Source: Micromonospora coriariae
Lineage (GTDB): Bacteria; Actinomycetota; Actinomycetes; Mycobacteriales; Micromonosporaceae
Assembly: GCF_900091455.1 (NCBI RefSeq)
Contig: NZ_LT607412.1
Coordinates: 3,038,001 to 3,102,000, forward strand
Direction: 5' to 3'
DNA: 64,000 bases
Shown here: piece after piece, positions 1 through 64,000 of the stretch
Numbering within the stretch: the stretch's first letter is position 1
How the letters are laid out: each line of letters opens with the position of its first letter
Program-made: the position numbers and the translations under genes
The notes under the pieces: model-generated
What the model was told of the DNA's origin: nothing
Seen by the model: the letters and a program-made list of their open reading frames with translations, nothing else
The model's database searches: none

Positions 1-3000
1 TCCTCGGCGATCCTTCCGACGAAGACGGTGGAGACGAGGTTCTGCACGTCGAGGCCGAGGATGTCGCGCGGGTTCTGGGAGGCGACGAGCGCGGCGAGGT
101 TCCACTTGCGGGAGTCCCGGGCGAGCCGGACGAGGAACGACCGCCCGGACCGCCAGCCCTCCATGAAGTGCGCCTCGTCCAGGCCGACGAGCTTGCGCGA
201 CGACATCGACCCGCCGTAGCAGCGGCGGACGGCGAGCCGGTGCGCGGTGTGCAGCATCGGCAGGGCGAGTGCCTCCTCGGCGGACCAGTACTCCCGTTCG
301 ATCTTGAGGTCGGGCAGCCGCAACCCGGCCATGGTGATCACCGTGAGCGCCGCGTCGGCGCCGAGCAGCCCTTCCGGCGGCCGGCCGAAGAAGAGCATGG
401 CCAGTGGCATCTCGGCGGTGTCGAGCAGGAGGTTGGCCAGCTCCTTTCCGGCGTCGTCGTCGAGTTGCCCGAGGCAGCTCACCACGTCGTCCAGGGTGGA
501 CGTCTCCTCGGCGGGAACCTGACGGACCGCGTGCCGGAACAGGGTGGCGGTGGACGCCTCGCGAGCCACCTGCGGTGGCACCAGCATCATGCAGATGTCC
601 TGGACCAGCATCCGACGCTCGGCCCGGGCGTTGGAGACCGCGATCTCGAACTCACGGTCACCGGAGGCGCCGGCGCCGAACTCACTGCGCAGCGGCGTTG
701 GGATCAGCGAGTAGGGCGCCAGGGTGCCGTGCTCCGAGCCGGTCAGGTTCAGCACCCGGGAGTACGGCCGCAGCTCCGGCATGGCGCAGAGCCGGGCCAG
801 CGGCCCGGACGGGTCGAGCAGGGTCACCTGGACGCCGCGCCGTGCGGCCAGGTAGCCCAGCGCGCCGAGCAGGGTCGACTTGCCACCGCCCGGCTCGGCC
901 ACGAAGACCGCGAGCCCGGAGCGTTCCCGTACCTCCATGGGGAAGTGCAGGTCGAGGAAGACCGGGCGGCGGCAGGTGCCGGCGGTCCGGCCGATCAGGT
1001 CGCCCCGTCGGTCGCCGACGTTGGAGGCGGCCTGGGGGAGCGCGGCGGCGAGCAGCGGGACCGGCATCCGACGGACGTAGCCGGTGTTGGCGATCGGCTC
1101 GCCGGGGATGAACTCGCGGGCCAGCCAGTCCTGGTTCTTCGGGTGCTGGAGCGAGACGCGCAGCTCCCGGGAGTAGAGCTGGATGAGCCGGCGGGCCCGT
1201 TCCAGGCACTCTTCCCGGGTCCGGCCGCCGACTGCGATCCGGTGCCAGCCGTGGGCGCGGGCCGAGTCGACCGGCAGCCCGGTGGTCATCTCGTCACCGA
1301 TCACCAGCGCGCGCTTGGCCAGCCGCTCCAACTCGGGCGGCGCGTCGATGCCGTGCTCGGCGTAGTCGAGCTGCTGTGAGCGGATCATCCGCAGCCGGTG
1401 TTCGAGATTGCGGAACGAGTCGCCGGAGCCGAGGATGTCGACCCGGGTGGAGATCTCCATCGGCCAGGGAAGCCGCTCGTGGAAGTGCAGCCACGGCTCG
1501 TGCCGTTCCGGGATCTCCAGTGGCTCCATCCGGCCGACGGCGAGCACGGCGACGTGCCGTTCCTCGCCGGTCATGCGGTTGACCAGCTTCACCGTCGAGC
1601 CGTACGGGGTGCGGTAGCGCTCGACCTGCTCGGTCAGGGCGAGCAGGTCACCGCGCTCCCAGCGACCGTTGGTCACCGGGGAGAGCGTGCCCGGAGGTGC
1701 CATGCACAGCGCCACCGAGCGGTAGAGCAACCACTCCAGCTCCTGGGCGGTGACCCTGCGGCCGCGCATGCCGAACGCGCCGAGCACCTCGTCGAACTGC
1801 TCCACTGTGCGGCCCAGCTTGCGGCGTTCGCCTTCGGCGGTGCCCCGCCCGAAGGTGCGCAGCAACCGCTCGGTGAGCGAGTCACCGAGCGACCGGCGGG
1901 CGAAGGTGACGCCCAGGTAGGTCTGCCCCTCGGCGTGGTTGACCGCCATCAGGTGCCGCTGGGCGGCGACCAGGTGGTCGGCCCAGCCGGTGGTGCCGGG
2001 CACGTCGGGCAGCGGCGCCGGGGTGTGCGCGTCGATGGTGCGGGCCCACTCGTCAGCGGGGAACGGCCGGGTGGTGCGGCGCAGGTGCAGCCGGAAGCCG
2101 GCCAGGCCGGCGTACTGCTCGGAGATCGCCGACAGCAACGCCTCGCGTTCGGCGTCGGGGCGGAAGGCCCAGCGCACCTCGGGCAGCCAGTACCAGGCGG
2201 TGACCGTGTTCGGGGTGAAGGTCAGGTGGCCGGCGATCTCGGTGATGGCCAGCTCGACGGACGGGTCCCGGTCCCCAAACTTGATCTTCGGGGCGCGGAC
2301 CCGGACCGGCCGGGTCGGCCGGTCCTGTCGGCTCACGGCCTTCTGTCGGGGCGTGGCTATCTCCCGCCCGGTCGGCTCCGCGCCGCCCGGTCCCGACCGC
2401 GCCGTGCCGGTGGCGCGGCGCGGCGCGCGTTCCAGGGCCGGCCGGTCCGTCGGGCCGGCGCTGGACGGTCCCGCCGCCGGTGCTGCCGGTCGGCTGGGCG
2501 GCGCGGCACCGGGCGGTCGGGTCGTCGCGCCGGTGGTCGACGACGCCGGCGCACCCCCGCCGGTCGGCTCGGTCTCGCCTGGTGGCCGGAGCATCGGCAG
2601 CCGGTCGCCGGCCTGGTGCGGCACCCGGGACTCGCCGGCAGGACTGCCGCCGCGGCGCCGCGGCTCCACCGGCCGCCCACTGCTGGTGGCCGCGTCGTCG
2701 GGGGCCCAGGGCGGTTCCAGGTCGGCGGCCCGGTCCGGCGCCCGGTGGGCCGACTCGGCGGCGGGCGGCTGCTGCGGGATCGCCGGCTGCTCCCGGGGCG
2801 CCGGGGCGGCCGGCACGGCACGCGTCGCGCCCGGCCGGGACGCGCCGAAGAGATCCAGGAACGGGGAGTCGATGTCGGCGTTCTCGCCGGCCGACACCGT
2901 GCTCGGCTCGGCGGGCGGCGGTCGGCGGGGCACTGGTCGGGGGGCCTGGAAGACGCCGACCGCACCGTGCCCGGGCGAGGTCACCAGCGCGGGATCGAGC

Positions 3001-3104
3001 GCCACCTCGTCCTCGGAGTCGGTGTAGTCAATTGACTGCGCACGGTGACCGGTCGGCGCGGCCGGACGGCCGGCCGGGGTACCCGGCGTGGAAGAGCGAC
3101 TCAT
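1..3104 (-). CDS. VirB4/TraC-like conjugation ATPase (C-terminus off window)
   Basis: This is the ATPase that would power a type IV secretion or conjugation-like machine at the inner membrane. About 1034 residues are visible and the 3' end lies beyond the left edge. The first ~270 residues are Pro/Ala/Arg-rich and probably disordered. A VirB4-like domain follows, then Walker A (EPGGGKST, about residues 736-743) and Walker B (GLDEAH, Asp about 976). The frame is open from ATG 3104 to base 1. A GTG at 3179 would add 25 residues, but the ATG is simpler. It lies downstream of the PrgI-like and small membrane genes in one operon. The missing C-terminus makes the exact subfamily uncertain; the ATPase assignment is firm. 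Confidence 0.85.
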   Translation of the reverse strand, partial: MSRSSTPGTPAGRPAAPTGHRAQSIDYTDSEDEVALDPALVTSPGHGAVGVFQAPRPVPRRPPPAEPSTVSAGENADIDSPFLDLFGASRPGATRAVPAAPAPREQPAIPQQPPAAESAHRAPDRAADLEPPWAPDDAATSSGRPVEPRRRGGSPAGESRVPHQAGDRLPMLRPPGETEPTGGGAPASSTTGATTRPPGAAPPSRPAAPAAGPSSAGPTDRPALERAPRRATGTARSGPGGAEPTGREIATPRQKAVSRQDRPTRPVRVRAPKIKFGDRDPSVELAITEIAGHLTFTPNTVTAWYWLPEVRWAFRPDAEREALLSAISEQYAGLAGFRLHLRRTTRPFPADEWARTIDAHTPAPLPDVPGTTGWADHLVAAQRHLMAVNHAEGQTYLGVTFARRSLGDSLTERLLRTFGRGTAEGERRKLGRTVEQFDEVLGAFGMRGRRVTAQELEWLLYRSVALCMAPPGTLSPVTNGRWERGDLLALTEQVERYRTPYGSTVKLVNRMTGEERHVAVLAVGRMEPLEIPERHEPWLHFHERLPWPMEISTRVDILGSGDSFRNLEHRLRMIRSQQLDYAEHGIDAPPELERLAKRALVIGDEMTTGLPVDSARAHGWHRIAVGGRTREECLERARRLIQLYSRELRVSLQHPKNQDWLAREFIPGEPIANTGYVRRMPVPLLAAALPQAASNVGDRRGDLIGRTAGTCRRPVFLDLHFPMEVRERSGLAVFVAEPGGGKSTLLGALGYLAARRGVQVTLLDPSGPLARLCAMPELRPYSRVLNLTGSEHGTLAPYSLIPTPLRSEFGAGASGDREFEIAVSNARAERRMLVQDICMMLVPPQVAREASTATLFRHAVRQVPAEETSTLDDVVSCLGQLDDDAGKELANLLLDTAEMPLAMLFFGRPPEGLLGADAALTVITMAGLRLPDLKIEREYWSAEEALALPMLHTAHRLAVRRCYGGSMSSRKLVGLDEAHFMEGWRSGRSFLVRLARDSRKWNLAALVASQNPRDILGLDVQNLVSTVFVGRIAE

Positions 3105-3187
3105 GCGACCGCCTCGCTCGCGCCGGGGTCTACCGACAGCCTCTTGCCCGCGTCGTGCGATGGACCGGTCGGCGTACACCCGGTCAT
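3101..3187 (-). CDS. possible 28-aa coupled mini-ORF
   Basis: A 28-codon frame begins MTGCTPTG and overlaps the upstream PrgI-like stop by ATGA. Its own stop overlaps the ATPase ATG in the same way. It has a strong Shine-Dalgarno (GGGAGGAG) 5-7 nt before its ATG, inside the upstream gene's last codons. It could be a translational-coupling relay to the ATPase, or chance. No function is recognised. Confidence 0.3.
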   Translation of the reverse strand: MTGCTPTGPSHDAGKRLSVDPGASEAVA

Positions 3188-3546
3188 GCCAGCTCCTCCC
3201 GGATCCTGATCCGGCTACCGACCAGGCGCGGGTCGCGCTGCTCGATCGCCGGCTCCCGGGTGCGTCGCCAGTCGGTCAGCGCGGTGCGGATGACCACCCG
3301 CGCAGGCCGGTCCGGGTCGACGTGCCGGAAGATGAACGACGTGGTCACGATGGCGAGCGCGATCTCCCAGGCCGGGAAGAGCTCGACCGTCAACGTGAAC
3401 AGCCAGTGGATGAACATGTAGAGGGGGACGAGCAGCATGAAGAGCCCGTACTGGGCGTACGGCAGGTGGACCGGAAGGGTGTAGCCGGGCGGCCCGAGGT
3501 AGACCAGGCGGGCCCGGTAGATGTCGTCGTCGGTGCGCAGCCGCAT
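3184..3546 (-). CDS. PrgI/VirB3-like inner-membrane T4SS protein
   Basis: This 120-residue protein has two adjacent hydrophobic helices at about residues 31-70 and a charged C-terminus rich in Arg. That architecture, together with its place directly upstream of a VirB4-like ATPase, is typical of PrgI/VirB3 family components that anchor the ATPase at the membrane. The start is ATG 3546, 12 nt after the stop of the upstream small membrane gene. No clear Shine-Dalgarno is visible, so translation may be coupled. The family call rests on size, topology and context more than on a diagnostic motif. Confidence 0.65.
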   Translation of the reverse strand: MRLRTDDDIYRARLVYLGPPGYTLPVHLPYAQYGLFMLLVPLYMFIHWLFTLTVELFPAWEIALAIVTTSFIFRHVDPDRPARVVIRTALTDWRRTREPAIEQRDPRLVGSRIRIREELA

Positions 3547-3558
3547 CTGGGAACGCGC

Positions 3559-3873
3559 CTATTCGAAGATCAGGTCGATCAGGTAATCGCCGACGAAGAA
3601 GAGTGTGGCCGCGCCGGCGATGAAGGCCAGCCCGACGATCGCGATCGCGGAGCTGGTCAGCACCTTGGAGATCTCGCCCCGGCTGGCCCGCCCGATGAAG
3701 ATGACGCCCAGGACGGCGAGCAGGATTGGCGCGATCTTGCTGGCGAAGAAGGTGACAACACTGTTGGTGTCGATCCCCTTCGGTGCCGGCTCGGCGAGCG
3801 GAGCTGACGCCAGGGTGGAGAGCGCGTGGGCGACGCTGGACGACGCCGTCTCCATGAGCTCGAAGGCGATCAC
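3559..3873 (-). CDS. small two-helix membrane protein, VirB2/TrbC pilin-like
   Basis: The protein has 104 residues. The start is GTG 3873 because GGGGAGG lies 5 nt upstream; a TTG at 3924 would add 17 unlikely residues. It has two long hydrophobic helices (about residues 41-59 and 68-98) joined by a short charged loop (GRASRGEISK). The N-terminus is a mild amphipathic segment. This is the topology of VirB2/TrbC pilins or small T4SS accessory proteins. As the first gene of the operon it probably makes the membrane or pilus subunit used with the PrgI-like and VirB4-like products. No sequence signature proves a pilin. Confidence 0.6.
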   Translation of the reverse strand: MIAFELMETASSSVAHALSTLASAPLAEPAPKGIDTNSVVTFFASKIAPILLAVLGVIFIGRASRGEISKVLTSSAIAIVGLAFIAGAATLFFVGDYLIDLIFE

Positions 3874-4229
3874 TGGAACCTCCCCATATCGCGGCCGGCG
3901 ATGCCGCGGCGGTGCAATAGGCAAGCCTGGCGGGAAATGTGCTCGCAGGGCGCAGCCTTCTCGACCCTGTGTTCGTTACTCACCACGGAGAGTGGCGAGC
4001 TTTGGGCGGTTTTTCCCCGCTTCGGCCCTCCCTCCAGGCTTCGCCATCTCGATGCTGGCCAATTCCAAAGCGTACGGGCCGGCCCGGATTGCGACAAGCC
4101 GCGAAGGGACTGCCCGATACTGCCCGGACGACCGATCGTACACCTGTTCCAATGCGCACGTCAGGGATGGTGTGTCGGGGGCGGACCCGGGTCGGCCGGG
4201 CCGACCGCCACGACCGGTACCGTCTAGTC
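3874..4229. other. divergent intergenic region, T4SS operon / folP
   Basis: About 356 bases hold no convincing gene. The right end carries the folP -10 element. A weak plus-strand hairpin (3979-3999, CTCACCAC/GTGGCGAG) is followed by a run of five T at about 4010 and could act as a terminator or attenuator. The stretch is less GC-rich than the flanking genes. Confidence 0.5.
4218..4223 (+). promoter_or_regulatory. folP -10 hexamer TACCGT (leaderless)
   Basis: TACCGT ends 6 nt before the GTG start of folP. This places the transcription start at the initiation codon. No Shine-Dalgarno precedes that GTG. Confidence 0.6.
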
Positions 4230-5105
4230 GTGACCGATCTGGTGCGGGCCCCGGGCCCGGTGGTGATGGGCGTCCTCAACGTCACGCCGGACTCCTTCTC
4301 CGACGGCGGACGGTACGCCGACCTGGGCTCAGCCGTCGGACACGGCGTCCGTCTGCGTGCCGCGGGGGCGCACCTGGTCGACGTCGGCGGTGAGTCGACC
4401 CGCCCGGGTGCCGAAAGGATCGACGCGGCGACCGAGGCCGACCGCGTGCTGCCGGTCATCCGCGAGCTGACCGCCGCCGGAGTGCCGGTCAGCATCGACA
4501 CCAGCCGCGCCCGGGTGGCCGAGGCGGCCCTGGGCGCGGGCGCGGTCGTCGTCAACGACGTCTCCGGCGGGCTGGCCGACCCGGACATGGCCCGGGTGGT
4601 CCGCGACGCCGGCTGCCCGTGGGTGCTGATGCACTGGCGTGGCCACTCACGGGAGATGCGCGAGCTGGCCAGCTACACCGACGTGGTGGCGGACGTCCGG
4701 GCCGAGCTGGCCCAGCGGATCGACGCGGCGCTGGCCGCCGGAGTGGCCGCCGACCGCATCGTCGTCGACCCCGGCCTCGGGTTCGCCAAGACGGCCGCGC
4801 ACAACTGGGAGTTGAGCGCCCGCCTGCCGGAGCTGCTCGACCTCGGGTACCCGCTGCTCTTCGGCGCCAGCCGCAAGTCCTACCTCGGCCGACTGCTCGC
4901 CGGCCCGGACGGGACGCCGCGACCCACGGCGCAGCGGGAGGCGGCCACCGTCGCCACCAGTGTGCTGGCCGTCGCGGCCGGCGCCTGGGGGGTACGCGTG
5001 CACGACGTCCAGGCCACCGCCGACGCGCTCGCCGTCTGGGTCGCCACCGGCAGCCCGCGTCTGGTCCCCGCCCGTGCCGGCGACGAGCGAGAGGTGCAGC
5101 GATGA
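4230..5105 (+). CDS. folP: dihydropteroate synthase
   Basis: FolP condenses p-aminobenzoate with 6-hydroxymethyl-dihydropterin pyrophosphate to dihydropteroate and is the sulfonamide target. The protein has 291 residues, normal for the family. Motifs include GVLNVTPDSFSDGG (residues 14-27, pyrophosphate loop), GGESTRPGA (about 53-61) and FGASRKS (about 211-217, pterin/phosphate site). Start GTG 4230 matches the conserved N-terminus and follows a TACCGT -10 by 6 nt; upstream in-frame ATGs at 4152 or earlier give non-conserved extensions. The stop overlaps folB by ATGA, so folP-folB-folK-DUF3180 is one operon. folE is not adjacent in this window. Confidence 0.97.
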   Translation: MTDLVRAPGPVVMGVLNVTPDSFSDGGRYADLGSAVGHGVRLRAAGAHLVDVGGESTRPGAERIDAATEADRVLPVIRELTAAGVPVSIDTSRARVAEAALGAGAVVVNDVSGGLADPDMARVVRDAGCPWVLMHWRGHSREMRELASYTDVVADVRAELAQRIDAALAAGVAADRIVVDPGLGFAKTAAHNWELSARLPELLDLGYPLLFGASRKSYLGRLLAGPDGTPRPTAQREAATVATSVLAVAAGAWGVRVHDVQATADALAVWVATGSPRLVPARAGDEREVQR

Positions 5106-5467
5106 CCGACCGGATCCAGCTGACCGGCCTGCGGGCCCGGGGCCGGCACGGGGTGTACGACTTCGAACGGGTCCAGGGGCAGGACTTCGTCGTCGACGCC
5201 GTGCTGGAACTGGACCTCGCCCCGGCCGCCGCCAGCGACGACGTCACCGCCACCGTCCACTACGGTGAGCTGGCCGAACAGCTGGTCGCGGTGGTGACCG
5301 GCGAGCCGGTCAACCTGATCGAGACCCTCGCCGACCGGCTGCTCACGGTCTGCCTGGCCGACGAGCGGGTCACCAGCGCCACCATCACCGTGCACAAGCC
5401 GGAGGCGCCGGTGCCGCACACGTTCACCGACGTGGCCGTCACCATGACCCGGGCGCGTGCCCGGTGA
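5102..5467 (+). CDS. folB: dihydroneopterin aldolase
   Basis: FolB cleaves 7,8-dihydroneopterin to 6-hydroxymethyl-7,8-dihydropterin and glycolaldehyde, the step before FolK. The 121 residues match the family length. Conserved segments are GLRARGRHGVYDFER near the N-terminus and VHKPEAPVPHTF near the C-terminus, the latter with the catalytic lysine region. The ATG overlaps the folP stop by 4 nt and the stop overlaps the folK GTG, so all three are translationally coupled. FolB works as an octamer in the cytoplasm. Confidence 0.96.
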   Translation: MTDRIQLTGLRARGRHGVYDFERVQGQDFVVDAVLELDLAPAAASDDVTATVHYGELAEQLVAVVTGEPVNLIETLADRLLTVCLADERVTSATITVHKPEAPVPHTFTDVAVTMTRARAR

Positions 5468-5991
5468 CCCGTGCGGTGCTCTCGCTCGGCAGCAACCTGG
5501 GCGACCGGCTGGGTCACCTGCGTACGGCCGTCGCCACGCTCGGCGACAGCGTGCTGGTGCTCTCCGGCGTGTACGAGACTCCACCGTGGGGCGACGCCGA
5601 TCAGCCCGCGTACCTCAACGCGGCGCTGCTGGCCCAGGACGACGCCGCCACCCCTCGCGACTGGCTGGAGCGGGCGCGGGCCGCGGAGCGCGCGGCCGGC
5701 CGGGCACGTGACCCGCAGCGGCGGTTCGGGCCGCGCACCCTCGACGTGGACGTGATCGCGGTCTGGGGCGACGACGACGAGCCGGTGCTCAGCGACGACC
5801 CCGAGCTGACCCTGCCGCACCCCCGGGCGCACCTGCGCGCCTTCGTGCTGCGACCGTGGATCGACATCCAGCCGTACGGGCGGCTGCCCGGTCACGGCTG
5901 GTTGACCGACCTGCTCACCGCCGGCCCGGCCGCCGACGACGCGCTGGATCTGCGCCCCCGGCCGGAACTGGCGTTAGAGTCGACGGCATGA
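5464..5991 (+). CDS. folK: 2-amino-4-hydroxy-6-hydroxymethyldihydropteridine pyrophosphokinase
   Basis: FolK transfers pyrophosphate from ATP to 6-hydroxymethyl-dihydropterin, making the FolP substrate. The 175 residues show LGSNLGDR near the N-terminus, the signature RRFGPRTLDVDVI with the two Mg-binding aspartates, and LTLPHPRAHLR. The GTG start overlaps the folB stop (GTGA). The stop TGA overlaps the ATG of an 8-codon mini-ORF that leads into the DUF3180 gene. A TAGAGT hexamer lies inside the last codons (5975-5980) and may fire an internal leaderless promoter. Confidence 0.96.
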   Translation: MTRAVLSLGSNLGDRLGHLRTAVATLGDSVLVLSGVYETPPWGDADQPAYLNAALLAQDDAATPRDWLERARAAERAAGRARDPQRRFGPRTLDVDVIAVWGDDDEPVLSDDPELTLPHPRAHLRAFVLRPWIDIQPYGRLPGHGWLTDLLTAGPAADDALDLRPRPELALESTA

Positions 5992-6014
5992 CCGAGCGGA
6001 GCCGGCCGGCATGA
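5988..6014 (+). CDS. 8-aa leaderless/coupled mini-ORF (MTERSRPA)
   Basis: ATG 5988 overlaps the folK stop (ATGA) and lies 7 nt after TAGAGT. The frame reads MTERSRPA and stops at 6014, where its TGA overlaps the ATG of the DUF3180 gene at 6011. The double ATGA arrangement would hand terminating ribosomes from folK, or leaderless ribosomes, to the next gene. This is inferred from layout only. Confidence 0.35.
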   Translation: MTERSRPA

Positions 6015-6550
6015 CGCAGGCGAAGTCCCCACCACCGGGCGGGCCGGGCCCGGACCGGTCACGGATGGGCCCCACCCGGATCTCCACCCTGGTCGTGGCC
6101 GCACTGGCAGCCGCGGCGGTGGCCTGGCTGCTGATCAGCACCCTCTACTACAGCGGCATCCCCCGGCTGCCCTGGCTGCCGGTGGTGACACTGGCCGCGC
6201 TCGCCGTGCTCGAGGCGTACGCCGCCGTCAACACCCGAGGACGGATCGAACGCAAGCCCGGCCGGGACCCGGTCAACCCGCTGCTGGTCGCCCGGTTCGT
6301 GGTGCTGGCCAAGGCGTCGGCGCTGGCCGCGGCCATTTTCGCCGGCTTCTACGCCGGGCTGGCCGGCTGGCTCTTCGTCGAGACCACGCGGGCCGCCACG
6401 GAGGATCGACCGGCCGCCGGGAGCGGTCTGCTCGCCTCGCTGGCGCTGGTGGGCGCCGCGCTCTGGCTTGAGCGCTCCTGCCGGGTGCCGGAGCGCCCGG
6501 ACGACGAGCGTGAGCCCGACCAGCGGGAGAGCCGCCCCGGCCAGCGTTGA
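6011..6550 (+). CDS. DUF3180 family membrane protein
   Basis: This 179-residue protein has four hydrophobic helices: about residues 28-48, 56-75, 98-122 and 137-152. It ends in a charged, hydrophilic tail. Its position directly after folK is the conserved actinobacterial position of DUF3180 proteins, whose function is unknown. Start ATG 6011 overlaps the mini-ORF stop and has no own Shine-Dalgarno. The gene ends the folate operon; tandem small hairpins follow at 6575-6607. Confidence 0.8.
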   Translation: MTQAKSPPPGGPGPDRSRMGPTRISTLVVAALAAAAVAWLLISTLYYSGIPRLPWLPVVTLAALAVLEAYAAVNTRGRIERKPGRDPVNPLLVARFVVLAKASALAAAIFAGFYAGLAGWLFVETTRAATEDRPAAGSGLLASLALVGAALWLERSCRVPERPDDEREPDQRESRPGQR

Positions 6551-6574
6551 GAGGCCCCCGGGGTCTCCCGACAG

Positions 6575-6607
6575 CCCCTGACAGGGGGTTACGCCCGGCT
6601 CCGGGCG
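6575..6607 (+). terminator. tandem short hairpins after folate operon
   Basis: Two perfect inverted repeats occur in tandem: CCCCTG-A-CAGGGG (6575-6587) and CGCCCGG-CT-CCGGGCG (6592-6607). No T tract follows. A TACGGT hexamer at 6612-6617 may be the -10 of the next gene, with an ~80-nt leader. Confidence 0.4.
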
Positions 6608-6700
6608 CAGGTACGGTGCCTGCGATCGGAGAGCAACGGCCGCCCCGGTCCGTCCGCGCGCACCGGACCGGGGGCGGCCGGCCAGTGGGGAGGCGGCGTC

Positions 6701-7915
6701 ATGGGGTACGAAGAAGCGGGCCGGGAAGGGTCGGTCGAGCCCTCGTCCGGGGTGCCCGCCGCCGTTCTGGAGAACGTCTTCGACGACCCCAGCCAGGGTG
6801 AGCCCGGTCGGGACCGGGTCGGCGTGCACCTGGGGTGGGAGGTCCTGCTGCTCGCCGGTGTCGCCACTCTGGGCTGGCTGCTCTGGCGGGTCGACTCGGA
6901 CGTGCTGCGCGGCGACAGCCTGCGCACCCTGCTGGTCGGCATGGTCGGGCTCGGGCTGCTCACCCTCGCGGCCGGGGTGAGCCTGCGTACCGCCGCACCG
7001 AACCTGGCCGTCGGGCCGGTAGCGGTCGCCGCCGCGCTGCACTACGCGGAGCAGGGTGACCAGGGCCTGGCGGCGTCCGTCGGCCCGGCGGTCGGGGTCG
7101 CCGCGCTGGCCGGACTGGCGCTGGCGCTGGCGGTGGTGGTGCTGCACGTGCCGGGCTGGGCGGCCAGTCTCGCCGGTGCCGCCGGCGTGGTGGTGTACAT
7201 CGAACGCCGGTCGGCGCCCGTGCTGGTGCAGGGCGACTACGACCCCGGGCGGAGCGCCGGCTACCTCTTCGCCGGGTTCGCCGCGGTGGCGGTCCTCGGC
7301 GGGCTGTTCGGCGCCATCCGGGCGATCCGCCGGCTGGTCGGCCGGTACCGGCCGGTCACCGATCCGGCCCGTCGCCGGGGAGTGGTGGCTGCCGTGGTCA
7401 CCGCGCTCGCACTGGTCGGCTCCACCGTGCTCGCCGCCCTCGCCGGCGTGCTGCTCGCCGCCAACGGCCCGGGGCCGGTCACGCCCGACCCCGGGCTGGA
7501 CTGGACAGTACTGGCGATCGGGGTGGCCCTGCTCGGCGGCACCAGCGCGTACGGCCGTCGGGGTGGGCTGTTCGGCACCCTGCTGGCGGTGGGCCTGGTC
7601 ACCGTCTTTCAGGCGTACGCGCTGGCGCGCGGCTGGACGTTCGACCACTGGACGGTCGGCGGCGTCGCGCTCGGTGTCGGACTGCTGGTCACCCGCCTGG
7701 TCGAGACGTTCGGACGGCCCCGGCCGGACAGCACCGACGCGCCCGAGCCGGTCGGCGACGGCACGATCAGCACGGGCTGGGCGATGCCCCGGTCGCAGCC
7801 GGTCGACAGCTGGCCCCCCACCCTGCCGACGCCGGCCGCGCCGCAACCGGTCGACCCGTGGCGGGATCCGCGCTGGGAGGACAGCCCGCGCCGGTGGGAC
7901 GCCGGTGAGCGGTGA
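6701..7915 (+). CDS. ABC transporter permease-like polytopic membrane protein
   Basis: A 404-residue protein with about ten hydrophobic helices between residues 45 and 345. A charged N-terminal leader (~40 residues) and a Pro/Asp-rich cytoplasmic tail flank them. The helix pattern and phrases such as YLFAGFAAVAVLGGLFGAI resemble the BPD_transp_2 (RbsC/branched-chain) permease fold. No ATPase or binding protein of that class is adjacent, so transport is uncertain. ATG 6701 has GGGGAGG 7 nt upstream. The next small gene starts independently. Confidence 0.6.
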   Translation: MGYEEAGREGSVEPSSGVPAAVLENVFDDPSQGEPGRDRVGVHLGWEVLLLAGVATLGWLLWRVDSDVLRGDSLRTLLVGMVGLGLLTLAAGVSLRTAAPNLAVGPVAVAAALHYAEQGDQGLAASVGPAVGVAALAGLALALAVVVLHVPGWAASLAGAAGVVVYIERRSAPVLVQGDYDPGRSAGYLFAGFAAVAVLGGLFGAIRAIRRLVGRYRPVTDPARRRGVVAAVVTALALVGSTVLAALAGVLLAANGPGPVTPDPGLDWTVLAIGVALLGGTSAYGRRGGLFGTLLAVGLVTVFQAYALARGWTFDHWTVGGVALGVGLLVTRLVETFGRPRPDSTDAPEPVGDGTISTGWAMPRSQPVDSWPPTLPTPAAPQPVDPWRDPRWEDSPRRWDAGER

Positions 7916-7968
7916 GCCGTGCCGCGTCCGCCGAGCCGGAGCTGATCTCGACCGTTAGGCTCGGCGGC

Positions 7969-8277
7969 ATGACCGACACACCTGCCGCCACCCCCGGCGG
8001 ATCCTCGTTCGAGGAGCTCGACGCGCTGTCCACCGAGGAGCTGCGGGAGCGGGCGTTCGCCCGGGCCCGGGAGCACCGCGACGTGGGTTTCTACTGGTCG
8101 GTGCTGCGGCACCTGCCGAACGCGGACGAGGCGACGGTGCTGGACGGCGCGCCGAACTCGATCGGCCCGACCATCGACGAGGCGAACGCTCTGTGGCGGG
8201 AGCTGACCGGCCACGGTTACGAGGAGTCGGCGCCGCTGCTGCGGGCCGCCTTCATCGACTACCTGTTGAAGCACTGA
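7969..8277 (+). CDS. small conserved acidic protein, unknown function
   Basis: A 102-residue soluble acidic protein with helical segments (STEELRERAFARAREH) and a conserved-looking core (FYWSVLRHLPNADEA). I do not recognise a named domain. Start ATG 7969 is preferred over GTG 7912, which overlaps the previous stop. The reason is that TAGGCT (7956-7961) sits 7 nt before ATG 7969, the leaderless pattern seen throughout this window, and the intervening codons look non-coding. Confidence 0.7.
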   Translation: MTDTPAATPGGSSFEELDALSTEELRERAFARAREHRDVGFYWSVLRHLPNADEATVLDGAPNSIGPTIDEANALWRELTGHGYEESAPLLRAAFIDYLLKH

Positions 8278-8834
8278 GCCGGCCGGGGCGGCCCAGGTCC
8301 ACCCGGTCGGTCGGCTCGGGGTCTGGGCGGATCTTCGCGCGGTTCACCCGTACCGGTCCGATCAGCCGGTACGGGACGGCCGCCGGCACCGGCGCGCTCG
8401 CCGTGCTGCTGCTGGTCGGGATCTGCGGGAGCCCGGCGTACACCGGATGGGCCGGCGCGCAGGCCGACCCGGCGTCGGCGGGCGGTTACTACCTGCGTGT
8501 GCTCGCCTGGCCCGCGTGGCGGCTGGACGCGGACGGGCAGCCCGGCGGGTTGCTCGCCGCCGACCTGCGGGCCGTCCTGCTGGTGGTCCTCGCGGTGGCC
8601 CTGCTCTACCTGCTGCCCGCCGCCCAGGTGGCCCGGGTGCCCGGCCCGGTCAGCCAGTTCTTCTCCGGCTGGGCCGCGTACGTGCTGGCCGGTGGGCTCG
8701 CCGCCGTGCTGGCGGCGCCGTTCGGCCCGGACCCGTCGCTGCTCGGCGCGTTGCAGGACGCCAGCAGCGGCGCCGGCTACGGCTTCCTCTGCGGTTGGAT
8801 CATCGGCACCGCCAGCCTCGGCGGGCGGGCCTGA
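8193..8834 (+). CDS. four-helix membrane protein, start uncertain
   Basis: The coding part carries four hydrophobic helices: about residues 60-78, 123-141, 158-178 and 190-208 of the longest frame. There is no recognisable domain. The start is unclear. GTG 8193 overlaps the preceding gene by 85 nt in another frame and gives an Arg-rich, atypical N-terminus. The only other standard start, GTG 8403, lies inside the first helix. A non-canonical CTG at 8274, just at the previous stop, is possible. The frame is certain; the start is not. Confidence 0.5.
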   Translation: MAGADRPRLRGVGAAAAGRLHRLPVEALSRPGRPRSTRSVGSGSGRIFARFTRTGPISRYGTAAGTGALAVLLLVGICGSPAYTGWAGAQADPASAGGYYLRVLAWPAWRLDADGQPGGLLAADLRAVLLVVLAVALLYLLPAAQVARVPGPVSQFFSGWAAYVLAGGLAAVLAAPFGPDPSLLGALQDASSGAGYGFLCGWIIGTASLGGRA

Positions 8835-8858
8835 CCCCGACCGGTCGAGCCGTGCGGG

Positions 8859-9863
8859 TCAGCCCGTCACGCGGCCGAGGTCGAGCAGGCGCTGCCGGCT
8901 GAGCGCGCCCACGGGCCGGCCGCCGTCGGTCACCACGAGCCGGTCCCGTCCGGACGTGAGCAGTACCGCCAGCGCGTCGTACGCGGAGCCGTCCAGCGGC
9001 ACGGTGGGCAGGTCCGCCTCGGCGTCGCCGGGCACCGGCTCCAGCGCGTCCCGGTCGAGTCGGGTGACCGCGAGCCGGCGGATGCCCCGGTCGGCCCCGA
9101 CGAACTCGCGCACGAACGGCGTGGCGGGCGCGCCGAGCAGGGCGGCCGGCGTGTCGTACTGCTCCAGGTGCCCTCCCTGGGAGAGCACCGCGATCCGGTC
9201 GCCGAGCCGGACCGCCTCGTCGAGGTCGTGGGTGACCAGCAGGATCGTCTTGCGGACCTCGGCCTGGAGTCGGAGGAACTCCTCCTGGAGCCGGGCCCGG
9301 ACGATCGGGTCGACGGCGGAGAACGGCTCGTCCATCAGGAGCACCACCGGGTCGGCGGCGAGTGCGCGGGCCACCCCGACGCGCTGCCGCTGCCCACCCG
9401 ACAGCTCGTGCGGGTAGCGGCGGCCGAACTGGGCCGGGTCCAGCCCGACCAGGTCGAGCAGCTCGTCGACCCGGGCCCGGGTCTGGTCGCGGGACCAGCC
9501 GAGCAGCCCGGGCACGGTGGCCACGTTCGCCCGGACAGTCTGGTGTGGAAACAGCCCGACGTTCTGGATCACGTAGCCGATCCGGCGGCGCAGCCGCACC
9601 GGGTCGACGTCGGTGACGTCCTCGTCACCGAGCAGGATCCGCCCGGCGGTCGGCTCGATCAGCCGGTTGACCATGCGGAGCACCGTCGACTTGCCGCAGC
9701 CGGACGGGCCGATCAGCACCACCAGCTCGCCGGCCCGGACCTCCAGGGTGAGGTCCCGGACGGCCTCGGTGCCGTTCGGGTAGCGCTTCTGGATGGCCTG
9801 CAGGGAGATCGACGCCGCGCGAGGGGACTCGGCCCCGCCGGCAGCCTCCGGGGTAACGTCCAC
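8859..9863 (-). CDS. glycine betaine/choline-type ABC transporter ATPase
   Basis: The ATP-hydrolysing subunit of an OpuC/ProU-type osmolyte importer. Its 334 residues contain Walker A GPSGCGKST (52-60), a Q loop, the signature LSGGQRQR, Walker B LLMDEP and an H loop (VTHDLDEA). A short C-terminal CBS-like region (about 270-330) is typical of osmolyte ATPases. The GTG 9863 start has GGAAGGA 5 nt upstream. It is transcribed away from its two permeases and binding protein, with only 2 bp between the two start codons, so each 5' region lies within the other gene's promoter. Substrate (betaine, choline or another quaternary amine) is inferred from family. Confidence 0.9.
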   Translation of the reverse strand: MDVTPEAAGGAESPRAASISLQAIQKRYPNGTEAVRDLTLEVRAGELVVLIGPSGCGKSTVLRMVNRLIEPTAGRILLGDEDVTDVDPVRLRRRIGYVIQNVGLFPHQTVRANVATVPGLLGWSRDQTRARVDELLDLVGLDPAQFGRRYPHELSGGQRQRVGVARALAADPVVLLMDEPFSAVDPIVRARLQEEFLRLQAEVRKTILLVTHDLDEAVRLGDRIAVLSQGGHLEQYDTPAALLGAPATPFVREFVGADRGIRRLAVTRLDRDALEPVPGDAEADLPTVPLDGSAYDALAVLLTSGRDRLVVTDGGRPVGALSRQRLLDLGRVTG

Positions 9864-9865
9864 GT

Positions 9866-10552
9866 ATGTCCTTCCGCCTGAGCTACCGGGCCGACCCGGG
9901 TAACCCCTGGTTCTCCTGGCAGTACGTGCGGGACAACTCTGACACGATCGTCGCGGCGGTGGGTGAACACGCCTCCCTCACCGGGCGCGCGGTGCTGATC
10001 GCGGCGCTGATCGCCCTGCCGTTGTCCGTGCTCGCGTACTGGTTCCGCCCGCTGGCCGGGCCGATCCTCGGCATCACCGGCGTGATCTACACCATTCCGT
10101 CGCTGGCGCTGTTCGCGTTCATCGCGCCCTACCTGGGCACCGGCGCCACCACCGTGCTGGTCGGCCTGGTCCTGTACGCGCTGCTGCTGATCGTCCGGAA
10201 CGTGGTGGCGGGGCTCAACCAGGTGCCGCCCGAGGTCCGCGAGGCCGCCGAGGGCATGGGCTACGGCCGGTGGGGCCGGCTGTTCCGGATCGACCTGCCG
10301 CTGGCGATCCCGGGCATCATGACCGGGCTGCGGCTGGCCACCGTGTCGACGGTCGCGCTGGTCACCGTGGGGGTGCTGGTCGGGCACGGCGGGCTCGGGC
10401 AGCTGATCTTCGCGGGCTTCCAGAACAACCTCTACAAGGCTGAGATCATGACCGGGACTGTGCTCAGCGTGGCGCTCGCGGTGCTGCTGGACCTGCTGCT
10501 GGTCCTCGTCGGCCGGCTGGTCACCCCCTGGTCCGCCCGGGGCGTGCGGTGA
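9866..10552 (+). CDS. betaine/choline-type ABC permease 1
   Basis: A 228-residue permease with about six helices and the EAA loop that docks the ATPase (EVREAAEGMGYGRWGRLFRI). It matches OpuCB/OpuCD-type permeases. ATG 9866 follows TAACGT (9854-9859) by 6 nt, so the transcript is probably leaderless. That promoter lies within the first codons of the divergent ATPase gene. The stop overlaps the second permease start (GTGA). Confidence 0.9.
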   Translation: MSFRLSYRADPGNPWFSWQYVRDNSDTIVAAVGEHASLTGRAVLIAALIALPLSVLAYWFRPLAGPILGITGVIYTIPSLALFAFIAPYLGTGATTVLVGLVLYALLLIVRNVVAGLNQVPPEVREAAEGMGYGRWGRLFRIDLPLAIPGIMTGLRLATVSTVALVTVGVLVGHGGLGQLIFAGFQNNLYKAEIMTGTVLSVALAVLLDLLLVLVGRLVTPWSARGVR

Positions 10553-11286
10553 GTGCCGCGGCGAGCCCGGTGTCCCAGGCGGTGATGTGGCTCAACGACC
10601 CGCTGAACTGGACCAATCCCGGCGGCATCCTGGACCGGCTCGGCGAGCATCTGGAGATCTCCGCCGCGGCGGTGGCGCTCGGCTGCCTGGTGGCCTGGCC
10701 GCTCGGGCTCTGGCTGGGGCACACCGGGCGCGGTGGTGGCCTGGTGGTGCTGGTGTCCAACGCCACACTGGCCATCCCGACCCTCGCGCTGCTGACCATC
10801 CTGCCGTTGACGTTCCTCGGCTTCGGCCGCACGCCGGTGGTGGTGGCGCTGGCCGTCTTCGCCGTTCCACCGCTGCTGGCGAACGCGTACACCGGCGTAC
10901 GCCAGGCGGACCTGGAGGCGCTCGACGCGGCCCGCGGGATGGGCCTGTCCGGCGGGCAGGTGCTGCGGCGGGTGGAGCTGCCGCTCGCGATTCCCTACCT
11001 CGCCGCCGGGTTCCGGACCGCCGCCGTGCAGGTCATCGCCACCGCCGCGCTGGCCTCGTTCGTCAACGGCGGCGGCCTCGGTGAGATCATCCGTACCGGC
11101 TTCGGCCTGAGCATCGCGGTCGGCGGGGGCCAGATCCTGGCCGGCGGTGTGCTGGTCGCCGGGCTCGCGTTGCTGGCCGAGCTGGTCCTGGGCGGCGTCG
11201 AACGGCTGGTCACCCCCCGTCCGCTGCGGCGCGACCGGCAACGCGCGGGACGACCCCGCCCCGCCGACGCCACCGGCCGCGCCTGA
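10549..11286 (+). CDS. betaine/choline-type ABC permease 2
   Basis: A 245-residue permease of the same family as its upstream neighbour, which suggests a heterodimeric membrane domain as in OpuCB/OpuCD. The EAA loop is visible (LEALDAARGMGLSGGQVLRR) and about five to six helices are predicted by hydrophobicity. GTG 10549 overlaps the previous stop by 4 nt. The binding-protein gene follows after 226 bp and may have its own promoter. Confidence 0.9.
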   Translation: MSAAASPVSQAVMWLNDPLNWTNPGGILDRLGEHLEISAAAVALGCLVAWPLGLWLGHTGRGGGLVVLVSNATLAIPTLALLTILPLTFLGFGRTPVVVALAVFAVPPLLANAYTGVRQADLEALDAARGMGLSGGQVLRRVELPLAIPYLAAGFRTAAVQVIATAALASFVNGGGLGEIIRTGFGLSIAVGGGQILAGGVLVAGLALLAELVLGGVERLVTPRPLRRDRQRAGRPRPADATGRA

Positions 11287-11512
11287 TCTGACGCCATTTC
11301 GTCCCCGGGACGACCCGTTCGGGCGACCGGTGGACGAGCCGGCGATCGGCAGCGAGGCGTCCGTGACGATGCGGTGACGAACTCCACCTCAGGTTGTCGG
11401 TCGGTCCCGGAGGATGTTGGGTGGACATTCACGGGCGGCCGACAGTCAGGATCGCCCGTCGGACACGCGGCCGGCCCGGGACGGGTCGCGCCGGGACACG
11501 GAAGGCGGGCAC

Positions 11513-12517
11513 ATGCGCGCACGTACACGTCTGGCGATCGGCGCGGTCGGCGCAGTCGCCGCGGCAGGGCTTCTGACCGGGTGCGGTGACGCCGGTTCGT
11601 CCGGCACCGACGCGCCCCAGCAGAGCGCCTCCGGGGCCGGGTGCGCCCCGATCGCCGGGCAGCAGCTCATCGCGTTGCAGGACGACAAGAAGCTCCAGAA
11701 CTCCGACAACGTCATCCCGGCGGTCAACAGCAAGGCGGCCAACCCGCAGTTGATCGCCGCGCTGGACAAGGTCTCCGCCGTGCTGGACACGCCGAAGCTG
11801 ATCCAGCTCAACAAGGCCGTCAACGACGACCGCAAGACCCCCAAGGTGGCGGCCGAGGAGTTCGCCTCCGCCAACAACGTCACCGCGGGCATCGCCAAGG
11901 GTCCGGGTGGCGAGATCGTGGTGGGAGCCGGCAACTTCGCCGAGAGCCAGACCCTGGGCGAGCTGTACCGGATCGTGCTCACCGCCGCCGGCTACCAGGT
12001 CAAGGTGCAGCAGATCGGCAACCGGGAGCTCTACGAGCCGGCGCTGGAGAAGGGCGAGGTGCAGGTCGTCCCGGAGTACGCGGCGACCATGGCCGAGTTC
12101 CTCAACACCAAGGCCAACGGCCCCAACGCCCAGCCGGTCTCCTCGCCCGACATCAACAACACCGTGAGCGCGCTGAAGGCCGAAGGCGACAAGGTGGGCA
12201 TCACCTTCGGCGCCCCGGCCGCCGCCCAGGACCAGAACGCCTTCGCGGTCACCCAGGCCTTCGCCGACAAGTACGGCGTGCGGACCCTGTCCGAGCTGGC
12301 CGCGAAGTGCTCGGGCAACGCGACAGTGCTGGGTGGTCCGCCGGAGTGCCAGCAGCGTCCGTTCTGCAAGCCGGGCCTGGAGAAGACGTACGGGCTGTCG
12401 GTGGGCTCGTTCTCCTCCCTGGACCAGGGCGGGCCGCTGACCAAGAACGGGCTGCGCACCGGCGCCATCAGCGCGGGCCTGATCTTCTCGTCGGACGGTG
12501 CCTTCGCCACCAGCTGA
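11513..12517 (+). CDS. circularly permuted osmolyte ABC substrate-binding lipoprotein
   Basis: This would capture the osmolyte outside the membrane and deliver it to the adjacent permeases. The 334 residues start with a lipoprotein signal peptide, lipobox LLTGC with Cys24. Residues ~44-122 resemble the normal C-terminal end of OpuAC/ProX-type domains (ALQDDKKLQNSDNVIPAV, then two helices). The normal first strand and binding loop (IVVGAGNFAESQTLGELY) only begins at ~135. The protein ends at SSDGAFATS, where a normal family member would run into the DDK segment. It therefore looks like a natural circular permutation. ATG 11513 has GGAAGG 7 nt upstream; the longer frame from 11414 is non-conserved. 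Confidence 0.88.
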   Translation: MRARTRLAIGAVGAVAAAGLLTGCGDAGSSGTDAPQQSASGAGCAPIAGQQLIALQDDKKLQNSDNVIPAVNSKAANPQLIAALDKVSAVLDTPKLIQLNKAVNDDRKTPKVAAEEFASANNVTAGIAKGPGGEIVVGAGNFAESQTLGELYRIVLTAAGYQVKVQQIGNRELYEPALEKGEVQVVPEYAATMAEFLNTKANGPNAQPVSSPDINNTVSALKAEGDKVGITFGAPAAAQDQNAFAVTQAFADKYGVRTLSELAAKCSGNATVLGGPPECQQRPFCKPGLEKTYGLSVGSFSSLDQGGPLTKNGLRTGAISAGLIFSSDGAFATS

Positions 12518-12539
12518 GCCACCCCGTGACGTGCTGACG

Positions 12540-12570
12540 ACGCCCCCGCCCCACCCCGGAGCGGGGGCGT
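12540..12570 (+). terminator. hairpin terminator after ABC operon
   Basis: A perfect 10-bp stem (ACGCCCCCGC / GCGGGGGCGT) with an 11-nt loop sits 22 nt after the binding-protein stop. There is no T tract, which is common in actinobacteria. Confidence 0.7.
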
Positions 12571-12627
12571 CCGCGCGTCCCGGGACCCCGTTCCCTCAGC
12601 TGGGGATTCTCGGTAGGCTGCACAGCC

Positions 12628-14280
12628 ATGCCAGCCCCGGTCACCCCCGATGCCCGGCGTCAACCGCCGCTGCTCACCCTGCTCTTCTGGGCCGGCGTGG
12701 GCCTCGCCCCGGTGGCGGCGCTGATCCTGCTGGTCGCCGACGGCAACGGCCCGCTGCGCTTCGCGGCGGTGCTCGCCATCCTGGCGGTGGTGCTGATCGG
12801 CCTGTCCATCGCGCTGCGGCCCGACGGTGAGGACGCGTCGGCGCGGGCCGACGAGCTGCTGGACGAGATCGAGGAACTCCGCCGGGAGCTGCGCGCCGAG
12901 ATCGTCGCCGCGGCGCAGCGCGGTAACCAGGCGCTCGACCAGGCACAGCGGGCCCAGGAGGGTGTCGTCGCCGTCCGCCGCCGACTCGACGCCAGCGGTG
13001 CCGCGCTCGCCGGTGCCGCCCCGGCCGCCGATCCGGCGGGTGCCGGCCGGGCGCGGGTGCCGGTCGGCGAGCCGGTGGACGATGCTCCGGTGGCCCGCAG
13101 TCGCGTGTCGGTGCCCGGTGGTGCCCCGGCGGGTCGGGGCCGGGTGTCGGCCCCGGAGGACGCCGGTGCCCGGTGGGGTCGCCCCGAGCGCGTGGACGAC
13201 GACGGGCCGGCGTACCACCGGGAGGCCCTGGACGCCGACGCCGAGCCGGCCGTCGGCCGCTACGGTGCCGAGCCGCCGGCCGCCGGACTCTACGGCGGGG
13301 AACGACAGGCCGCCGCCGGGTACGGATCGGTGCCCCGCCCTCGCGAGCACGACCGCCCGGAGTCGGCGCACCGCCCGGTCGGTGTGGTGCGGCACACCGA
13401 GACCGTGCACGTCACCACCCGGCACACAGTCGTGGACGGCGGTCCGGCCGAGCCGGGTGGGCGGTACGGCGGCGGGTACGCCGGCCAGTGGACCCCGCCG
13501 GCGCAGGAGTGGACCCGGGACGGGGGCGCGGAGGAGCGTTCCCGGGGCGCGCAGGCCGGGACCCGGGGTGAGCCCGGCTGGACGGCCCGCCGCGACGAGC
13601 CGGAGTGGACCGATCCGCGCGACGCGTACCCCGAGCCCGACGAGCCCGGCCGGGGGGCCCGGCCGCAGCCGGATTCGTGGGCCGGCGCCGACGACCGCGA
13701 CTGGTCGGAGGAGCGGGAACCCGACCGGGCATCCGCCGGAGCGCAGCCCGGCCCGGCTCTGCGGGCGGACGACACCGGTGAGTACTGGTCGCAGCTGCGG
13801 GCCGGTGACCGGTGGGCCGCCGTGCGGGACGACGAGAACGGCCGTGAGTTGCGGGTCGGGGAGCGCCGGGCCGAGGTGCACGCGGATGCCACGGGCGCCG
13901 AGTACCGGGTGGCCGACCGCTGGGCCTCCGTCCGGCACGAGGAGCCCCGCCGGCACGAGGAGCCCCGCCGGCACGAGGAGCCCCGCCGCCATGAGGACGC
14001 GCACCGGTACGACGAGCGCGAGTCGTACCGCCGGGACGAACCGGCGCGCTGGCAGGATCGCGACGGCGGTTGGCGGGACGAGCCGGCGGACCGGCCGGCG
14101 TTGCCGGTGGGCGGCGTGCCGGTGCCGGACGAGTGGCGTCCACCCCGCCAGCGGAGCCACCAGGCGGAGGCCGTACCGGAGCGGGCCGGCCGGCGCCGGG
14201 TCGACGAGCGGTACGGCTACCCGCCGCAGGACGACGTGCCACGCGCCGGGGGCGCGCCGGCCACCGACCGCTGGCGCTGA
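12628..14280 (+). CDS. membrane-anchored, coiled-coil, disordered charged protein
   Basis: A 550-residue protein of unknown function. Two close hydrophobic helices (about residues 14-36 and 44-62) precede a coiled-coil stretch rich in Glu/Arg/Leu (~68-112). The rest is long, low-complexity and charged, rich in Arg, Glu, Pro, Gly and Asp. A perfect 18-bp DNA repeat gives three RHEEPR units (residues ~436-453). ATG 12628 lies 8 nt after TAGGCT, so it is probably leaderless. The antisense frame is also open because of GC bias and is a shadow. A membrane scaffold is possible but unproven. Confidence 0.75.
   Translation: MPAPVTPDARRQPPLLTLLFWAGVGLAPVAALILLVADGNGPLRFAAVLAILAVVLIGLSIALRPDGEDASARADELLDEIEELRRELRAEIVAAAQRGNQALDQAQRAQEGVVAVRRRLDASGAALAGAAPAADPAGAGRARVPVGEPVDDAPVARSRVSVPGGAPAGRGRVSAPEDAGARWGRPERVDDDGPAYHREALDADAEPAVGRYGAEPPAAGLYGGERQAAAGYGSVPRPREHDRPESAHRPVGVVRHTETVHVTTRHTVVDGGPAEPGGRYGGGYAGQWTPPAQEWTRDGGAEERSRGAQAGTRGEPGWTARRDEPEWTDPRDAYPEPDEPGRGARPQPDSWAGADDRDWSEEREPDRASAGAQPGPALRADDTGEYWSQLRAGDRWAAVRDDENGRELRVGERRAEVHADATGAEYRVADRWASVRHEEPRRHEEPRRHEEPRRHEDAHRYDERESYRRDEPARWQDRDGGWRDEPADRPALPVGGVPVPDEWRPPRQRSHQAEAVPERAGRRRVDERYGYPPQDDVPRAGGAPATDRWR
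13933..13986 (+). repeat. three perfect 18-bp tandem repeats (RHEEPR)
   Basis: The unit CGGCACGAGGAGCCCCGC occurs three times head to tail in frame, and a degenerate fourth follows. It is an in-frame coding minisatellite in the disordered tail, able to vary in copy number by slippage. Confidence 0.9.
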
Positions 14281-14302
14281 CCGGCGGCCCTGCCGCTCGG
14301 GG

Positions 14303-15490
14303 TCACTTGTCGATGTCCCCGACCACGAAGAACATCGAGCCGAGGATGGCGATCAGGTCCGGCACCAGGCAGCCGGGGAGCAGGGCGGCCAGTGCCTGCA
14401 CGTTGGCGTACGACGCGGTGCGCAACTTCAACCGCCAGGGCGTCTTCTCGCCCCGGGACACCAGGTAGTAGCCGTTGATGCCGAGCGGGTTCTCGGTCCA
14501 GGCGTAGGTGTGCCCCTCCGGCGCCTTGAGCACCTTCGGCAGGCGGGTGTTGATCGGCCCGGTCAGCCGGTCCACCCGGTCCAGGCACTGCTCGGCGAGG
14601 TCCAGCGACGCGTACACCTGGTCGAGCAGCACTTCGAAGCGGGCGTGGCAGTCACCGGCGGTCTTCGTCACCACCGGCACGTCCAGCTGGTCGTAGGCCA
14701 GGTAGGGGTCGTCGCGGCGTAGGTCCAGGTCGAGCCCGGACGCCCGCGCCACCGGCCCGGACGCGCCGAACGCGGCGGCGTCCGCGGCGGAGAGCACCCC
14801 CACGCCCACCGTCCGGGCCAGGAAGATCTCGTTACGCCGGATCAGGTGGTCCAGGTCGGGCAGCCGCCGGCGTACCTCGCCGATCGCCGCGCGGGCGCGG
14901 CCGGTCCAGCCGTACGGCACCTCTTCCTTCAGGCCGCCGACCCGGTTGAACATGTAGTGGATCCGGCCGCCGGAGACCTCCTCCATCACCGCCTGGATGG
15001 TCTCGCGTTCCCGGAAGGCGTAGAAGATCGGCGTGATCGCCCCGATCTCCAACGGGTACGAGCCGAGGAACATCAGGTGGTTGAGCACCCGGTTCAGCTC
15101 CGCGAGGGCCATCCGCAGCCAGGTGGCCCGCTCCGGTACCTCCATGCCCATCAGGCGTTCCACAGCGAGCACGACACCCAGCTCGTTGGAGAACGCCGAG
15201 AGCCAGTCGTGCCGGTTGGCCAGCACGATGATCTGCCGGTAGTCGCGTACCTCGAAGAGCTTCTCCGCGCCCCGGTGCATGTAACCGACGATCGGTTCGC
15301 AGGCGATCACCCGCTCGCCGTCGAGCACCAGCTTCAGCCGCAGCACACCATGGGTGGAGGGGTGCTGCGGGCCGATGTTCAGCACCATGTCGGTGCCGAG
15401 CTGCTGATCACCGGTGCCGGCGATCAGCCCGGCCCCGGTGCCGACGGTCAGTTCACGGAGGTCCCCGGCGTCGGTGGTCATGCCCGTCAT
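14303..15490 (-). CDS. nuoD: orphan NADH-quinone oxidoreductase subunit D (NuoD2-like)
   Basis: NuoD is the 49-kDa-type subunit that forms the quinone site of respiratory complex I. The 395 residues contain the diagnostic [27 protein letters not shown] and a C-terminal [19 protein letters not shown] region. No other nuo gene is nearby, so this is a second or orphan copy. ATG 15490 overlaps the stop of the upstream methyltransferase (ATGA); a second ATG at 15481 is an alternative start. The methyltransferase partner belongs to the MidA/NDUFAF7 family, which methylates the mitochondrial NuoD homologue, so the pairing looks functional. Confidence 0.9.
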
Positions 15491-16692
15491 CGTGCCACGG
15501 CCGGCCCGAGCGGGATGCCGACCGGTTGGCGCAGCCACAAGTGCCCGCCGAGCCCGGCCGGGTCGGTCAGCTCGGCCACCGCCGACGCGGCGGCCAACGC
15601 CCGCACGTAACCGGCCGGGTCGGTGCCGGCCAGGCTCAGCGGCGGTCGGCCCCCGTCGGCCCCGAGCGCCCGCAGCGCCTCCCGCTGCGAAACCAGGGAG
15701 TACGCACACCGGGCGACCGCCGCACCGGCGGAGGCGACCGAGTCCATGGCCACGTGCGCGGTGACATCACTCGACCCGTCCGGCACCGGCGGCACCTGTC
15801 GCCCACCCCGATACCCGGTCAACGTCCCGTCCACCGGTCGGCTCTCCCGCAGGTGCCCGTAGTCCACGGCCACCGCCATGCCCCGCTCGATCCTGCTCAC
15901 CGCGTCCGCCCAGGCTTCGTCCCTCGGCCTTCCTATCTCTGCGCGGTGGTCGCTGTGCGGGGTTTCGGGGCAGCCCGGCCGGCTCCGGGCGGTCAGGCTT
16001 GATCCCTCCGCCGGCCGGGCTGCCCCGAAACCCGACTCGCTGCCGCTTGTCGCGCCCGACCAGGTCGCCCCCGGATCCGGGTCACTGTCCGTACTGGGCG
16101 GGCTCGCGGGGCTGGGCCACCACTCTGTCAGCCAATCAAGATCGTCAGGGCTGACCAGATCACCGAGCGTTTCCGCGCCGCTCTTCGGGTCGACCAGCAC
16201 ATACCGCCAGCCGTCTTCGGTGTGTACTGCGACGTCCAGCGGGACGTTGTCCAGCCACTCGGTGGCGAGCAGCACTCCGGTGATCTCGGTGGGGATCTCG
16301 GCTGTCCAGTTGATCTCTTCGGGCAGGTCCTCGGGGCGGTCGGCGTACTCGACTGCTGTGAAGCGGATGCGTTCCGCGAGCGACGGTCGGACCGTGCCGG
16401 ACGACGGCTCATCCCGCAAGGAACGGACGGAAACCCCCACCGCAACCCCGACGGACGCCAGCAGAGCGTGGAGCAGTTCCCCGCGCCCAGCGCCCACGTC
16501 GACCACGTCAAGTCGCGAGGGGTGGCCGAGGGCTGCGTCCACCTCCGTGACAAGGCGCAGCAGGGCGGTGGCGAAGGCCGGGGACGCGTGCACGCTGGTG
16601 CGGAAGTGGTCGGCCGGCCCGGTGCCGGCGACGAAGAAGCCGCCCGGCCCGTAGAGCGCCCGGCTCATCGCGTCCCGCCACAGGATCGACAT
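15487..16692 (-). CDS. MidA/NDUFAF7-type SAM-dependent methyltransferase
   Basis: A class I methyltransferase of the family that includes the complex I assembly factor NDUFAF7. The 401 residues start with [14 protein letters not shown] and contain the SAM-binding [12 protein letters not shown] (about residues 62-73). The second conserved block is AVAVDYGH with nearby acidic residues. Between about residues 200 and 247 there is a Ser/Pro/Gly-rich insert not expected in the family; its DNA contains a perfect 24-bp inverted repeat. ATG 16692 has GGAG 8 nt upstream. The stop overlaps nuoD, so the two are co-translated. The likely substrate is an arginine of the NuoD-like product, by analogy only. 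Confidence 0.8.
15960..16033. repeat. 24-bp perfect inverted repeat inside coding sequence
   Basis: Arms 15960-15983 and 16010-16033 are exact reverse complements, with a 26-nt spacer. The arm starts GGGTTTCGGGGCAGCCC. The element keeps the reading frame of the methyltransferase and falls within its atypical insert. It resembles a small palindromic mobile or REP-like unit. No target-site duplication is evident. Confidence 0.85.
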
Positions 16693-16756
16693 CAGTCCAC
16701 TCCGAGTTGAGCGTGGTTCACCGTGCCGACCCTACGGTCAGGGCCGCCGTCCTGGA

Positions 16757-17668
16757 TCAGGCCTGGAAGTAGTGCCCTTCGTGCAGGTCGGCGATCAGGC
16801 CGGGGTGGGTGGGGGTCCAGCCCAGCAGTTCGCGGGTGATGGCGGACGACGTCGGGTTGTCCATCTGTGCGAACGATCCGAGGAAGCCGAAGTGGTCGTT
16901 GGCCTCGGCGGGGCTGATGCTCCGGACCGGGATGTCGAGGTTGTGGCCGATGGCTGCCGCGATCTGCTGGAAGGGGACGCCTTCGTCGGCGGCTCCGTGC
17001 AGGCGCGTACCGGCTGGGGCCTTTTCGAGGGCGAGTCGGTAGAGCACGGCCGCGTCGAGCGTGTGTACGGCCGGCCACCGGTTGGCTCCCTCGCCGACGT
17101 ACGCGGCGTACCCCTTCCGTCGGGCCGCGGCGATGATGGCGGTGATGAAGCCGTAGCGGTCGAGTGGACTGTGCACAGTGGGCGCGAGCCGGACGATGGA
17201 GGAGCGCACACCGCGGGAGGCGAGGCCGGCCACGAAGTTCTCCGCGTCGATCCGGTAGCCGCCGCCCGGGAAGGTGTCGTGTTCGGTGCCGGGGCGGCCG
17301 ACGATGCCGCCGATCACGAGCATGGCCGTCCCGCCGGTGCCGACCAGGGGCTTGCCGGAACCGGCCAGGCCGTCGGCGAGTGCCGTGAGGGCGTCCAGGT
17401 CAGCCCTGGCGGCGCCGGCCAGGTCGCCGTTGACCATGAGGTCGTGGCGGAACGCCAGGTGGATCACCCCGTCGGAGGCGGCCGCCTCTTCCCGGAGCAC
17501 GTCGAGGTCGGACAGATCGCCGCGGTGTGCCTGAGCGCCGAGCTTCTCGATGGCGGCGGCGGACGTGTCGGAGCGGGCGAGGCCGACGACCTCGTGCCCG
17601 GCGGAGAGCAGTTCCGGGACGACCGCGGAGCCGAGATGGCCGGAGGCGCCCGTGACGAGTACGCGCAT
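16757..17668 (-). CDS. SDR-type NAD(P)-dependent epimerase/dehydratase-like enzyme
   Basis: An atypical or extended short-chain dehydrogenase-like protein of 303 residues. The N-terminal Rossmann motif is VTGASGHLGSAV, with GDLSDLD and HLAFRHD strands as in NAD(P)H-binding epimerases and NmrA-like reductases. The catalytic YxxxK is not obvious, so the reaction is unknown. ATG 17668 is chosen because the Rossmann strand starts there and AAGGA lies 7 nt upstream; a longer frame reaches into the operator region. It is divergent from a TetR regulator, with three matching palindromes between them, so it is almost certainly the regulated target. Confidence 0.8.
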   Translation of the reverse strand: MRVLVTGASGHLGSAVVPELLSAGHEVVGLARSDTSAAAIEKLGAQAHRGDLSDLDVLREEAAASDGVIHLAFRHDLMVNGDLAGAARADLDALTALADGLAGSGKPLVGTGGTAMLVIGGIVGRPGTEHDTFPGGGYRIDAENFVAGLASRGVRSSIVRLAPTVHSPLDRYGFITAIIAAARRKGYAAYVGEGANRWPAVHTLDAAVLYRLALEKAPAGTRLHGAADEGVPFQQIAAAIGHNLDIPVRSISPAEANDHFGFLGSFAQMDNPTSSAITRELLGWTPTHPGLIADLHEGHYFQA

Positions 17669-17690
17669 TGTGGTTCCTTCGTGAGTGCCG

Positions 17691-17707
17691 ATGTCACCTT
17701 GCGACAT
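17691..17707. promoter_or_regulatory. TetR operator palindrome 1
   Basis: ATGTCAC-CTT-GCGACAT, an inverted repeat with one asymmetric position per arm. It lies 22 bp from the SDR start, over its probable promoter. Confidence 0.7.
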
Positions 17708-17723
17708 CACCGTACCTCGCCCG

Positions 17724-17740
17724 ATGTCACACCGCGACAT
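17724..17740. promoter_or_regulatory. TetR operator palindrome 2
   Basis: ATGTCAC-ACC-GCGACAT, the same arms as operator 1. Its centre is 33 bp from the centre of operator 1. Confidence 0.7.
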
Positions 17741-17751
17741 GGAACGAGTTA

Positions 17752-17768
17752 ATGTCGCATTGTGACGT
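17752..17768. promoter_or_regulatory. TetR operator palindrome 3
   Basis: ATGTCGC-ATT-GTGACGT is the weaker third copy. It ends 4 bp before the TACCAT -10 of the tetR gene (17773-17778), well placed for autorepression. Confidence 0.65.
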
Positions 17769-17784
17769 CGGATACCATCGCCGC

Positions 17785-18354
17785 ATGGCCCGCTGGCAAC
17801 CGGACGCGCGCGGCCGCCTGGAGGCGGCCGCCTTCGAGTTGTTCCGCGAGCGCGGCTTCGAACAGACCACTGTCGCCGACATCGCCGCCCGTGCCGGCCT
17901 CGACAAACGCACCTTCTACCGGCTCTTCGGCGACAAGCGTGAGGCGCTCTTCAGCGGCAGCGGGCACCTGGAGGAGGTCCTGGTCCGGGCGGTGACCGAG
18001 ACCGACGCCGGCCCCTTCGAGGCCGTCGTCGCCGCCTTCCGCCGGGTGGCGGAGGAGATCTTCGCGGACCGTCTCGAGCTGGTCCGAGCGCGGCAGACCA
18101 TCATCGAGAGCAGCCCGGAGCTGCAGGAGCGTGAACTGCGCAAGACCGGCTCACTGGTGGCCGCGGTCACCGCCGCCCTGCGTGCCAGGGGCCTCGACGA
18201 GACCACGGCCACCCTGGCCACCGAGTCGGGTGCCACTGTCTTCCGGGTCGCATACGCCCGCTGGGTCGCGCCCGACAGCGACGCCCCGCTCAGCGACCTG
18301 ATCGCCGATGTGGCGGCCAAGCTACGCGCCATCACGTCGGCCCCGACGCCCTGA
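17785..18354 (+). CDS. TetR family transcriptional regulator
   Basis: A 189-residue TetR repressor. The N-terminal helix-turn-helix (residues ~8-54) reads AAFELFRERGFEQTTVADIA then AGLDKRTFYRLFGDKREALF, a textbook TetR DNA-binding domain. The C-terminal helical part would bind an unknown ligand. ATG 17785 follows TACCAT by 6 nt, so the transcript is leaderless; upstream in-frame codons run through the operators and are not coding. It probably represses itself and the divergent SDR gene through the three palindromes. Confidence 0.9.
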   Translation: MARWQPDARGRLEAAAFELFRERGFEQTTVADIAARAGLDKRTFYRLFGDKREALFSGSGHLEEVLVRAVTETDAGPFEAVVAAFRRVAEEIFADRLELVRARQTIIESSPELQERELRKTGSLVAAVTAALRARGLDETTATLATESGATVFRVAYARWVAPDSDAPLSDLIADVAAKLRAITSAPTP

Positions 18355-18482
18355 CCTCAGGCGGCCCTGATCGAGCCGTCTCGTCGGTGGTGAAGGTTTT
18401 CACACATGCTTGTCCCGGTTCGGCGGGCCGGGCGCATACTTGCGATCGACCGGTACCCCTTCTCGAGGACTGGATCGTCGTC

Positions 18483-19457
18483 ATGAGCGCACCGCTGCGC
18501 CCGCGCCCGGCCGCCCCTCAAGGGCCTGCCGCGTCGCGGGATCGCGCCGTTCCCGGCGCCCGCGTCACCCCCCGCCTGCTCACCGTCGGTGTCCTCGGCG
18601 CGGGCCGCGTCGGGGCCGTGCTGGGCGCCGCGCTCGCCGCCGCCGGGCACCAGTTGGCCGCCGTCACGGGTGAATCCGGGGCCAGCCGTGCACGCCTCGC
18701 CCTGCTGCTGCCCGAGGTTCCCCGCCGCCCGGCCACCGCCGTCGCCCGCGCCGCCGCCGACCTGCTGCTGATCGCGGTACCGGACGACGCGCTGGCCGGG
18801 GTGGTCGCCGACCTCGCCGAGCGGGGCGCCCTGCACCCCGGCCAGGTCGTCGCGCACACCTCCGGCGCCCACGGTCTCGGCGTGCTGGCACCTATCGCCG
18901 CGGCGGGCGCCCGGCCGCTCGCCCTGCACCCCGCCATGACCTTCACCGGTACGCCGGATGACCTGGCCCGCCTCGACGGCATCTCGTACGGGGTGACGGC
19001 ACCGGCGGAGCTGCGCCCGTTGGCCGCCCGCCTGGTCGCCGACCTGGGTGGCGTGCCCGAGTGGGTGGCCGAGGCGGACCGCCCGCTGTACCACGCCGCG
19101 CTCGCGCACGGCGCGAACCACCTGGTGACCCTGGTGAACGAGGCGACCGACCGGCTGCGCGACGCCGGGGTGGCCCGGCCGGAGAAGGTGCTGGCCCCGC
19201 TGCTGCGGGCCGCCCTGGAGAACGCGTTGCGGCTCGGCGACGACGCGCTGACCGGCCCGGTGTCCCGGGGCGACGCGGGCACCGTGCGGCGGCATCTGGC
19301 CCGGCTGACGGCCACCGCCCCGGAGTCCGTCCCCGCGTACCTGGCGCTGGCCCGGCGCACCGCCGACCGGGCGATCGCCGCCGGCCGGCTGCGCCCGGTG
19401 GACGCGCAGTCGCTGCTCGGCGTGCTCGCCGATTCGGGCCGGGAGGTGGCCGCGTGA
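18483..19457 (+). CDS. DUF2520 Rossmann-fold protein (PanE-like/NADP oxidoreductase-like)
   Basis: This 324-residue protein has an N-terminal Rossmann fold ([17 protein letters not shown], about residues 37-53) and the DUF2520 C-terminal domain with [16 protein letters not shown] and [12 protein letters not shown]. The family resembles ketopantoate reductase and 6-phosphogluconate dehydrogenase-type enzymes. In actinobacteria it lies directly before panC, as here, so a role in pantoate supply is plausible but not shown. ATG 18483 is the conserved-looking start. The stop overlaps the panC GTG by 4 nt. Confidence 0.85.
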
Positions 19458-20302
19458 CGCAGCTCGTACACACCCGTGCCGACCTGGCCGAGGCTCGCGT
19501 CGGGCTGAAGGGCTCGGTCGGTGTGGTGATGACCATGGGTGCTCTGCACTCCGGGCACGAGACGCTGCTGCGCGCGGCTCGGGACCGGGCCGACCACGTG
19601 CTGGTGACGATCTTCGTGAACCCGTTGCAGTTCGGGCCGAACGAGGACTTCGACCGCTACCCGCGGACCCTGGACGCGGACCTGGAGGTGTGCCGTCGGG
19701 CCGGCGCGGATGTCGTCTTCGCCCCGTCGGTGGCCGAGATGTACCCGGACGGCCAGCCCCGGGTGCGGCTCGACTCGGGCCCGCTCGGCGGCGAACTGGA
19801 GGGCGCGAGCCGCCCCGGCTTCTTCCACGGCGTGCTCACCGTGGTGCTGAAGCTGTTCCAGCTCACCCGGCCTGACCTGGCGTTCTTCGGCGAGAAGGAC
19901 TACCAGCAGCTGACCCTGGTCCGGCGGATGGCCCGGGACCTGGACGTGGCGGTCGAGGTGGTCGGCGTGCCGACCGTCCGGGAGCCCGACGGGTTGGCGA
20001 TGTCCAGCCGCAACCGCTACCTCAGCGAGCCCGAACGGGCCGCCGCGCTGAGCCTGTCCGCCGCGCTGCGGGCCGGTGCCCAGGCGGCCGACGCCGGCCT
20101 GGACGCGGGGGCGGTGCTGACCGCCGCGCACGCCGCGTTCGGCGCCGGTACGCCGGGAGCCCGGCTCGACTACCTGGTGCTCACCGATCCCGACCTGGAG
20201 CCGGGGCCGGTGTCCGGGTCGGCGCGGCTGGTGATCGCCGCGTGGGTGGGCGCCACGCGGTTGATCGACAACGCGGCCATCCACCTCGCGCCCCGCCCCT
20301 GA
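19454..20302 (+). CDS. panC: pantothenate synthetase
   Basis: PanC ligates pantoate and beta-alanine with ATP to make pantothenate. The 282 residues contain [11 protein letters not shown] (residues 25-35, the HIGH-like ATP site), [22 protein letters not shown] and MSSRNRYL (the KMSKS-like loop). GTG 19454 overlaps the DUF2520 stop, so the pair is coupled. panD follows 41 nt later, and its product supplies beta-alanine. Confidence 0.97.
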
Positions 20303-20343
20303 CCCGGTCGCACCCTCCACCACTTTCGCGAAAGGCCATCCCG

Positions 20344-20772
20344 ATGCTGCGGACCATGCTCAAGTCGAAGATCCACCGCGCCACGGTGACCCAGGCCGAT
20401 CTGCACTACGTCGGCTCGGTGACGGTGGACGAGGACCTGCTCGACGCCGCCGACCTGCTCCCCGGCGAGCAGGTGGCGATCGTGGACATCACCAACGGGG
20501 CCCGGTTGGAGACGTACGTCATTCCGGGCGAGCGGGGCAGCGGCGTGATCGGCATCAACGGCGCGGCCGCGCACCTGGTGCATCCCGGTGACCTGGTCAT
20601 CCTGATCTCGTACGGGCAGATGGACGACGCCGAGGCCCGGTCGTACCGGCCGCGGGTGGTGCACGTGGACGCCGACAACCGGGTGGTCGAGCTGGGCGCC
20701 GATCCGGCTGCGGCGGCACCCGGCACGGCAGGAGACCCGGTGCCCAGCCCGCTGGCCGTGGCGAGCGCCTGA
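20344..20772 (+). CDS. panD: aspartate 1-decarboxylase proenzyme
   Basis: PanD decarboxylates aspartate to beta-alanine for pantothenate. The 142-residue proenzyme has the self-cleavage site YVGS with Gly24-Ser25; Ser25 becomes the pyruvoyl cofactor. Other conserved parts are [15 protein letters not shown] at the N-terminus and [15 protein letters not shown] 20344 has AAAGG 7-8 nt upstream. It sits in the panC operon. Confidence 0.97.
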
Positions 20773-20787
20773 TCCCACGCGCGGCGA

Positions 20788-20825
20788 TTCCGGTCTGTCA
20801 CCGGAAGGTCATTTCCGGTTACCCT
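20788..20825 (+). promoter_or_regulatory. inverted/direct TTCCGGT sites and -10 TACCCT
   Basis: TTCCGGT (20788-20794), its reverse complement ACCGGAA (20800-20806) and another TTCCGGT (20813-20819) lie directly before TACCCT (20820-20825). This is the probable promoter of the lipoprotein gene at 20869. The spacing suggests a repressor over the -35 region. Confidence 0.5.
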
Positions 20826-20868
20826 TGTCCCGCCGTCGGAAGCTGGTCGGTGGCTGGGGGAGGCCGCG

Positions 20869-21765
20869 ATGCGCCGTGCGATGACGACCCTGCTCGCCGC
20901 TGCCGCCACGGCAGTTCTGCTGGTCGGCTGCGCCGGGGACGGCGACCTGGACGGTGACCTGACCGACGACTGGGCGGCCCTGCCGCCGCCCGCGGCGTTC
21001 ACCCCGGTCGCCGGGGTGTGTCAGGCCGCCGACTTCACCGACGTGGTCACCCTGGCCAGCTACCAGCCGATGGACTGCGCTGGCCCGCACCGGGTGGAGA
21101 CCGTGCACGTGGGAGCCTTTCCGGTCGAGGCGGCCAACGCCCCGGCCGGCGGCTCGGCGGAGCTGCGTGGCGCGTTCGCCGAGTGCGACACCCGGGCCAC
21201 CGGGTACGTGGGCGACGACTGGCGGGCGGGCCGGCTGCGGCTGTCGGTGGCGCTGCCCTCGGCGCCGGGCTGGGCGGCGGGGTCCCGCTGGTACAGGTGC
21301 GACCTCAGCGAGCTGACCACGGTGGAGGCGGCGGCCATGGTGGTGGTCCGGTCGGGCAGCCTGCGGGACGCGTTGAAGGGGCCCTCCGGGCTGCGGCTGG
21401 GCTGCCAGCAGACCCGTGGCGGGTCCGGCCGGGGCGTGCAGACGCTGGTCCCGGTGGAGTGCGGCGCTCGGCACGACGCCGAGTTCGTCGGGGTCTGGCG
21501 AGCGCCGGACAGGCCGTACCCGACCCGGGATGCCGAGTGGGCGCCGCTCTACACGGGCTGTCGCAGCGTCCTCGGCCGGTACGTGGGTGTGCCGGACGAC
21601 GCCGCGCTGCGGTTCCGCAGCGGGGTGGTCGTCCGCCCGCCGGGTGCGGGGCGCTGGCGGGTCGGTGACCGGGGGGTCCGCTGCTACCTGTGGCTCAGCG
21701 ACCGTACGGTGACCGCCTCGCTGCGGAGTGCGGGCCCGGCGGGGCTGCCGGTCCGGACGAAGTGA
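20869..21765 (+). CDS. septum-formation-domain lipoprotein
   Basis: A 298-residue predicted lipoprotein; the signal peptide ends at lipobox LLVGC (Cys21). Two cysteine-containing modules follow: GVCQAADFTDVVTL...MDCAGPHRVETVHVG, and a second around VPVECGARHDAEFVGVW. These resemble the Septum_form domain (pattern C...PC..pH..E). The extracytoplasmic role is unknown. ATG 20869 has GGGGAGG 6 nt upstream. It is separated from panD by 96 bp with its own promoter. Confidence 0.75.
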   Translation: MRRAMTTLLAAAATAVLLVGCAGDGDLDGDLTDDWAALPPPAAFTPVAGVCQAADFTDVVTLASYQPMDCAGPHRVETVHVGAFPVEAANAPAGGSAELRGAFAECDTRATGYVGDDWRAGRLRLSVALPSAPGWAAGSRWYRCDLSELTTVEAAAMVVVRSGSLRDALKGPSGLRLGCQQTRGGSGRGVQTLVPVECGARHDAEFVGVWRAPDRPYPTRDAEWAPLYTGCRSVLGRYVGVPDDAALRFRSGVVVRPPGAGRWRVGDRGVRCYLWLSDRTVTASLRSAGPAGLPVRTK

Positions 21766-21873
21766 CCAACGCCCGCCGGTCGGCGCGGTGCGGTGGGCGC
21801 GGGACGGGGTAGCCCATACCACTCGTCCCGCCCCCGGCGCCCCGGACGAGGACGGTTCGGGTTGACTGGGGGG

Positions 21874-23568
21874 ATGGACCTTCCGACCGTCGACCTGCCG
21901 GCCCTGCCCCCGTTGCTGGCCGCGCCCGCCCCCGGCTGGGTGGAGACCACCGACGTGATCGTGGTGGGTTCCGGGGTGGCCGGGTTGACCGCCGCGCTGC
22001 ACCTGCGCGAGGCGGGCCTGCACGTCACGGTGGTCACCAAGGTCAATATCGATGACGGCTCGACCCGGTGGGCGCAGGGCGGCATCGCCGCGGTGCTCGA
22101 TCCGCGGGACACTCCGGCGGCGCACGCCTCGGACACCGAGGTCGCCGGCGTCGGGCTCTGCGACCCGGCGGCGGTCCGGGTGCTGGTCGAGGAGGGTCCG
22201 ATCCGGCTGCGGGAGCTGATCCGGATCGGCGCCGAGTTCGACCGCTACCCGGACGGTTCGTTGATGCTGACCCGTGAGGGCGGGCACCGGGCGGACCGGA
22301 TCGTGCACGCCGGCGGGGACGCCACGGGGGCCGAGGTGCAGCGGGCCCTGCACGCGGCGGTGCGGCGGGACCCGTGGATCCGGTTGGTCGAGCACGCCCT
22401 GGTGCTGGACCTGTTGCGGGCTCCGGGAGACGGCCCCGACGGGCTCGGCCCGGCCTGCGGGATCACCCTGCACGTGCTCGGTGAGGGCAGCGAGGACGGA
22501 GTCGGCGCACTGCTGGCCCGGGCGGTGGTGCTGGCCACCGGCGGGATGGGCCAGATCTTCGCGGCCACCACCAACCCGGCCGTCTCCACGGGGGACGGGG
22601 TTGCGCTGGCGATGCGGGCGGGCGCGGCGGTGACCGACGTGGAGTTCGTCCAGTTCCATCCGACCGCCCTGATGACGCCGCCCGGCGCCGGTGTGCCCGG
22701 CGCCGGTCACGCGCAGCAGCCGCTCGTCTCCGAGGCGCTGCGCGGCGAGGGCGCGTACCTGGTGGACGGGGACGGCAAGCGGTTCATGGTGGGCCAGCAC
22801 GAGTTGGCCGAGCTGGCTCCCCGGGACGTGGTGGCCAAGGGCATCCACCGGGTGCTGCTCGCCACCGGCGCGGACCATGTCTTCCTGGACGCCCGGCACC
22901 TGGGCGGAGAGTTCCTGGCCGGGCGGTTCCCGACCATCGTGGCGTCCTGTCTGGCGATCGGCGTCGACCCGGCCACCGACCTGATCCCGGTCGCCCCGGC
23001 CGCGCACTACGCCTCCGGCGGTGTCCGTACGGATCTCTTCGGCCGCACCTCGATCCCCGGCCTCTACGCGTGCGGTGAGGTCGCCTGCACGGGTGTGCAC
23101 GGCGCGAACCGCCTGGCCAGCAACTCGCTGCTGGAGGGCCTGGTCTTCTCCCGGCGGATCGCCGACGACATCGCGGCGGGCCTGCCCGAGCAGATCCGAC
23201 CGGCGGACACCGGCGCGTGGCGGGGTGGTGCGGGCTGGGTGCTGCCGGCCGAGGCGACGCCCGCCCTGCAACGGGCGATGACCCGGGGCGCCGGAGTGCT
23301 CCGCTCGGCTGCCACGCTGGCCGAGACGGCCGGGACGCTGACCGAGCTGGGCTCCGCCCGAGGTCGGCCGCGGACAGCGGACTGGGAGGCGACGAACCTG
23401 CTCACCGTGGCGTCGACTCTGGTGGCCGCCGCGTACGCGCGCGGCGAGACCCGGGGTTGCCACTGGCGGGAGGACTTCCCGACGGCCGACGAGCGGTGGT
23501 TGGGGCACCTGGTCGGGTCGGTCGGGGCGCAGGGTCGGTTGACGCAGCAGTGGGAGGAACGGCGATGA
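21874..23568 (+). CDS. nadB: L-aspartate oxidase
   Basis: NadB oxidises aspartate to iminosuccinate with FAD, the first step of de novo NAD synthesis. The 564 residues contain the FAD-binding VVGSGVAGLTAALHLREAG (~28-46) and the succinate dehydrogenase-like segments TRWAQGGIAAVLD, REGGHRADRI and GGMGQIF. The C-terminal part carries GLYACGEVACTGVHGANRLASN. ATG 21874 is preceded by a run of G and begins the conserved region; the longer frame from 21793 is non-conserved. nadC overlaps the stop. The partner quinolinate synthase gene nadA is not in this window. Confidence 0.96.
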   Translation: MDLPTVDLPALPPLLAAPAPGWVETTDVIVVGSGVAGLTAALHLREAGLHVTVVTKVNIDDGSTRWAQGGIAAVLDPRDTPAAHASDTEVAGVGLCDPAAVRVLVEEGPIRLRELIRIGAEFDRYPDGSLMLTREGGHRADRIVHAGGDATGAEVQRALHAAVRRDPWIRLVEHALVLDLLRAPGDGPDGLGPACGITLHVLGEGSEDGVGALLARAVVLATGGMGQIFAATTNPAVSTGDGVALAMRAGAAVTDVEFVQFHPTALMTPPGAGVPGAGHAQQPLVSEALRGEGAYLVDGDGKRFMVGQHELAELAPRDVVAKGIHRVLLATGADHVFLDARHLGGEFLAGRFPTIVASCLAIGVDPATDLIPVAPAAHYASGGVRTDLFGRTSIPGLYACGEVACTGVHGANRLASNSLLEGLVFSRRIADDIAAGLPEQIRPADTGAWRGGAGWVLPAEATPALQRAMTRGAGVLRSAATLAETAGTLTELGSARGRPRTADWEATNLLTVASTLVAAAYARGETRGCHWREDFPTADERWLGHLVGSVGAQGRLTQQWEERR

Positions 23569-24461
23569 CGGAGTCGACGCAGCGGGCGTTGCGGGCGGGC
23601 GGCCTGGACCCGGCGCAGGTACGGCGGGTGATCGAGAACGCGCTGGTCGAGGATCTGGGGCCGGACTTCCTCGACGTCACCAGCGTGGCCACCATCCCGG
23701 CGGAGCAGACCGACACCGCCGACCTGGTGGCCCGCGCGGACGGCGTGGTGGCCGGGCTGAGCGTGGCCGCCGCCGTGTTCGAGCTGGTCGGCGAGGTGAC
23801 CGGGTTCGGCCGTACCGTCGAGGTGTCGCAGGTGGCCCGCGACGGCGAGCGGGTGGCCCGCGGCGATGTGCTGGTGACGGTGACCGGGCCGACCCGGCTG
23901 CTGCTCACCGCCGAACGGACCGCGCTCAACCTGCTGTGCCGGATGTCCGGGGTCGCCACCCACACCCGTGCCTGGGCGGACGCGCTGGCCGGCACGAAGG
24001 CCATGGTGCTGGACACCCGCAAGACCACGCCGGGTCTGCGGGCGCTGGAGAAGTACGCGGTGCGGGCGGGCGGCGGCACCAACAAACGGATGGGCCTCTA
24101 CGACGTTGCCATGATCAAGGACAACCACAAGCTCGCGGCCGGGGGCATCACCGCGGCGTACCGGCGGGTTCGGGAGGCGTTCCCGGAGGTGCCGGTGCAG
24201 GTCGAGGTGACCACTGTCGGCGAGGCGCTGGAGGCGGTGGACGCCGGCGCGGACTTCCTGCTCTGCGACAACATGAGCCCGGAGACGCTGGCCGAGGCGG
24301 TGGCGGCGGTGGGTGACCGGGCGGAGCTGGAGGCGACCGGCGGGCTCACCCTGGAGGTGGCCGGCCGGTACGCGGCCACCGGCGTGGACTTCCTCTCGGT
24401 GGGCGCGCTGACCCACTCGTCGCCCATCCTGGACATCGCGATGGACCTGCGCGTCGAGTAG
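23565..24461 (+). CDS. nadC: nicotinate-nucleotide pyrophosphorylase (carboxylating)
   Basis: NadC (quinolinate phosphoribosyltransferase) converts quinolinate and PRPP to nicotinate mononucleotide. The 298 residues show NLLCRMSGVATHTRA, LDTRKTTPGLRALEKYAV, MIKDNHK and the phosphate-binding ATGGLTLE, all in normal order. ATG 23565 overlaps the nadB stop (ATGA) and has GGGAGG just upstream. NadB-NadC are therefore co-expressed. Confidence 0.97.
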   Translation: MTESTQRALRAGGLDPAQVRRVIENALVEDLGPDFLDVTSVATIPAEQTDTADLVARADGVVAGLSVAAAVFELVGEVTGFGRTVEVSQVARDGERVARGDVLVTVTGPTRLLLTAERTALNLLCRMSGVATHTRAWADALAGTKAMVLDTRKTTPGLRALEKYAVRAGGGTNKRMGLYDVAMIKDNHKLAAGGITAAYRRVREAFPEVPVQVEVTTVGEALEAVDAGADFLLCDNMSPETLAEAVAAVGDRAELEATGGLTLEVAGRYAATGVDFLSVGALTHSSPILDIAMDLRVE

Positions 24462-24479
24462 GGGATGCCTGGCCGGGCC

Positions 24480-25571
24480 TCAGACGGTGGTCAGCGAGGT
24501 GGTGGCCAGATTGAAGATCACCCGGTTCTCGGTGTCCTGCCGGCCGTCCAGGCCGTACTTGGCGCGGAAGAGCTCCAGCACCCGGTTGTAGACCTCGGGC
24601 GCCAGCTCGTCGGCCTCGCCGATGGCGAAGACCTCGCCGGCCGCCTCGGGCCGGTCCAGCACCACGCTCAGCCCGGCCAGCCCGTGCCGGGCGACGTTAC
24701 GCACCAGGTCGGTGCCGGCGATGTACCAGTCGCCGTCGGAGCGTACGTAGAGCGCCTCGCAGGTCTCCAGGTCCCGCCCGGCCTGCCGCAGGCAGAGCCG
24801 CAGGCTGAGGCAGGCCTCCAGGTCCTCCAGGGGCGCGGTCTCCCACAGCTCGGCGAACCGGTCGTCGACGAACTCGCCCAGTGGGGTGGAGACGAACGCC
24901 TCGATCTGCTGCGTGTCGAAGGTGCTGCCCTGCACCGGGAAGAACGAGATGAACGCCTTGCCGTCCCAGCGGTACATCTGCACCGAAGGGGCGGCGCTGT
25001 AGACCCGGACCTGGAGCCGGGCCCGGGCGGTCTCCGGCAGCTCCTCGCGGAGCCGGGCCAGGTGCCACAGGTTGTTCAGGATCGCCACCGAGGCGTCCCG
25101 CCGGCGCAGCTCCTCGCCGCGCAGCCGAACCGCCGGCGAGTCCGGATCCAGCAGCAGCACCTTGACGGTGGCGCCGTTGGCGAGTGCGGAGCGCAGCGCT
25201 GCCACGAACCGGGTCGCGTACGGGCCCTCGAGCATGCTGGTCCAGGTCTCCAGGATGGCCACGGTCTCCCGGCACTGGGCGACCCGTTCGATAAGCGCGT
25301 CCCGGTCCAGCCGGGGATGCTCGATGATGCTGACCGTCTGGAGTTCGCGAAAGAGCGGGTTGAGCACCACATAGGTCAGCAGCGTCATGATCAGCGCGGC
25401 GCCGATGTTGAGGTAGAGGTCACCGGCGAAGCTGCCGGTCTCCCGTCGGGACGCCTGCCACGCCTGCACGATCATCCAGATCGCGCCGCCGGCCAGCGCG
25501 ACCAGCACCAGCACGTGCCGCCGGCGCCGGCGCAGGGTGTTGCGCCCGCGCATCCACCACGTCCCCGACAT
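24480..25571 (-). CDS. membrane protein with PLD-like cytoplasmic domain
   Basis: A 363-residue protein of unknown role. Two hydrophobic helices (about residues 20-38 and 50-72) follow a basic start. The soluble part resembles a phospholipase D-like fold: an early strand-helix (VAILETWTSMLEG) and VKVLLLDPDSPAVRLR, then SVQMYRWDGKAFISFFP. No HKD catalytic motif is seen, so catalysis is doubtful. ATG 25571 has GGAG 5-8 nt upstream. It is convergent with nadC, 18 bp away. Confidence 0.65.
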   Translation of the reverse strand: MSGTWWMRGRNTLRRRRRHVLVLVALAGGAIWMIVQAWQASRRETGSFAGDLYLNIGAALIMTLLTYVVLNPLFRELQTVSIIEHPRLDRDALIERVAQCRETVAILETWTSMLEGPYATRFVAALRSALANGATVKVLLLDPDSPAVRLRGEELRRRDASVAILNNLWHLARLREELPETARARLQVRVYSAAPSVQMYRWDGKAFISFFPVQGSTFDTQQIEAFVSTPLGEFVDDRFAELWETAPLEDLEACLSLRLCLRQAGRDLETCEALYVRSDGDWYIAGTDLVRNVARHGLAGLSVVLDRPEAAGEVFAIGEADELAPEVYNRVLELFRAKYGLDGRQDTENRVIFNLATTSLTTV

Positions 25572-25677
25572 GTCCGCTCCCCGTCCGGCCGCGCCGTGGA
25601 TCGACCTATGTTCATGCCGTGATGGGACCAGGATACGGTCCGCCGGCCGGTCCGCGCCCGCCCGGACGGTCGTTGTC

Positions 25678-25683
25678 TAGGCT
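25678..25683 (+). promoter_or_regulatory. coaX -10 hexamer TAGGCT (leaderless)
   Basis: TAGGCT ends 6 nt before the GTG start of coaX, and no Shine-Dalgarno is present. Confidence 0.65.
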
Positions 25684-25689
25684 GCGTGC

Positions 25690-26448
25690 GTGCTGCTCTG
25701 CATCGACATCGGAAACACCAACACCGTGCTTGCGACCTTCGACGGCGACAAGCTGGTGCACTCCTGGCGGATCAAGACCGATGCCCGTTCGACGGCGGAC
25801 GAGCTGGGTCTGATGTTCCGGGGGCTGCTCGCCGGGGACAACGTCGAGATCACCGGCGTGGCCGCCTGCTCCACGGTGCCGGCCGCACTGCGCTCGCTGC
25901 GCACCATGCTCGGCCGCTACTACGCCGACCTGCCGAGCGTGATCGTCGAGCCCGGGGTGCGGACCGGGGTTCAACTGGCGATCGACAACCCGAAGGAGGT
26001 GGGCGCCGACCGGGTGGTGAACACCCTGGCCGCGTACACGCTCTACGGCGGGCCGTCGATCGTGGTGGACTTCGGCACCACCACCAACTTCGACGTGATC
26101 AGCGGTCGGGGTGAGTTCCTCGGTGGTGCGTTCGCCCCGGGCATCGAGATCTCCTTCGACGCGCTGGCCGCCAGGGCCGCCCAGCTGCGCAAGGTCGAGG
26201 CCACCAAGCCGCGTTCGGTGATCGGCAAGAACACCGTCGAGTGCCTCCAGGCCGGCCTGTACTTCGGCTTCGCCGGGCAGGTGGACCGGATCGTCGAGCG
26301 GATGACCGAGGAGTTGGGCGAGGTGAAGGCGGTGATCGCCACCGGTGGCCTCGCCTCGCTGGTGATCAACGAGTGCCGCAGCATCACCCACCACGAGCCG
26401 ATGATCACGTTGATCGGTCTGCGCATGGTCTACGACCGGAACCTGTGA
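25690..26448 (+). CDS. coaX: type III pantothenate kinase
   Basis: CoaX phosphorylates pantothenate, the first committed step to CoA, using the product of PanC. The 252 residues have the ASKHA-fold motifs CIDIGNTNTVLA (residues 4-15), GADRVVN, VVDFGTTTNFDVI and GGAFAPGIEIS. GTG 25690 lies 6 nt after TAGGCT, so the mRNA is probably leaderless. The gene is in the conserved actinobacterial pan-coa-lysS-lsr2-clpC neighbourhood. Confidence 0.96.
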   Translation: MLLCIDIGNTNTVLATFDGDKLVHSWRIKTDARSTADELGLMFRGLLAGDNVEITGVAACSTVPAALRSLRTMLGRYYADLPSVIVEPGVRTGVQLAIDNPKEVGADRVVNTLAAYTLYGGPSIVVDFGTTTNFDVISGRGEFLGGAFAPGIEISFDALAARAAQLRKVEATKPRSVIGKNTVECLQAGLYFGFAGQVDRIVERMTEELGEVKAVIATGGLASLVINECRSITHHEPMITLIGLRMVYDRNL

Positions 26449-26458
26449 CCCGTGGCGT

Positions 26459-27199
26459 TCAGCGTCGGCGGGCCCGGAAGACCAGCGTGCGGTACGGCAG
26501 CTCGACGCTCTCCCGTCCGGCCAGGTCCGGATGGCCGGCGAGGAGCTCCCGCAGCTCCCGGTCGACCGACGCCTGCTGCTGGCGATCCGCCGTCAGGTAG
26601 TAGGAGCGGGTGCGACACATCCCGACCACTTCGTCCGGGGTGAGCGTGGTGTGGTGCTCGAACACGCCCGGCTCCACCGCGTCGAAGGCCGGGCCGAAGT
26701 CGGTCACCGACCCGGTCAGGTCGGTGGTGTTGTCGCCCATGTGGGCGATCCGGCCCAGCTCGGCCACCCAGTCGACGCGTTCGTCCCGGACGTTCCAGAT
26801 CGGGCTGAACGTCCCGCCCGGCCGGAGCACCCGGGCGACCTCGGTGTGCGCGCGCTCCTTGTCGAACCAGTGGTAGGCCTGGCCGACCAGCACGGCGTCG
26901 GCGCTGCCGTCCGGTAGCGGCATCGACTCGGCGCTGCCGGCCAGGGCCGTGACGTCGGGGGTGGCGGAGTCCAGTTGGGCCCGCATTCCGGGGTCGGGTT
27001 CCACCGGCAGCACCCGGTGGCCGACTGCCCGTACGACCCTGGTCAGGATGCCGGTGCCGGCACCGAGGTCGACGACCTGGGCGGCGTCGCTCAGCCCGTC
27101 AAGCGCCCAGCGGATGGCCTCTTCCGGATAGCTGGGACGGAAACGGTCATAGTCGCTCGCCGCGGCACCAAAGGAGAGGGCGTGAGTGTGATCGACCAT
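26459..27199 (-). CDS. class I SAM-dependent methyltransferase
   Basis: A 246-residue small-molecule-type methyltransferase. SAM motif I is VVDLGAGTGILTRVV (about residues 42-56), followed by the acidic VEPDP and the motif LPDGSADAVLVGQAYHWFD. The Trp/His-containing motif and C-terminal part match the DUF/Methyltransf_11 class; the substrate is unknown. The ATG at 27199 is 7 nt after TAACCT on the minus strand, so it is likely leaderless. It is convergent with coaX, 10 bp away, and divergent from lysS. Confidence 0.85.
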   Translation of the reverse strand: MVDHTHALSFGAAASDYDRFRPSYPEEAIRWALDGLSDAAQVVDLGAGTGILTRVVRAVGHRVLPVEPDPGMRAQLDSATPDVTALAGSAESMPLPDGSADAVLVGQAYHWFDKERAHTEVARVLRPGGTFSPIWNVRDERVDWVAELGRIAHMGDNTTDLTGSVTDFGPAFDAVEPGVFEHHTTLTPDEVVGMCRTRSYYLTADRQQQASVDRELRELLAGHPDLAGRESVELPYRTLVFRARRR

Positions 27200-27240
27200 G
27201 AGGCGCAGGTTATCCCGTAACGACCCCCGGGGCGCTTGAG

Positions 27241-27246
27241 TACGCT
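27241..27246 (+). promoter_or_regulatory. lysS -10 hexamer TACGCT
   Basis: TACGCT lies 41 nt before the chosen lysS start. It would give a leader of about 35 nt carrying the Shine-Dalgarno. Confidence 0.45.
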
Positions 27247-27287
27247 CGGGCCTGACCCCCCGTATCTCCGTGACGAGGAAGCGTGCC

Positions 27288-28796
27288 GTGAGCGAGCAGA
27301 ACGCCGTGCCAGTGGACCCCGCCGACGACCTTCCCGAGCAGATGAAGGTCCGCCGGGAGAAGCGGGACCGGATGATCGCCGACGGCGCCGAGGCCTACCC
27401 CGTCGGATTCCCCCGCACCGCCACCCTGTCGGAGGTCCGGGGGCGCTACGCCGACCTGCCCACCGACACCGCCACCGGCGACCAGGTCTCGGTCACCGGC
27501 CGGGTGATCTTCGTACGCAACACGGGCAAGCTCTGCTTCGCGACGCTGCGCGACGGCGACGGCACCGAGTTGCAGGCGATGCTGTCGCTGGACCGGGTCG
27601 GGCCGGAGCGGCTGGAGGCCTGGAAGCGGCTGGTCGACCTCGGCGACCACGTCGGCGTCGCCGGCGAGGTGATCACCAGCCGCCGCGGCGAGCTGTCGGT
27701 GCTGGCCGATCGCTGGGACATGACCGCCAAGGCGCTGCGGCCGTTGCCGGTGGCGCACAAGCCACTCTCCGAGGAGGCGCGGGTCCGGCAGCGCTACGTC
27801 GACCTGATCGTCCGGCCACAGGCCCGGCAGATGGTCCGTACCCGGGCCGCGGCGGTGCGCAGCCTTCGCGATTCGTTGCATGGGCAGGGCTTCATCGAGG
27901 TGGAAACTCCGATGTTGCAACTGCTGCACGGCGGCGCTGCGGCCCGACCGTTCGTGACCCACAGCAATGCGTTGAACACCGATCTGTATCTGCGAATCGC
28001 TCCGGAACTGTTTCTCAAGCGCGCGGTGGTCGGCGGTGTCGACCGTGTCTTCGAGATCAACCGCAACTTCCGTAATGAGGGTATCGACTCTTCGCACTCA
28101 CCGGAGTTCGCGATGCTGGAGACCTACGAGGCGTACGGCGACTACGACACGATGGCCGAGTTGACCCGCAATCTCGTGCAGCAGGCGGCGATCGCGGTGA
28201 GCGGCTCGACCGTGGTGACCCACGCCGACGGGCGGGAGTTCGACCTTGGTGGTGAGTGGCGGTCGGTGACCCTGTTCGGAGTGCTTTCCGAGGCGCTTGG
28301 CGAGGAGGTCACGGTCCGCACCGAACGGTCCCGCCTGGTGGAGTACGCGGACAAGGTGGGATTGGCCGTGGACCCGAAGTGGGGCCCGGGCAAGCTGGCC
28401 GAGGAACTGTTCGAGGAGCTTGTCGTCCCCGGCCTGGAGGCACCCACCTTCGTCCGCGACTACCCGGAGGAGACCAGCCCGCTCACCCGTGCGCACCGCA
28501 GCGAGCCGGGGCTGGCCGAGAAGTGGGACCTCTACGTGCTCGGGTTCGAGCTGGGCACCGCGTACTCGGAACTGGTCGACCCGGTGGTGCAGCGGGAGCG
28601 GCTGGTGGCCCAGGCGCAGCTCGCCGCCCGTGGTGACGACGAGGCGATGCGTCTCGACGAGGACTTTCTCCGGGCCATGGAGTACGGAATGCCGCCGGCC
28701 GGCGGTATGGGAATGGGAATCGACCGGCTGTTGATGGCCCTGACCGGGCTCGGAATTCGGGAAACGATCCTCTTCCCGTTGGTCCGCCCGGAGTAG
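27288..28796 (+). CDS. lysS: lysyl-tRNA synthetase, class II
   Basis: LysS charges tRNA-Lys with lysine. The 502 residues comprise an N-terminal OB-fold anticodon domain (~60-160) and a class II catalytic domain. Motif 2 is [21 protein letters not shown] and motif 3 is [13 protein letters not shown]. The SPEF and [10 protein letters not shown] variants follow the actinobacterial form and differ from the E. coli NPEF and GNGFSEL forms. GTG 27288 is preferred over GTG 27270 because AGGAAG lies 8 nt upstream. lsr2 follows with its own promoter. Confidence 0.95.
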
Positions 28797-28833
28797 TCCG
28801 GCGCGGCTCGCGCCGTGTCGATACCGCATCCTA

Positions 28834-28864
28834 TTGACGGGGCGCGCGGCGCGCGGGTTATTGT
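28834..28864 (+). promoter_or_regulatory. sigma-70-like lsr2 promoter
   Basis: TTGACG (28834-28839) and TATTGT (28859-28864) are separated by 19 bp. The spacer is a GC-only GCGCGCGGCGCGCG tract. This is one of the few clear -35/-10 pairs in the window and predicts an ~38-nt leader before lsr2. Confidence 0.55.
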
Positions 28865-28907
28865 GCTCTCGTTAGCAGGAGCACCCTGCTCGAAAGGAAT
28901 GTGGGAC

Positions 28908-29252
28908 GTGGCCAAGCAGATCATTCACAAGCTGGTCGATGACCTGGACGGCGGGGACGCGGACGAGACTGTCAAGTTCGCCCTCGACGGCGTTCAGTAC
29001 GAGATCGACCTGTCGAGTTCCAACGCCGCGAAATTGCGCGACGTATTCGCTCCCTACGTGGGTGCCGGCACCAAGGTGGGCCGGGGTGGCGTGGTGATCG
29101 GTGGACGCGCCGCCCGCGGCCGGGGCGGCGCGACCGCCGACCGGGAGCAGAACAAGGCGATCCGGGAGTGGGCCAAGAAGGCCGGCAAGGACATCTCGGA
29201 CCGGGGGCGCATCCCGCAGGAGATCGTCGACGAGTACCACGCGAAGCGCTGA
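28908..29252 (+). CDS. lsr2: Lsr2 nucleoid-associated protein
   Basis: Lsr2 is the actinobacterial H-NS-like protein that binds AT-rich DNA and silences foreign genes. The 114 residues have the N-terminal dimerisation sheet (MAKQIIHKLVDDLDGGDADE) and a C-terminal DNA-binding domain. The AT-hook-like RGR sits at 99-101 (DRGRIPQEIVDEY). GTG 28908 is the conserved start, with AAAGGA about 9 nt upstream; the ATG at 28899 would sit on the Shine-Dalgarno. A strong hairpin follows. Confidence 0.97.
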   Translation: MAKQIIHKLVDDLDGGDADETVKFALDGVQYEIDLSSSNAAKLRDVFAPYVGAGTKVGRGGVVIGGRAARGRGGATADREQNKAIREWAKKAGKDISDRGRIPQEIVDEYHAKR

Positions 29253-29295
29253 TCCTCAGCAGTCTGGTGGCCAACGGCCGCCGCAGGGCGACACC

Positions 29296-29329
29296 GACGC
29301 CGGGCCGGAGCACTCTCCGGGCCGGCGTC
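29296..29329 (+). terminator. hairpin after lsr2
   Basis: A 15-bp stem with one mismatch (29296-29310 / 29315-29329) and a 4-nt CACT loop, without a T tract, lies 44 nt after the lsr2 stop. Confidence 0.6.
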
Positions 29330-29767
29330 GCCGTATTCCCGGCAGGCGCGCAGCCCGACGCCGGAGGCCGAGCCCAGAGCCGGGAAGCATTCCCGCGCGA
29401 CCGACGTTGTCCACAACCGGTGGAGCAGCTGTCCACAGCCTGTGGACAACCCTCCCCAGGGTCGGGCGCGGCGTTCGTCGCCGGCGCCGGCCCCCTCCCC
29501 GGAGCTCTCCGGAGCCGGGAGAGGACTTCCGTCGCGCCAGTCGGATTTCGCTCTGCGCGTAGCGACAGGGGTACCGGAACACCTCCTGAGCGCGGACGGT
29601 TGTGCAAAACGACGTGGAACCGACCCGTACCCGAGACACACGACCTCAGCTGAGTCGGTCAGCGACGATAGAGTAAGGAGGCACGGACGCCCGTCCCGGA
29701 CGTTCGTGCACCGGCCCCGCCAAGATCTTGACCATCAAGGCGCACGGCACGTGAGGAGCACGAGGGC
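29330..29767. other. lsr2-clpC intergenic region with DnaA boxes
   Basis: The 515-base gap holds the lsr2 hairpin, the DnaA-box cluster (29407-29449), a GC-rich stretch with nested small palindromes near 29500, and a TAGAGT (29669-29674) that may be a clpC -10. That gives a leader of about 85 nt. No credible small gene was seen. Confidence 0.6.
29407..29449. promoter_or_regulatory. cluster of three DnaA boxes
   Basis: TTGTCCACA (29407-29415, +), CTGTCCACA (29429-29437, +, one mismatch) and TGTGGACAA (29441-29449, minus-strand TTGTCCACA). Two perfect copies of the actinobacterial consensus in 43 bp are far more than chance in such DNA. The region has no dnaA or dnaN, so it is not oriC. A titration or reactivation site, or DnaA control of clpC, are the likely options. 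Confidence 0.7.
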
Positions 29768-32299
29768 ATGTTCGAGCGGTTCACCGACCGAGCGCGACGG
29801 GTTGTCGTCCTGGCCCAAGAAGAGGCCCGGATGCTCAACCACAACTACATCGGTACGGAACACATCCTGCTGGGCCTGATCCACGAAGGTGAAGGCGTCG
29901 CGGCAAAGGCCCTGGAGAGCCTCGGCATCTCCCTGGAGGGCGTCCGCCAGCAGGTCGAGGAGATCATCGGCCAGGGCCAGCAGGCGCCGAGCGGGCACAT
30001 CCCGTTCACGCCGCGGGCCAAGAAGGTGCTGGAGCTGTCGCTGCGCGAGGCGCTGCAGCTCGGCCACAACTACATCGGCACGGAGCACATCCTGCTCGGT
30101 CTGATCCGCGAGGGTGAGGGCGTCGCCGCCCAGGTGCTGGTCAAGCTCGGCGCCGACCTCAACCGGGTCCGCCAGCAGGTGATCCAGCTGCTCTCCGGCT
30201 ACCAGGGCAAGGAGCCGGCCGCGGCGGGCGCCGCGCCGGGTGAGGCCGCGCCGTCGACCAGCCTGGTGCTGGACCAGTTCGGCCGCAACCTGACCCAGGC
30301 CGCCCGTGAGGGCAAGCTCGACCCGGTCATCGGGCGCGAGAAGGAAATCGAGCGGGTCATGCAGGTGCTCTCCCGCCGTACCAAGAACAACCCGGTCCTG
30401 ATCGGTGAGCCCGGCGTCGGTAAGACCGCCGTGGTGGAGGGGCTTTCCCAGAAGATCATCAAGGGCGAGGTGCCCGAGACGCTCAAGGACAAGCAGCTCT
30501 ACACGCTCGACCTCGGTGCGCTGGTCGCCGGTTCCCGTTACCGCGGTGACTTCGAGGAGCGCCTCAAGAAGGTGCTCAAGGAGATCCGCACCCGCGGCGA
30601 CATCATCCTGTTCATCGACGAGATCCACACCCTCGTGGGTGCGGGTGCCGCCGAGGGCGCGATCGACGCGGCGAGCATCCTCAAGCCGATGCTGGCCCGT
30701 GGTGAGCTGCAGACCATCGGTGCCACCACGCTCGACGAGTACCGCAAGCACCTGGAGAAGGACGCCGCGCTCGAGCGCCGGTTCCAGCCGATCCAGGTGG
30801 GTGAGCCGTCGCTGGCGCACACCATCGAGATCCTGAAGGGCCTGCGCGACCGTTACGAGGCGCACCACCGCGTTTCGATCACGGACGCAGCGCTCGTGGC
30901 TGCCGCAACGCTGGCCGACAGGTACATCTCCGACCGCTTCCTGCCGGACAAGGCGATCGACCTGATCGACGAGGCCGGCGCCCGGATGCGGATCCGCCGG
31001 ATGACCGCGCCGCCAGACCTGCGCGACTTCGACGAGCGCATCGCTCAGGTGCGTCGCGACAAGGAGTCCGCGATCGACGCGCAGGACTTCGAGCGCGCCG
31101 CCCAGCTGCGTGACAAGGAGAAGCAGCTCCTCGGTCAGAAGGCGCAGCGGGAGAAGGAGTGGAAGGCCGGTGACCTGGACGTCGTCAGCGAGGTTGACGA
31201 CGAGCAGATCGCCGAGGTGCTCGGCAACTGGACCGGCATCCCGGTCTACAAGCTGACCGAGGAGGAGACCTCGCGCCTGCTGCGCATGGAGGACGAGCTG
31301 CACAAGCGCGTCATCGGCCAGGAGGACGCGGTCAAGGCCGTCTCGAAGGCGATCCGGCGTACCCGGGCCGGCCTGAAGGACCCGAAGCGCCCGTCGGGCT
31401 CGTTCATCTTCGCCGGCCCGTCCGGCGTCGGTAAGACCGAGCTGTCCAAGGCGCTCGCCGAGTTCCTGTTCGGCAGCGAGGACGCCCTCATCCAGCTGGA
31501 CATGTCCGAGTTCCACGACCGCTACACGGTCTCCCGGCTGGTGGGTGCCCCTCCCGGCTACGTCGGCTACGACGAGGGCGGGCAGCTGACCGAGAAGGTG
31601 CGGCGTCGGCCGTTCTCGGTGGTTCTCTTCGACGAGATCGAGAAGGCCCACCCGGACGTGTTCAACACGCTGCTCCAGATCCTGGAGGACGGTCGGCTCA
31701 CCGACGGTCAGGGTCGGATCGTGGACTTCAAGAACACGGTCATCATCCTGACCACCAACCTGGGCACCAGGGACGTCGCCAAGGCGGTGTCGCTCGGCTT
31801 CCAGGCTTCGGAGGACTCCGAGTCCAACTACGACCGGATGAAGCAGAAGGTCAACGACGAGCTCAAGCAGCACTTCCGGCCTGAGTTCCTCAACCGGATC
31901 GACGACACCATCGTCTTCCACCAGCTGCGCCAGAACGAGATCCTCTCGATCGTGGACATCATGATCCAGCGGATCGAGACGCAGCTGCGCAACAAGGACA
32001 TGGGTCTGGAGCTGACCGACAACGCCAAGAAGTACCTGGCGATGAAGGGCTTCGACCCGGTGCTCGGTGCCCGTCCTCTGCGTCGCACGATCCAGCGCGA
32101 CATCGAGGACAACCTGTCCGAGCGGATCCTGTTCAACGAGTTGACCCCGGGTCAGATCGTTGTGGTGGACTGCGAGGGCGACCCGAACGACATCGACAAG
32201 TCCAAGCTCGTGTTCCGGGGCGCGGAGAAGCCGGTGGAAGTTCCGGACGCCGTGCCGGCCGACCTCGGTGGCACCGCCGCCGCGGGCGCGGACGAGTAG
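29768..32299 (+). CDS. clpC: ATP-dependent Clp protease ATP-binding subunit ClpC
   Basis: ClpC is the AAA+ unfoldase that feeds substrates to ClpP. The 843 residues contain two N-terminal Clp repeats (~1-145), AAA-1 with Walker A GEPGVGKT (~213-220), and a UVR segment around [16 protein letters not shown] (~440). AAA-2 follows with Walker A GPSGVGKT (~550-557) and then the C-terminal domain. The ClpP-docking LGF-type loop is not obvious, as is usual for reading by eye. The start [20 protein letters not shown] is conserved. GAGG lies upstream of ATG 29768. A near-perfect terminator follows. Confidence 0.98.
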
Positions 32300-32314
32300 C
32301 ACAAGCAGCATCAG

Positions 32315-32357
32315 GGAGCGGGGCCCCGGTGGCGTAAGCCACCGGGGCCCCGCTCTT
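32315..32357 (+). terminator. strong intrinsic terminator after clpC
   Basis: A perfect 17-bp stem (32315-32331 / 32336-32352) with a GTAA tetraloop is followed by CTTTT. It lies 16 nt after the clpC stop. Confidence 0.95.
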
Positions 32358-32433
32358 TTCGCTGCGCCCCTGCCCTTTCGCGCTCGTCGCGGACCTCGCC
32401 CCTGCCCGAGCGGCGGCGCGCCGGAGGGCTCGG

Positions 32434-33345
32434 TCAGGTGGCGAGTTCGGCGGTGGGCAGGGACGGGCCGTCGCCGGTGAGGCGGAAGGCGTCGGTGCCC
32501 ACCGGTTCCACAAGCCCGTCCTGCACCAGGCCGGCCAGGGCCCGGGCTCGCTGCACGTCGTCGGTCCAGACCTGGTCCAGCCGTTGGTGGGGGACCGGTC
32601 CGGTGTTCTCCCGGAGCACCCCGAGCAGGAGACCGCGTACCTGCCGGTCGGTGCCCGCGTACCGCTGGGGGCGGCGGGTGGGTCCGGCCGGCGCCTCCTG
32701 GCCGGAGGCCCGCCACGCGCAGACCGACTCGACCGGGCAGGCCGCGCAGCGCGGTGACCGGGCCGTGCAGATCACCGCGCCCAGCTCCATGAACGCCGCA
32801 CTGGCCAGGGCCGCTGCGGCCGGCTCGGCGGGCAGCAGTTCCTCGGTCGCGACCAGGTCGGCCGGTCGGGTGGCCGCCCCCGCGTCCGGTTCGCCGGCCA
32901 CTGCCCGGCAGACCACCCGGCGCACATTCGTGTCGACCACCGGGTGCCGTTGCCCGTACGCGAACGTGGCCACCGCCCGTGCCGTGTACGTGCCGACCCC
33001 GGGCAGCGCCAGCAGCTGCTCCAGCCGTTCCGGCACCTGGCCGCCGTGCCGGTCCACGATCGCGACCGCGCACTCCCGCAGCCGGACGGCCCGGCGGGGG
33101 TAGCCGAGGCGCCCCCACATCCGGATCGCCTCGGCCGGGCTGTCCGCCGCCAGCGCGGCCGGGTCCGGCCAGCGGGCCAACCACGCCTGCCAGGCGGGGA
33201 CCACCCGGACCACAGGCGTTTGCTGGAGCATGACCTCGCTGACCAGAATGGCCCACGGGCTGACGCCGGGCTCGCGCCACGGCAGGTCACGGGCGTGCTC
33301 TCGGTACCAGTGGCTGACCAGAGTGGCGAAATCGGGTTGAGTCAT
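32434..33345 (-). CDS. mutY: A/G-specific adenine DNA glycosylase
   Basis: MutY removes adenine mispaired with 8-oxoguanine. The 303 residues contain the catalytic Glu37 (SEVMLQQT), the helix-hairpin-helix LPGVGTYTA, the catalytic Asp138 (PVVDTNVRR) and a [4Fe-4S] loop with Cys193, Cys200, Cys203 and Cys209. The C-terminal NUDIX-like 8-oxoG domain of E. coli MutY is replaced by a shorter wHTH-like tail (~230-303), as in other actinobacteria. ATG 33345 is the conserved start. The gene is convergent with clpC. Confidence 0.95.
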   Translation of the reverse strand: MTQPDFATLVSHWYREHARDLPWREPGVSPWAILVSEVMLQQTPVVRVVPAWQAWLARWPDPAALAADSPAEAIRMWGRLGYPRRAVRLRECAVAIVDRHGGQVPERLEQLLALPGVGTYTARAVATFAYGQRHPVVDTNVRRVVCRAVAGEPDAGAATRPADLVATEELLPAEPAAAALASAAFMELGAVICTARSPRCAACPVESVCAWRASGQEAPAGPTRRPQRYAGTDRQVRGLLLGVLRENTGPVPHQRLDQVWTDDVQRARALAGLVQDGLVEPVGTDAFRLTGDGPSLPTAELAT

Positions 33346-33441
33346 CGCGCCGTCGATGATGTCACGCGGCGCGGTCCCGCTGGATGGGCGGCTCGGGCGG
33401 GGTGTCACGGCGGCGGCCGGCGGATCGGGCAGAATGCCCGG

Positions 33442-33954
33442 ATGAACGAGCTCGCGATCACCGTCATCGGTCGGGACCGGCCGGGCATCGTGGCCGACGT
33501 CGCCGAGGTGCTGGCCCGACTGGGCGCCAATCTCACCGACAGCACGATGACCCGGTTGCGGGGGCATTTCGCGATGACCCTCATCTGCACCGGTCCGGCC
33601 GCCGCCGAGGTCGAGGCGGCGCTGGCGCCGCTGGCCGCCGAGGGCCAGCTTCTGGCGACGGTACGCGCGGTCACCCCGGACGGTGAGGTGGCCCCAGTGG
33701 GCGAGCCGTACGTGATGGCGGTGCACGGGTCGGACCGGATGGGCATCGTCGCGGCGATGACCCGGGTGCTGGTGGACGCCGGTGGGAACGTCACCGACCT
33801 GAGCACCCGGTTGGCCGGCTCGCTCTACGTGGTGCTGGCCGAGGTGGAGTTGCCAACCGGCGTCGCCGGCACACTGATCGACCGGTTGCACCGGACGGCT
33901 GGCGAGCTGGGGGTCGAGGTCACCCTCCGGCCGGCGGATCCGGATCTGCTGTGA
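33442..33954 (+). CDS. double ACT-domain protein (GcvR-like)
   Basis: A 170-residue protein with two ACT modules: residues 3-72 (AITVIGRDRPGIVADVAEVL) and ~85-160 (MAVHGSDRMGIVAAMTRVLVDAGGN). ACT domains bind amino acids. Stand-alone double-ACT proteins such as GcvR regulate glycine cleavage or related functions; the ligand here is unknown. ATG 33442 is 6 nt after CAGAAT, a near-match to the leaderless -10 pattern. The stop overlaps the deformylase GTG (GTGA), coupling the two. Confidence 0.85.
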   Translation: MNELAITVIGRDRPGIVADVAEVLARLGANLTDSTMTRLRGHFAMTLICTGPAAAEVEAALAPLAAEGQLLATVRAVTPDGEVAPVGEPYVMAVHGSDRMGIVAAMTRVLVDAGGNVTDLSTRLAGSLYVVLAEVELPTGVAGTLIDRLHRTAGELGVEVTLRPADPDLL

Positions 33955-34547
33955 CCGGCGAGCGGAGCGGCCCGGACACCGGCCGGAACGTCGGGACGTA
34001 CGTCGGCCTGGGCGACTGGACGCCCGAGTCGCTGGCCGTGCCGGGCGAGGTGCGTGCGGTGGTGTCGGCCCCGCACCCGGTGCTGAGCCGGGCCGGCGGC
34101 GAGGTCGACCCAACGGCGGGGGACACGGTCCGGCTGGCCGCCGACCTGGTCGCCACCATGCGGGTGTCGCCGGGTTGCGTCGGCCTGGCCGCACCGCAGA
34201 TCGGCGTGCCGGCCCGGGTGTTCGCCGTCGACGTGACCGGGCACCCGAAGGCCGTCACCGTGCACGGCACCTTCGTGCTCTGCAACGCCCGGGTGGTCGA
34301 GGCGACCCGGTGGAAACCGGGGCGGGAGGGCTGCATGTCGGTGCCGGACCTGACCGGGGACGTGAAGCGGGCCAGCCGGCTGGTGGTGGAGGGCGACCTG
34401 CCGGGCAGCGGGGAGCCGGTCCGTCTGGTGACCGACGGCTTCGAGGCACGGGCGTTGCAGCACGAGATCGATCACTGCGCCGGGTTGCTGTTCCTCGACC
34501 GGGTGGCCGGCGCACACGCCGTCTATCAGCGCAAGGTCTACCTCTGA
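33951..34547 (+). CDS. def: peptide deformylase
   Basis: Def removes the formyl group from nascent proteins. The 198 residues contain motif 1 as CVGLAAPQ (76-83), motif 2 EGCMS (126-130, Cys is a metal ligand) and motif 3 HEIDH (171-175, metal ligands and catalytic Glu). Motif 1 normally reads GxGLAAPQ; here the first Gly is Cys76. An N-terminal extension of ~35 residues precedes the usual start of homology. GTG 33951 overlaps the ACT gene stop. Confidence 0.93.
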   Translation: MTGERSGPDTGRNVGTYVGLGDWTPESLAVPGEVRAVVSAPHPVLSRAGGEVDPTAGDTVRLAADLVATMRVSPGCVGLAAPQIGVPARVFAVDVTGHPKAVTVHGTFVLCNARVVEATRWKPGREGCMSVPDLTGDVKRASRLVVEGDLPGSGEPVRLVTDGFEARALQHEIDHCAGLLFLDRVAGAHAVYQRKVYL

Positions 34548-34665
34548 CGATGCGCCGGGCGATCGACCTGTCTCTCCTCAGTGGACGGTCTCCGGGTGGT
34601 GCCGGCGACGTTCCGGCGCGTCGCGGCGGGCTGGCGGGCGCAGCGCCGCTACGGTGGGAGGCATC

Positions 34666-35382
34666 ATGCGTCTGACGGTCGGCCCCCTGCCACCCGCCGT
34701 GTACTGGCGGCGTCGCGCCGTCGTACTCGGAGCGGGGCTTCTCTTCCTGATTGTCCTGCTCTACTCCTGCACCGGCTCGGGTCGCTCCGACGATCGACCG
34801 CAGGCGGGGGCGACGTCGACGTCGGCTCCGACGTCCGCCGCGAGCCCGGGTCCCGGCGGGCCGGTGTTGACCCCGCAGACCGGCGCTCCGCCGGCCTCCG
34901 AGGATCCCGACACCGGGAGTCCGAGTCCGGAGACCACCAGCAACGACCCGCCACCGGGTTCGGCCGCCGGGTCGGTGGACGACGGCACCTGCACCGACGC
35001 GGAGATCAGCGTGACCTCGGTGGCACGGCCCACCTCCGTTCAACGCGGAGCGGTGGTCGACCTGCAGCTAAAGGTCAAGAACACCTCGGATCGGACGTGC
35101 ACCCGGAACGTCGGCGCCGACCTCCAGGAGATCTTCATCAAGTCCGGGGCCGAGAAGGTGTGGTCGTCGGACACCTGCGGCAAGGTCAAGGGCTCTGACC
35201 CGCAGTCCTTCACCCCGAACTTCGAGCGTGCCTACGAGGTGGGCTGGAACGGGCGGGACACCAGCCGCTGCAACGGCAGTGGGCTGGCCGCCGGGCCCTT
35301 CCCGCCGGTCGGGACGTACCAGGTGTTCGCCCGGGTCGGCACCAAGCTCAGCGCGCCGGTAAAGCTCACCATCACCGGCTGA
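34666..35382 (+). CDS. membrane-anchored protein with BsuPI-like domain
   Basis: A 238-residue secreted or anchored protein. A basic N-terminus and one hydrophobic helix (~19-36, ending near YSCTGS, a possible lipobox-like Cys) precede a Ser/Pro/Thr-rich linker to ~100. The C-terminal beta domain (VVDLQLKVKNTSDRTC, VWSSDTC, YEVGWNGRD, VGTYQVFARVGTKLS) resembles BsuPI/intracellular-proteinase-inhibitor-like Ig modules. Cysteines there may pair. ATG 34666 is preceded by GGGAGG and by TACGGT 11-12 nt upstream. It is convergent with disA, 6 bp away. Confidence 0.7.
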   Translation: MRLTVGPLPPAVYWRRRAVVLGAGLLFLIVLLYSCTGSGRSDDRPQAGATSTSAPTSAASPGPGGPVLTPQTGAPPASEDPDTGSPSPETTSNDPPPGSAAGSVDDGTCTDAEISVTSVARPTSVQRGAVVDLQLKVKNTSDRTCTRNVGADLQEIFIKSGAEKVWSSDTCGKVKGSDPQSFTPNFERAYEVGWNGRDTSRCNGSGLAAGPFPPVGTYQVFARVGTKLSAPVKLTITG

Positions 35383-35388
35383 GCCGGG

Positions 35389-36573
35389 TCAGACGTACCG
35401 CTCCAGGATGGATGCCTCGGCGAGCCGGGACAGCCCCTCGCGGACGCCCCGGGCCCGGGCGTCGCCGACCCCCTCGACGGCCTGCAGGTCTTCCACCGTG
35501 GCACCCAGCAGCCGCTGGAGGCTGCCGAAGTGCACCACCAGCCGGTCGACCACCGGCACCGGCAGCCGGGGCACCTTGGCCAGCAGTCGGAAGCCCCGAG
35601 GGCTGACCGCGGCGTCCAGCGCGTCCGATGCGGCCGGGTAGCCGATCGCCTTGGCCACCGACACCAGGTCGATCAGCTCGGTGGCGCCGAGCAGGTCCAG
35701 CTCGACCAGCGCCTCGTCCAGAGTGCGGGACTTGCGGCCGACCGGGAGGTAGTCCCGGATGACAAGCGTCCGGTCGGCGTCCACGCCTGCCATCAGCTCG
35801 TCGAGCTGGAGGGCGAGCAGCCGGCCGTCGGTGCCGAGCTCGACCACGTAGCCGGCGATCTCGTCAGCGATCCGGCGGACCATCTCCAGTCGCTGCACCA
35901 CCGCCACCGCGTCCCGTACGGTGACCAGATCCTCGATCTCCAGCGCGGAGAGCGTCCCGGAGACCTCGTCCAGCCGGAGCTTGTAGCGCTCCAGGGTGGC
36001 CAGCGCCTGGTTGGCCCTGGAGAGGATCGCCGCCGAGTCGTCGAGCACGTGTCGCTGACCGTTGACGTAGAGGCTGATGATCCGCATGGACTGGCTGACC
36101 GAGATGACCGGATAGCCGGTCTGCCGGGCCACCCGCTCCGCGGTGCGGTGCCGGGTGCCGGACTCCTCCGTCGGAATGGACGGGTCGGGCATCAGGTGCA
36201 CGGCCGCCCGGACGATCCGGGTGCCGTCGCTGGAGAGCACGACCGCGCCGTCCATCTTGCAGAGCTCCCGCACCCGCGTCGCGGAGAACTCCACATCCAG
36301 GGGGAAGCCACCGGTGCACAGGCCCTCGACGACCTTGTCGTAGCCGAGCACGATGAGCGCGCCGGTGCGGCCGCGCAGAATGCGCTCCAACCCGTCCCGC
36401 AGAGCGGTGCCGGGTGCCATCAGGGCGAGGTTCGCCCGCAGCGGGTCCCCGGCGCTCCCGGCGGCTCCCGCGGTCACGCTGACACTGATCGTGCGGGCGG
36501 GCGAGCCCACGCCGCCGGTGCGGGCGTGGGGCGGCGCGCCGGCAGGCTTGGTGGTATCGCGGTCGATCGGCAC
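35389..36573 (-). CDS. disA: DNA integrity scanning protein / diadenylate cyclase
   Basis: DisA makes c-di-AMP from two ATP and scans DNA for damage. The 394 residues have an N-terminal DAC domain (core ~40-155) with CKMDGAVV and the RHRTAERVA motif, a helical spine and a C-terminal HhH DNA-binding domain ([13 protein letters not shown]). The start is GTG 36573 because TAGACT (36580-36585 on the minus strand) ends exactly 6 nt before it; GTG 36579 would sit directly on the hexamer. radA lies upstream on the same strand, 130 bp away, the usual actinobacterial radA-disA pairing. Confidence 0.96.
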
Positions 36574-36579
36574 GGGCAC

Positions 36580-36585
36580 AGTCTA
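36580..36585 (-). promoter_or_regulatory. disA -10 hexamer TAGACT (leaderless)
   Basis: TAGACT on the minus strand ends 6 nt before GTG 36573. It gives disA a promoter separate from radA. Confidence 0.6.
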
Positions 36586-36703
36586 CGGACTGCCGTGCGG
36601 TGGGTGCTGTCGTGGTTACTGTGATGTGTCACGATGCCCCCCTCCGACCGTTTCCCGCTTGCGGTGCGCTGTCCGGTATCGCCGTCCCCGTCGACACGGT
36701 GGG

Positions 36704-38161
36704 TCACTCGGCGGACGCGCGAGCGGCATGATGCAACGCCGAGCGGACGTCCGTGACCTCGGTCACCCGCATCTGCTCGGGACCGGCACCGGTGCTGACC
36801 GGGCCGCAGCCGGGAGGGACCAGGGCCACCTTGAACCCCAGCCGGGCCGCCTCGGCCAGCCGGCGCGGCACCGCCCCGACCCGGCGCACCTCGCCGGTCA
36901 GCCCCACCTCGCCGATCGCCACCAGGTGCGGCGCGATGGCCAGGTTGAGCCCGCCGGAGGCGACCGCCAGTGCGACGGCCAGGTCGGCGGCCGGCTCCAC
37001 CACGCGGATGCCGCCCACGGTGGCCGCGAAGACCTCCCGGTCGTGCAGGGTGAGCCGCTCGGTGCGGCGTTGCAGCACCGCGAGCACCATCGCCAGCCGG
37101 GCCGAGTCGAGGCCGGAGACGGTACGCCGGGGCGAGCCGGCGACCGTCGCGCCGATCAGCGCCTGCACCTCGGTGACCAGGGCGCGGCGCCCCTCCATGG
37201 CCACCGTCACGCAGGTGCCCGGCACCGGCTCGGAGTAACGGGTCAGGAACAGCCCGGACGGGTCGGCGAGGCTGCTGATGCCGCCCTCGTGCATCTCGAA
37301 GCAGCCGACCTCGTCGGCCGCGCCGAACCGGTTCTTCACACCGCGCACGAGGCGCAGCGACGAGTGCTTGTCACCCTCGAAGTGCAGCACCACGTCGACC
37401 AGGTGCTCCAGCACCCGGGGGCCGGCGACCTGGCCGTCCTTGGTGACGTGCCCGACCAGCACCGTGGCGATGCCACGTTCCTTCGCGACCGAGACCAGCG
37501 CCGCGGTGACCGCCCGGACCTGGGTCACCCCACCGGGCACCCCCTCGGTGCCCGTCGTCGAGATGGTCTGCACCGAGTCGAGCACCAGCAGGCCCGGCTT
37601 GACCGCGTCGAGGTGCCCGAGCACCGCCGCCAGGTCGCTCTCCGCCGCGAGGTAGAGCTGGTCGTGCAGGGTGCCCATCCGCTCGGCGCGGAGTCGCACC
37701 TGACTGACCGACTCTTCGCCGCTGACCACCAGCGACGGGCTGCCGGCGCCGACGGCCCACTGCTGCGCCACGTCCAGCAGCAGGGTGGACTTGCCCACGC
37801 CCGGCTCGCCGGCGAGCAGCACCACCGCGCCCGGGACCAGGCCACCGCCGAGCACCCGGTCGAGCTCGCTCACCCCGGTGGGCCGGGCCCGGGCCGGTGC
37901 GGCGCTGATGGTGGCGATCGGTCGGGCCGGCTCGGCGGGCAGCCGGGAGCTGACCACCCGACCGGAAACCGTAGGCCCGGTCACAGTGCTTTCGACCACC
38001 GAGCCCCACTCACCGCACTCCGGGCAGCGCCCCACCCACTTGGGCGGCTGGTGGCCACAGGCGTCGCACTCGTACGCCGGACGTGGCTCGCGGGCGGTGG
38101 ACCGACCGCGGGCGCCGCCGGCCGTGGCGCCGCGCGGAGAGGTCGATCGGGGAGTGGTCAC
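36704..38161 (-). CDS. radA: DNA repair protein RadA
   Basis: RadA is a branch-migration helicase for recombinational repair. The 485 residues contain a C4 zinc finger (CDACGHQPPKWVGRCPEC), a RecA-like core with Walker A GEPGVGKST (~118-126), Walker B LLVLDSVQT, the RadA signature KNRFG and a Lon-like C-terminal domain (GGLNLAIAPHLVAIGEVGL). GTG 38161 is 6 nt after TAGCGT, so the transcript is leaderless. Confidence 0.97.
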   Translation of the reverse strand: MTTPRSTSPRGATAGGARGRSTAREPRPAYECDACGHQPPKWVGRCPECGEWGSVVESTVTGPTVSGRVVSSRLPAEPARPIATISAAPARARPTGVSELDRVLGGGLVPGAVVLLAGEPGVGKSTLLLDVAQQWAVGAGSPSLVVSGEESVSQVRLRAERMGTLHDQLYLAAESDLAAVLGHLDAVKPGLLVLDSVQTISTTGTEGVPGGVTQVRAVTAALVSVAKERGIATVLVGHVTKDGQVAGPRVLEHLVDVVLHFEGDKHSSLRLVRGVKNRFGAADEVGCFEMHEGGISSLADPSGLFLTRYSEPVPGTCVTVAMEGRRALVTEVQALIGATVAGSPRRTVSGLDSARLAMVLAVLQRRTERLTLHDREVFAATVGGIRVVEPAADLAVALAVASGGLNLAIAPHLVAIGEVGLTGEVRRVGAVPRRLAEAARLGFKVALVPPGCGPVSTGAGPEQMRVTEVTDVRSALHHAARASAE

Positions 38162-38167
38162 ATCAGG

Positions 38168-38173
38168 ACGCTA
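38168..38173 (-). promoter_or_regulatory. radA -10 hexamer TAGCGT (leaderless)
   Basis: TAGCGT on the minus strand ends 6 nt before the radA GTG. Confidence 0.6.
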
Positions 38174-38187
38174 GCCCTCGCGTACGA

Positions 38188-38226
38188 CGAAAACACCCCG
38201 GCGTGGTGGTCACCACGCCGGGGCGT
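38188..38226 (-). terminator. terminator of lipoprotein gene 38245-39003
   Basis: A perfect 13-bp stem (38196-38208 / 38211-38223) with a 2-nt loop is followed, in the minus direction, by TGTTTTC. It isolates radA from the upstream lipoprotein gene. Confidence 0.85.
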
Positions 38227-38244
38227 TTGTCGATGTCGGTCGGG

Positions 38245-39003
38245 TCAGCCGTGGGTCGTGCCGCCCTCGTCACCCTCGTAGCCGCCCTCGCGCTCGATGA
38301 TCGGCGAGGGGGGAGCCGCCGGGGTGAGCGGCACCGCGACCGGCGCGGGGCCGGTGACCGTGTTGCCGTTACCGAAGTCGAAGGTCAGGAAGACGTTCTG
38401 GCCGGAGCGCAGCGCCTCGGTCAGGCCGATCAGCCGGAGCTGCTGGGTGGCCTCGGAGTTGAGCTGGAGGTAGCTCAGCGGAGCCAGCTCGATCCGGGCG
38501 GGCTGACCCGGAGCCGAGGGGCTGGCCGAGCCGGACGCCCGCGCCGACTCCGGGGCGGACGGGGTGGCCGAGGACGACCCGGTCTCCGACGGGGTCGCCG
38601 ACGGGCTGGCCGAGCCGGACTCGGACGTGGACGGGCTGGCGGAGGCCGACTCCGAGGCGGACGGCGACGGGCTCGCCGAACCGCCGCTGATCACCACCTC
38701 ACGGGCGCTCTCGGTGGTGACGGTGACCGTCACCGTGTCCTTCGAGTCGTTGTAGATCACGGCGTTGAGGGCGGCGTCCTGCCCCGCCCGGTAGCCCTCG
38801 GTGCCCGGGTAGTCGACCAGCAGGCCGCGCACCGCGAAGGCGCCGTTGCCGGCCGAGAGGTTGACGCCCTGGACCGACGGCTCCTTGTTGGCGGTCTCGG
38901 CGATCTGGCCGGTGCCGCACCCGGACGCCAGCAGGCTGGTCGCCGCCGCAATCCCGGACAGCAGCAGGGCCGCCCGCCGGGATCCCCTGATCGAGCGCGT
39001 CAC
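38245..39003 (-). CDS. secreted lipoprotein with Ser/Ala-rich linker
   Basis: A 252-residue predicted lipoprotein of unknown function. The signal peptide ends at lipobox LLASGC. The first module (~40-120, GAFAVRGLLVDYPGTEGYRAGQDAALNAVIYNDS) looks like an Ig-type beta domain. A highly repetitive Ser/Ala/Pro/Glu linker is followed by a second beta segment. GTG 39003 is chosen for AGGAGG 7 nt upstream; longer frames from 39147 lack conservation. Confidence 0.7.
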   Translation of the reverse strand: MTRSIRGSRRAALLLSGIAAATSLLASGCGTGQIAETANKEPSVQGVNLSAGNGAFAVRGLLVDYPGTEGYRAGQDAALNAVIYNDSKDTVTVTVTTESAREVVISGGSASPSPSASESASASPSTSESGSASPSATPSETGSSSATPSAPESARASGSASPSAPGQPARIELAPLSYLQLNSEATQQLRLIGLTEALRSGQNVFLTFDFGNGNTVTGPAPVAVPLTPAAPPSPIIEREGGYEGDEGGTTHG

Positions 39004-39143
39004 GTCGGTCCTCCTCGTCACGATCCCCACCCGGCCGCACGCCGGGCACGGTGGCCATACCCGCGCAGACCGCGCTCCAGGGTAGTTGGGGCTGATCGAG
39101 GCCCGCACGCGGACCCGGGCAATGCCACCTTCCCGGGTGCCGC

Positions 39144-39983
39144 TCACACCACCCGACCGCTCGCCACCAGCAGGACCACGTCGATGAGGGCCACCAGCAT
39201 CACCGCCCGGAAGGCGGCCACCGGCCGCCGGCCGGCCCGGACCGCCGAGCGCCCGGCGTACCAGCCCAGCGCCGGCACCACGGCGGCCGCGCCGACCGCC
39301 GTCAACCCGACAGCCGACGGCGGCCCGGGCGGTCCGAGGACCAGGGCCGCGGTCGCCGCGAGGAGCAACCCGGCCGCGGCGACCCGGCTACCGGTCGCGC
39401 CCAACCGGTGCGGCAGGCCGCGCACCCCGGTGCGGGCGTCGTCGGCCAGGTCGGGCAGAACGTTGGCGAAATGCGCCCCGGCGCCCAGGCAGGCGGCCGC
39501 CGCCAGCAGCCAGGCCGGCGGGGTCGGCTCGCCGGGCAGCCCCAGCACCACGAACGCGGGGAGCGCGCCGAAGGAGACCGCGTACGGCAGGACCGAGAAC
39601 GCGGTGGCCTTGAGCGGCCAGTCGTAGAGCAGTGCGGAGACCAGGGCGACGGTGAGCCAGAACGCCGCCCTGGGGTTCGTGGTGAGCGCCAGCAGCGGGC
39701 AGGCCACCGCGGCCGCCGCTGCGGCCCAGGCCGTGGTGCGACGGCCGACCGCGCCGGCGACGACAGGCTTGTCGGTACGCCCCACCGTGGCGTCCCGCTC
39801 GGCGTCCAGCGCGTCGTTGGTCCAGCCCACGGCGAGCTGGCTGGCCAGCACCGCGAGCACCACCGAGGCGACTCCGGCCGGCCGGTGCCCCACTCCCCAG
39901 GCCAGTAGACCCGCCACTGTGGTCACCGCCGCGGCCGGTTCCGGATGGCTCGCCCTGACCAGCCCTAACACCCTCGACGACAT
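39144..39983 (-). CDS. UbiA-family prenyltransferase
   Basis: An integral membrane prenyltransferase of 279 residues with about eight to nine helices. The first Asp-rich motif NDALDAERD (56-64) and the second (DLADDARTG, ~176-184) bind prenyl pyrophosphate via Mg. It is transcribed away from a methyltransferase, acyl-CoA dehydrogenase-like flavoenzyme and type III PKS. This composition resembles the agq cluster of Actinoplanes missouriensis as I recall it, in which the UbiA enzyme prenylates a hydroquinone. ATG 39983 is 6 nt after CAGACT, a degenerate leaderless -10. The start sites of the divergent genes are 46 bp apart. Confidence 0.88.
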   Translation of the reverse strand: MSSRVLGLVRASHPEPAAAVTTVAGLLAWGVGHRPAGVASVVLAVLASQLAVGWTNDALDAERDATVGRTDKPVVAGAVGRRTTAWAAAAAAVACPLLALTTNPRAAFWLTVALVSALLYDWPLKATAFSVLPYAVSFGALPAFVVLGLPGEPTPPAWLLAAAACLGAGAHFANVLPDLADDARTGVRGLPHRLGATGSRVAAAGLLLAATAALVLGPPGPPSAVGLTAVGAAAVVPALGWYAGRSAVRAGRRPVAAFRAVMLVALIDVVLLVASGRVV

Positions 39984-40029
39984 AAGGGAAGTCTGGTCGT
40001 TACCGAGCAGTCGTGCCACGCTCGGAGCC

Positions 40030-40803
40030 ATGCGAGACGTGGCTGCGGCCGCGGCGTCCACCGGCCCCCGGGTGCTGCCGCGCAACGATCCGCGCCAGTA
40101 CGACGATCTGGCCGGTGAGTGGTGGCGGCCGGATGGCGCGTTCGCGATGCTGCACTGGCTGGCCGAGGCCCGCGCGGCACTTGTGCCACCGGCTGCCCGC
40201 CCCGACGCGCTCCTGGTCGACCTGGGCTGCGGTGCCGGGCTGCTCGCGCCGCACCTGGCCGGCAAGGGATACCGGCACGTCGGGGTCGACCTGACCCGCT
40301 CGGCGCTGGTCCAGGCAGCCGGGCACGGGGTGCGTGTGATCCAGGCTGATGTCACCGCGGTCCCGCTCGCCGATGGCTGCGCCGACGTGGTCTCCGCCGG
40401 TGAGCTGCTCGAACACGTCCCGGCCTGGCCGCTCGCGGTGGCGGAGGCGTGCCGGCTGCTGCGCCCGGGCGGGCTGCTGGTGCTGGACACCCTGAACGAC
40501 ACCGCACTGGCCCGACTGGTCGCGGTGCGCATCGCCGAGCGACTGCCGACCGTGCCGCGCGGGATCCACGATCCACGGTTGTTCGTGGACGCACGGGCGC
40601 TGGTGGCCGAGTGCGCCCGGCACGGCGTCGAGTTGCGGCTGCGTGGCATCCGACCGCAGGTCGGTGGCCTGGTCACCTGGCTGTTGCGCCGGACACGCGC
40701 GGCCCGGGGGCTGGGCGCGGCACCCACCGGCCGTGCTCCGCGCATCGTGCCGACCCGGTCCACCGCTGTGCTGTACCAGGGCCGGGGGGTCCGCAACGGA
40801 TAG
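40030..40803 (+). CDS. UbiG-like SAM-dependent O-methyltransferase of PKS cluster
   Basis: A 257-residue class I methyltransferase. SAM motif I is LVDLGCGAGLLAPHL (~58-72), followed by GVDLTRSAL and ADVVSAGELLEHVP, the arrangement of UbiG/UbiE-type quinone O-methyltransferases. As first gene of the cluster operon, it probably methylates the phenolic product of the type III PKS. That role is inferred from context. ATG 40030 is the first Met before the conserved NDPRQYDDLAGEWW segment. Confidence 0.85.
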   Translation: MRDVAAAAASTGPRVLPRNDPRQYDDLAGEWWRPDGAFAMLHWLAEARAALVPPAARPDALLVDLGCGAGLLAPHLAGKGYRHVGVDLTRSALVQAAGHGVRVIQADVTAVPLADGCADVVSAGELLEHVPAWPLAVAEACRLLRPGGLLVLDTLNDTALARLVAVRIAERLPTVPRGIHDPRLFVDARALVAECARHGVELRLRGIRPQVGGLVTWLLRRTRAARGLGAAPTGRAPRIVPTRSTAVLYQGRGVRNG

Positions 40804-40845
40804 TCGGGCCGTGGCGGGGGTAAGGGACGCCGAGAAGGGGGCAAT

Positions 40846-42012
40846 ATGACGGTGCACGCGCTGGAGGCGGCCCGCCGGTTGGCGCCGCGGTTCGCCGCGC
40901 GGGCGGCGGAGCACGACCGGGAGGGCTCCTTTCCGGTCGAGGACTTCCGTGACCTGCGGGAGGCCGGCCTGTTCGGGTTGATGGTGCCCCGGTCGTTGGG
41001 TGGCCTGGGCGCCAGCTTCGCCGAGTACGCCGAGGTGGCGACCGAACTTGCCCGAGGCAACGGTGCGACCGCCCTGGTGTTCAACATGCACGCCTCGGTG
41101 ACCGGCGCGTTGGGCGCGGTCACCGAGGAGCTGGCCGAGGCGCTGGGCGTGCCGGACGCGGCGCTGGCCGCCCGGGATCGGCTGCTCACCGCCGCGGCGC
41201 AGGGCTCCTGGTACGCGGTGGCGATGAGCGAGCGCGGCGCCGGTGCCCGGCTCTCCCAGCTGAGCACGGTCTACGAGGCGACCGACGCGGGCTGGCACCT
41301 CAAGGGCAGCAAGACCTTCTGCTCCGGCGCCGGGCACGCCGACGGCTACCTGGTGGCCGCGCGCAGCACAGCGGACCAGTCGGTGGTCTCCCAGTTCCTG
41401 GTGCCGGCCGGTGACGGGTTGACCGTCGAGCCGACCTGGGACGCGCTCGGCATGCGCGCCACCTCGTCGCACGATCTGCACCTGGACGTCACGGTGCCGG
41501 CCGACCGGCTGCTCGGCGGAGTGGAGGGGCTTGCCCTGGTGGTCGCCCAGCTGATGCCGCACTGGTTGGTGGCCAGCTACGCGGCGGTCTACGTGGGGGT
41601 GGCCCGGGCGGCGATCGACGCGGCGGCCGAGCACCTCAACGCCCGCAACCTGGCCGGCCTGTCGGCGGTGCGCGCGCGGTTGGGGCGGGCGGACGCGGCG
41701 ACGGCGGCGGCCCAGCTGGTGGTGGCCGAGGCGGCCCGCCGGGTGGACGAGACGCCGGGTGACGCGGAGACCAACCGCTGGGTGTGGCGCGCGAAGCTGC
41801 TCGCCGGCACCACGGCCGCCGAGGTGGCGGCGTCGATGCTGGAGGCGGCGGGCACCTCGGCGACGCGACGCGGCCACCCGTTGGAGCGGCTCTACCGGGA
41901 CGCCCGCTGTGGCTCGTTGCATCCGGCCACGTCGGACGTCTGCGCCGACTGGCTCGGCATCGCCGCCTTGGGCGGGGACCCGGACCGTGACGGATCGGCC
42001 CCGCGTTGGTGA
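40846..42012 (+). CDS. acyl-CoA dehydrogenase-like flavoprotein (probable hydroxylase)
   Basis: A 388-residue acyl-CoA dehydrogenase-superfamily flavoprotein with N-, middle and C-terminal domains. Segments include LFGLMVPRSLGGLG, the flavin-binding AMSERGAG and WHLKGSKTFCSGAGHADGYLV, and LGMRATSSHD. Flavin-dependent aryl hydroxylases share this fold. In this cluster the enzyme could oxidise the methoxy-resorcinol to a hydroquinone. The canonical catalytic Glu of the dehydrogenases is not clear to me. ATG 40846 has AAGGGGG 5-8 nt upstream. The PKS gene follows after 94 nt. Confidence 0.8.
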   Translation: MTVHALEAARRLAPRFAARAAEHDREGSFPVEDFRDLREAGLFGLMVPRSLGGLGASFAEYAEVATELARGNGATALVFNMHASVTGALGAVTEELAEALGVPDAALAARDRLLTAAAQGSWYAVAMSERGAGARLSQLSTVYEATDAGWHLKGSKTFCSGAGHADGYLVAARSTADQSVVSQFLVPAGDGLTVEPTWDALGMRATSSHDLHLDVTVPADRLLGGVEGLALVVAQLMPHWLVASYAAVYVGVARAAIDAAAEHLNARNLAGLSAVRARLGRADAATAAAQLVVAEAARRVDETPGDAETNRWVWRAKLLAGTTAAEVAASMLEAAGTSATRRGHPLERLYRDARCGSLHPATSDVCADWLGIAALGGDPDRDGSAPRW

Positions 42013-42106
42013 GCCGGTGCGGCTGGACCGGCGCGGGGGATCGGCCGGCCGTGGTGGCCGGGGGGAGGAACCGGGGGAGCGCAAGGTCGGACGAGAGGTG
42101 GGGATC

Positions 42107-43156
42107 GTGGCCGTACCAGTGATCGCGGGGCTCGGGACGGCACAGCCGCCGTCCGCTTTACAGGACGAGTTGTGGGAGGGCTTCTTCTCCCGGCACTTCT
42201 CCGGCACCACCCGGTCGTTGGCCCAGCGGATCTTCGCGAACTCGGGGGTGACGCGCCGGCAGGCCGCGGTCAATCCCCTGTTGGAGGACGTCTCGGACTG
42301 GCCGACCGAACGCCGGATGCGCCGCTACCAGGTGGAGGCGCTGCCACTGGGCAAGGAGGCGGTCGGCCGTGCGCTGACCGCGGCCGGGCTGGGCGCCGGC
42401 GACATCGGGCTGTTCATCGTCTGTTCCTGCACCGGGTACGCCACCCCGGGGCTCGACATCCTGCTCGCCCGGGATCTCGGCATGGCTCCGGACACCCAGC
42501 GGATGTTCGTCGGCCACATGGGCTGTTACGCGGCGCTGCCGGGGCTGGGCGCGGCGAGCGACTTCGTCACCGCCCGGGGCCGTCCGGCGCTGCTGCTCTG
42601 CGCGGAGCTGACCAGCCTGCACATCCAGCCGTCCAGCGCCCGGGTGGACACCCAGCAGATCGTCTCGCACGCGCTCTTCTCGGACGCCGCGGTCGCCGCC
42701 GTGGTGATGCCGGGTGGCCCGGGGTACGTCATGCGTGAGGTCACCTCGATCACCGACACGTCCACCGCCGACCACATGACGTGGGACGTCACCGACGCGG
42801 GCTTCCGGATGGGGTTGTCGCCGAAGGTGCCGCAGGTGCTCTCCCGGCACGTCCGTGGGCTGGTCGACGACCTGCTGGCCCGGCACGGCACGACCGTCTC
42901 CGAGGTGGACGGCTGGGCCGTGCACCCGGGCGGGCCGCGAATCCTCAACGTGGTCGAGCGGGAGCTGGCCCTTCCGCCGCAGGCGTTGGCGGCGTCCCGG
43001 GCGACGCTCGACGAGCACGGCAACTGCTCCTCGCCCACTGTGCTGCTGATCCTCGATCGGCTGAGTCGCGCGACGGCGGCGCCCCGGCGGATCGTCATGC
43101 TGGCGTTCGGTCCCGGCCTCACCCTGTACGCCGTGCTGCTCGATCGACAGGGCTGA
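42107..43156 (+). CDS. type III polyketide synthase (alkylresorcinol-type)
   Basis: A 349-residue chalcone synthase-fold PKS that would extend a fatty acyl starter with malonyl-CoA and cyclise it to an alkylresorcinol or alkylpyrone. The catalytic triad is visible: Cys140 (GHMGCYAALPG), His273 (WAVHPGGPRIL) and Asn306 (DEHGNCSSPTVL). Other markers are FIVCSCTGYATPGLDI and GPGLTLYAVLL near the C-terminus. GTG 42107 is chosen; GTG 42098, three codons upstream and closer to the GAG-rich Shine-Dalgarno, is possible. Product class is inferred from the neighbours. Confidence 0.9.
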   Translation: MAVPVIAGLGTAQPPSALQDELWEGFFSRHFSGTTRSLAQRIFANSGVTRRQAAVNPLLEDVSDWPTERRMRRYQVEALPLGKEAVGRALTAAGLGAGDIGLFIVCSCTGYATPGLDILLARDLGMAPDTQRMFVGHMGCYAALPGLGAASDFVTARGRPALLLCAELTSLHIQPSSARVDTQQIVSHALFSDAAVAAVVMPGGPGYVMREVTSITDTSTADHMTWDVTDAGFRMGLSPKVPQVLSRHVRGLVDDLLARHGTTVSEVDGWAVHPGGPRILNVVERELALPPQALAASRATLDEHGNCSSPTVLLILDRLSRATAAPRRIVMLAFGPGLTLYAVLLDRQG

Positions 43157-43189
43157 TCGCCCCGGGGTCCCGGCCGGTACGATCGCCGC

Positions 43190-43849
43190 ATGGATGCTGC
43201 GGCGGACGACCGGCTGCGGTCGGCGGCGCTGGTCGGCGTGGCCCTGGCCGCCCTGGCCGTCGGCGGCTGGTGGTGGCGGGCCGCCGCGCCCGTCTCGACG
43301 GCCGGGTCGGCTGGCCCTTCGGCGGCGACGCCGACCGTCGGGCCGACCGTCAGCACAGCGTTGGAACGTGCCATGGTCGCCGCGCCGCCCGATGCCCGGG
43401 TGACGGTGCGGTTGGATTCCGAGACGGGCGAGGTCATCGAGAGACAGAGCAGCAGCGGAGTGTCGATCGATCCTGCGACGGGCATGGTCGGCACCGTGGA
43501 CGGAGTGCCGGGCGAGCTGTTTTCTCAACCGGACCCGTCGGGTGGGCTGCCCCTGTTCAAGGAGACGATCTGGCGGGAGGAGAGGGAACTCACCCCGGGC
43601 CAGGGGGTGACCCGCCAGTCGACCGATGACGGCTCCCGCTACCTGCTCCAGTACCGGTGCACCCGGCCCGGCACGATGGTGGTGACGAGCACCGGGGCCG
43701 CGATCGCCGGCCGGCCGCGGATCGACTGCGACGGCACGATGGCCTCCGCCGAGGTGCTGACCGGTGGCGGGCGGTTCCGGGTCTCCCTGTCCGCCGTCGG
43801 CGACGGGCCGATCGACGTCCAGGTGCAGCTCGTCGCGCTGCCCCGTTAG
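43190..43849 (+). CDS. single-helix anchored protein, unknown function
   Basis: A 219-residue protein. One hydrophobic helix at ~12-29 precedes a Ser/Thr/Ala linker and a soluble beta-rich domain (RVTVRLDSETGEVIERQ; C-terminal VQLVALPR). Two cysteines (YRCTRP, RIDCDG) may pair outside the membrane. No named domain is recognised. ATG 43190 is 6 nt after TACGAT, a leaderless start. It is convergent with the next gene, 17 bp away, and not clearly part of the PKS cluster. Confidence 0.65.
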   Translation: MDAAADDRLRSAALVGVALAALAVGGWWWRAAAPVSTAGSAGPSAATPTVGPTVSTALERAMVAAPPDARVTVRLDSETGEVIERQSSSGVSIDPATGMVGTVDGVPGELFSQPDPSGGLPLFKETIWREERELTPGQGVTRQSTDDGSRYLLQYRCTRPGTMVVTSTGAAIAGRPRIDCDGTMASAEVLTGGGRFRVSLSAVGDGPIDVQVQLVALPR

Positions 43850-43866
43850 GCCGCCGGCCGCCCCGG

Positions 43867-44547
43867 TCAGGCGGTGAGGGCGCTCAGGTCCTCCCGGTAC
43901 GCGTCGACCGGCCCCAGCTCGGGCAGCACCCGGGTCACCACGCCAGCACGGTCGACCAGCAGCGCGGTCGCGGTGCCGTTTCGGGCGGGCTGGCCCAGGA
44001 ACGAGCGCAGCCCGCCTGCTGGGTCGGCCAGGGCGCGGACGTTCCGCTCGACCGGCGGTGGGGCGGTGACCGCCCGCCCTCCGCTGACGGTGACCACGGC
44101 CACTCCGGCGGGCGCCGCCGCCACGGCCTCGGCCACCCGGTCCGCGCACAGGCAGCCGTCCACCAGGATGATCATGGCGGGCAGCAGGCCGCGCAGGGGT
44201 ACCGGTGACTGCCCGGCGTCGACCAGGTCCAGGGCGGGCAGCGCCCGCCCGGCGAGGGCCGCGGGCGGCGCGTAGGGAGCCGGGGTCGGGCGGTCGGTGC
44301 CGCGGTTGGCGCGCGGCCAGGTGACCGCCAGCAGGCCGGCCAGCGTGGTGAGCACCGCCACGAGCACGATCAGCAGCGGCACGGCCAGGGCCCGGTGCGG
44401 ACCCGGCCGGCCGGCGGCCCGGCGCAGCTCATGGCGGATCTGGGCGGCCTCGGTGGCGAGTGCGGAAGCGTCGTCGGGGACGACCACACGACCCCACTCG
44501 GGCGGCAGGTCGGGCAGCCCGTGGCCCTCTGCGTCCGGCTTGCCCAT
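43867..44547 (-). CDS. membrane-anchored thioredoxin-like protein
   Basis: A 226-residue protein. A soluble ~50-residue N-terminal part, one helix (~52-75), then an extracytoplasmic domain with a thioredoxin/peroxiredoxin-like layout (LPALDLVDAGQSPVPLRGLLPAMIILVDGCLCADRV). The CxC (GCLC) occupies the usual CxxC position, so it may not be a typical oxidoreductase. The C-terminal part (TALLVDRAGVVTRVLPELGP) fits the fold. ATG 44547 has GGGGG upstream; the longer frame from 44697 is unsupported. Confidence 0.6.
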   Translation of the reverse strand: MGKPDAEGHGLPDLPPEWGRVVVPDDASALATEAAQIRHELRRAAGRPGPHRALAVPLLIVLVAVLTTLAGLLAVTWPRANRGTDRPTPAPYAPPAALAGRALPALDLVDAGQSPVPLRGLLPAMIILVDGCLCADRVAEAVAAAPAGVAVVTVSGGRAVTAPPPVERNVRALADPAGGLRSFLGQPARNGTATALLVDRAGVVTRVLPELGPVDAYREDLSALTA

Positions 44548-44802
44548 CGGACCCCCTGGCAGCGTCTCGAGAGCGGAGTGCGGTGCTGCCTCCAGCGTCC
44601 CGCACCAGGGGCACCTCCCGCTACACCTGGGCGCGGTCCCGCCCGGCGGGATACCATGAGGTGAGCGCATAGCCCTTGATCTCGACGTTCTGTTCACCCG
44701 TACCGGGAAGTCATCCGTGCGTTACGGAGCGTGTTCGAACCATCGGTTTGACCGCCTGTCAAGCTGAAGAAAGACCTCTCACAGGGCCCCTGAGCTGCGC
44801 CA

Positions 44803-44840
44803 ACGGTCAGGACATCGGTGAGACATCGGTGCCTGACCGT
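44803..44840. promoter_or_regulatory. compound repeat over carD promoter
   Basis: ACGGTCAGG (44803-44811) and its exact reverse complement CCTGACCGT (44832-44840) flank two direct copies of ACATCGGTG (44812-44820 and 44823-44831). The element ends 2 bp before TACCCT and covers the -35 zone, as an operator would. It may also fold as a hairpin. Confidence 0.6.
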
Positions 44841-44842
44841 GT

Positions 44843-44848
44843 TACCCT
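44843..44848 (+). promoter_or_regulatory. carD -10 hexamer TACCCT
   Basis: TACCCT gives an ~20-25-nt leader with a Shine-Dalgarno. It lies directly after the compound repeat. Confidence 0.6.
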
Positions 44849-44875
44849 AGACACAGCGAAAGGGGTTTCGAACCT

Positions 44876-45361
44876 ATGGTTTTCAGTGTCGGCGAGACCG
44901 TTGTTTACCCCCACCACGGGGCCGCACTCATCGAGGCAATCGAGACTCGGGTCATCAAGGGCGAGCCTAAGCAGTACCTCGTCCTGAGGGTCGCGCAGGG
45001 TGACCTGACGGTCCGGGTGCCGGCCGAGAACGCCGAGATCGTGGGCGTGCGTGAGGTGGTCGGCGAAGAGGGCCTCGGCAAGGTCTTCGACGTTCTTCGG
45101 GCTCCGCACACCGAGGAGCCGACCAACTGGTCGCGGCGTTACAAGGCCAACCTGGAAAAGCTGGCCTCCGGCAACCCGCTGAAGGTCGCCGAGGTCGTGC
45201 GTGACCTGTGGCGTCGGGAGCGGGAGCGGGGCCTTTCCGCGGGTGAGAAGCGCATGCTCGCCAAGGCCCGTGACATTCTCGTCGGCGAGGTCGCGCTGGC
45301 GGAGAAGAGCACCAAGGACGAGGCGGAGACGCTGCTCGACAAGGTGCTCACCGAGGCCTAG
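44876..45361 (+). CDS. carD: CarD RNA polymerase-binding global regulator
   Basis: CarD binds RNA polymerase beta and stabilises the open promoter complex at rRNA and many other promoters. The 161 residues have the Tudor-like RNAP-binding domain ([20 protein letters not shown]) and a helical DNA-contact domain with the wedge Trp in [15 protein letters not shown] 44876 starts exactly at the conserved N-terminus. The next genes, ispD and ispF, follow in the usual actinobacterial order. Confidence 0.97.
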
Positions 45362-45417
45362 TCCGCACAGCATCGTCGTACCCACTTCGTAGCGAAGAAA
45401 CCACCGAGGACCGCGAC

Positions 45418-46113
45418 GTGACCGCGCAGCTGAATCCGCGCGGTGACGTCGCGGTCCTCGTGCCTGCGGCGGGTGCCGGTGTACGGCTCGGCCCGGGCCG
45501 ACCCAAGGCGCTGCGCCTGCTCGCCGGGGAGCCGCTGCTGGTGCACGCCGTGCGCCGGTTGGCCGCCGCACCCTCTGTGCACACGATCGTGGTGGCCGCC
45601 CCGGCCGCCGAGGTGACGGCCGTCCGCGAGCTGCTCGCCCAGGTCGCCCCGGTGACCGTGGTGCCGGGCGGCGCGGAGCGGCAGGCGTCGGTGGCCGCCG
45701 CGCTGGCCGCGGTTCCCGCCGGTCCGGCGATCATCCTCGTGCACGACGCCGCCCGTGCGCTCACGCCGCCCGACCTGGTGGAGTCCGTCGCGGCGGCGGT
45801 CCGGGACGGGCGCGACGCGGTCATCCCGGTGCTGCCGGTCGTCGACACGATCAAGGAGGTCGGCGCCGGCGAGGTGGTGCTCGGCACCGTGGACCGATCC
45901 GCCCTGCGGGCGGTGCAGACGCCACAGGGCTTCCGCCGGTCCGTGCTCACCGCCGCGCACGCCGCGGCCGGCGACTCGCTCACCGACGACGCCGGGTTGG
46001 TCGAGAAGCAGGGCGTCACGGTGAGCTGTGTGCCCGGCTCGGAGTACGCGCTGAAGATCACCCGCCCGTTCGACCTCGCGCTGGCCGAGCACCTGCTCGC
46101 GACCGCCGGTTGA
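45418..46113 (+). CDS. ispD: 2-C-methyl-D-erythritol 4-phosphate cytidylyltransferase
   Basis: IspD couples CTP to MEP in the non-mevalonate isoprenoid pathway. The 231 residues contain the nucleotide-binding [18 protein letters not shown] (~14-31), [12 protein letters not shown] and VHDAARAL motifs and a C-terminal [11 protein letters not shown] 45418 has GAGGA 8 nt upstream. It precedes ispF in the same direction, 16 bp away. Confidence 0.96.
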
Positions 46114-46117
46114 CGCG

Positions 46118-46123
46118 TACCCT
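46118..46123 (+). promoter_or_regulatory. ispF -10 hexamer TACCCT (leaderless)
   Basis: TACCCT ends 6 nt before ATG 46130, just after the ispD stop. Confidence 0.6.
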
Positions 46124-46129
46124 CGGGTC

Positions 46130-46612
46130 ATGATCGTTCCCCGGGTGGCCGTCGGCACCGACGTGCACGCGTTCGAGCCCGGCCGGCCCTGCTGGGTGGC
46201 CGGCCTGCTCTGGCCCGACCAGGACGGCCTCGCCGGGCACTCGGACGCCGACGTGGCCGCGCACGCCGCCTGCAACGCGCTGCTCTCCGCCGCCGGTCTG
46301 GGTGATCTCGGATCCGCCTTCGGGGTGGGCGAGCCGGAGTGGGCGGGCGCGTCCGGGGTGGCCCTGCTGACCGAGACGGCACGCCGGGTACGGGCCGCCG
46401 GCCTGGAGATCGGCAACGTCTCCGTGCAGGTCGTCGGCAACCGGCCCAAGATCGGCCGGCGTCGCGCGGAGGCCCAGCAGGTTCTCTCCGCTGCCATCGG
46501 TGCCCCGGTCACCGTCTCCGCCGCCACCACCGACGGGCTCGGCTTCACCGGCCGCGAGGAAGGGCTCGCGGGCATCGCGGTGGCCCTGGTGTACGACGCG
46601 CCGGCCACCTAG
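46130..46612 (+). CDS. ispF: 2-C-methyl-D-erythritol 2,4-cyclodiphosphate synthase
   Basis: IspF cyclises CDP-ME-2P to MEcPP in the MEP pathway. The 160 residues show the zinc-binding GTDVHAF (Asp10, His12), the second metal residue in [11 protein letters not shown] (His37) and a conserved C-terminal [18 protein letters not shown] 46130 is 6 nt after TACCCT. The stop TAG is the first three bases of the -10 of the next gene. Confidence 0.96.
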
Positions 46613-46615
46613 GCT
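46610..46615 (+). promoter_or_regulatory. -10 TAGGCT overlapping ispF stop
   Basis: TAGGCT reads through the ispF stop codon (46610-46612) and lies 7 nt before ATG 46623. The promoter and termination codon share bases. Confidence 0.6.
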
Positions 46616-46622
46616 CGCCGCG

Positions 46623-47651
46623 ATGTCCAGCGACCCCGCCTCCGACCGTTCCGCCGCCGACGGCTACCTCGAGCGCGCCCAACTCCTCGCCGAGCTCGGC
46701 CGCCACGACGAGGCGGCCGGGGAGCTGACCTATGGGCTCGCGCTGGCGCCCGATGACCGGGAAGCGCTCACCATGCTGGCCCGCGTACACCTGGCCGCCG
46801 GTCGGCCGGTCGATGCGCTCACCGCCGCCGACGCGGCCGTGGCCGCCGCACCGGAGGCACTCCCGCCGCTTGTCGTCCGGGGCATGGCGCTGGCCGACCT
46901 GGAGCACTACGCCGAGTCGGCCGCCACCGCCGACCAACTCCTCGCACTCGGCCCGGCGGACGCGTACGCCCAGCGCAGCGCGGCGGCCCTCCTGGCCGAT
47001 TCGCGCAACGGCCAGCCGGCGCTGAACGCGGCCTGGCGCGGGGTCGAGCTGGCCCCCGACGAACCGCAGGCGCACCTGGTGCTCGGCCTGGTCGCGGCCC
47101 GACTGGAGCTGTTCGACCTGGCCGAGCGGGCCTACCGCGAGGCGCTGCGGCTCGACCCGCGCCTCGCCGACGCCCGGCACGACGTGGGTGTCATCCGGCT
47201 GGAGCAGCGCCGCTGGTCGGAGGCGTTGGAACACCTCGCCGAGGCGGCCACCATCAGCCCGCGTCGGATGGACTCCGGGCGCACCATCGCGTACGGCCTG
47301 CATCGTCTGGTGCTCTACGGCGCGGGCTGGTCGCTGGTGGCCGCGGTGGTGGTGGCGTTCGCCGCCTCGGCGAACGACGGGTTCTCCCGCGTCCTGGCGG
47401 TGCTCGCCGCGCTCACCGGCGCCATCGTGGTCTGGCAGCTGGCGGCACGGTTGCCGGGGCTGACCCGGACCGTTCTGCCCGGCCTACTGCACTCGGACCG
47501 GGTCCTGGCCCTGGCGATCTACGCGGTGGCCGCCGCGCCGGTCCTGCTCCTGGTGTACGCGGTGGTCGGCTCGCCGTGGCCGCTGGTGCTGGCCATCGCC
47601 GCCACCGCGGTCGCCGAATTCGCCATCTTCACCCGCACCGCCATCCGCTGA
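46623..47651 (+). CDS. TPR-repeat membrane protein
   Basis: A 342-residue protein with about six TPR motifs in the first 210 residues (e.g. AGELTYGLALAPDDREALTML, ALNAAWRGVELAPDEPQAHL, AERAYREALRLDPRLADARH). Four hydrophobic helices follow (~233-251, 257-275, 292-310, 316-337). TPRs mediate protein contacts; the partner is unknown. ATG 46623 is 7 nt after TAGGCT. It is convergent with hmgA, 11 bp away. Confidence 0.8.
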   Translation: MSSDPASDRSAADGYLERAQLLAELGRHDEAAGELTYGLALAPDDREALTMLARVHLAAGRPVDALTAADAAVAAAPEALPPLVVRGMALADLEHYAESAATADQLLALGPADAYAQRSAAALLADSRNGQPALNAAWRGVELAPDEPQAHLVLGLVAARLELFDLAERAYREALRLDPRLADARHDVGVIRLEQRRWSEALEHLAEAATISPRRMDSGRTIAYGLHRLVLYGAGWSLVAAVVVAFAASANDGFSRVLAVLAALTGAIVVWQLAARLPGLTRTVLPGLLHSDRVLALAIYAVAAAPVLLLVYAVVGSPWPLVLAIAATAVAEFAIFTRTAIR

Positions 47652-47662
47652 CCCCGGGACCG

Positions 47663-48829
47663 CTAGACCCGACGCGCCCAGGTCCAGGCGTAGCCGTCGT
47701 CCTCGCAGGTGCGGGCCGCGTCGCAGAGGTCCAGCGGGCGGAAGGTGTCGACCATGACGGCCAGTTCGTCGAAGTAGTCCGCCCCGATGGAGCGCTCGGC
47801 GGCACCCGGCTGAGGGCCGTGGGTGAAGCCGGACGGGTGCAGTGAGATCGAGCCCTGCTCGATGCCGGAGCCGCGCCGGGCCTCGTAGTTGCCGCCGGTG
47901 TAGAAGAGCATTTCGTCGGAGTCGACGTTGTGGTGGTTGTACGGCACCGGGATCGACTCCGGGTGGTAGTCGACCTTGCGGGGCACGAACGAGCAGATGA
48001 CGAAGTTGGGGCCCTGGAAGGTCTGGTGCACCGGCGGGGGCTGGTGGATCCGGCCGGTGATCGGCTCGAAGTCGTGGATCGAGAACGCCCACGGGTAGAG
48101 GTGCCCGTCCCAGCCGACCACGTCGAACGGGTGGTGGGCGTAGACGTAGCGGGTCCAGCCACGCCTGTGGCGGACCAGCACCTCCGCCTCCTCGCCGTCG
48201 ACGAGCAGCGGGGCGTCCGGGCCGCGGACGTCGCGCTCGCAGTAGGGCGAGTGCTCCAGGAACTGGCCGCGTACCGACAGGTAGCGCTTGGGCGGGCCGA
48301 TGTGCCCGGCCGCCTCGATGGTGAGCAGACGGACGGGTTCCGCACCGGTCGGCACCAGCCGGTGGATGGTCGAGGTGGGGATGATGACGTAATCGCCGGC
48401 CACGGCCTCCAGCACGCCGAACGGGGACTCGACCCGCAGCGTCCCGGACTCGACGTAGAGGCAGTGGTCGCCGGTGGCGTCGCGGAACAGCGGCGAGGGG
48501 CTGTCGGCGAGCACGTACCCGATCCGCACGTCGTCGTTGGCGAGCAGGTACTGCCGGCCGAGGACCGGGTCGGCACCGCCGGCGTCGAGCTTGTGGGTTT
48601 GCAGGTGGCGAGGCTTGAGCGGCAGGTTCGGCGTCCGGGTGAACCCCGGCGGGGTGAACTCGTCGGCGGCCAGGATCGCGGTGGGCGCGTGCCGGTGGTA
48701 GAGCAGGGACGAGTCGGAGGAGAAGCCCTCCTGGCCCATCAGCTCCTCGGCGTAGAGGCTGCCGTCGGGCTGACGGAACTGGGTGTGGCGCTTGCGCGGC
48801 ACCTCGCCGACGCTGCGGTAGTACGGCAT
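47663..48829 (-). CDS. hmgA: homogentisate 1,2-dioxygenase
   Basis: HmgA is the iron enzyme that opens homogentisate to maleylacetoacetate in tyrosine/phenylalanine catabolism. The 388 residues show a cupin fold, with PYNHHNVDSDEMLFY carrying metal-binding His/Glu residues and SLHPSGFTHGPQPG the third His region. ATG 48829 has GGGAGG 4 nt upstream. It is divergent from the 48924 gene, with a 19-bp palindrome between them. Confidence 0.95.
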   Translation of the reverse strand: MPYYRSVGEVPRKRHTQFRQPDGSLYAEELMGQEGFSSDSSLLYHRHAPTAILAADEFTPPGFTRTPNLPLKPRHLQTHKLDAGGADPVLGRQYLLANDDVRIGYVLADSPSPLFRDATGDHCLYVESGTLRVESPFGVLEAVAGDYVIIPTSTIHRLVPTGAEPVRLLTIEAAGHIGPPKRYLSVRGQFLEHSPYCERDVRGPDAPLLVDGEEAEVLVRHRRGWTRYVYAHHPFDVVGWDGHLYPWAFSIHDFEPITGRIHQPPPVHQTFQGPNFVICSFVPRKVDYHPESIPVPYNHHNVDSDEMLFYTGGNYEARRGSGIEQGSISLHPSGFTHGPQPGAAERSIGADYFDELAVMVDTFRPLDLCDAARTCEDDGYAWTWARRV

Positions 48830-48864
48830 CTCGCCTCCCGATATGTCCCGTTCACCGGCCGGTG

Positions 48865-48883
48865 GCGTCCGATAATCGGACGC
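48865..48883. promoter_or_regulatory. perfect 19-bp palindrome between hmgA and 48924
   Basis: GCGTCCGATAATCGGACGC: 9-bp arms around a central A. It lies 36 bp from the hmgA start and 41 bp from the divergent start, so a homodimeric regulator could control both. Confidence 0.75.
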
Positions 48884-48923
48884 TGTTGTCCGTTCCTCGT
48901 AGCGTCCCGTACATTCTTGTTCC

Positions 48924-49793
48924 GTGTCAACGCAGGTGCCCGCACTCCTCGACGGCCTGGTGGATGACGCCGCCGTCTTCCCTCCGGGCAGCGCCACGCT
49001 GCCCGACGCCCTGGTCGCCCACCGTCGGCACCGCGCCGCCTGGTACGCCGGCCTGGTCGGCCCGCTGCTGGTCCCGGCCTCGACCGTCGCCGCAGGCGAG
49101 CTGAGTGGTCTCGTCGACCCCGCCGAGGGCCTGGTCATCGGCGTGATCGGTGACACCGGGATCGGGAACCTGCCCTTCGCGCTGTCGTTCCTGGCGCCGG
49201 ACGGCGTCACCGCACGACAGGTCGAGGTGGCGGTCGCCCGGCGGGGCGAGGACCCGTTGCCCGGCATCGCCGACCTGCTGCGGGTGGCCGATTCCCTGCC
49301 CGACGTCGAGGCCGTCTACGCCGAGCTGCCGCTGACCTTCGGGCTGATGGGCGCGCTGGACGCGCTCGCCGCCGCCCGCGCCGACGGGGTGCCGGTCGCG
49401 GCCAAGTTCCGCACCGGTGGGCTCGCCGCCGAGCTCTTTCCCACGCCGGCCGAGCTGGCCGCGGTGATCTGCGCCTGCCGGGACCGGGACCTGCCGTTCA
49501 AACTGACCGCGGGGCTGCACCAGGCGGTGCGGCACCTCGACCCGGAAACCGGGTTCACCCACCACGGCTACGCCAACGTGCTGGCCGCGACGTTGGCGGC
49601 CGCCGAGGGCGACGGCGTAGGCCCCGTCGCCGAGCTGCTCACCGTCGCCGACCCGCGCCCGCTGCTGGAGCGCACGACCGGCCGGCAGGACGCGCACCGC
49701 CCGCTCTGGGTCGGCTTCGGCTCGTGCAGCATCCTGGAACCACTTACCGATCTGATCCGGCTGGGGCTGGTGAACGGGGGCTACGACGCATGA
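48924..49793 (+). CDS. conserved protein of homogentisate locus, unknown function
   Basis: A 289-residue soluble protein. Alternating beta and alpha segments (GLVIGVIGDTGIGN, VPVAAKFRTGGLAAELFPT, PFKLTAGLHQAVRHLDP, GYANVLAATLAAA) suggest a barrel-like fold, but I recognise no domain. It is coupled to fah (ATGA overlap), so it may act on a tyrosine-breakdown intermediate or its regulation. GTG 48924 is 8 nt after TACATT. Confidence 0.7.
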   Translation: MSTQVPALLDGLVDDAAVFPPGSATLPDALVAHRRHRAAWYAGLVGPLLVPASTVAAGELSGLVDPAEGLVIGVIGDTGIGNLPFALSFLAPDGVTARQVEVAVARRGEDPLPGIADLLRVADSLPDVEAVYAELPLTFGLMGALDALAAARADGVPVAAKFRTGGLAAELFPTPAELAAVICACRDRDLPFKLTAGLHQAVRHLDPETGFTHHGYANVLAATLAAAEGDGVGPVAELLTVADPRPLLERTTGRQDAHRPLWVGFGSCSILEPLTDLIRLGLVNGGYDA

Positions 49794-50986
49794 CCTGGGT
49801 GACCGGTGTCGACGGTTCGCCGTACGGGGTGACGAACCTGCCGTACGGGGTGTTTCGGTCCGGCGGGGGTCAGCCGCGGATCGGCGTGCGGATCGGTTCG
49901 TGGGTGCTCGACCTGGCGGCGGCGGAGGCCGCTGAGCTGGTGCTGGCCGCCGGGACGCTGTGCCGGCCCACCCTCAACGACTTCATGGCCCTGGGCCGCC
50001 CGCAGTGGACGACGGTGCGGCAGCGGATCACCGAACTGCTGACCGACCCGGCACACCGGGCCGCTGTGGAACCGCTCCTGGTGCCGCTGGACGAGGTGGA
50101 GCTGCTGCTGCCGGTCGACGTGGCCGACTACGTCGACTTCTACTCGTCCGAGCACCACGCGTCGAACGTCGGGCAGATCTTCCGTCCGGGCCAGCCGCCG
50201 TTGCTGCCCAACTGGAAGCACCTGCCGATCGGCTACCACGGGCGGTCCGGCACGGTGGTGGTGTCCGGGACGCCGGTGATCCGCCCGACCGGCCAGCGCG
50301 CCTCCGCCGAGGGCCCGGTCACCGGCCCGTCCGTACGCCTCGACATCGAGGCCGAGGTCGGCTTCGTGGTCGGCGTGCCCAGCCCGCTGGGCGCCCGGGT
50401 GTCCGTCGACGACTTCGCCGACCACGTCTTCGGCGTGGTGCTGGTCAACGACTGGTCGGCGCGGGACATCCAGGCCTGGGAGTACCAGCCGCTCGGGCCG
50501 TTCCTGGGCAAGTCCTTCGCCACCTCGATCTCGGCCTGGGTGACGCCACTCGACGCGCTCGCCGACGCCTTCGTGCCGGCGCCGGATCAGGACCCGCCGG
50601 TCGTCGACTACCTGCGGGACGTGCCACACCTGGGGCTGGACCTCCGGCTGGCCGTCGAGTGGAACGGCGAGCGGGTCAGCGAGCCACCGTTCGCCACCAT
50701 GTACTGGACGCCGGCCCAGCAGTTGGCGCACCTCACCGTCAACGGCGCGTCCCTGCGCACCGGCGACCTGTACGCCTCGGGCACCGTCTCCGGCCCGGAC
50801 CGTGGGCAGGTCGGCTCGTTCCTGGAGCTGACCTGGGGCGGGGCCGAGCCGGTGAAGCTCGGCGACGAGAGCCGCACCTTCCTCGCCGACGGCGACACGG
50901 TGACCATCACCGCCACCGCTCCGGGCCCGGACGGCACCACCGTCGCCCTCGGCGAGGTCACCGGGACGGTCCGTCCGGCCCGCTGA
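49790..50986 (+). CDS. fahA: fumarylacetoacetase
   Basis: Fah hydrolyses fumarylacetoacetate to fumarate and acetoacetate, the last step of the pathway. The 398 residues contain the N-terminal domain, the metal/substrate motifs DFYSSEHHASNVG and the FAH core VNDWSARDIQAWEYQPLGPF. ATG 49790 overlaps the upstream stop. Maleylacetoacetate isomerase is not in the window and must be elsewhere or replaced. Confidence 0.95.
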   Translation: MTWVTGVDGSPYGVTNLPYGVFRSGGGQPRIGVRIGSWVLDLAAAEAAELVLAAGTLCRPTLNDFMALGRPQWTTVRQRITELLTDPAHRAAVEPLLVPLDEVELLLPVDVADYVDFYSSEHHASNVGQIFRPGQPPLLPNWKHLPIGYHGRSGTVVVSGTPVIRPTGQRASAEGPVTGPSVRLDIEAEVGFVVGVPSPLGARVSVDDFADHVFGVVLVNDWSARDIQAWEYQPLGPFLGKSFATSISAWVTPLDALADAFVPAPDQDPPVVDYLRDVPHLGLDLRLAVEWNGERVSEPPFATMYWTPAQQLAHLTVNGASLRTGDLYASGTVSGPDRGQVGSFLELTWGGAEPVKLGDESRTFLADGDTVTITATAPGPDGTTVALGEVTGTVRPAR

Positions 50987-51081
50987 TCCGCGCCTTCCGC
51001 ACAGGGCGACCGGACCGGGCCGGGCGGTCGTGTTGGGCCCGCTGTGGGCCCGTCCGGCGGACCGTCTCGTCGATGGGACTT

Positions 51082-51106
51082 GTGATCGCACCGGCTGTGC
51101 GATCAC
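51082..51106. promoter_or_regulatory. perfect 10-bp inverted repeat upstream of DUF397 gene
   Basis: GTGATCGCAC-CGGCT-GTGCGATCAC lies in the fah-DUF397 gap. It could be an operator for an XRE/DUF397-type system or a terminator without T tract. Confidence 0.6.
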
Positions 51107-51221
51107 CGATCCGGGTTACCCCGTTGATCGTCGCGGATTCCATCGCCCCGCCGTCCGGTACGGGCCGGGCCGCGCCCGGCTGCCAGCGGTGGGGCACCCC
51201 ATCGCACACGGAGGTAGGACG

Positions 51222-51431
51222 ATGCACGATTTCGCGGGCGCGGTTTGGCGTACCAGCAGCCGCTCCAACGACCAGGGGCTCTGCGTGGAGGTGGCGGACA
51301 ACCTGGTCGACGTCGTCGGTCTGGTAGCGGTCCGCGACTCCAAGGACCAGGCCGGTCCCACACTCGCCGTCAGCCCGCCGGGATGGACGGCGTTCATCGG
51401 CGCGATCCGGGCCGGTCGCTTCGATCACTGA
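51222..51431 (+). CDS. DUF397 protein
   Basis: A 69-residue protein with the DUF397 pattern WRTSSRSNDQGLCVEVA, VAVRDSKD and WTAFIGAIRAGRF. Such proteins are usually encoded beside an XRE-type regulator and are thought to antagonise it. No XRE gene is adjacent here. ATG 51222 has GGAGG 7 nt upstream; longer frames are shadows. Confidence 0.85.
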   Translation: MHDFAGAVWRTSSRSNDQGLCVEVADNLVDVVGLVAVRDSKDQAGPTLAVSPPGWTAFIGAIRAGRFDH

Positions 51432-51484
51432 CCGTCGAGCCGGTCGCTGACCAGTGCCGAGTGGCCGGGCGAAACGGACAACGA

Positions 51485-51519
51485 GGCCTCCGGGCGGTGG
51501 AAATTCCGTCCCGGAGGCC
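51485..51519 (+). terminator. hairpin terminator after DUF397
   Basis: Arms GGCCTCCGGG (51485-51494) and CCCGGAGGCC (51510-51519) enclose a loop that itself contains GGAA-A-TTCC. The gap 51432-51566 holds nothing else. Confidence 0.7.
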
Positions 51520-51566
51520 CCGTCCGGCCCTCACCCCGCGTACCGTCGAGGACACGGGAGGGTGGC

Positions 51567-52049
51567 ATGTCGACGGTGGCGGTTACCGGGTTCATCGAGG
51601 CGCACGCCGTCGACGTCTGGCGTCTACTGACCGACCTCCCCGGCCGCGCGGCCCGGTTGAGCGCCGCCGGCCCGGTCGAGTTGCTCACCCCGGGTCCGTT
51701 CGGGCCGGGCACCGCGTGGCGTGAGGCGCGCACCCAACCCGGCGGCGGCACCGTGACCGAGGAGTTCCTGGTGGTGGAGGCACGCGCGCCACACCTGCTG
51801 GTGCTCTGTTCCTCCGGTGCCGGAGTGGACTACCGGATCACCTGGAACCTGCGGTCGGTCCGGCGTCGGCGTCGTGGCTGCACGGCGGTCACAGTCACCC
51901 AGGAGGCGGTGCCGAACGGCCCGTACGGCCGGGTGGTGGCGCTGCTGCTCGGCGGGCTCGCCGCACGGGCGGTCGAGGTGGCGCTCCGGCGTGATCTCGC
52001 CGACCTGGCCCTCGCGGCCGGCGCCACCGGCTCCGTCGAAGCAGCCTGA
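51567..52049 (+). CDS. SRPBCC/START-like ligand-binding protein
   Basis: A 160-residue protein with the SRPBCC (polyketide cyclase/START-like) layout: starts VAVTGFIEAHAVDVWRLLTDLP, beta strands through FLVVEARAPHLLVLCSS, and a long C-terminal helix. The ligand is unknown. ATG 51567 has GGGAGGG 5 nt upstream. Confidence 0.75.
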   Translation: MSTVAVTGFIEAHAVDVWRLLTDLPGRAARLSAAGPVELLTPGPFGPGTAWREARTQPGGGTVTEEFLVVEARAPHLLVLCSSGAGVDYRITWNLRSVRRRRRGCTAVTVTQEAVPNGPYGRVVALLLGGLAARAVEVALRRDLADLALAAGATGSVEAA

Positions 52050-52150
52050 CCTTCACCCGTCCGGCTCCACCACCGACGTCCCGCCGGGCGGCGCGACCTG
52101 ACCGGGATCTGACGGGTTCCGCTGGGTAGGGTGCCGGGCGGAGGTGCGGC

Positions 52151-53407
52151 ATGGGGTTCCCGAAGGGTCGACGACGGCTCGTGACGGCGGTCGTGGCGCT
52201 GCTCGCCACCGCGGCGGTCGCCGTCATCGTCCACCGGGTGCTCGCGCCGGCCGAGGTGAGCACTGTGGCACGGGCGACGTACCCGGCCGCGGCTCAACCG
52301 GCCGTCGGCGTGGTCGGCCGGCTGCCGGTCGCCCCGTTGATCGTGGACGCGCGGCTGCGGGTGTACGCCGCGCACCGCCAGGTCTATGCCGACCGGCCGG
52401 TGGACGGGCGGCACCGGACCAGCCCGTACTGGTCGTACCGGCGCTGGCCGGCCGAACTGACAGGAGTGGTGGCCAGCGGCAGGACCGTGGTCAGCCGGTG
52501 GTCCGACGGGCGTCTGGTCGCGCTCGACGCGTCGACCGGGCGGGTGCGCTGGCGAGCCGACGGCCCGGTGCCCGTCCGGGGTGGGCCGGTGGTCCGGCGT
52601 ACCGGGGCGGCCACGGTCTGGGATCCGCGCGGCCTCTACCTCGCCGACCTCACCGACGGCCGGACGGTGCTGGTGGTCACCGGAGACACCCAGGCACGCG
52701 GGGTGGAGCTGGCTGGCGGCCGGGAGCTGTGGCGGCTCGACCTGCCGGGTGGCTGCCGCAGCGACGTCGGCACCACCTCCTCCGGCCAGCTGATCGGCGT
52801 GGACAGCTGCGCCGGGCCGGCCACTGTCGAGTTCCGGGACGCGGCGACCGGCGTGGTGCGCGAGCGCTGGCGGCCGCCCAACGGCCCGGACGGGCTGGTG
52901 GCGACCCCGCTCGGTTGCCGTACCGGCCGGTCGGACTGCCCGGGGCTGCGGACCGCCGGACCGGGTGACGCGGGTGGCCGGGGTTGGCTGCTGGGTGCCG
53001 GCGAGCCGACCGCCGCCCCCGCGCTGGACTCTTCCGGCACCATCCTGGCCGGCGAGCAGGCGATCACCGTGCTCGACGGTGTGGCAGTTGGTCGGTCGGC
53101 CCGCTCCCGGGCGGAGCTGTGGCGGGTCGACGGGCTGGGACCGGCTCGGGTGCTCGCCGTCCAACCCGGCCGGGTGCACCTGCTGACCGACGCGAACGAC
53201 CTGGTGACGCTCGATCCGGTGACCGGTCGGCAGCTCTCTCGCTTCTCGCTCAACGTCGGCAGGGACGGGACCGGCTGGGCGCCCGGGGCGGTGGCGGCGG
53301 CGGACGGCTACCTCGCTGTGGAACGGCTCCGCGAGCCGGTCGACCCGGCCGGGGACGACCAGCGGTACTACCTGACCGCCGAGGCGGTGATCCTGGCCGC
53401 CACCTGA
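52151..53407 (+). CDS. secreted/anchored PQQ-like beta-propeller protein
   Basis: A 418-residue protein. An N-terminal helix (~10-29) is followed by repeated beta-propeller blades of PQQ-like type, e.g. DGRLVALDASTGRVRWRADGP, GVELAGGRELWRLDLP and DLVTLDPVTGRQLSRF. Such proteins often scaffold or sense outside the membrane. Cys pairs (GCRSD, SCAGP, CRTG, CPGL) suggest disulfides. ATG 52151 has GGAGG about 7 nt upstream, with TAGGGT (52127-52132) as a candidate -10. A second propeller gene is at 58307. Confidence 0.75.
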   Translation: MGFPKGRRRLVTAVVALLATAAVAVIVHRVLAPAEVSTVARATYPAAAQPAVGVVGRLPVAPLIVDARLRVYAAHRQVYADRPVDGRHRTSPYWSYRRWPAELTGVVASGRTVVSRWSDGRLVALDASTGRVRWRADGPVPVRGGPVVRRTGAATVWDPRGLYLADLTDGRTVLVVTGDTQARGVELAGGRELWRLDLPGGCRSDVGTTSSGQLIGVDSCAGPATVEFRDAATGVVRERWRPPNGPDGLVATPLGCRTGRSDCPGLRTAGPGDAGGRGWLLGAGEPTAAPALDSSGTILAGEQAITVLDGVAVGRSARSRAELWRVDGLGPARVLAVQPGRVHLLTDANDLVTLDPVTGRQLSRFSLNVGRDGTGWAPGAVAAADGYLAVERLREPVDPAGDDQRYYLTAEAVILAAT

Positions 53408-53535
53408 TCGGGTCGCATCAGCCGCCCATACTCCGAACCGTGGGCCTGCTGCTGATCGGTTGGCTGGTGGCCCGCCGCCGGCGACCGGAGTGAGCCGGTC
53501 GACCAGCGGCGTCCTCAGTCCCGGACCGGCACGGG

Positions 53536-54639
53536 TCAGACCAGTGCCGCCTCCGCGGCGGCCAGGAACGCGTCGTTCTCGGCCGGAGTGCCGATGGTGA
53601 CGCGGACCCCGTCCCCGGCGAACGGGCGGACGATGACCCCGCGCGCCTCGCACGACTTGCCGAACGCCACCGCCCGGTCGCCCAGCGGCAGCCAGACGAA
53701 GTTGGCCTGGCTGGTCGGGACGTCGGGCACGAACTTGCGCACCGCCTCGGTGACCCGGTCCCGCTCGGCGACGACCAGGGCGCAACGGCGCTCCATCTCC
53801 GGAGCCTGGGCCAGTGCGGCAAGCGCCCCTGCCTGGGCGGCCGTGCTGGTGGAGAACGGGGTCACCACCTTGCGGATCGCCGCGGCCACCACCGGCTGGG
53901 CGACCAGCCAGCCCACCCGCAGGCCGGCCAGACCCCACGCCTTGGACAGCGTGCGCAGCACCGCCACGTTCGGCCGGTCCAGGTAGTCGAGCCCGTCCGG
54001 CACCTCCGGGTCGGTGACGAACTCCCGGTACGCCTCGTCGATGACCACCAGCACGTCGTCCGGCACCGCGTCGAGGAACCGGTCCAGCTCCGCCCGGCGT
54101 ACCGCCGTGCCCGTGGGGTTGTTCGGGTTGCAGACCAGGATCATCCGGGTCCGGTCGGTCACCGCCGCCGCCAGCGCCGCCAGGTCGTGCCCGTGCCCGG
54201 CGTCATTGGGCACCCGCACGCTGGTCGCGCCGCTGGTCGCCGCGATGATCGGGTACGCCTCGAACGACCGCCACGAGTAGAGCAGCTCGTCGCCGGGCAG
54301 GCAGGTGGCCCGCACCAGGTGCTCGGCGAGCGCAACCGACCCGCAGCCGGTGGCGATCCGGTCGGCGTCCACCCCGTACCGCTGGGCCAGCGCGTCACGC
54401 AGCGCGACCACGCCCATGTCCGGGTAACGGTGCGAGCCGGCGAGCGCCTCGGTGACCGCCTCCACCACACCGGGCAGCGGCCCGTACGGCACCTCGTTGC
54501 TGGCCAGCTTGATCGCCTCCGGCAGACCCAGCTCGCGCGCCAGGTCGGCGGGGCTGCGCCCCGGTACGTAGTTGGGCAGCGAGTCAAGGTCGGCGCGGGT
54601 CAGCCGTAGCGCCGGCTGGTGGCGTCCGGAGTCGGTCAT
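53536..54639 (-). CDS. hisC: histidinol-phosphate/aromatic aminotransferase
   Basis: A PLP class I/II aminotransferase of 367 residues (HisC/Pat family). Signature regions are LASNEVPYGPLPG, CNPNNPTG, VVIDEAYREF and the PLP-lysine motif RTLSKAWGLAGLRVGW. In actinobacteria HisC-type enzymes of this class often act as aromatic aminotransferases. Its operon with hppD suggests tyrosine to 4-hydroxyphenylpyruvate rather than, or as well as, histidine synthesis. ATG 54639 overlaps the upstream RDD stop. Confidence 0.88.
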   Translation of the reverse strand: MTDSGRHQPALRLTRADLDSLPNYVPGRSPADLARELGLPEAIKLASNEVPYGPLPGVVEAVTEALAGSHRYPDMGVVALRDALAQRYGVDADRIATGCGSVALAEHLVRATCLPGDELLYSWRSFEAYPIIAATSGATSVRVPNDAGHGHDLAALAAAVTDRTRMILVCNPNNPTGTAVRRAELDRFLDAVPDDVLVVIDEAYREFVTDPEVPDGLDYLDRPNVAVLRTLSKAWGLAGLRVGWLVAQPVVAAAIRKVVTPFSTSTAAQAGALAALAQAPEMERRCALVVAERDRVTEAVRKFVPDVPTSQANFVWLPLGDRAVAFGKSCEARGVIVRPFAGDGVRVTIGTPAENDAFLAAAEAALV

Positions 54640-55631
54640 GGGGTTTCTCCCGAGGGCTGGTTGCTGTCGTTCTGGGTGGCGGCACCGGTGGTGCGGGGGA
54701 CCTGGACGACCACCGTCTGCGCGCGTTTGTCGTGCAGCGCCTGACGGAGCTGGTGGTCGAAGAGCGGGGAGAGGGCGTCGACCAGCTGCAGCAACAGACC
54801 GAGCCCCGCGCAGTACCAGAGCAGGGTGGGCATGCCGAGCGTGGTCCACCGGCTCAGCGCCCGGCCGAAGCCCAGCGGCTGGTCGGCGGCGAGCGGCACG
54901 GCACGGATCCGCATCACCCGCTTGCCGACGGTCTGCCCGCCAGCGGCCATGGCGGGCACCTCGTACGCCAGCCAGAGCGCGGTGGCGATCACCAGAATCA
55001 CCACCAGGAGCAGCCCGGCCTGTTCGCTGGGCACCGGCATGCCCTCGGTGGAGGTGTCGCCCCGCGCCGCACGCCGGAGGAGCTCCCGCCAGTACGGCGC
55101 CCACTCCTGGACCCACCGCCAGACGAACCAGCCGTTGACCAGTGCGTTCAGCGCGAAGACAAGGCCGAAGTCGATCAGCCGGGCCGCGAACCGCTGGCCG
55201 TAGCCGGCCAAGGCCTGGCCGTGCGGCCGGGGCTCGGGCGGCCGTCCGGGCCAGCCGGGAGGACCGCCGTGCGGTGCCCAGCCGGGCGGAACACCGTACG
55301 GTGGCCAGCCGGGGGGACCCGCCTGCGGTCCCCAGCCCGGGCCCGGCTGCGGGCCCTGCCCTGGTTGTGGGCCGTGCCCTGGCTGTGGACCCGGTGCGGG
55401 GTGTGGCGACCAGCCGGGCGCGGCGGGGCCGGGGGCGGCCGGCGCGGCCGGCGCGGCCGGGGTGACCGGGGTGACCGGGGTGACCGGGACGGGCGGCGGC
55501 TCCACCGGGGGTGGCCCGTCCGGCGGCGTCGCGTCGACGGGGATCGGCGCGCCGAGCCAGCCCTCGCCGTCCCAGTAGCGCCGGGTCTCGGGGTCGGCGG
55601 GGTCGACGTACCAGCCAGGTTGCACGCTCAC
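54636..55631 (-). CDS. DUF2510-RDD family membrane protein
   Basis: A 331-residue protein. The first ~30 residues (QPGWYVDPADPETRRYWDGEGW) match the DUF2510 motif. A Pro/Gly/Gln-rich linker to ~140 precedes an RDD membrane domain with FAARLIDFGLVFALNAL and GQTVGKRVMRIRAV. Four or so helices are present. GTG 55631 overlaps the stop of the second RDD gene. The function of RDD proteins here is unknown. Confidence 0.8.
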   Translation of the reverse strand: MSVQPGWYVDPADPETRRYWDGEGWLGAPIPVDATPPDGPPPVEPPPVPVTPVTPVTPAAPAAPAAPGPAAPGWSPHPAPGPQPGHGPQPGQGPQPGPGWGPQAGPPGWPPYGVPPGWAPHGGPPGWPGRPPEPRPHGQALAGYGQRFAARLIDFGLVFALNALVNGWFVWRWVQEWAPYWRELLRRAARGDTSTEGMPVPSEQAGLLLVVILVIATALWLAYEVPAMAAGGQTVGKRVMRIRAVPLAADQPLGFGRALSRWTTLGMPTLLWYCAGLGLLLQLVDALSPLFDHQLRQALHDKRAQTVVVQVPRTTGAATQNDSNQPSGETP

Positions 55632-56332
55632 GGAGCTACCTTAACGACGACCGTCTCGGCGAACTTGTCGTGGAGGCACTGCTGCCAGGGCTTGTCCCAG
55701 AGCTGCCAGAACCCGTCGAGGTAGCTGATGCCGGGAACCAGCGAGGCCGCCAGGTACTGCACCAGCCACCTCCGGCCGGCCATCCGCCGGTCCAGCGCGC
55801 GGGTCGGGTCGAGCGGCACCACGCGCAGCTTCATCACCTTCTTGCCGACCGTCTGACCGCCGCGCTTGAGGTACTCCACGTGGTAGAGCCAGTAGAGACC
55901 GAGCATCAGGACGAGCAGCGCGAGCTCGAGCAGCAGGATCGGAATGAAGAAGGTGACGAACAGGGTGCCCGGGTCGGGCTCGACGAGGGTTCCGTCCGGG
56001 TTGGTCCGGTTCATCTCGGTGATCATCCGCAGACAGAGGACGACGAAGACCGGCATGAACAGCACAAGCGAGACGGCGCTGGCCAACACCGTGTCGATCA
56101 GCCAGGCCAGTAGCCGGTCGCCGAAGCTGGCCAGCGGCTGACCGCCCGGGCTCAGCGTCGGGGGCAGCGGACGGGGTGGTCCGGCGTACCCCGGTGGGGC
56201 CCAGCCTGGTGGGGCGTACTGCGGCGGCACCGCGTACCCCTGGGGGTGTGGTCCGGGCGGCGGCGCGACGCCGCCGGTGGCGGGCGGAGGCCCACCTACC
56301 GGCGGCGTCGGGTACGACGGAGGCTGCGTCAC
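55628..56332 (-). CDS. RDD family membrane protein
   Basis: A 234-residue protein. A Pro/Gly/Tyr-rich N-terminus (~1-65) precedes an RDD domain (FGDRLLAWLIDTVLASAVSL; GQTVGKKVMKLRVVPLD) with about three to four helices. GTG 56332 begins the recognised N-terminus; the ORF from 56899 is a shadow extension. It lies 11 bp after hppD and overlaps the next RDD gene, so it is in the same operon. Confidence 0.8.
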   Translation of the reverse strand: MTQPPSYPTPPVGGPPPATGGVAPPPGPHPQGYAVPPQYAPPGWAPPGYAGPPRPLPPTLSPGGQPLASFGDRLLAWLIDTVLASAVSLVLFMPVFVVLCLRMITEMNRTNPDGTLVEPDPGTLFVTFFIPILLLELALLVLMLGLYWLYHVEYLKRGGQTVGKKVMKLRVVPLDPTRALDRRMAGRRWLVQYLAASLVPGISYLDGFWQLWDKPWQQCLHDKFAETVVVKVAP

Positions 56333-56343
56333 GCTCGCAAGTG

Positions 56344-58181
<1,838 letters not shown>

Positions 58182-58196
<15 letters not shown>

Positions 58197-58237
58197 CGCC
58201 TCCGGTAGAGCAAGGGCCCCCTGTTAACACCTCCGGC
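58182..58237. repeat. tandem 25-bp imperfect repeat at lrp 3' end
   Basis: Two copies of AAGGGCACC-TTCTTAACGC-CTCCGG-type units (58182-58206 and 58213-58237) with a 31-bp period. Copy 1 encodes the last residues and TAA of the Lrp gene. It resembles dispersed Micromonospora-type intergenic elements, from memory only. Confidence 0.7.
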
Positions 58238-58306
58238 CCCAGAAAGCGCGGCGACACGGCGGCGCGGGCGTACGGAAGATCCGTGATCGTGGCTACCGTG
58301 TGCGGT

Positions 58307-59743
58307 GTGGCGAAGGGGAGCGTGCGCGGCGGGTTGCTGCTCGGCCTCGCCGTGGTGGTCGCCCTCGCCGCGACCGGCGTGTGGAACCCTTTTCCGGGCC
58401 TGTGGGACTGGGTGGACCGCAGTGAACCCATCTCCGAGCCGGACGTGGTCTGGCAGGTACGGGTGGGCGGCACCCCGCGCAGCGTGACCATCGCCGGCGA
58501 CACGGTGGTGGTCGAGCAGCGCACCCGGGTCGAAGCCCGCAGCCTCGCCACCGGTGCCCAGCTCTGGGAGCGCAAGGCGGACTGGTCCGCGGTGGCCGGT
58601 GGCGACCGGGACCCGGTGGTCGCCGTCGGAAAGCTCCTGGTCAAGGGGTACGAGCTGCTCGACCCCACCACGGGGGTGACCCGGCGACGTGACGACGACG
58701 CGGTGGCCGTCTGGACGTACCGCAACCTGCTGCTGGACGCCCACTGCACAGATGCCACCGACTGCACCCTGAGCGCCTGGGATCCGCGCGGCACCGCACC
58801 ACTGTGGACGGCCTTCCTGCCCGGGGTGAGCAGTGGGCTGCTCGCCGACAACCCGGGTCTGCGCGGCACCCGCCGGCTCACCGCCACCCGGATCGACGAC
58901 CGGGTGGCCGGACCGGAGTCGGTGCCACCACTGCTCGGGTTCCCGGTCGACGGTCGTGTGCACGTGGTCGACACCGCGACCGGCCGGGTGCTGCAGAACG
59001 TCGAGCCGGACCGGGACGAGCGGCTCTCCGTGGTGGGCGGTCGGATGCTGCGGATCGCCGCCCGCTCCCAGGACGGCAACTGCTACTTCGCCATCTCCGC
59101 CCGTGACCCGGCGACCGGGCAGGAGGCCTGGACGCGGGCCGGGGTCAACCTGCGGACCGCCGACAGCGCCGGCTGCGTGCAGCGGGAGGACCCGCAGGGC
59201 GCGCGGAACGTCCTGATCGGGGTTGGCCCGGACGGTCGCGAAGCGGTCATCGACGGGTACGACGGGCGGTTGCTCTGGGTCGGCGAACCGGGTACCCGGC
59301 TGATCGCGGTCGACGACCGGTACGCCCTGTTCCGGGCCGCCGACAAGCGCTCGGTGGTGGCCCGCGAACTCGGCACCGACCGGGTCCTGTGGACCCGGCC
59401 GGCCAGCGGCAAGGCCGGCGCCGCGCTCACTCCGTACGCGGCGGTGGTCGCCGACGAGAAGCCGTCCCGGTTGGTCGCCGTGGACCCGCGCAGCGGCCGG
59501 GAACTTGCCGTCCTGCGGACCCCCGCGAACGCCCTAGCGGTCGGGCCACAGGGCATGATCGTCGGCGAGGGGCGGGAGATCGGGTACGTCCGCTTCGGCG
59601 CGATCGGCGCCGCTCCCGGCGTACCGCCCGGCAGCGGCGGCATCCCCGGCCCCGGTGGCACCGGCCCCGCCCCCGAAGGCGACGACAACTGCGGGCCCAA
59701 GCGGGAACTCTGCGACGACCCGGCCGGCGGCAAGGACGGCTGA
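58307..59743 (+). CDS. anchored PQQ-like beta-propeller protein
   Basis: A 478-residue protein. An N-terminal helix (~9-26) precedes propeller blades (e.g. VVWQVRVGGTPRSVTIAGDTV, ARSLATGAQLWERKADW, RELGTDRVLWTRPASG) and a Gly/Pro tail. GTG 58307 is 7 nt after TACCGT, so it is preferred over GTG 58283 and 58298 even though all are in frame. A similar protein is encoded at 52151. Confidence 0.75.
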   Translation: MAKGSVRGGLLLGLAVVVALAATGVWNPFPGLWDWVDRSEPISEPDVVWQVRVGGTPRSVTIAGDTVVVEQRTRVEARSLATGAQLWERKADWSAVAGGDRDPVVAVGKLLVKGYELLDPTTGVTRRRDDDAVAVWTYRNLLLDAHCTDATDCTLSAWDPRGTAPLWTAFLPGVSSGLLADNPGLRGTRRLTATRIDDRVAGPESVPPLLGFPVDGRVHVVDTATGRVLQNVEPDRDERLSVVGGRMLRIAARSQDGNCYFAISARDPATGQEAWTRAGVNLRTADSAGCVQREDPQGARNVLIGVGPDGREAVIDGYDGRLLWVGEPGTRLIAVDDRYALFRAADKRSVVARELGTDRVLWTRPASGKAGAALTPYAAVVADEKPSRLVAVDPRSGRELAVLRTPANALAVGPQGMIVGEGREIGYVRFGAIGAAPGVPPGSGGIPGPGGTGPAPEGDDNCGPKRELCDDPAGGKDG

Positions 59744-59892
59744 GCGGCGGTGCCGGCACGGCCAGCCTCGGTCGGGCGCGACGCTGACCAGGACGAGCCG
59801 GGAGCGCGGCGGGTCCGGCGAATGAGAGCGGCATCCCAGGACCAGCCCGGCGGGTGGGAATGATCGACCGGTCTGCCCTAGGCTTGCCGCTC

Positions 59893-61560
<1,668 letters not shown>

Positions 61561-61571
61561 CCCGCGTACGC

Positions 61572-61608
61572 GAAGGGGGCACCGGGCGATCAGCCCGATG
61601 CCCCCTTC
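61572..61608 (+). terminator. terminator after fumarase
   Basis: A 16-bp stem (61572-61587 / 61593-61608) with one mismatch and a 5-nt loop lies 11 nt after the fumarase stop, followed by TGTC. The 61609-61820 stretch holds no gene; TAGGGCTACCCT at about 61774 may be a promoter. Confidence 0.75.
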
Positions 61609-61820
61609 TGTCATCCGTGCTTCACCGACATCGGTGCGCCCGACCCTGCTGGGATGGGAACGGGCGCACCGCCCCCGTCGGATGCCGTCACCGACAACCC
61701 GGAGCGAGTCTCCGGCGCGTCGCTGTCGATCCGCTCTCAGATCACTATCGCCGGATCGAGGCGATCCGTGACCGTAGGGCTACCCTGCTGGAAGTTGCAC
61801 AATCGACGCGGGGGGAGCAG

Positions 61821-64000
61821 ATGCGGTTCGGGATCCTGGGGCCTCTGCGGGTCGGCGGTGGCGAGTCCACCGTCACCGCCGGTCGCGACCGGATCGTGCT
61901 TGCCATGCTGCTGCTTCGGTCCGGCCGGCTGGTGCCGGTCGAGGAGTTGGTCGACGCCGTGTGGGAGGAACGCCCGCCGGCCACCGCCCGCGCACAGTTG
62001 CAGACCTGCGTGTCGCGGTTGCGGCGTCGGTTCGCCGAGCTCGGGCTGGCGCCGGAGACCATCGTCACCGACCCGGCGGGGTACGGCGTGCGTACCGCGC
62101 CGGCTGACCTGGACGCCGAGGTCTTCGCCCGCAGTGTGGAGACTGCCCGGGCCGCTGTCTCGGCCGGCCGGTTGGTCGACGCGCGGGAATGGTTCCGCGC
62201 GGCCCTGGTGCTCTGGCGCGGGCCGGCCCTCGGAGGCATCACCAGCCGCAGCGTCCGCCGCCGCGCCCAGGCGCTCGACGAGCAGCGCCTCACCGCGCTG
62301 GAGGAGTGCGTCGACGTCGAGTTGCGCCTCGGCCAGGCCGCCGAGCTGCTGGAGGAGCTGACCGAGAGCGTCGACCAGCACCCGCTGCGGGAACGCCTGC
62401 GCGGCCAACTGATGCTCGCCCTCTCCTCGGTCGGCCGGCAGGCCGACGCGCTAGCGGTCTACCGGGAGGGCCGGCGGATCTACGCCGACGAGCTGGGCAT
62501 CGAACCGGGCGCCGAGTTGCAGGAACTGCACCAGCGGGTGCTCGCCGGCGACCTGGCCCTGGCCGGCCGGGAGACCAGGCTGGTCACCCCGGTTCGGGCG
62601 CTACCCCGGGCGATCGGTGACTTCACCGGCCGGCAGGAGACGATGGCCCGCCTGGTCAAGGAGATCGAGGAGGACGGCAGCCGGATCCAGCTCATCGACG
62701 GGATGGCCGGCAGCGGCAAGACCACCCTCGCCGTGCACGTGGCCACCGCGCTCGCCGACCGCTACCCGGATGCCCAGCTCTTCGTCGACCTGCACGGGCA
62801 CAGCGAGCGCAGCCCGCTGACGCCGGCCACGGCCATGGCCGCCCTGCTGCGCCAGCTTGGCGTGCCGGCGGAGCGGATGCCGGTGGACCCGGACGACCGG
62901 CTGGCGCTGTGGCGGACCGAACTGGCCGGCCGGCGGGCCGTGGTGGTGCTGGACAACGCGGCCAGCGTCGACCAGGTGGCACCGCTGCTGCCCAACGGCT
63001 CACACTGCCTGGTCCTGATCACCAGCCGCCGCCGGCTGCTCGGCGTGGACGAGGGACGACCGTCGTCACTGCCGGTGCTCGACGCCGACGAGGCCGTAGA
63101 GCTGCTCGGTCGGGTGGCCGGCGCGGAACGTGTCGCCGCCGAACCGGAGGCGGCCGCCGAGGTGGCGCGTCGCTGCGGCCACCTGCCACTCGCCATCCGG
63201 TTGGCCGGTGCCCGCCTGGCGCACCGACCGCACTGGCGCGTCGCCGACCTCGCCGAGCGCCTGGTCACCGGGGCGGGCCCGCTGACCGAGCTGGCCGCCG
63301 GGCAGCGCTCGGTCGGGCAGGCGTTCGCACTGTCGTACGCGCAGGTCTCTCCGCCGGCGCAACGGCTGTTCCGGCTGCTCGGTCTCCACCCCGGCGGACG
63401 GCTGGACAGCGAAGTGGCCGCCGCGCTGGCGGAGCTGCCCCGGACCGAAACGCAGAGGCTGCTGGACGAGTTGGTCGACGCGCACCTGGCGGAGGAGGTG
63501 CAGCCGGGCCGGTACCGGTTGCACGATCTGCTCCGGGAGTACGCCCGGTTGCTGCTCGACGCCGGGGAGCGGCGGAACGAACGTCGGGCCGCCCTGGAGC
63601 GGTTGCTGGACCATCACCTGTCCGTCGCGGTGGCGATCGCCCGGTCGATCGAGGCGGCGGGCAGTCGCCGCACCATTCCGGTCGGCACGCCCAGCCGGCC
63701 CGATCTGGTGGCCGCCCCGGCATCCCAGGGGCCGGTGTGGTTCGAGGAGAACCTGGCAGCGCTCACCGCCCTGGTCCGGGTGGCCGAGGAGGAGGACTTT
63801 CCGACCCAGTGCTGGCAGCTGGCCCGGGCCTGCTGGCGGTTCAACTTCGACGGCGGGCACCTCGGCGAGCTGATCGAGACCCACACGATCGGGCTCCGGG
63901 TCGCCGAGCGGCTCGGAGACGAGGCGGCAGTCGCCGTGATGCTCAACTACCTCTCCTCGGCGTACTTCCGGCTGGCCCGTTTCCCGGAGGCGATCACGTC
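61821..64000 (+). CDS. AfsR/SARP-type regulator with NB-ARC domain (C-terminus off window)
   Basis: A large transcription regulator running past the right edge (726 residues visible). It has an OmpR-like winged helix (MRFGILGPLRVGGGESTV, to ~95) and a BTAD domain (~96-250, ADLDAEVFARSVETARAA, then AYREG-type helices). An NB-ARC ATPase follows with Walker A GMAGSGKTT (~294-302), VVVLDNAASVDQV and the GLPL-like GHLPLAIRLAG. TPR-like repeats appear to start near the edge. ATG 61821 has GGGGGAG 4 nt upstream. Such regulators often control secondary metabolism; no target is adjacent in the window. Confidence 0.9.
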   Translation, partial: MRFGILGPLRVGGGESTVTAGRDRIVLAMLLLRSGRLVPVEELVDAVWEERPPATARAQLQTCVSRLRRRFAELGLAPETIVTDPAGYGVRTAPADLDAEVFARSVETARAAVSAGRLVDAREWFRAALVLWRGPALGGITSRSVRRRAQALDEQRLTALEECVDVELRLGQAAELLEELTESVDQHPLRERLRGQLMLALSSVGRQADALAVYREGRRIYADELGIEPGAELQELHQRVLAGDLALAGRETRLVTPVRALPRAIGDFTGRQETMARLVKEIEEDGSRIQLIDGMAGSGKTTLAVHVATALADRYPDAQLFVDLHGHSERSPLTPATAMAALLRQLGVPAERMPVDPDDRLALWRTELAGRRAVVVLDNAASVDQVAPLLPNGSHCLVLITSRRRLLGVDEGRPSSLPVLDADEAVELLGRVAGAERVAAEPEAAAEVARRCGHLPLAIRLAGARLAHRPHWRVADLAERLVTGAGPLTELAAGQRSVGQAFALSYAQVSPPAQRLFRLLGLHPGGRLDSEVAAALAELPRTETQRLLDELVDAHLAEEVQPGRYRLHDLLREYARLLLDAGERRNERRAALERLLDHHLSVAVAIARSIEAAGSRRTIPVGTPSRPDLVAAPASQGPVWFEENLAALTALVRVAEEEDFPTQCWQLARACWRFNFDGGHLGELIETHTIGLRVAERLGDEAAVAVMLNYLSSAYFRLARFPEAIT

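What the first reader, a model, noticed from the sequence alone, without database searches (positions are those of the whole stretch)
11513..12517. Circularly permuted osmolyte-binding protein
The adjacent ATPase and permeases are OpuC/ProU-type. The lipoprotein carries the normal C-terminal segment of the binding domain (DDKKLQNSDN... helices) at residues ~44-122. The normal N-terminal strand and loop (VVGAGNFAESQ) starts only at ~135, and the protein ends where the DDK segment usually begins. That is a circular permutation within an ABC operon. I recall similar actinobacterial proteins but no description of this property.
Basis: partly seen in the sequence, partly recalled or inferred. Interest (0 to 1): 0.75.

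Follow-up and report, generated by a model that had tools for sequence, protein, structure and literature searches.

The report
Naturally circularly permuted transporter binding protein
A soil bacterium's ABC-importer binding protein has its last quarter moved to the front without losing its predicted fold, many related bacteria share this order, and a different group has re-ordered the same kind of protein in another way.

Summary
The permutation is real. The 334-aa lipoprotein (window 11513-12517, Micromonospora) reads C-N-M: residues 44-122 match the end of Pfam OpuAC (186-255), residues 134-332 its start (2-184). Rotating the chain restores one near-full-length profile match (187.7 to 248.9 bits). 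AlphaFold2 gives one confident fold: its C-N part aligns with Bacillus OpuAC, its N-M part with ProX/OpuBC/EgtU.

C-N-M holds in 240 of 240 listed homologues and 80 of 80 named loci (Micromonosporaceae, Geodermatophilaceae, Promicromonosporaceae, Cellulomonas and others). A second group (Jatrophihabitans, Patulibacter, Marmoricola, Nocardioides) is M-C-N, the OpuAC order; the two do not form one clade (AU p 7.6e-5). With ordinary N-M-C, all three rotations of one ring occur in Actinomycetota.

C-N-M cuts the ring at one inter-lobe hinge strand. Two cysteines, at the cut (C44) and in lobe II (C266), occur both-or-neither, so a disulfide may replace the severed link (inferred, geometry untested).

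"Osmolyte" is unsupported: two cage positions are Asp and Asn. In passing: an RNA leader absent from Rfam precedes this gene, and egtB (ergothioneine) in two genomes. Permuted binding proteins are known; my searches found no description of this rotation.

The parts
11513..12517 (+). permuted substrate-binding lipoprotein, 334 aa, order C-N-M
11513..11584 (+). signal peptide up to lipobox Cys24 (LLTGC)
   Evidence: sequence; C24 invariant in 55 aligned homologues
11642..11878 (+). segment C (residues 44-122): normally the C-terminal part of lobe I
   Evidence: Pfam OpuAC 186-255, E 1.3e-9
11642..11644 (+). codon of Cys44, at the new N-terminal edge of the cut hinge strand
11879..11911 (+). linker (residues 123-133) joining the old C-terminus to the old N-terminus
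   Evidence: alignment; best rotation starts here
11912..12307 (+). segment N (residues 134-265): first part of lobe I, hinge 1 and start of lobe II
12308..12310 (+). codon of Cys266 (lobe II), proposed partner of Cys44
12314..12514 (+). segment M (residues 268-334): rest of lobe II, ending at FSSDGAFATS; Cys279 and Cys285 lie here
11450..11513 (+). structured RNA leader: P1 over the Shine-Dalgarno region, GACAC/GACACRGAA internal loop, P2 hairpin
10549..11286 (+). second ABC permease (PermB)
9866..10552 (+). first ABC permease (PermA)
8859..9863 (-). divergent ABC ATPase, ProV-like
   Evidence: TIGR01186 304.7 bits, below its cut-off of 326.6

Best explanation
The protein is the substrate-binding lipoprotein of a ProX/OpuC-type ABC importer whose gene underwent a circular permutation in an actinobacterial ancestor. 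Relative to the ordinary order N-M-C it reads C-N-M. The old termini are joined by a ~11-residue linker (123-133). The new termini lie at the lobe-II end of the second inter-lobe hinge strand, and the secretion/lipidation signal sits in front of the new N-terminus. The fold, the pocket motifs and the partner ATPase/permeases are those of the unpermuted sister proteins, so it most likely still works as a two-lobe clamp feeding the same kind of importer (inferred from conservation). In this rotation each lobe is one continuous stretch and only one peptide strand still crosses between them; in most members a disulfide C44-C266 probably re-ties the free end of the severed hinge strand to lobe II (inferred). 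A separate permutation gave M-C-N proteins in a different clade. Shown: order, conservation, distribution, separate clades, predicted fold. Inferred: transport function, disulfide, ligand.
Against: No experimental structure or binding data. The cysteine pair is probably a single evolutionary gain (or loss), so its counts are not independent. One C-N-M protein (L056, from a 63%-complete genome) falls beside an N-M-C protein and has a different operon layout (permeases divergent, SBP behind the ATPase), so C-N-M may have arisen twice or reverted once; the AU test does not reject one origin (p 0.204). The weak AfProX match of the moved segment (2.7 bits) becomes convincing only with closer relatives. 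dN/dS reaches 0.77 in segment C of one pair (L010) and 0.91 in the 11-residue linker of another (L042).
Confidence: 0.88

Rival explanations
1. Not a permutation: residues 44-122 are an added domain and 134-334 is a complete shorter binding protein.
For: The 132-334 part alone exceeds the Pfam cut-off (97.0 bits against 21.2).
Against: 134-334 stops at profile 184 of 257 (or 190 of 266); 44-122 gives the missing 186-255; C-N aligns on OpuAC as one collinear stretch; each of the 69 called rows, in all three orders, carries each segment exactly once at 15 bits or more.
Confidence: 0.02
2. C-N-M arose more than once (L056 separately), or L061 reverted to N-M-C.
For: L056 pairs with N-M-C L061 (bootstrap 97); C-N-M needs two changes and still does with L061 and six long N-M-C rows removed; its operon layout differs.
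Against: L056 and L061 are long branches; one clade is not rejected (p 0.204); without L056 the group is one clade (SH-aLRT 92); L056 carries the same C44/C266 pair.
Confidence: 0.25
3. C-N-M came from an existing OpuAC-type M-C-N protein rather than from N-M-C.
For: M-C-N and C-N-M share the C-N adjacency.
Against: Near relatives by sequence and operon are N-M-C (55% and 54% identity over 124-332 and 121-332 for G421 and G652); M-C-N rows are a separate clade (AU 7.6e-5).
Confidence: 0.03
4. The C44/C266 pair does not form a disulfide; it binds a metal or is a lineage marker.
For: No distance could be measured; the pair is probably one gain.
Against: Four invariant extracytoplasmic cysteines besides the lipobox one, two of which (279/285) also occur in 15 of 30 N-M-C rows that lack 44 and 266; strict both-or-neither in every C-N-M row examined.
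Confidence: 0.3

Closest known systems
ProX of Archaeoglobus fulgidus / OpuBC / OpuCC / EgtUC (cluster F-III binding proteins, order N-M-C)
   Same: Same Pfam family; same predicted two-lobe fold over the N-M part; residues at the EgtUC Thr296, Arg379 and Glu375 positions kept (T192, R282, E278, PMC9732360 passages, mapping by me)
   Different: Segment order C-N-M; two cage positions are D65 and N242 instead of Tyr; separate lipoprotein, whereas EgtUC is part of a permease fusion (molecule name)
OpuAC of Bacillus subtilis (2b4l), order M-C-N
Tp0684/MglB-2 of Treponema pallidum (PMC4990184, passages)
   Same: Natural circularly permuted, lipid-anchored SBP with ligand binding intact; its authors raise tethering as a possible reason
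   Different: Type I fold for sugars; that permutation adds a fourth cross-over, whereas here one cross-over is removed

Membership tests
Pfam OpuAC (PF04069) | profile score above the curated cut-off | tested here: met
   128.9 bits against 21.2
Pfam OpuAC (PF04069) | profile matched in order, N to C | tested here: not met
   186-255 precedes 2-184
ProX/OpuBC-type (cluster F-III) SBP | segment order N-M-C | tested here: not met
   order C-N-M
ProX/OpuBC-type (cluster F-III) SBP | aromatic cage at AfProX 63/111/190/214 (positions partly recalled) | tested here: not met
   Y189 kept, N242 and D65 replace Tyr; position 190 taken as F325, alignment uncertain
OpuAC-topology SBP | segment order M-C-N | tested here: not met
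   window C-N-M; only 39..265 aligns collinearly
EgtU ergothioneine importer | binding residues of EgtUC (PMC9732360) | tested here: not met
   Thr296, Arg379, Glu375 positions kept; Lys242, Gly244, Asn339, Tyr341, Tyr443 positions differ (mapping through AfProX, by me)
EgtU ergothioneine importer | binds ergothioneine | not testable with these tools
   only indirect: RNA leader shared with egtB in two genomes
OsmF equivalog NF049931 | score above the equivalog cut-off | tested here: not met
   61.3 bits against 400
circularly permuted SBPs (as Tp0684) | natural re-ordering of an intact SBP fold | tested here: met
   by sequence and predicted structure only

The most novel reading that the evidence does not exclude
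C-N-M is a new natural rotation of the ProX/OpuAC ring in which a severed hinge strand was replaced by a lobe-to-lobe disulfide. Its gene is translationally controlled by an undescribed RNA class, shared with the egtBD operon, that senses ergothioneine or a precursor, so the 'osmolyte' transporter is in fact an ergothioneine-family importer.
Probability: 0.25. Interest if true: 0.88.

Novelty: new variant of a known kind. Interest (0 to 1): 0.66.

Why it matters
Related proteins with the same predicted fold exist in three chain orders, two of them produced by separate events within Actinomycetota. This gives a natural experiment on whether the number of covalent cross-overs in a binding protein's hinge affects closing, folding and lipid tethering. 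The both-or-neither cysteine pair suggests how evolution may repair a cut hinge. The orders should also be useful for biosensor design, where permutation is done by hand. It shows that 'glycine betaine' annotations by Pfam hide both the topology and a changed pocket.

Tried and rejected
Separate-domain reading rejected. Origin from an M-C-N protein disfavoured by the tree. A frameshift or assembly artefact is excluded by conservation. Foldseek query-normalised TM-scores are at most 0.45 in the 50 listed rows, as expected when a sequential aligner can use only part of a rotated chain; no listed PDB chain spans the whole C-N-M order, which does not exclude one. Rfam: no match at gathering score for 8000-13000 and two chance-level matches up to E 10 for 11430-11530. 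The exact pattern GACACGCG..GGGACAC has a second place in the genome that the RNA model does not find; I take it as chance. Literature: searches listed no paper that I could recognise as describing this rotation, but several returned far more papers than were listed (586, 518), and the library lacks most subscription papers; the 2006 OpuAC structure paper was seen only as a reference. Seen of papers: PMC2395249 passages and section 11; PMC4990184, PMC2861598, PMC3688454 and PMC9732360 passages; PMC12667903 searched without a hit; the rest as listings. An order-independent superposition and a cysteine distance could not be made because no coordinates were provided. No literature search was left for the RNA element, so its novelty rests on Rfam alone.

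Full report
What is there. The ORF at 11513-12517 encodes a 334-residue lipoprotein at the end of an ABC operon of the arrangement ATPase< PermA> PermB> SBP>. The window lies in a one-contig genome of 6.93 Mb; homologues at 98% and 91% identity are named Micromonospora. Pfam OpuAC is matched in two stretches in swapped order.

Test against chance. A profile was built from six unpermuted proteins fetched here. Rotating residues 36-334 raises the best single match from 187.7 bits (profile 2-190 of 266) to 248.9 bits (2-263), with the best start at residue 133 (within 2 bits: 119-135). The real 44-122 segment appended to 135-334 gives 261.2 bits; 200 shuffles of it give a mean of 189.7 and a maximum of 199.6. 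The unpermuted L057 has its best score (322.4) in its native order; the M-C-N protein P0121 rises from 182.7 to 334.9 bits when rotated.

How widespread. Segment HMMs for N, M and C were run on the 360 proteins listed by three homology searches (the best 120 of each) and on all loci then fetched. C-N-M: 240 of the 240 proteins from the window and L012 searches, 33 locus rows and the window. M-C-N: 120 of 120 from the L030 search and 5 locus rows. N-M-C: 30 locus rows. The 68 locus rows come from 67 of 70 loci; L014, L015 and L050 gave no full call. Loci were picked by similarity, so these are not frequencies. A later set of 80 named loci is 80 of 80 C-N-M: among them Micromonospora, Catellatospora, Dactylosporangium, Actinoplanes, Phytohabitans, Geodermatophilus, Blastococcus, Modestobacter, Motilibacter, Promicromonospora, Isoptericola, Cellulomonas, Georgenia, Demequina, Oerskovia and Frankiales MAGs; one MAG is titled Spirochaetaceae. 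These were found with patterns from C-N-M proteins and capped at 80 of 557 relatives. In evenly drawn samples, collinear C-N-M matches occur in 103 of 298 genomes of the order (hand count, recounted) and 17 of 394 of the class (hand count), and full-length M-C-N matches in 4 of 394 of the class.

Origins. On re-ordered segments (79 rows, 266 columns) M-C-N is one clade (100/99), and joining it with C-N-M is rejected (AU p 7.6e-5). C-N-M needs two changes because L056 falls beside L061; one origin is not rejected (p 0.204), and without L056 the group is one clade. The N-M-C sisters (L057-L059 and others) share the divergent operon with C-N-M; L056 does not. M-C-N and its N-M-C neighbours have a collinear ATPase> operon. 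N-M-C, the order of ProX, OpuBC and EgtU, is taken as ancestral. Two tandem C-N-M copies occur in G193, G291, G111 and G143 (L038), so tandem duplication, a known route to permutation, does happen at this locus; the route itself is inference.

Hinge and staple. In EgtUC, D1 is residues 232-331 plus 445-503, D2 is 341-432, and two strands form the hinge (PMC9732360, passages). Mapped by me on the window, hinge 1 is about 232-242 and hinge 2 about 52-66. The new N-terminus begins just before hinge 2 and the chain ends where hinge 2 would leave lobe II, so one peptide link between lobes remains. C44 lies at the free end of hinge 2 and C266 in lobe II. The pair is present in 240 of 240 proteins, 30 of 34 rows and 75 of 80 named loci, and absent as a pair in the other 4 and 5 (L034-L037; L071-L073, L078, L083); it is never single (354 rows, 328 distinct sequences). 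None of 30 N-M-C and 125 M-C-N rows has C44; one N-M-C row (L029) has a cysteine counted at the second place. The cysteine-free group is sister to the rest of the main C-N-M clade, which suggests permutation first, staple later; but L056, outside that clade in the tree, carries the pair, which would instead mean loss in the cysteine-free group. Either way this is one or two evolutionary events, not hundreds.

Pocket and ligand. In the 34 C-N-M and 13 N-M-C sister rows of the tree the pocket positions agree: Y189, E278 and R282 invariant; T192 in 32 of 34 and 12 of 13; N242 in 34 of 34 and 12 of 13; D65 in 32 of 34 and 13 of 13. So permutation did not visibly change specificity. Two of the four Tyr of the quaternary-ammonium cage are replaced by Asp and Asn, so glycine betaine is doubtful. 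E278 and R282 are not diagnostic: nearly all other rows have them too.

A structured leader RNA, found in passing. Directly before the start codon lies CCCGYC-RGACACGCG-hairpin-CGGGACACRGAAGGCGGG-ATG (window 11450-11513). A strict pattern finds it before 78 of 114 C-N-M, 9 of 30 N-M-C and 0 of 5 M-C-N genes (near-identical loci are counted). In 59 of the 70 distinct leaders (11 near-copies left out), 86.4% of cells pair (slid controls 39-49%), and the pair at columns 21-45 occurs as GC, CG, UA and UG; these leaders were chosen by a pattern that fixes GACACGCG and GGGACAC. RNAalifold on its own predicts only the P2 side, not P1. In 30 leaders not used to build the model, 91.4% pair (slid controls 30-50%; that alignment is fitted to the model; one of its 31 rows, L154, repeats L077 and is left out). 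The model finds 63 places in 61 of 296 class genomes: 54 lie directly upstream of an SBP match listed; of the 9 others, 4 precede N-M-C SBP genes (L188-L191), 2 precede egtB (L183, L184), one is at a contig end, one is weak and has no SBP nearby, and one (G508) was not examined. The two egtB genes score 544.6 and 397 bits against a cut-off of 360 (the second is cut off by the contig end), and in one the next gene is egtD (328 bits). Both genomes belong to one family, where 2 of 12 genomes have the egtB copy. Micromonospora has egtB elsewhere without the element. The element is in 50 of the 80 named C-N-M loci; the 30 without it include the Promicromonospora, Cellulomonas, Georgenia and Demequina loci, two Catellatospora and Motilibacter (short flank). 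In the SBP genes P1 covers the Shine-Dalgarno region, so a translational switch is plausible; before the two egtB genes a separate GGAGG lies downstream of the element, and in L188-L192 P1 is weak, which speak against one uniform mechanism. A link to ergothioneine is a lead resting on two related genomes.

Verdict. The permutation is solid; the second permutation and the cysteine pair are, as far as my searches show, new observations; the staple, the ligand and the RNA's role are hypotheses with tests given.

Noticed in passing
window 11450-11513; L183, L184, L203; model R1: Conserved, covarying RNA leader (P1 over the Shine-Dalgarno region, GACAC/GACACRGAA internal loop, P2) before this SBP gene in many Actinomycetota and before egtB (egtB-egtD in one) in two related genomes; no Rfam match. 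Candidate translational riboswitch, possibly ergothioneine-related.
   Followed up: partly
L030 4723-5721 (Jatrophihabitans telluris, P0121) and P0122-P0240: A second, separate circular permutation of the same family, order M-C-N as in Bacillus OpuAC, with its lipobox at a different new N-terminus.
   Followed up: yes
L038 4470-5759 and 5662-6729: Two tandem C-N-M genes, with two copies of the RNA leader.
   Followed up: no
L056 1202-3442 and L061 4012-5097: C-N-M and N-M-C proteins that pair in the tree; either a further permutation, a reversal, or long-branch attraction.
   Followed up: partly
G142 (same genus, 100% complete): The one named same-genus genome of 44 without any match to the SBP.
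   Followed up: no
window 12628-14280 (+): Next long ORF downstream: a low-complexity protein rich in Arg, Asp and Glu after an N-terminal hydrophobic part; role unknown.
   Followed up: no
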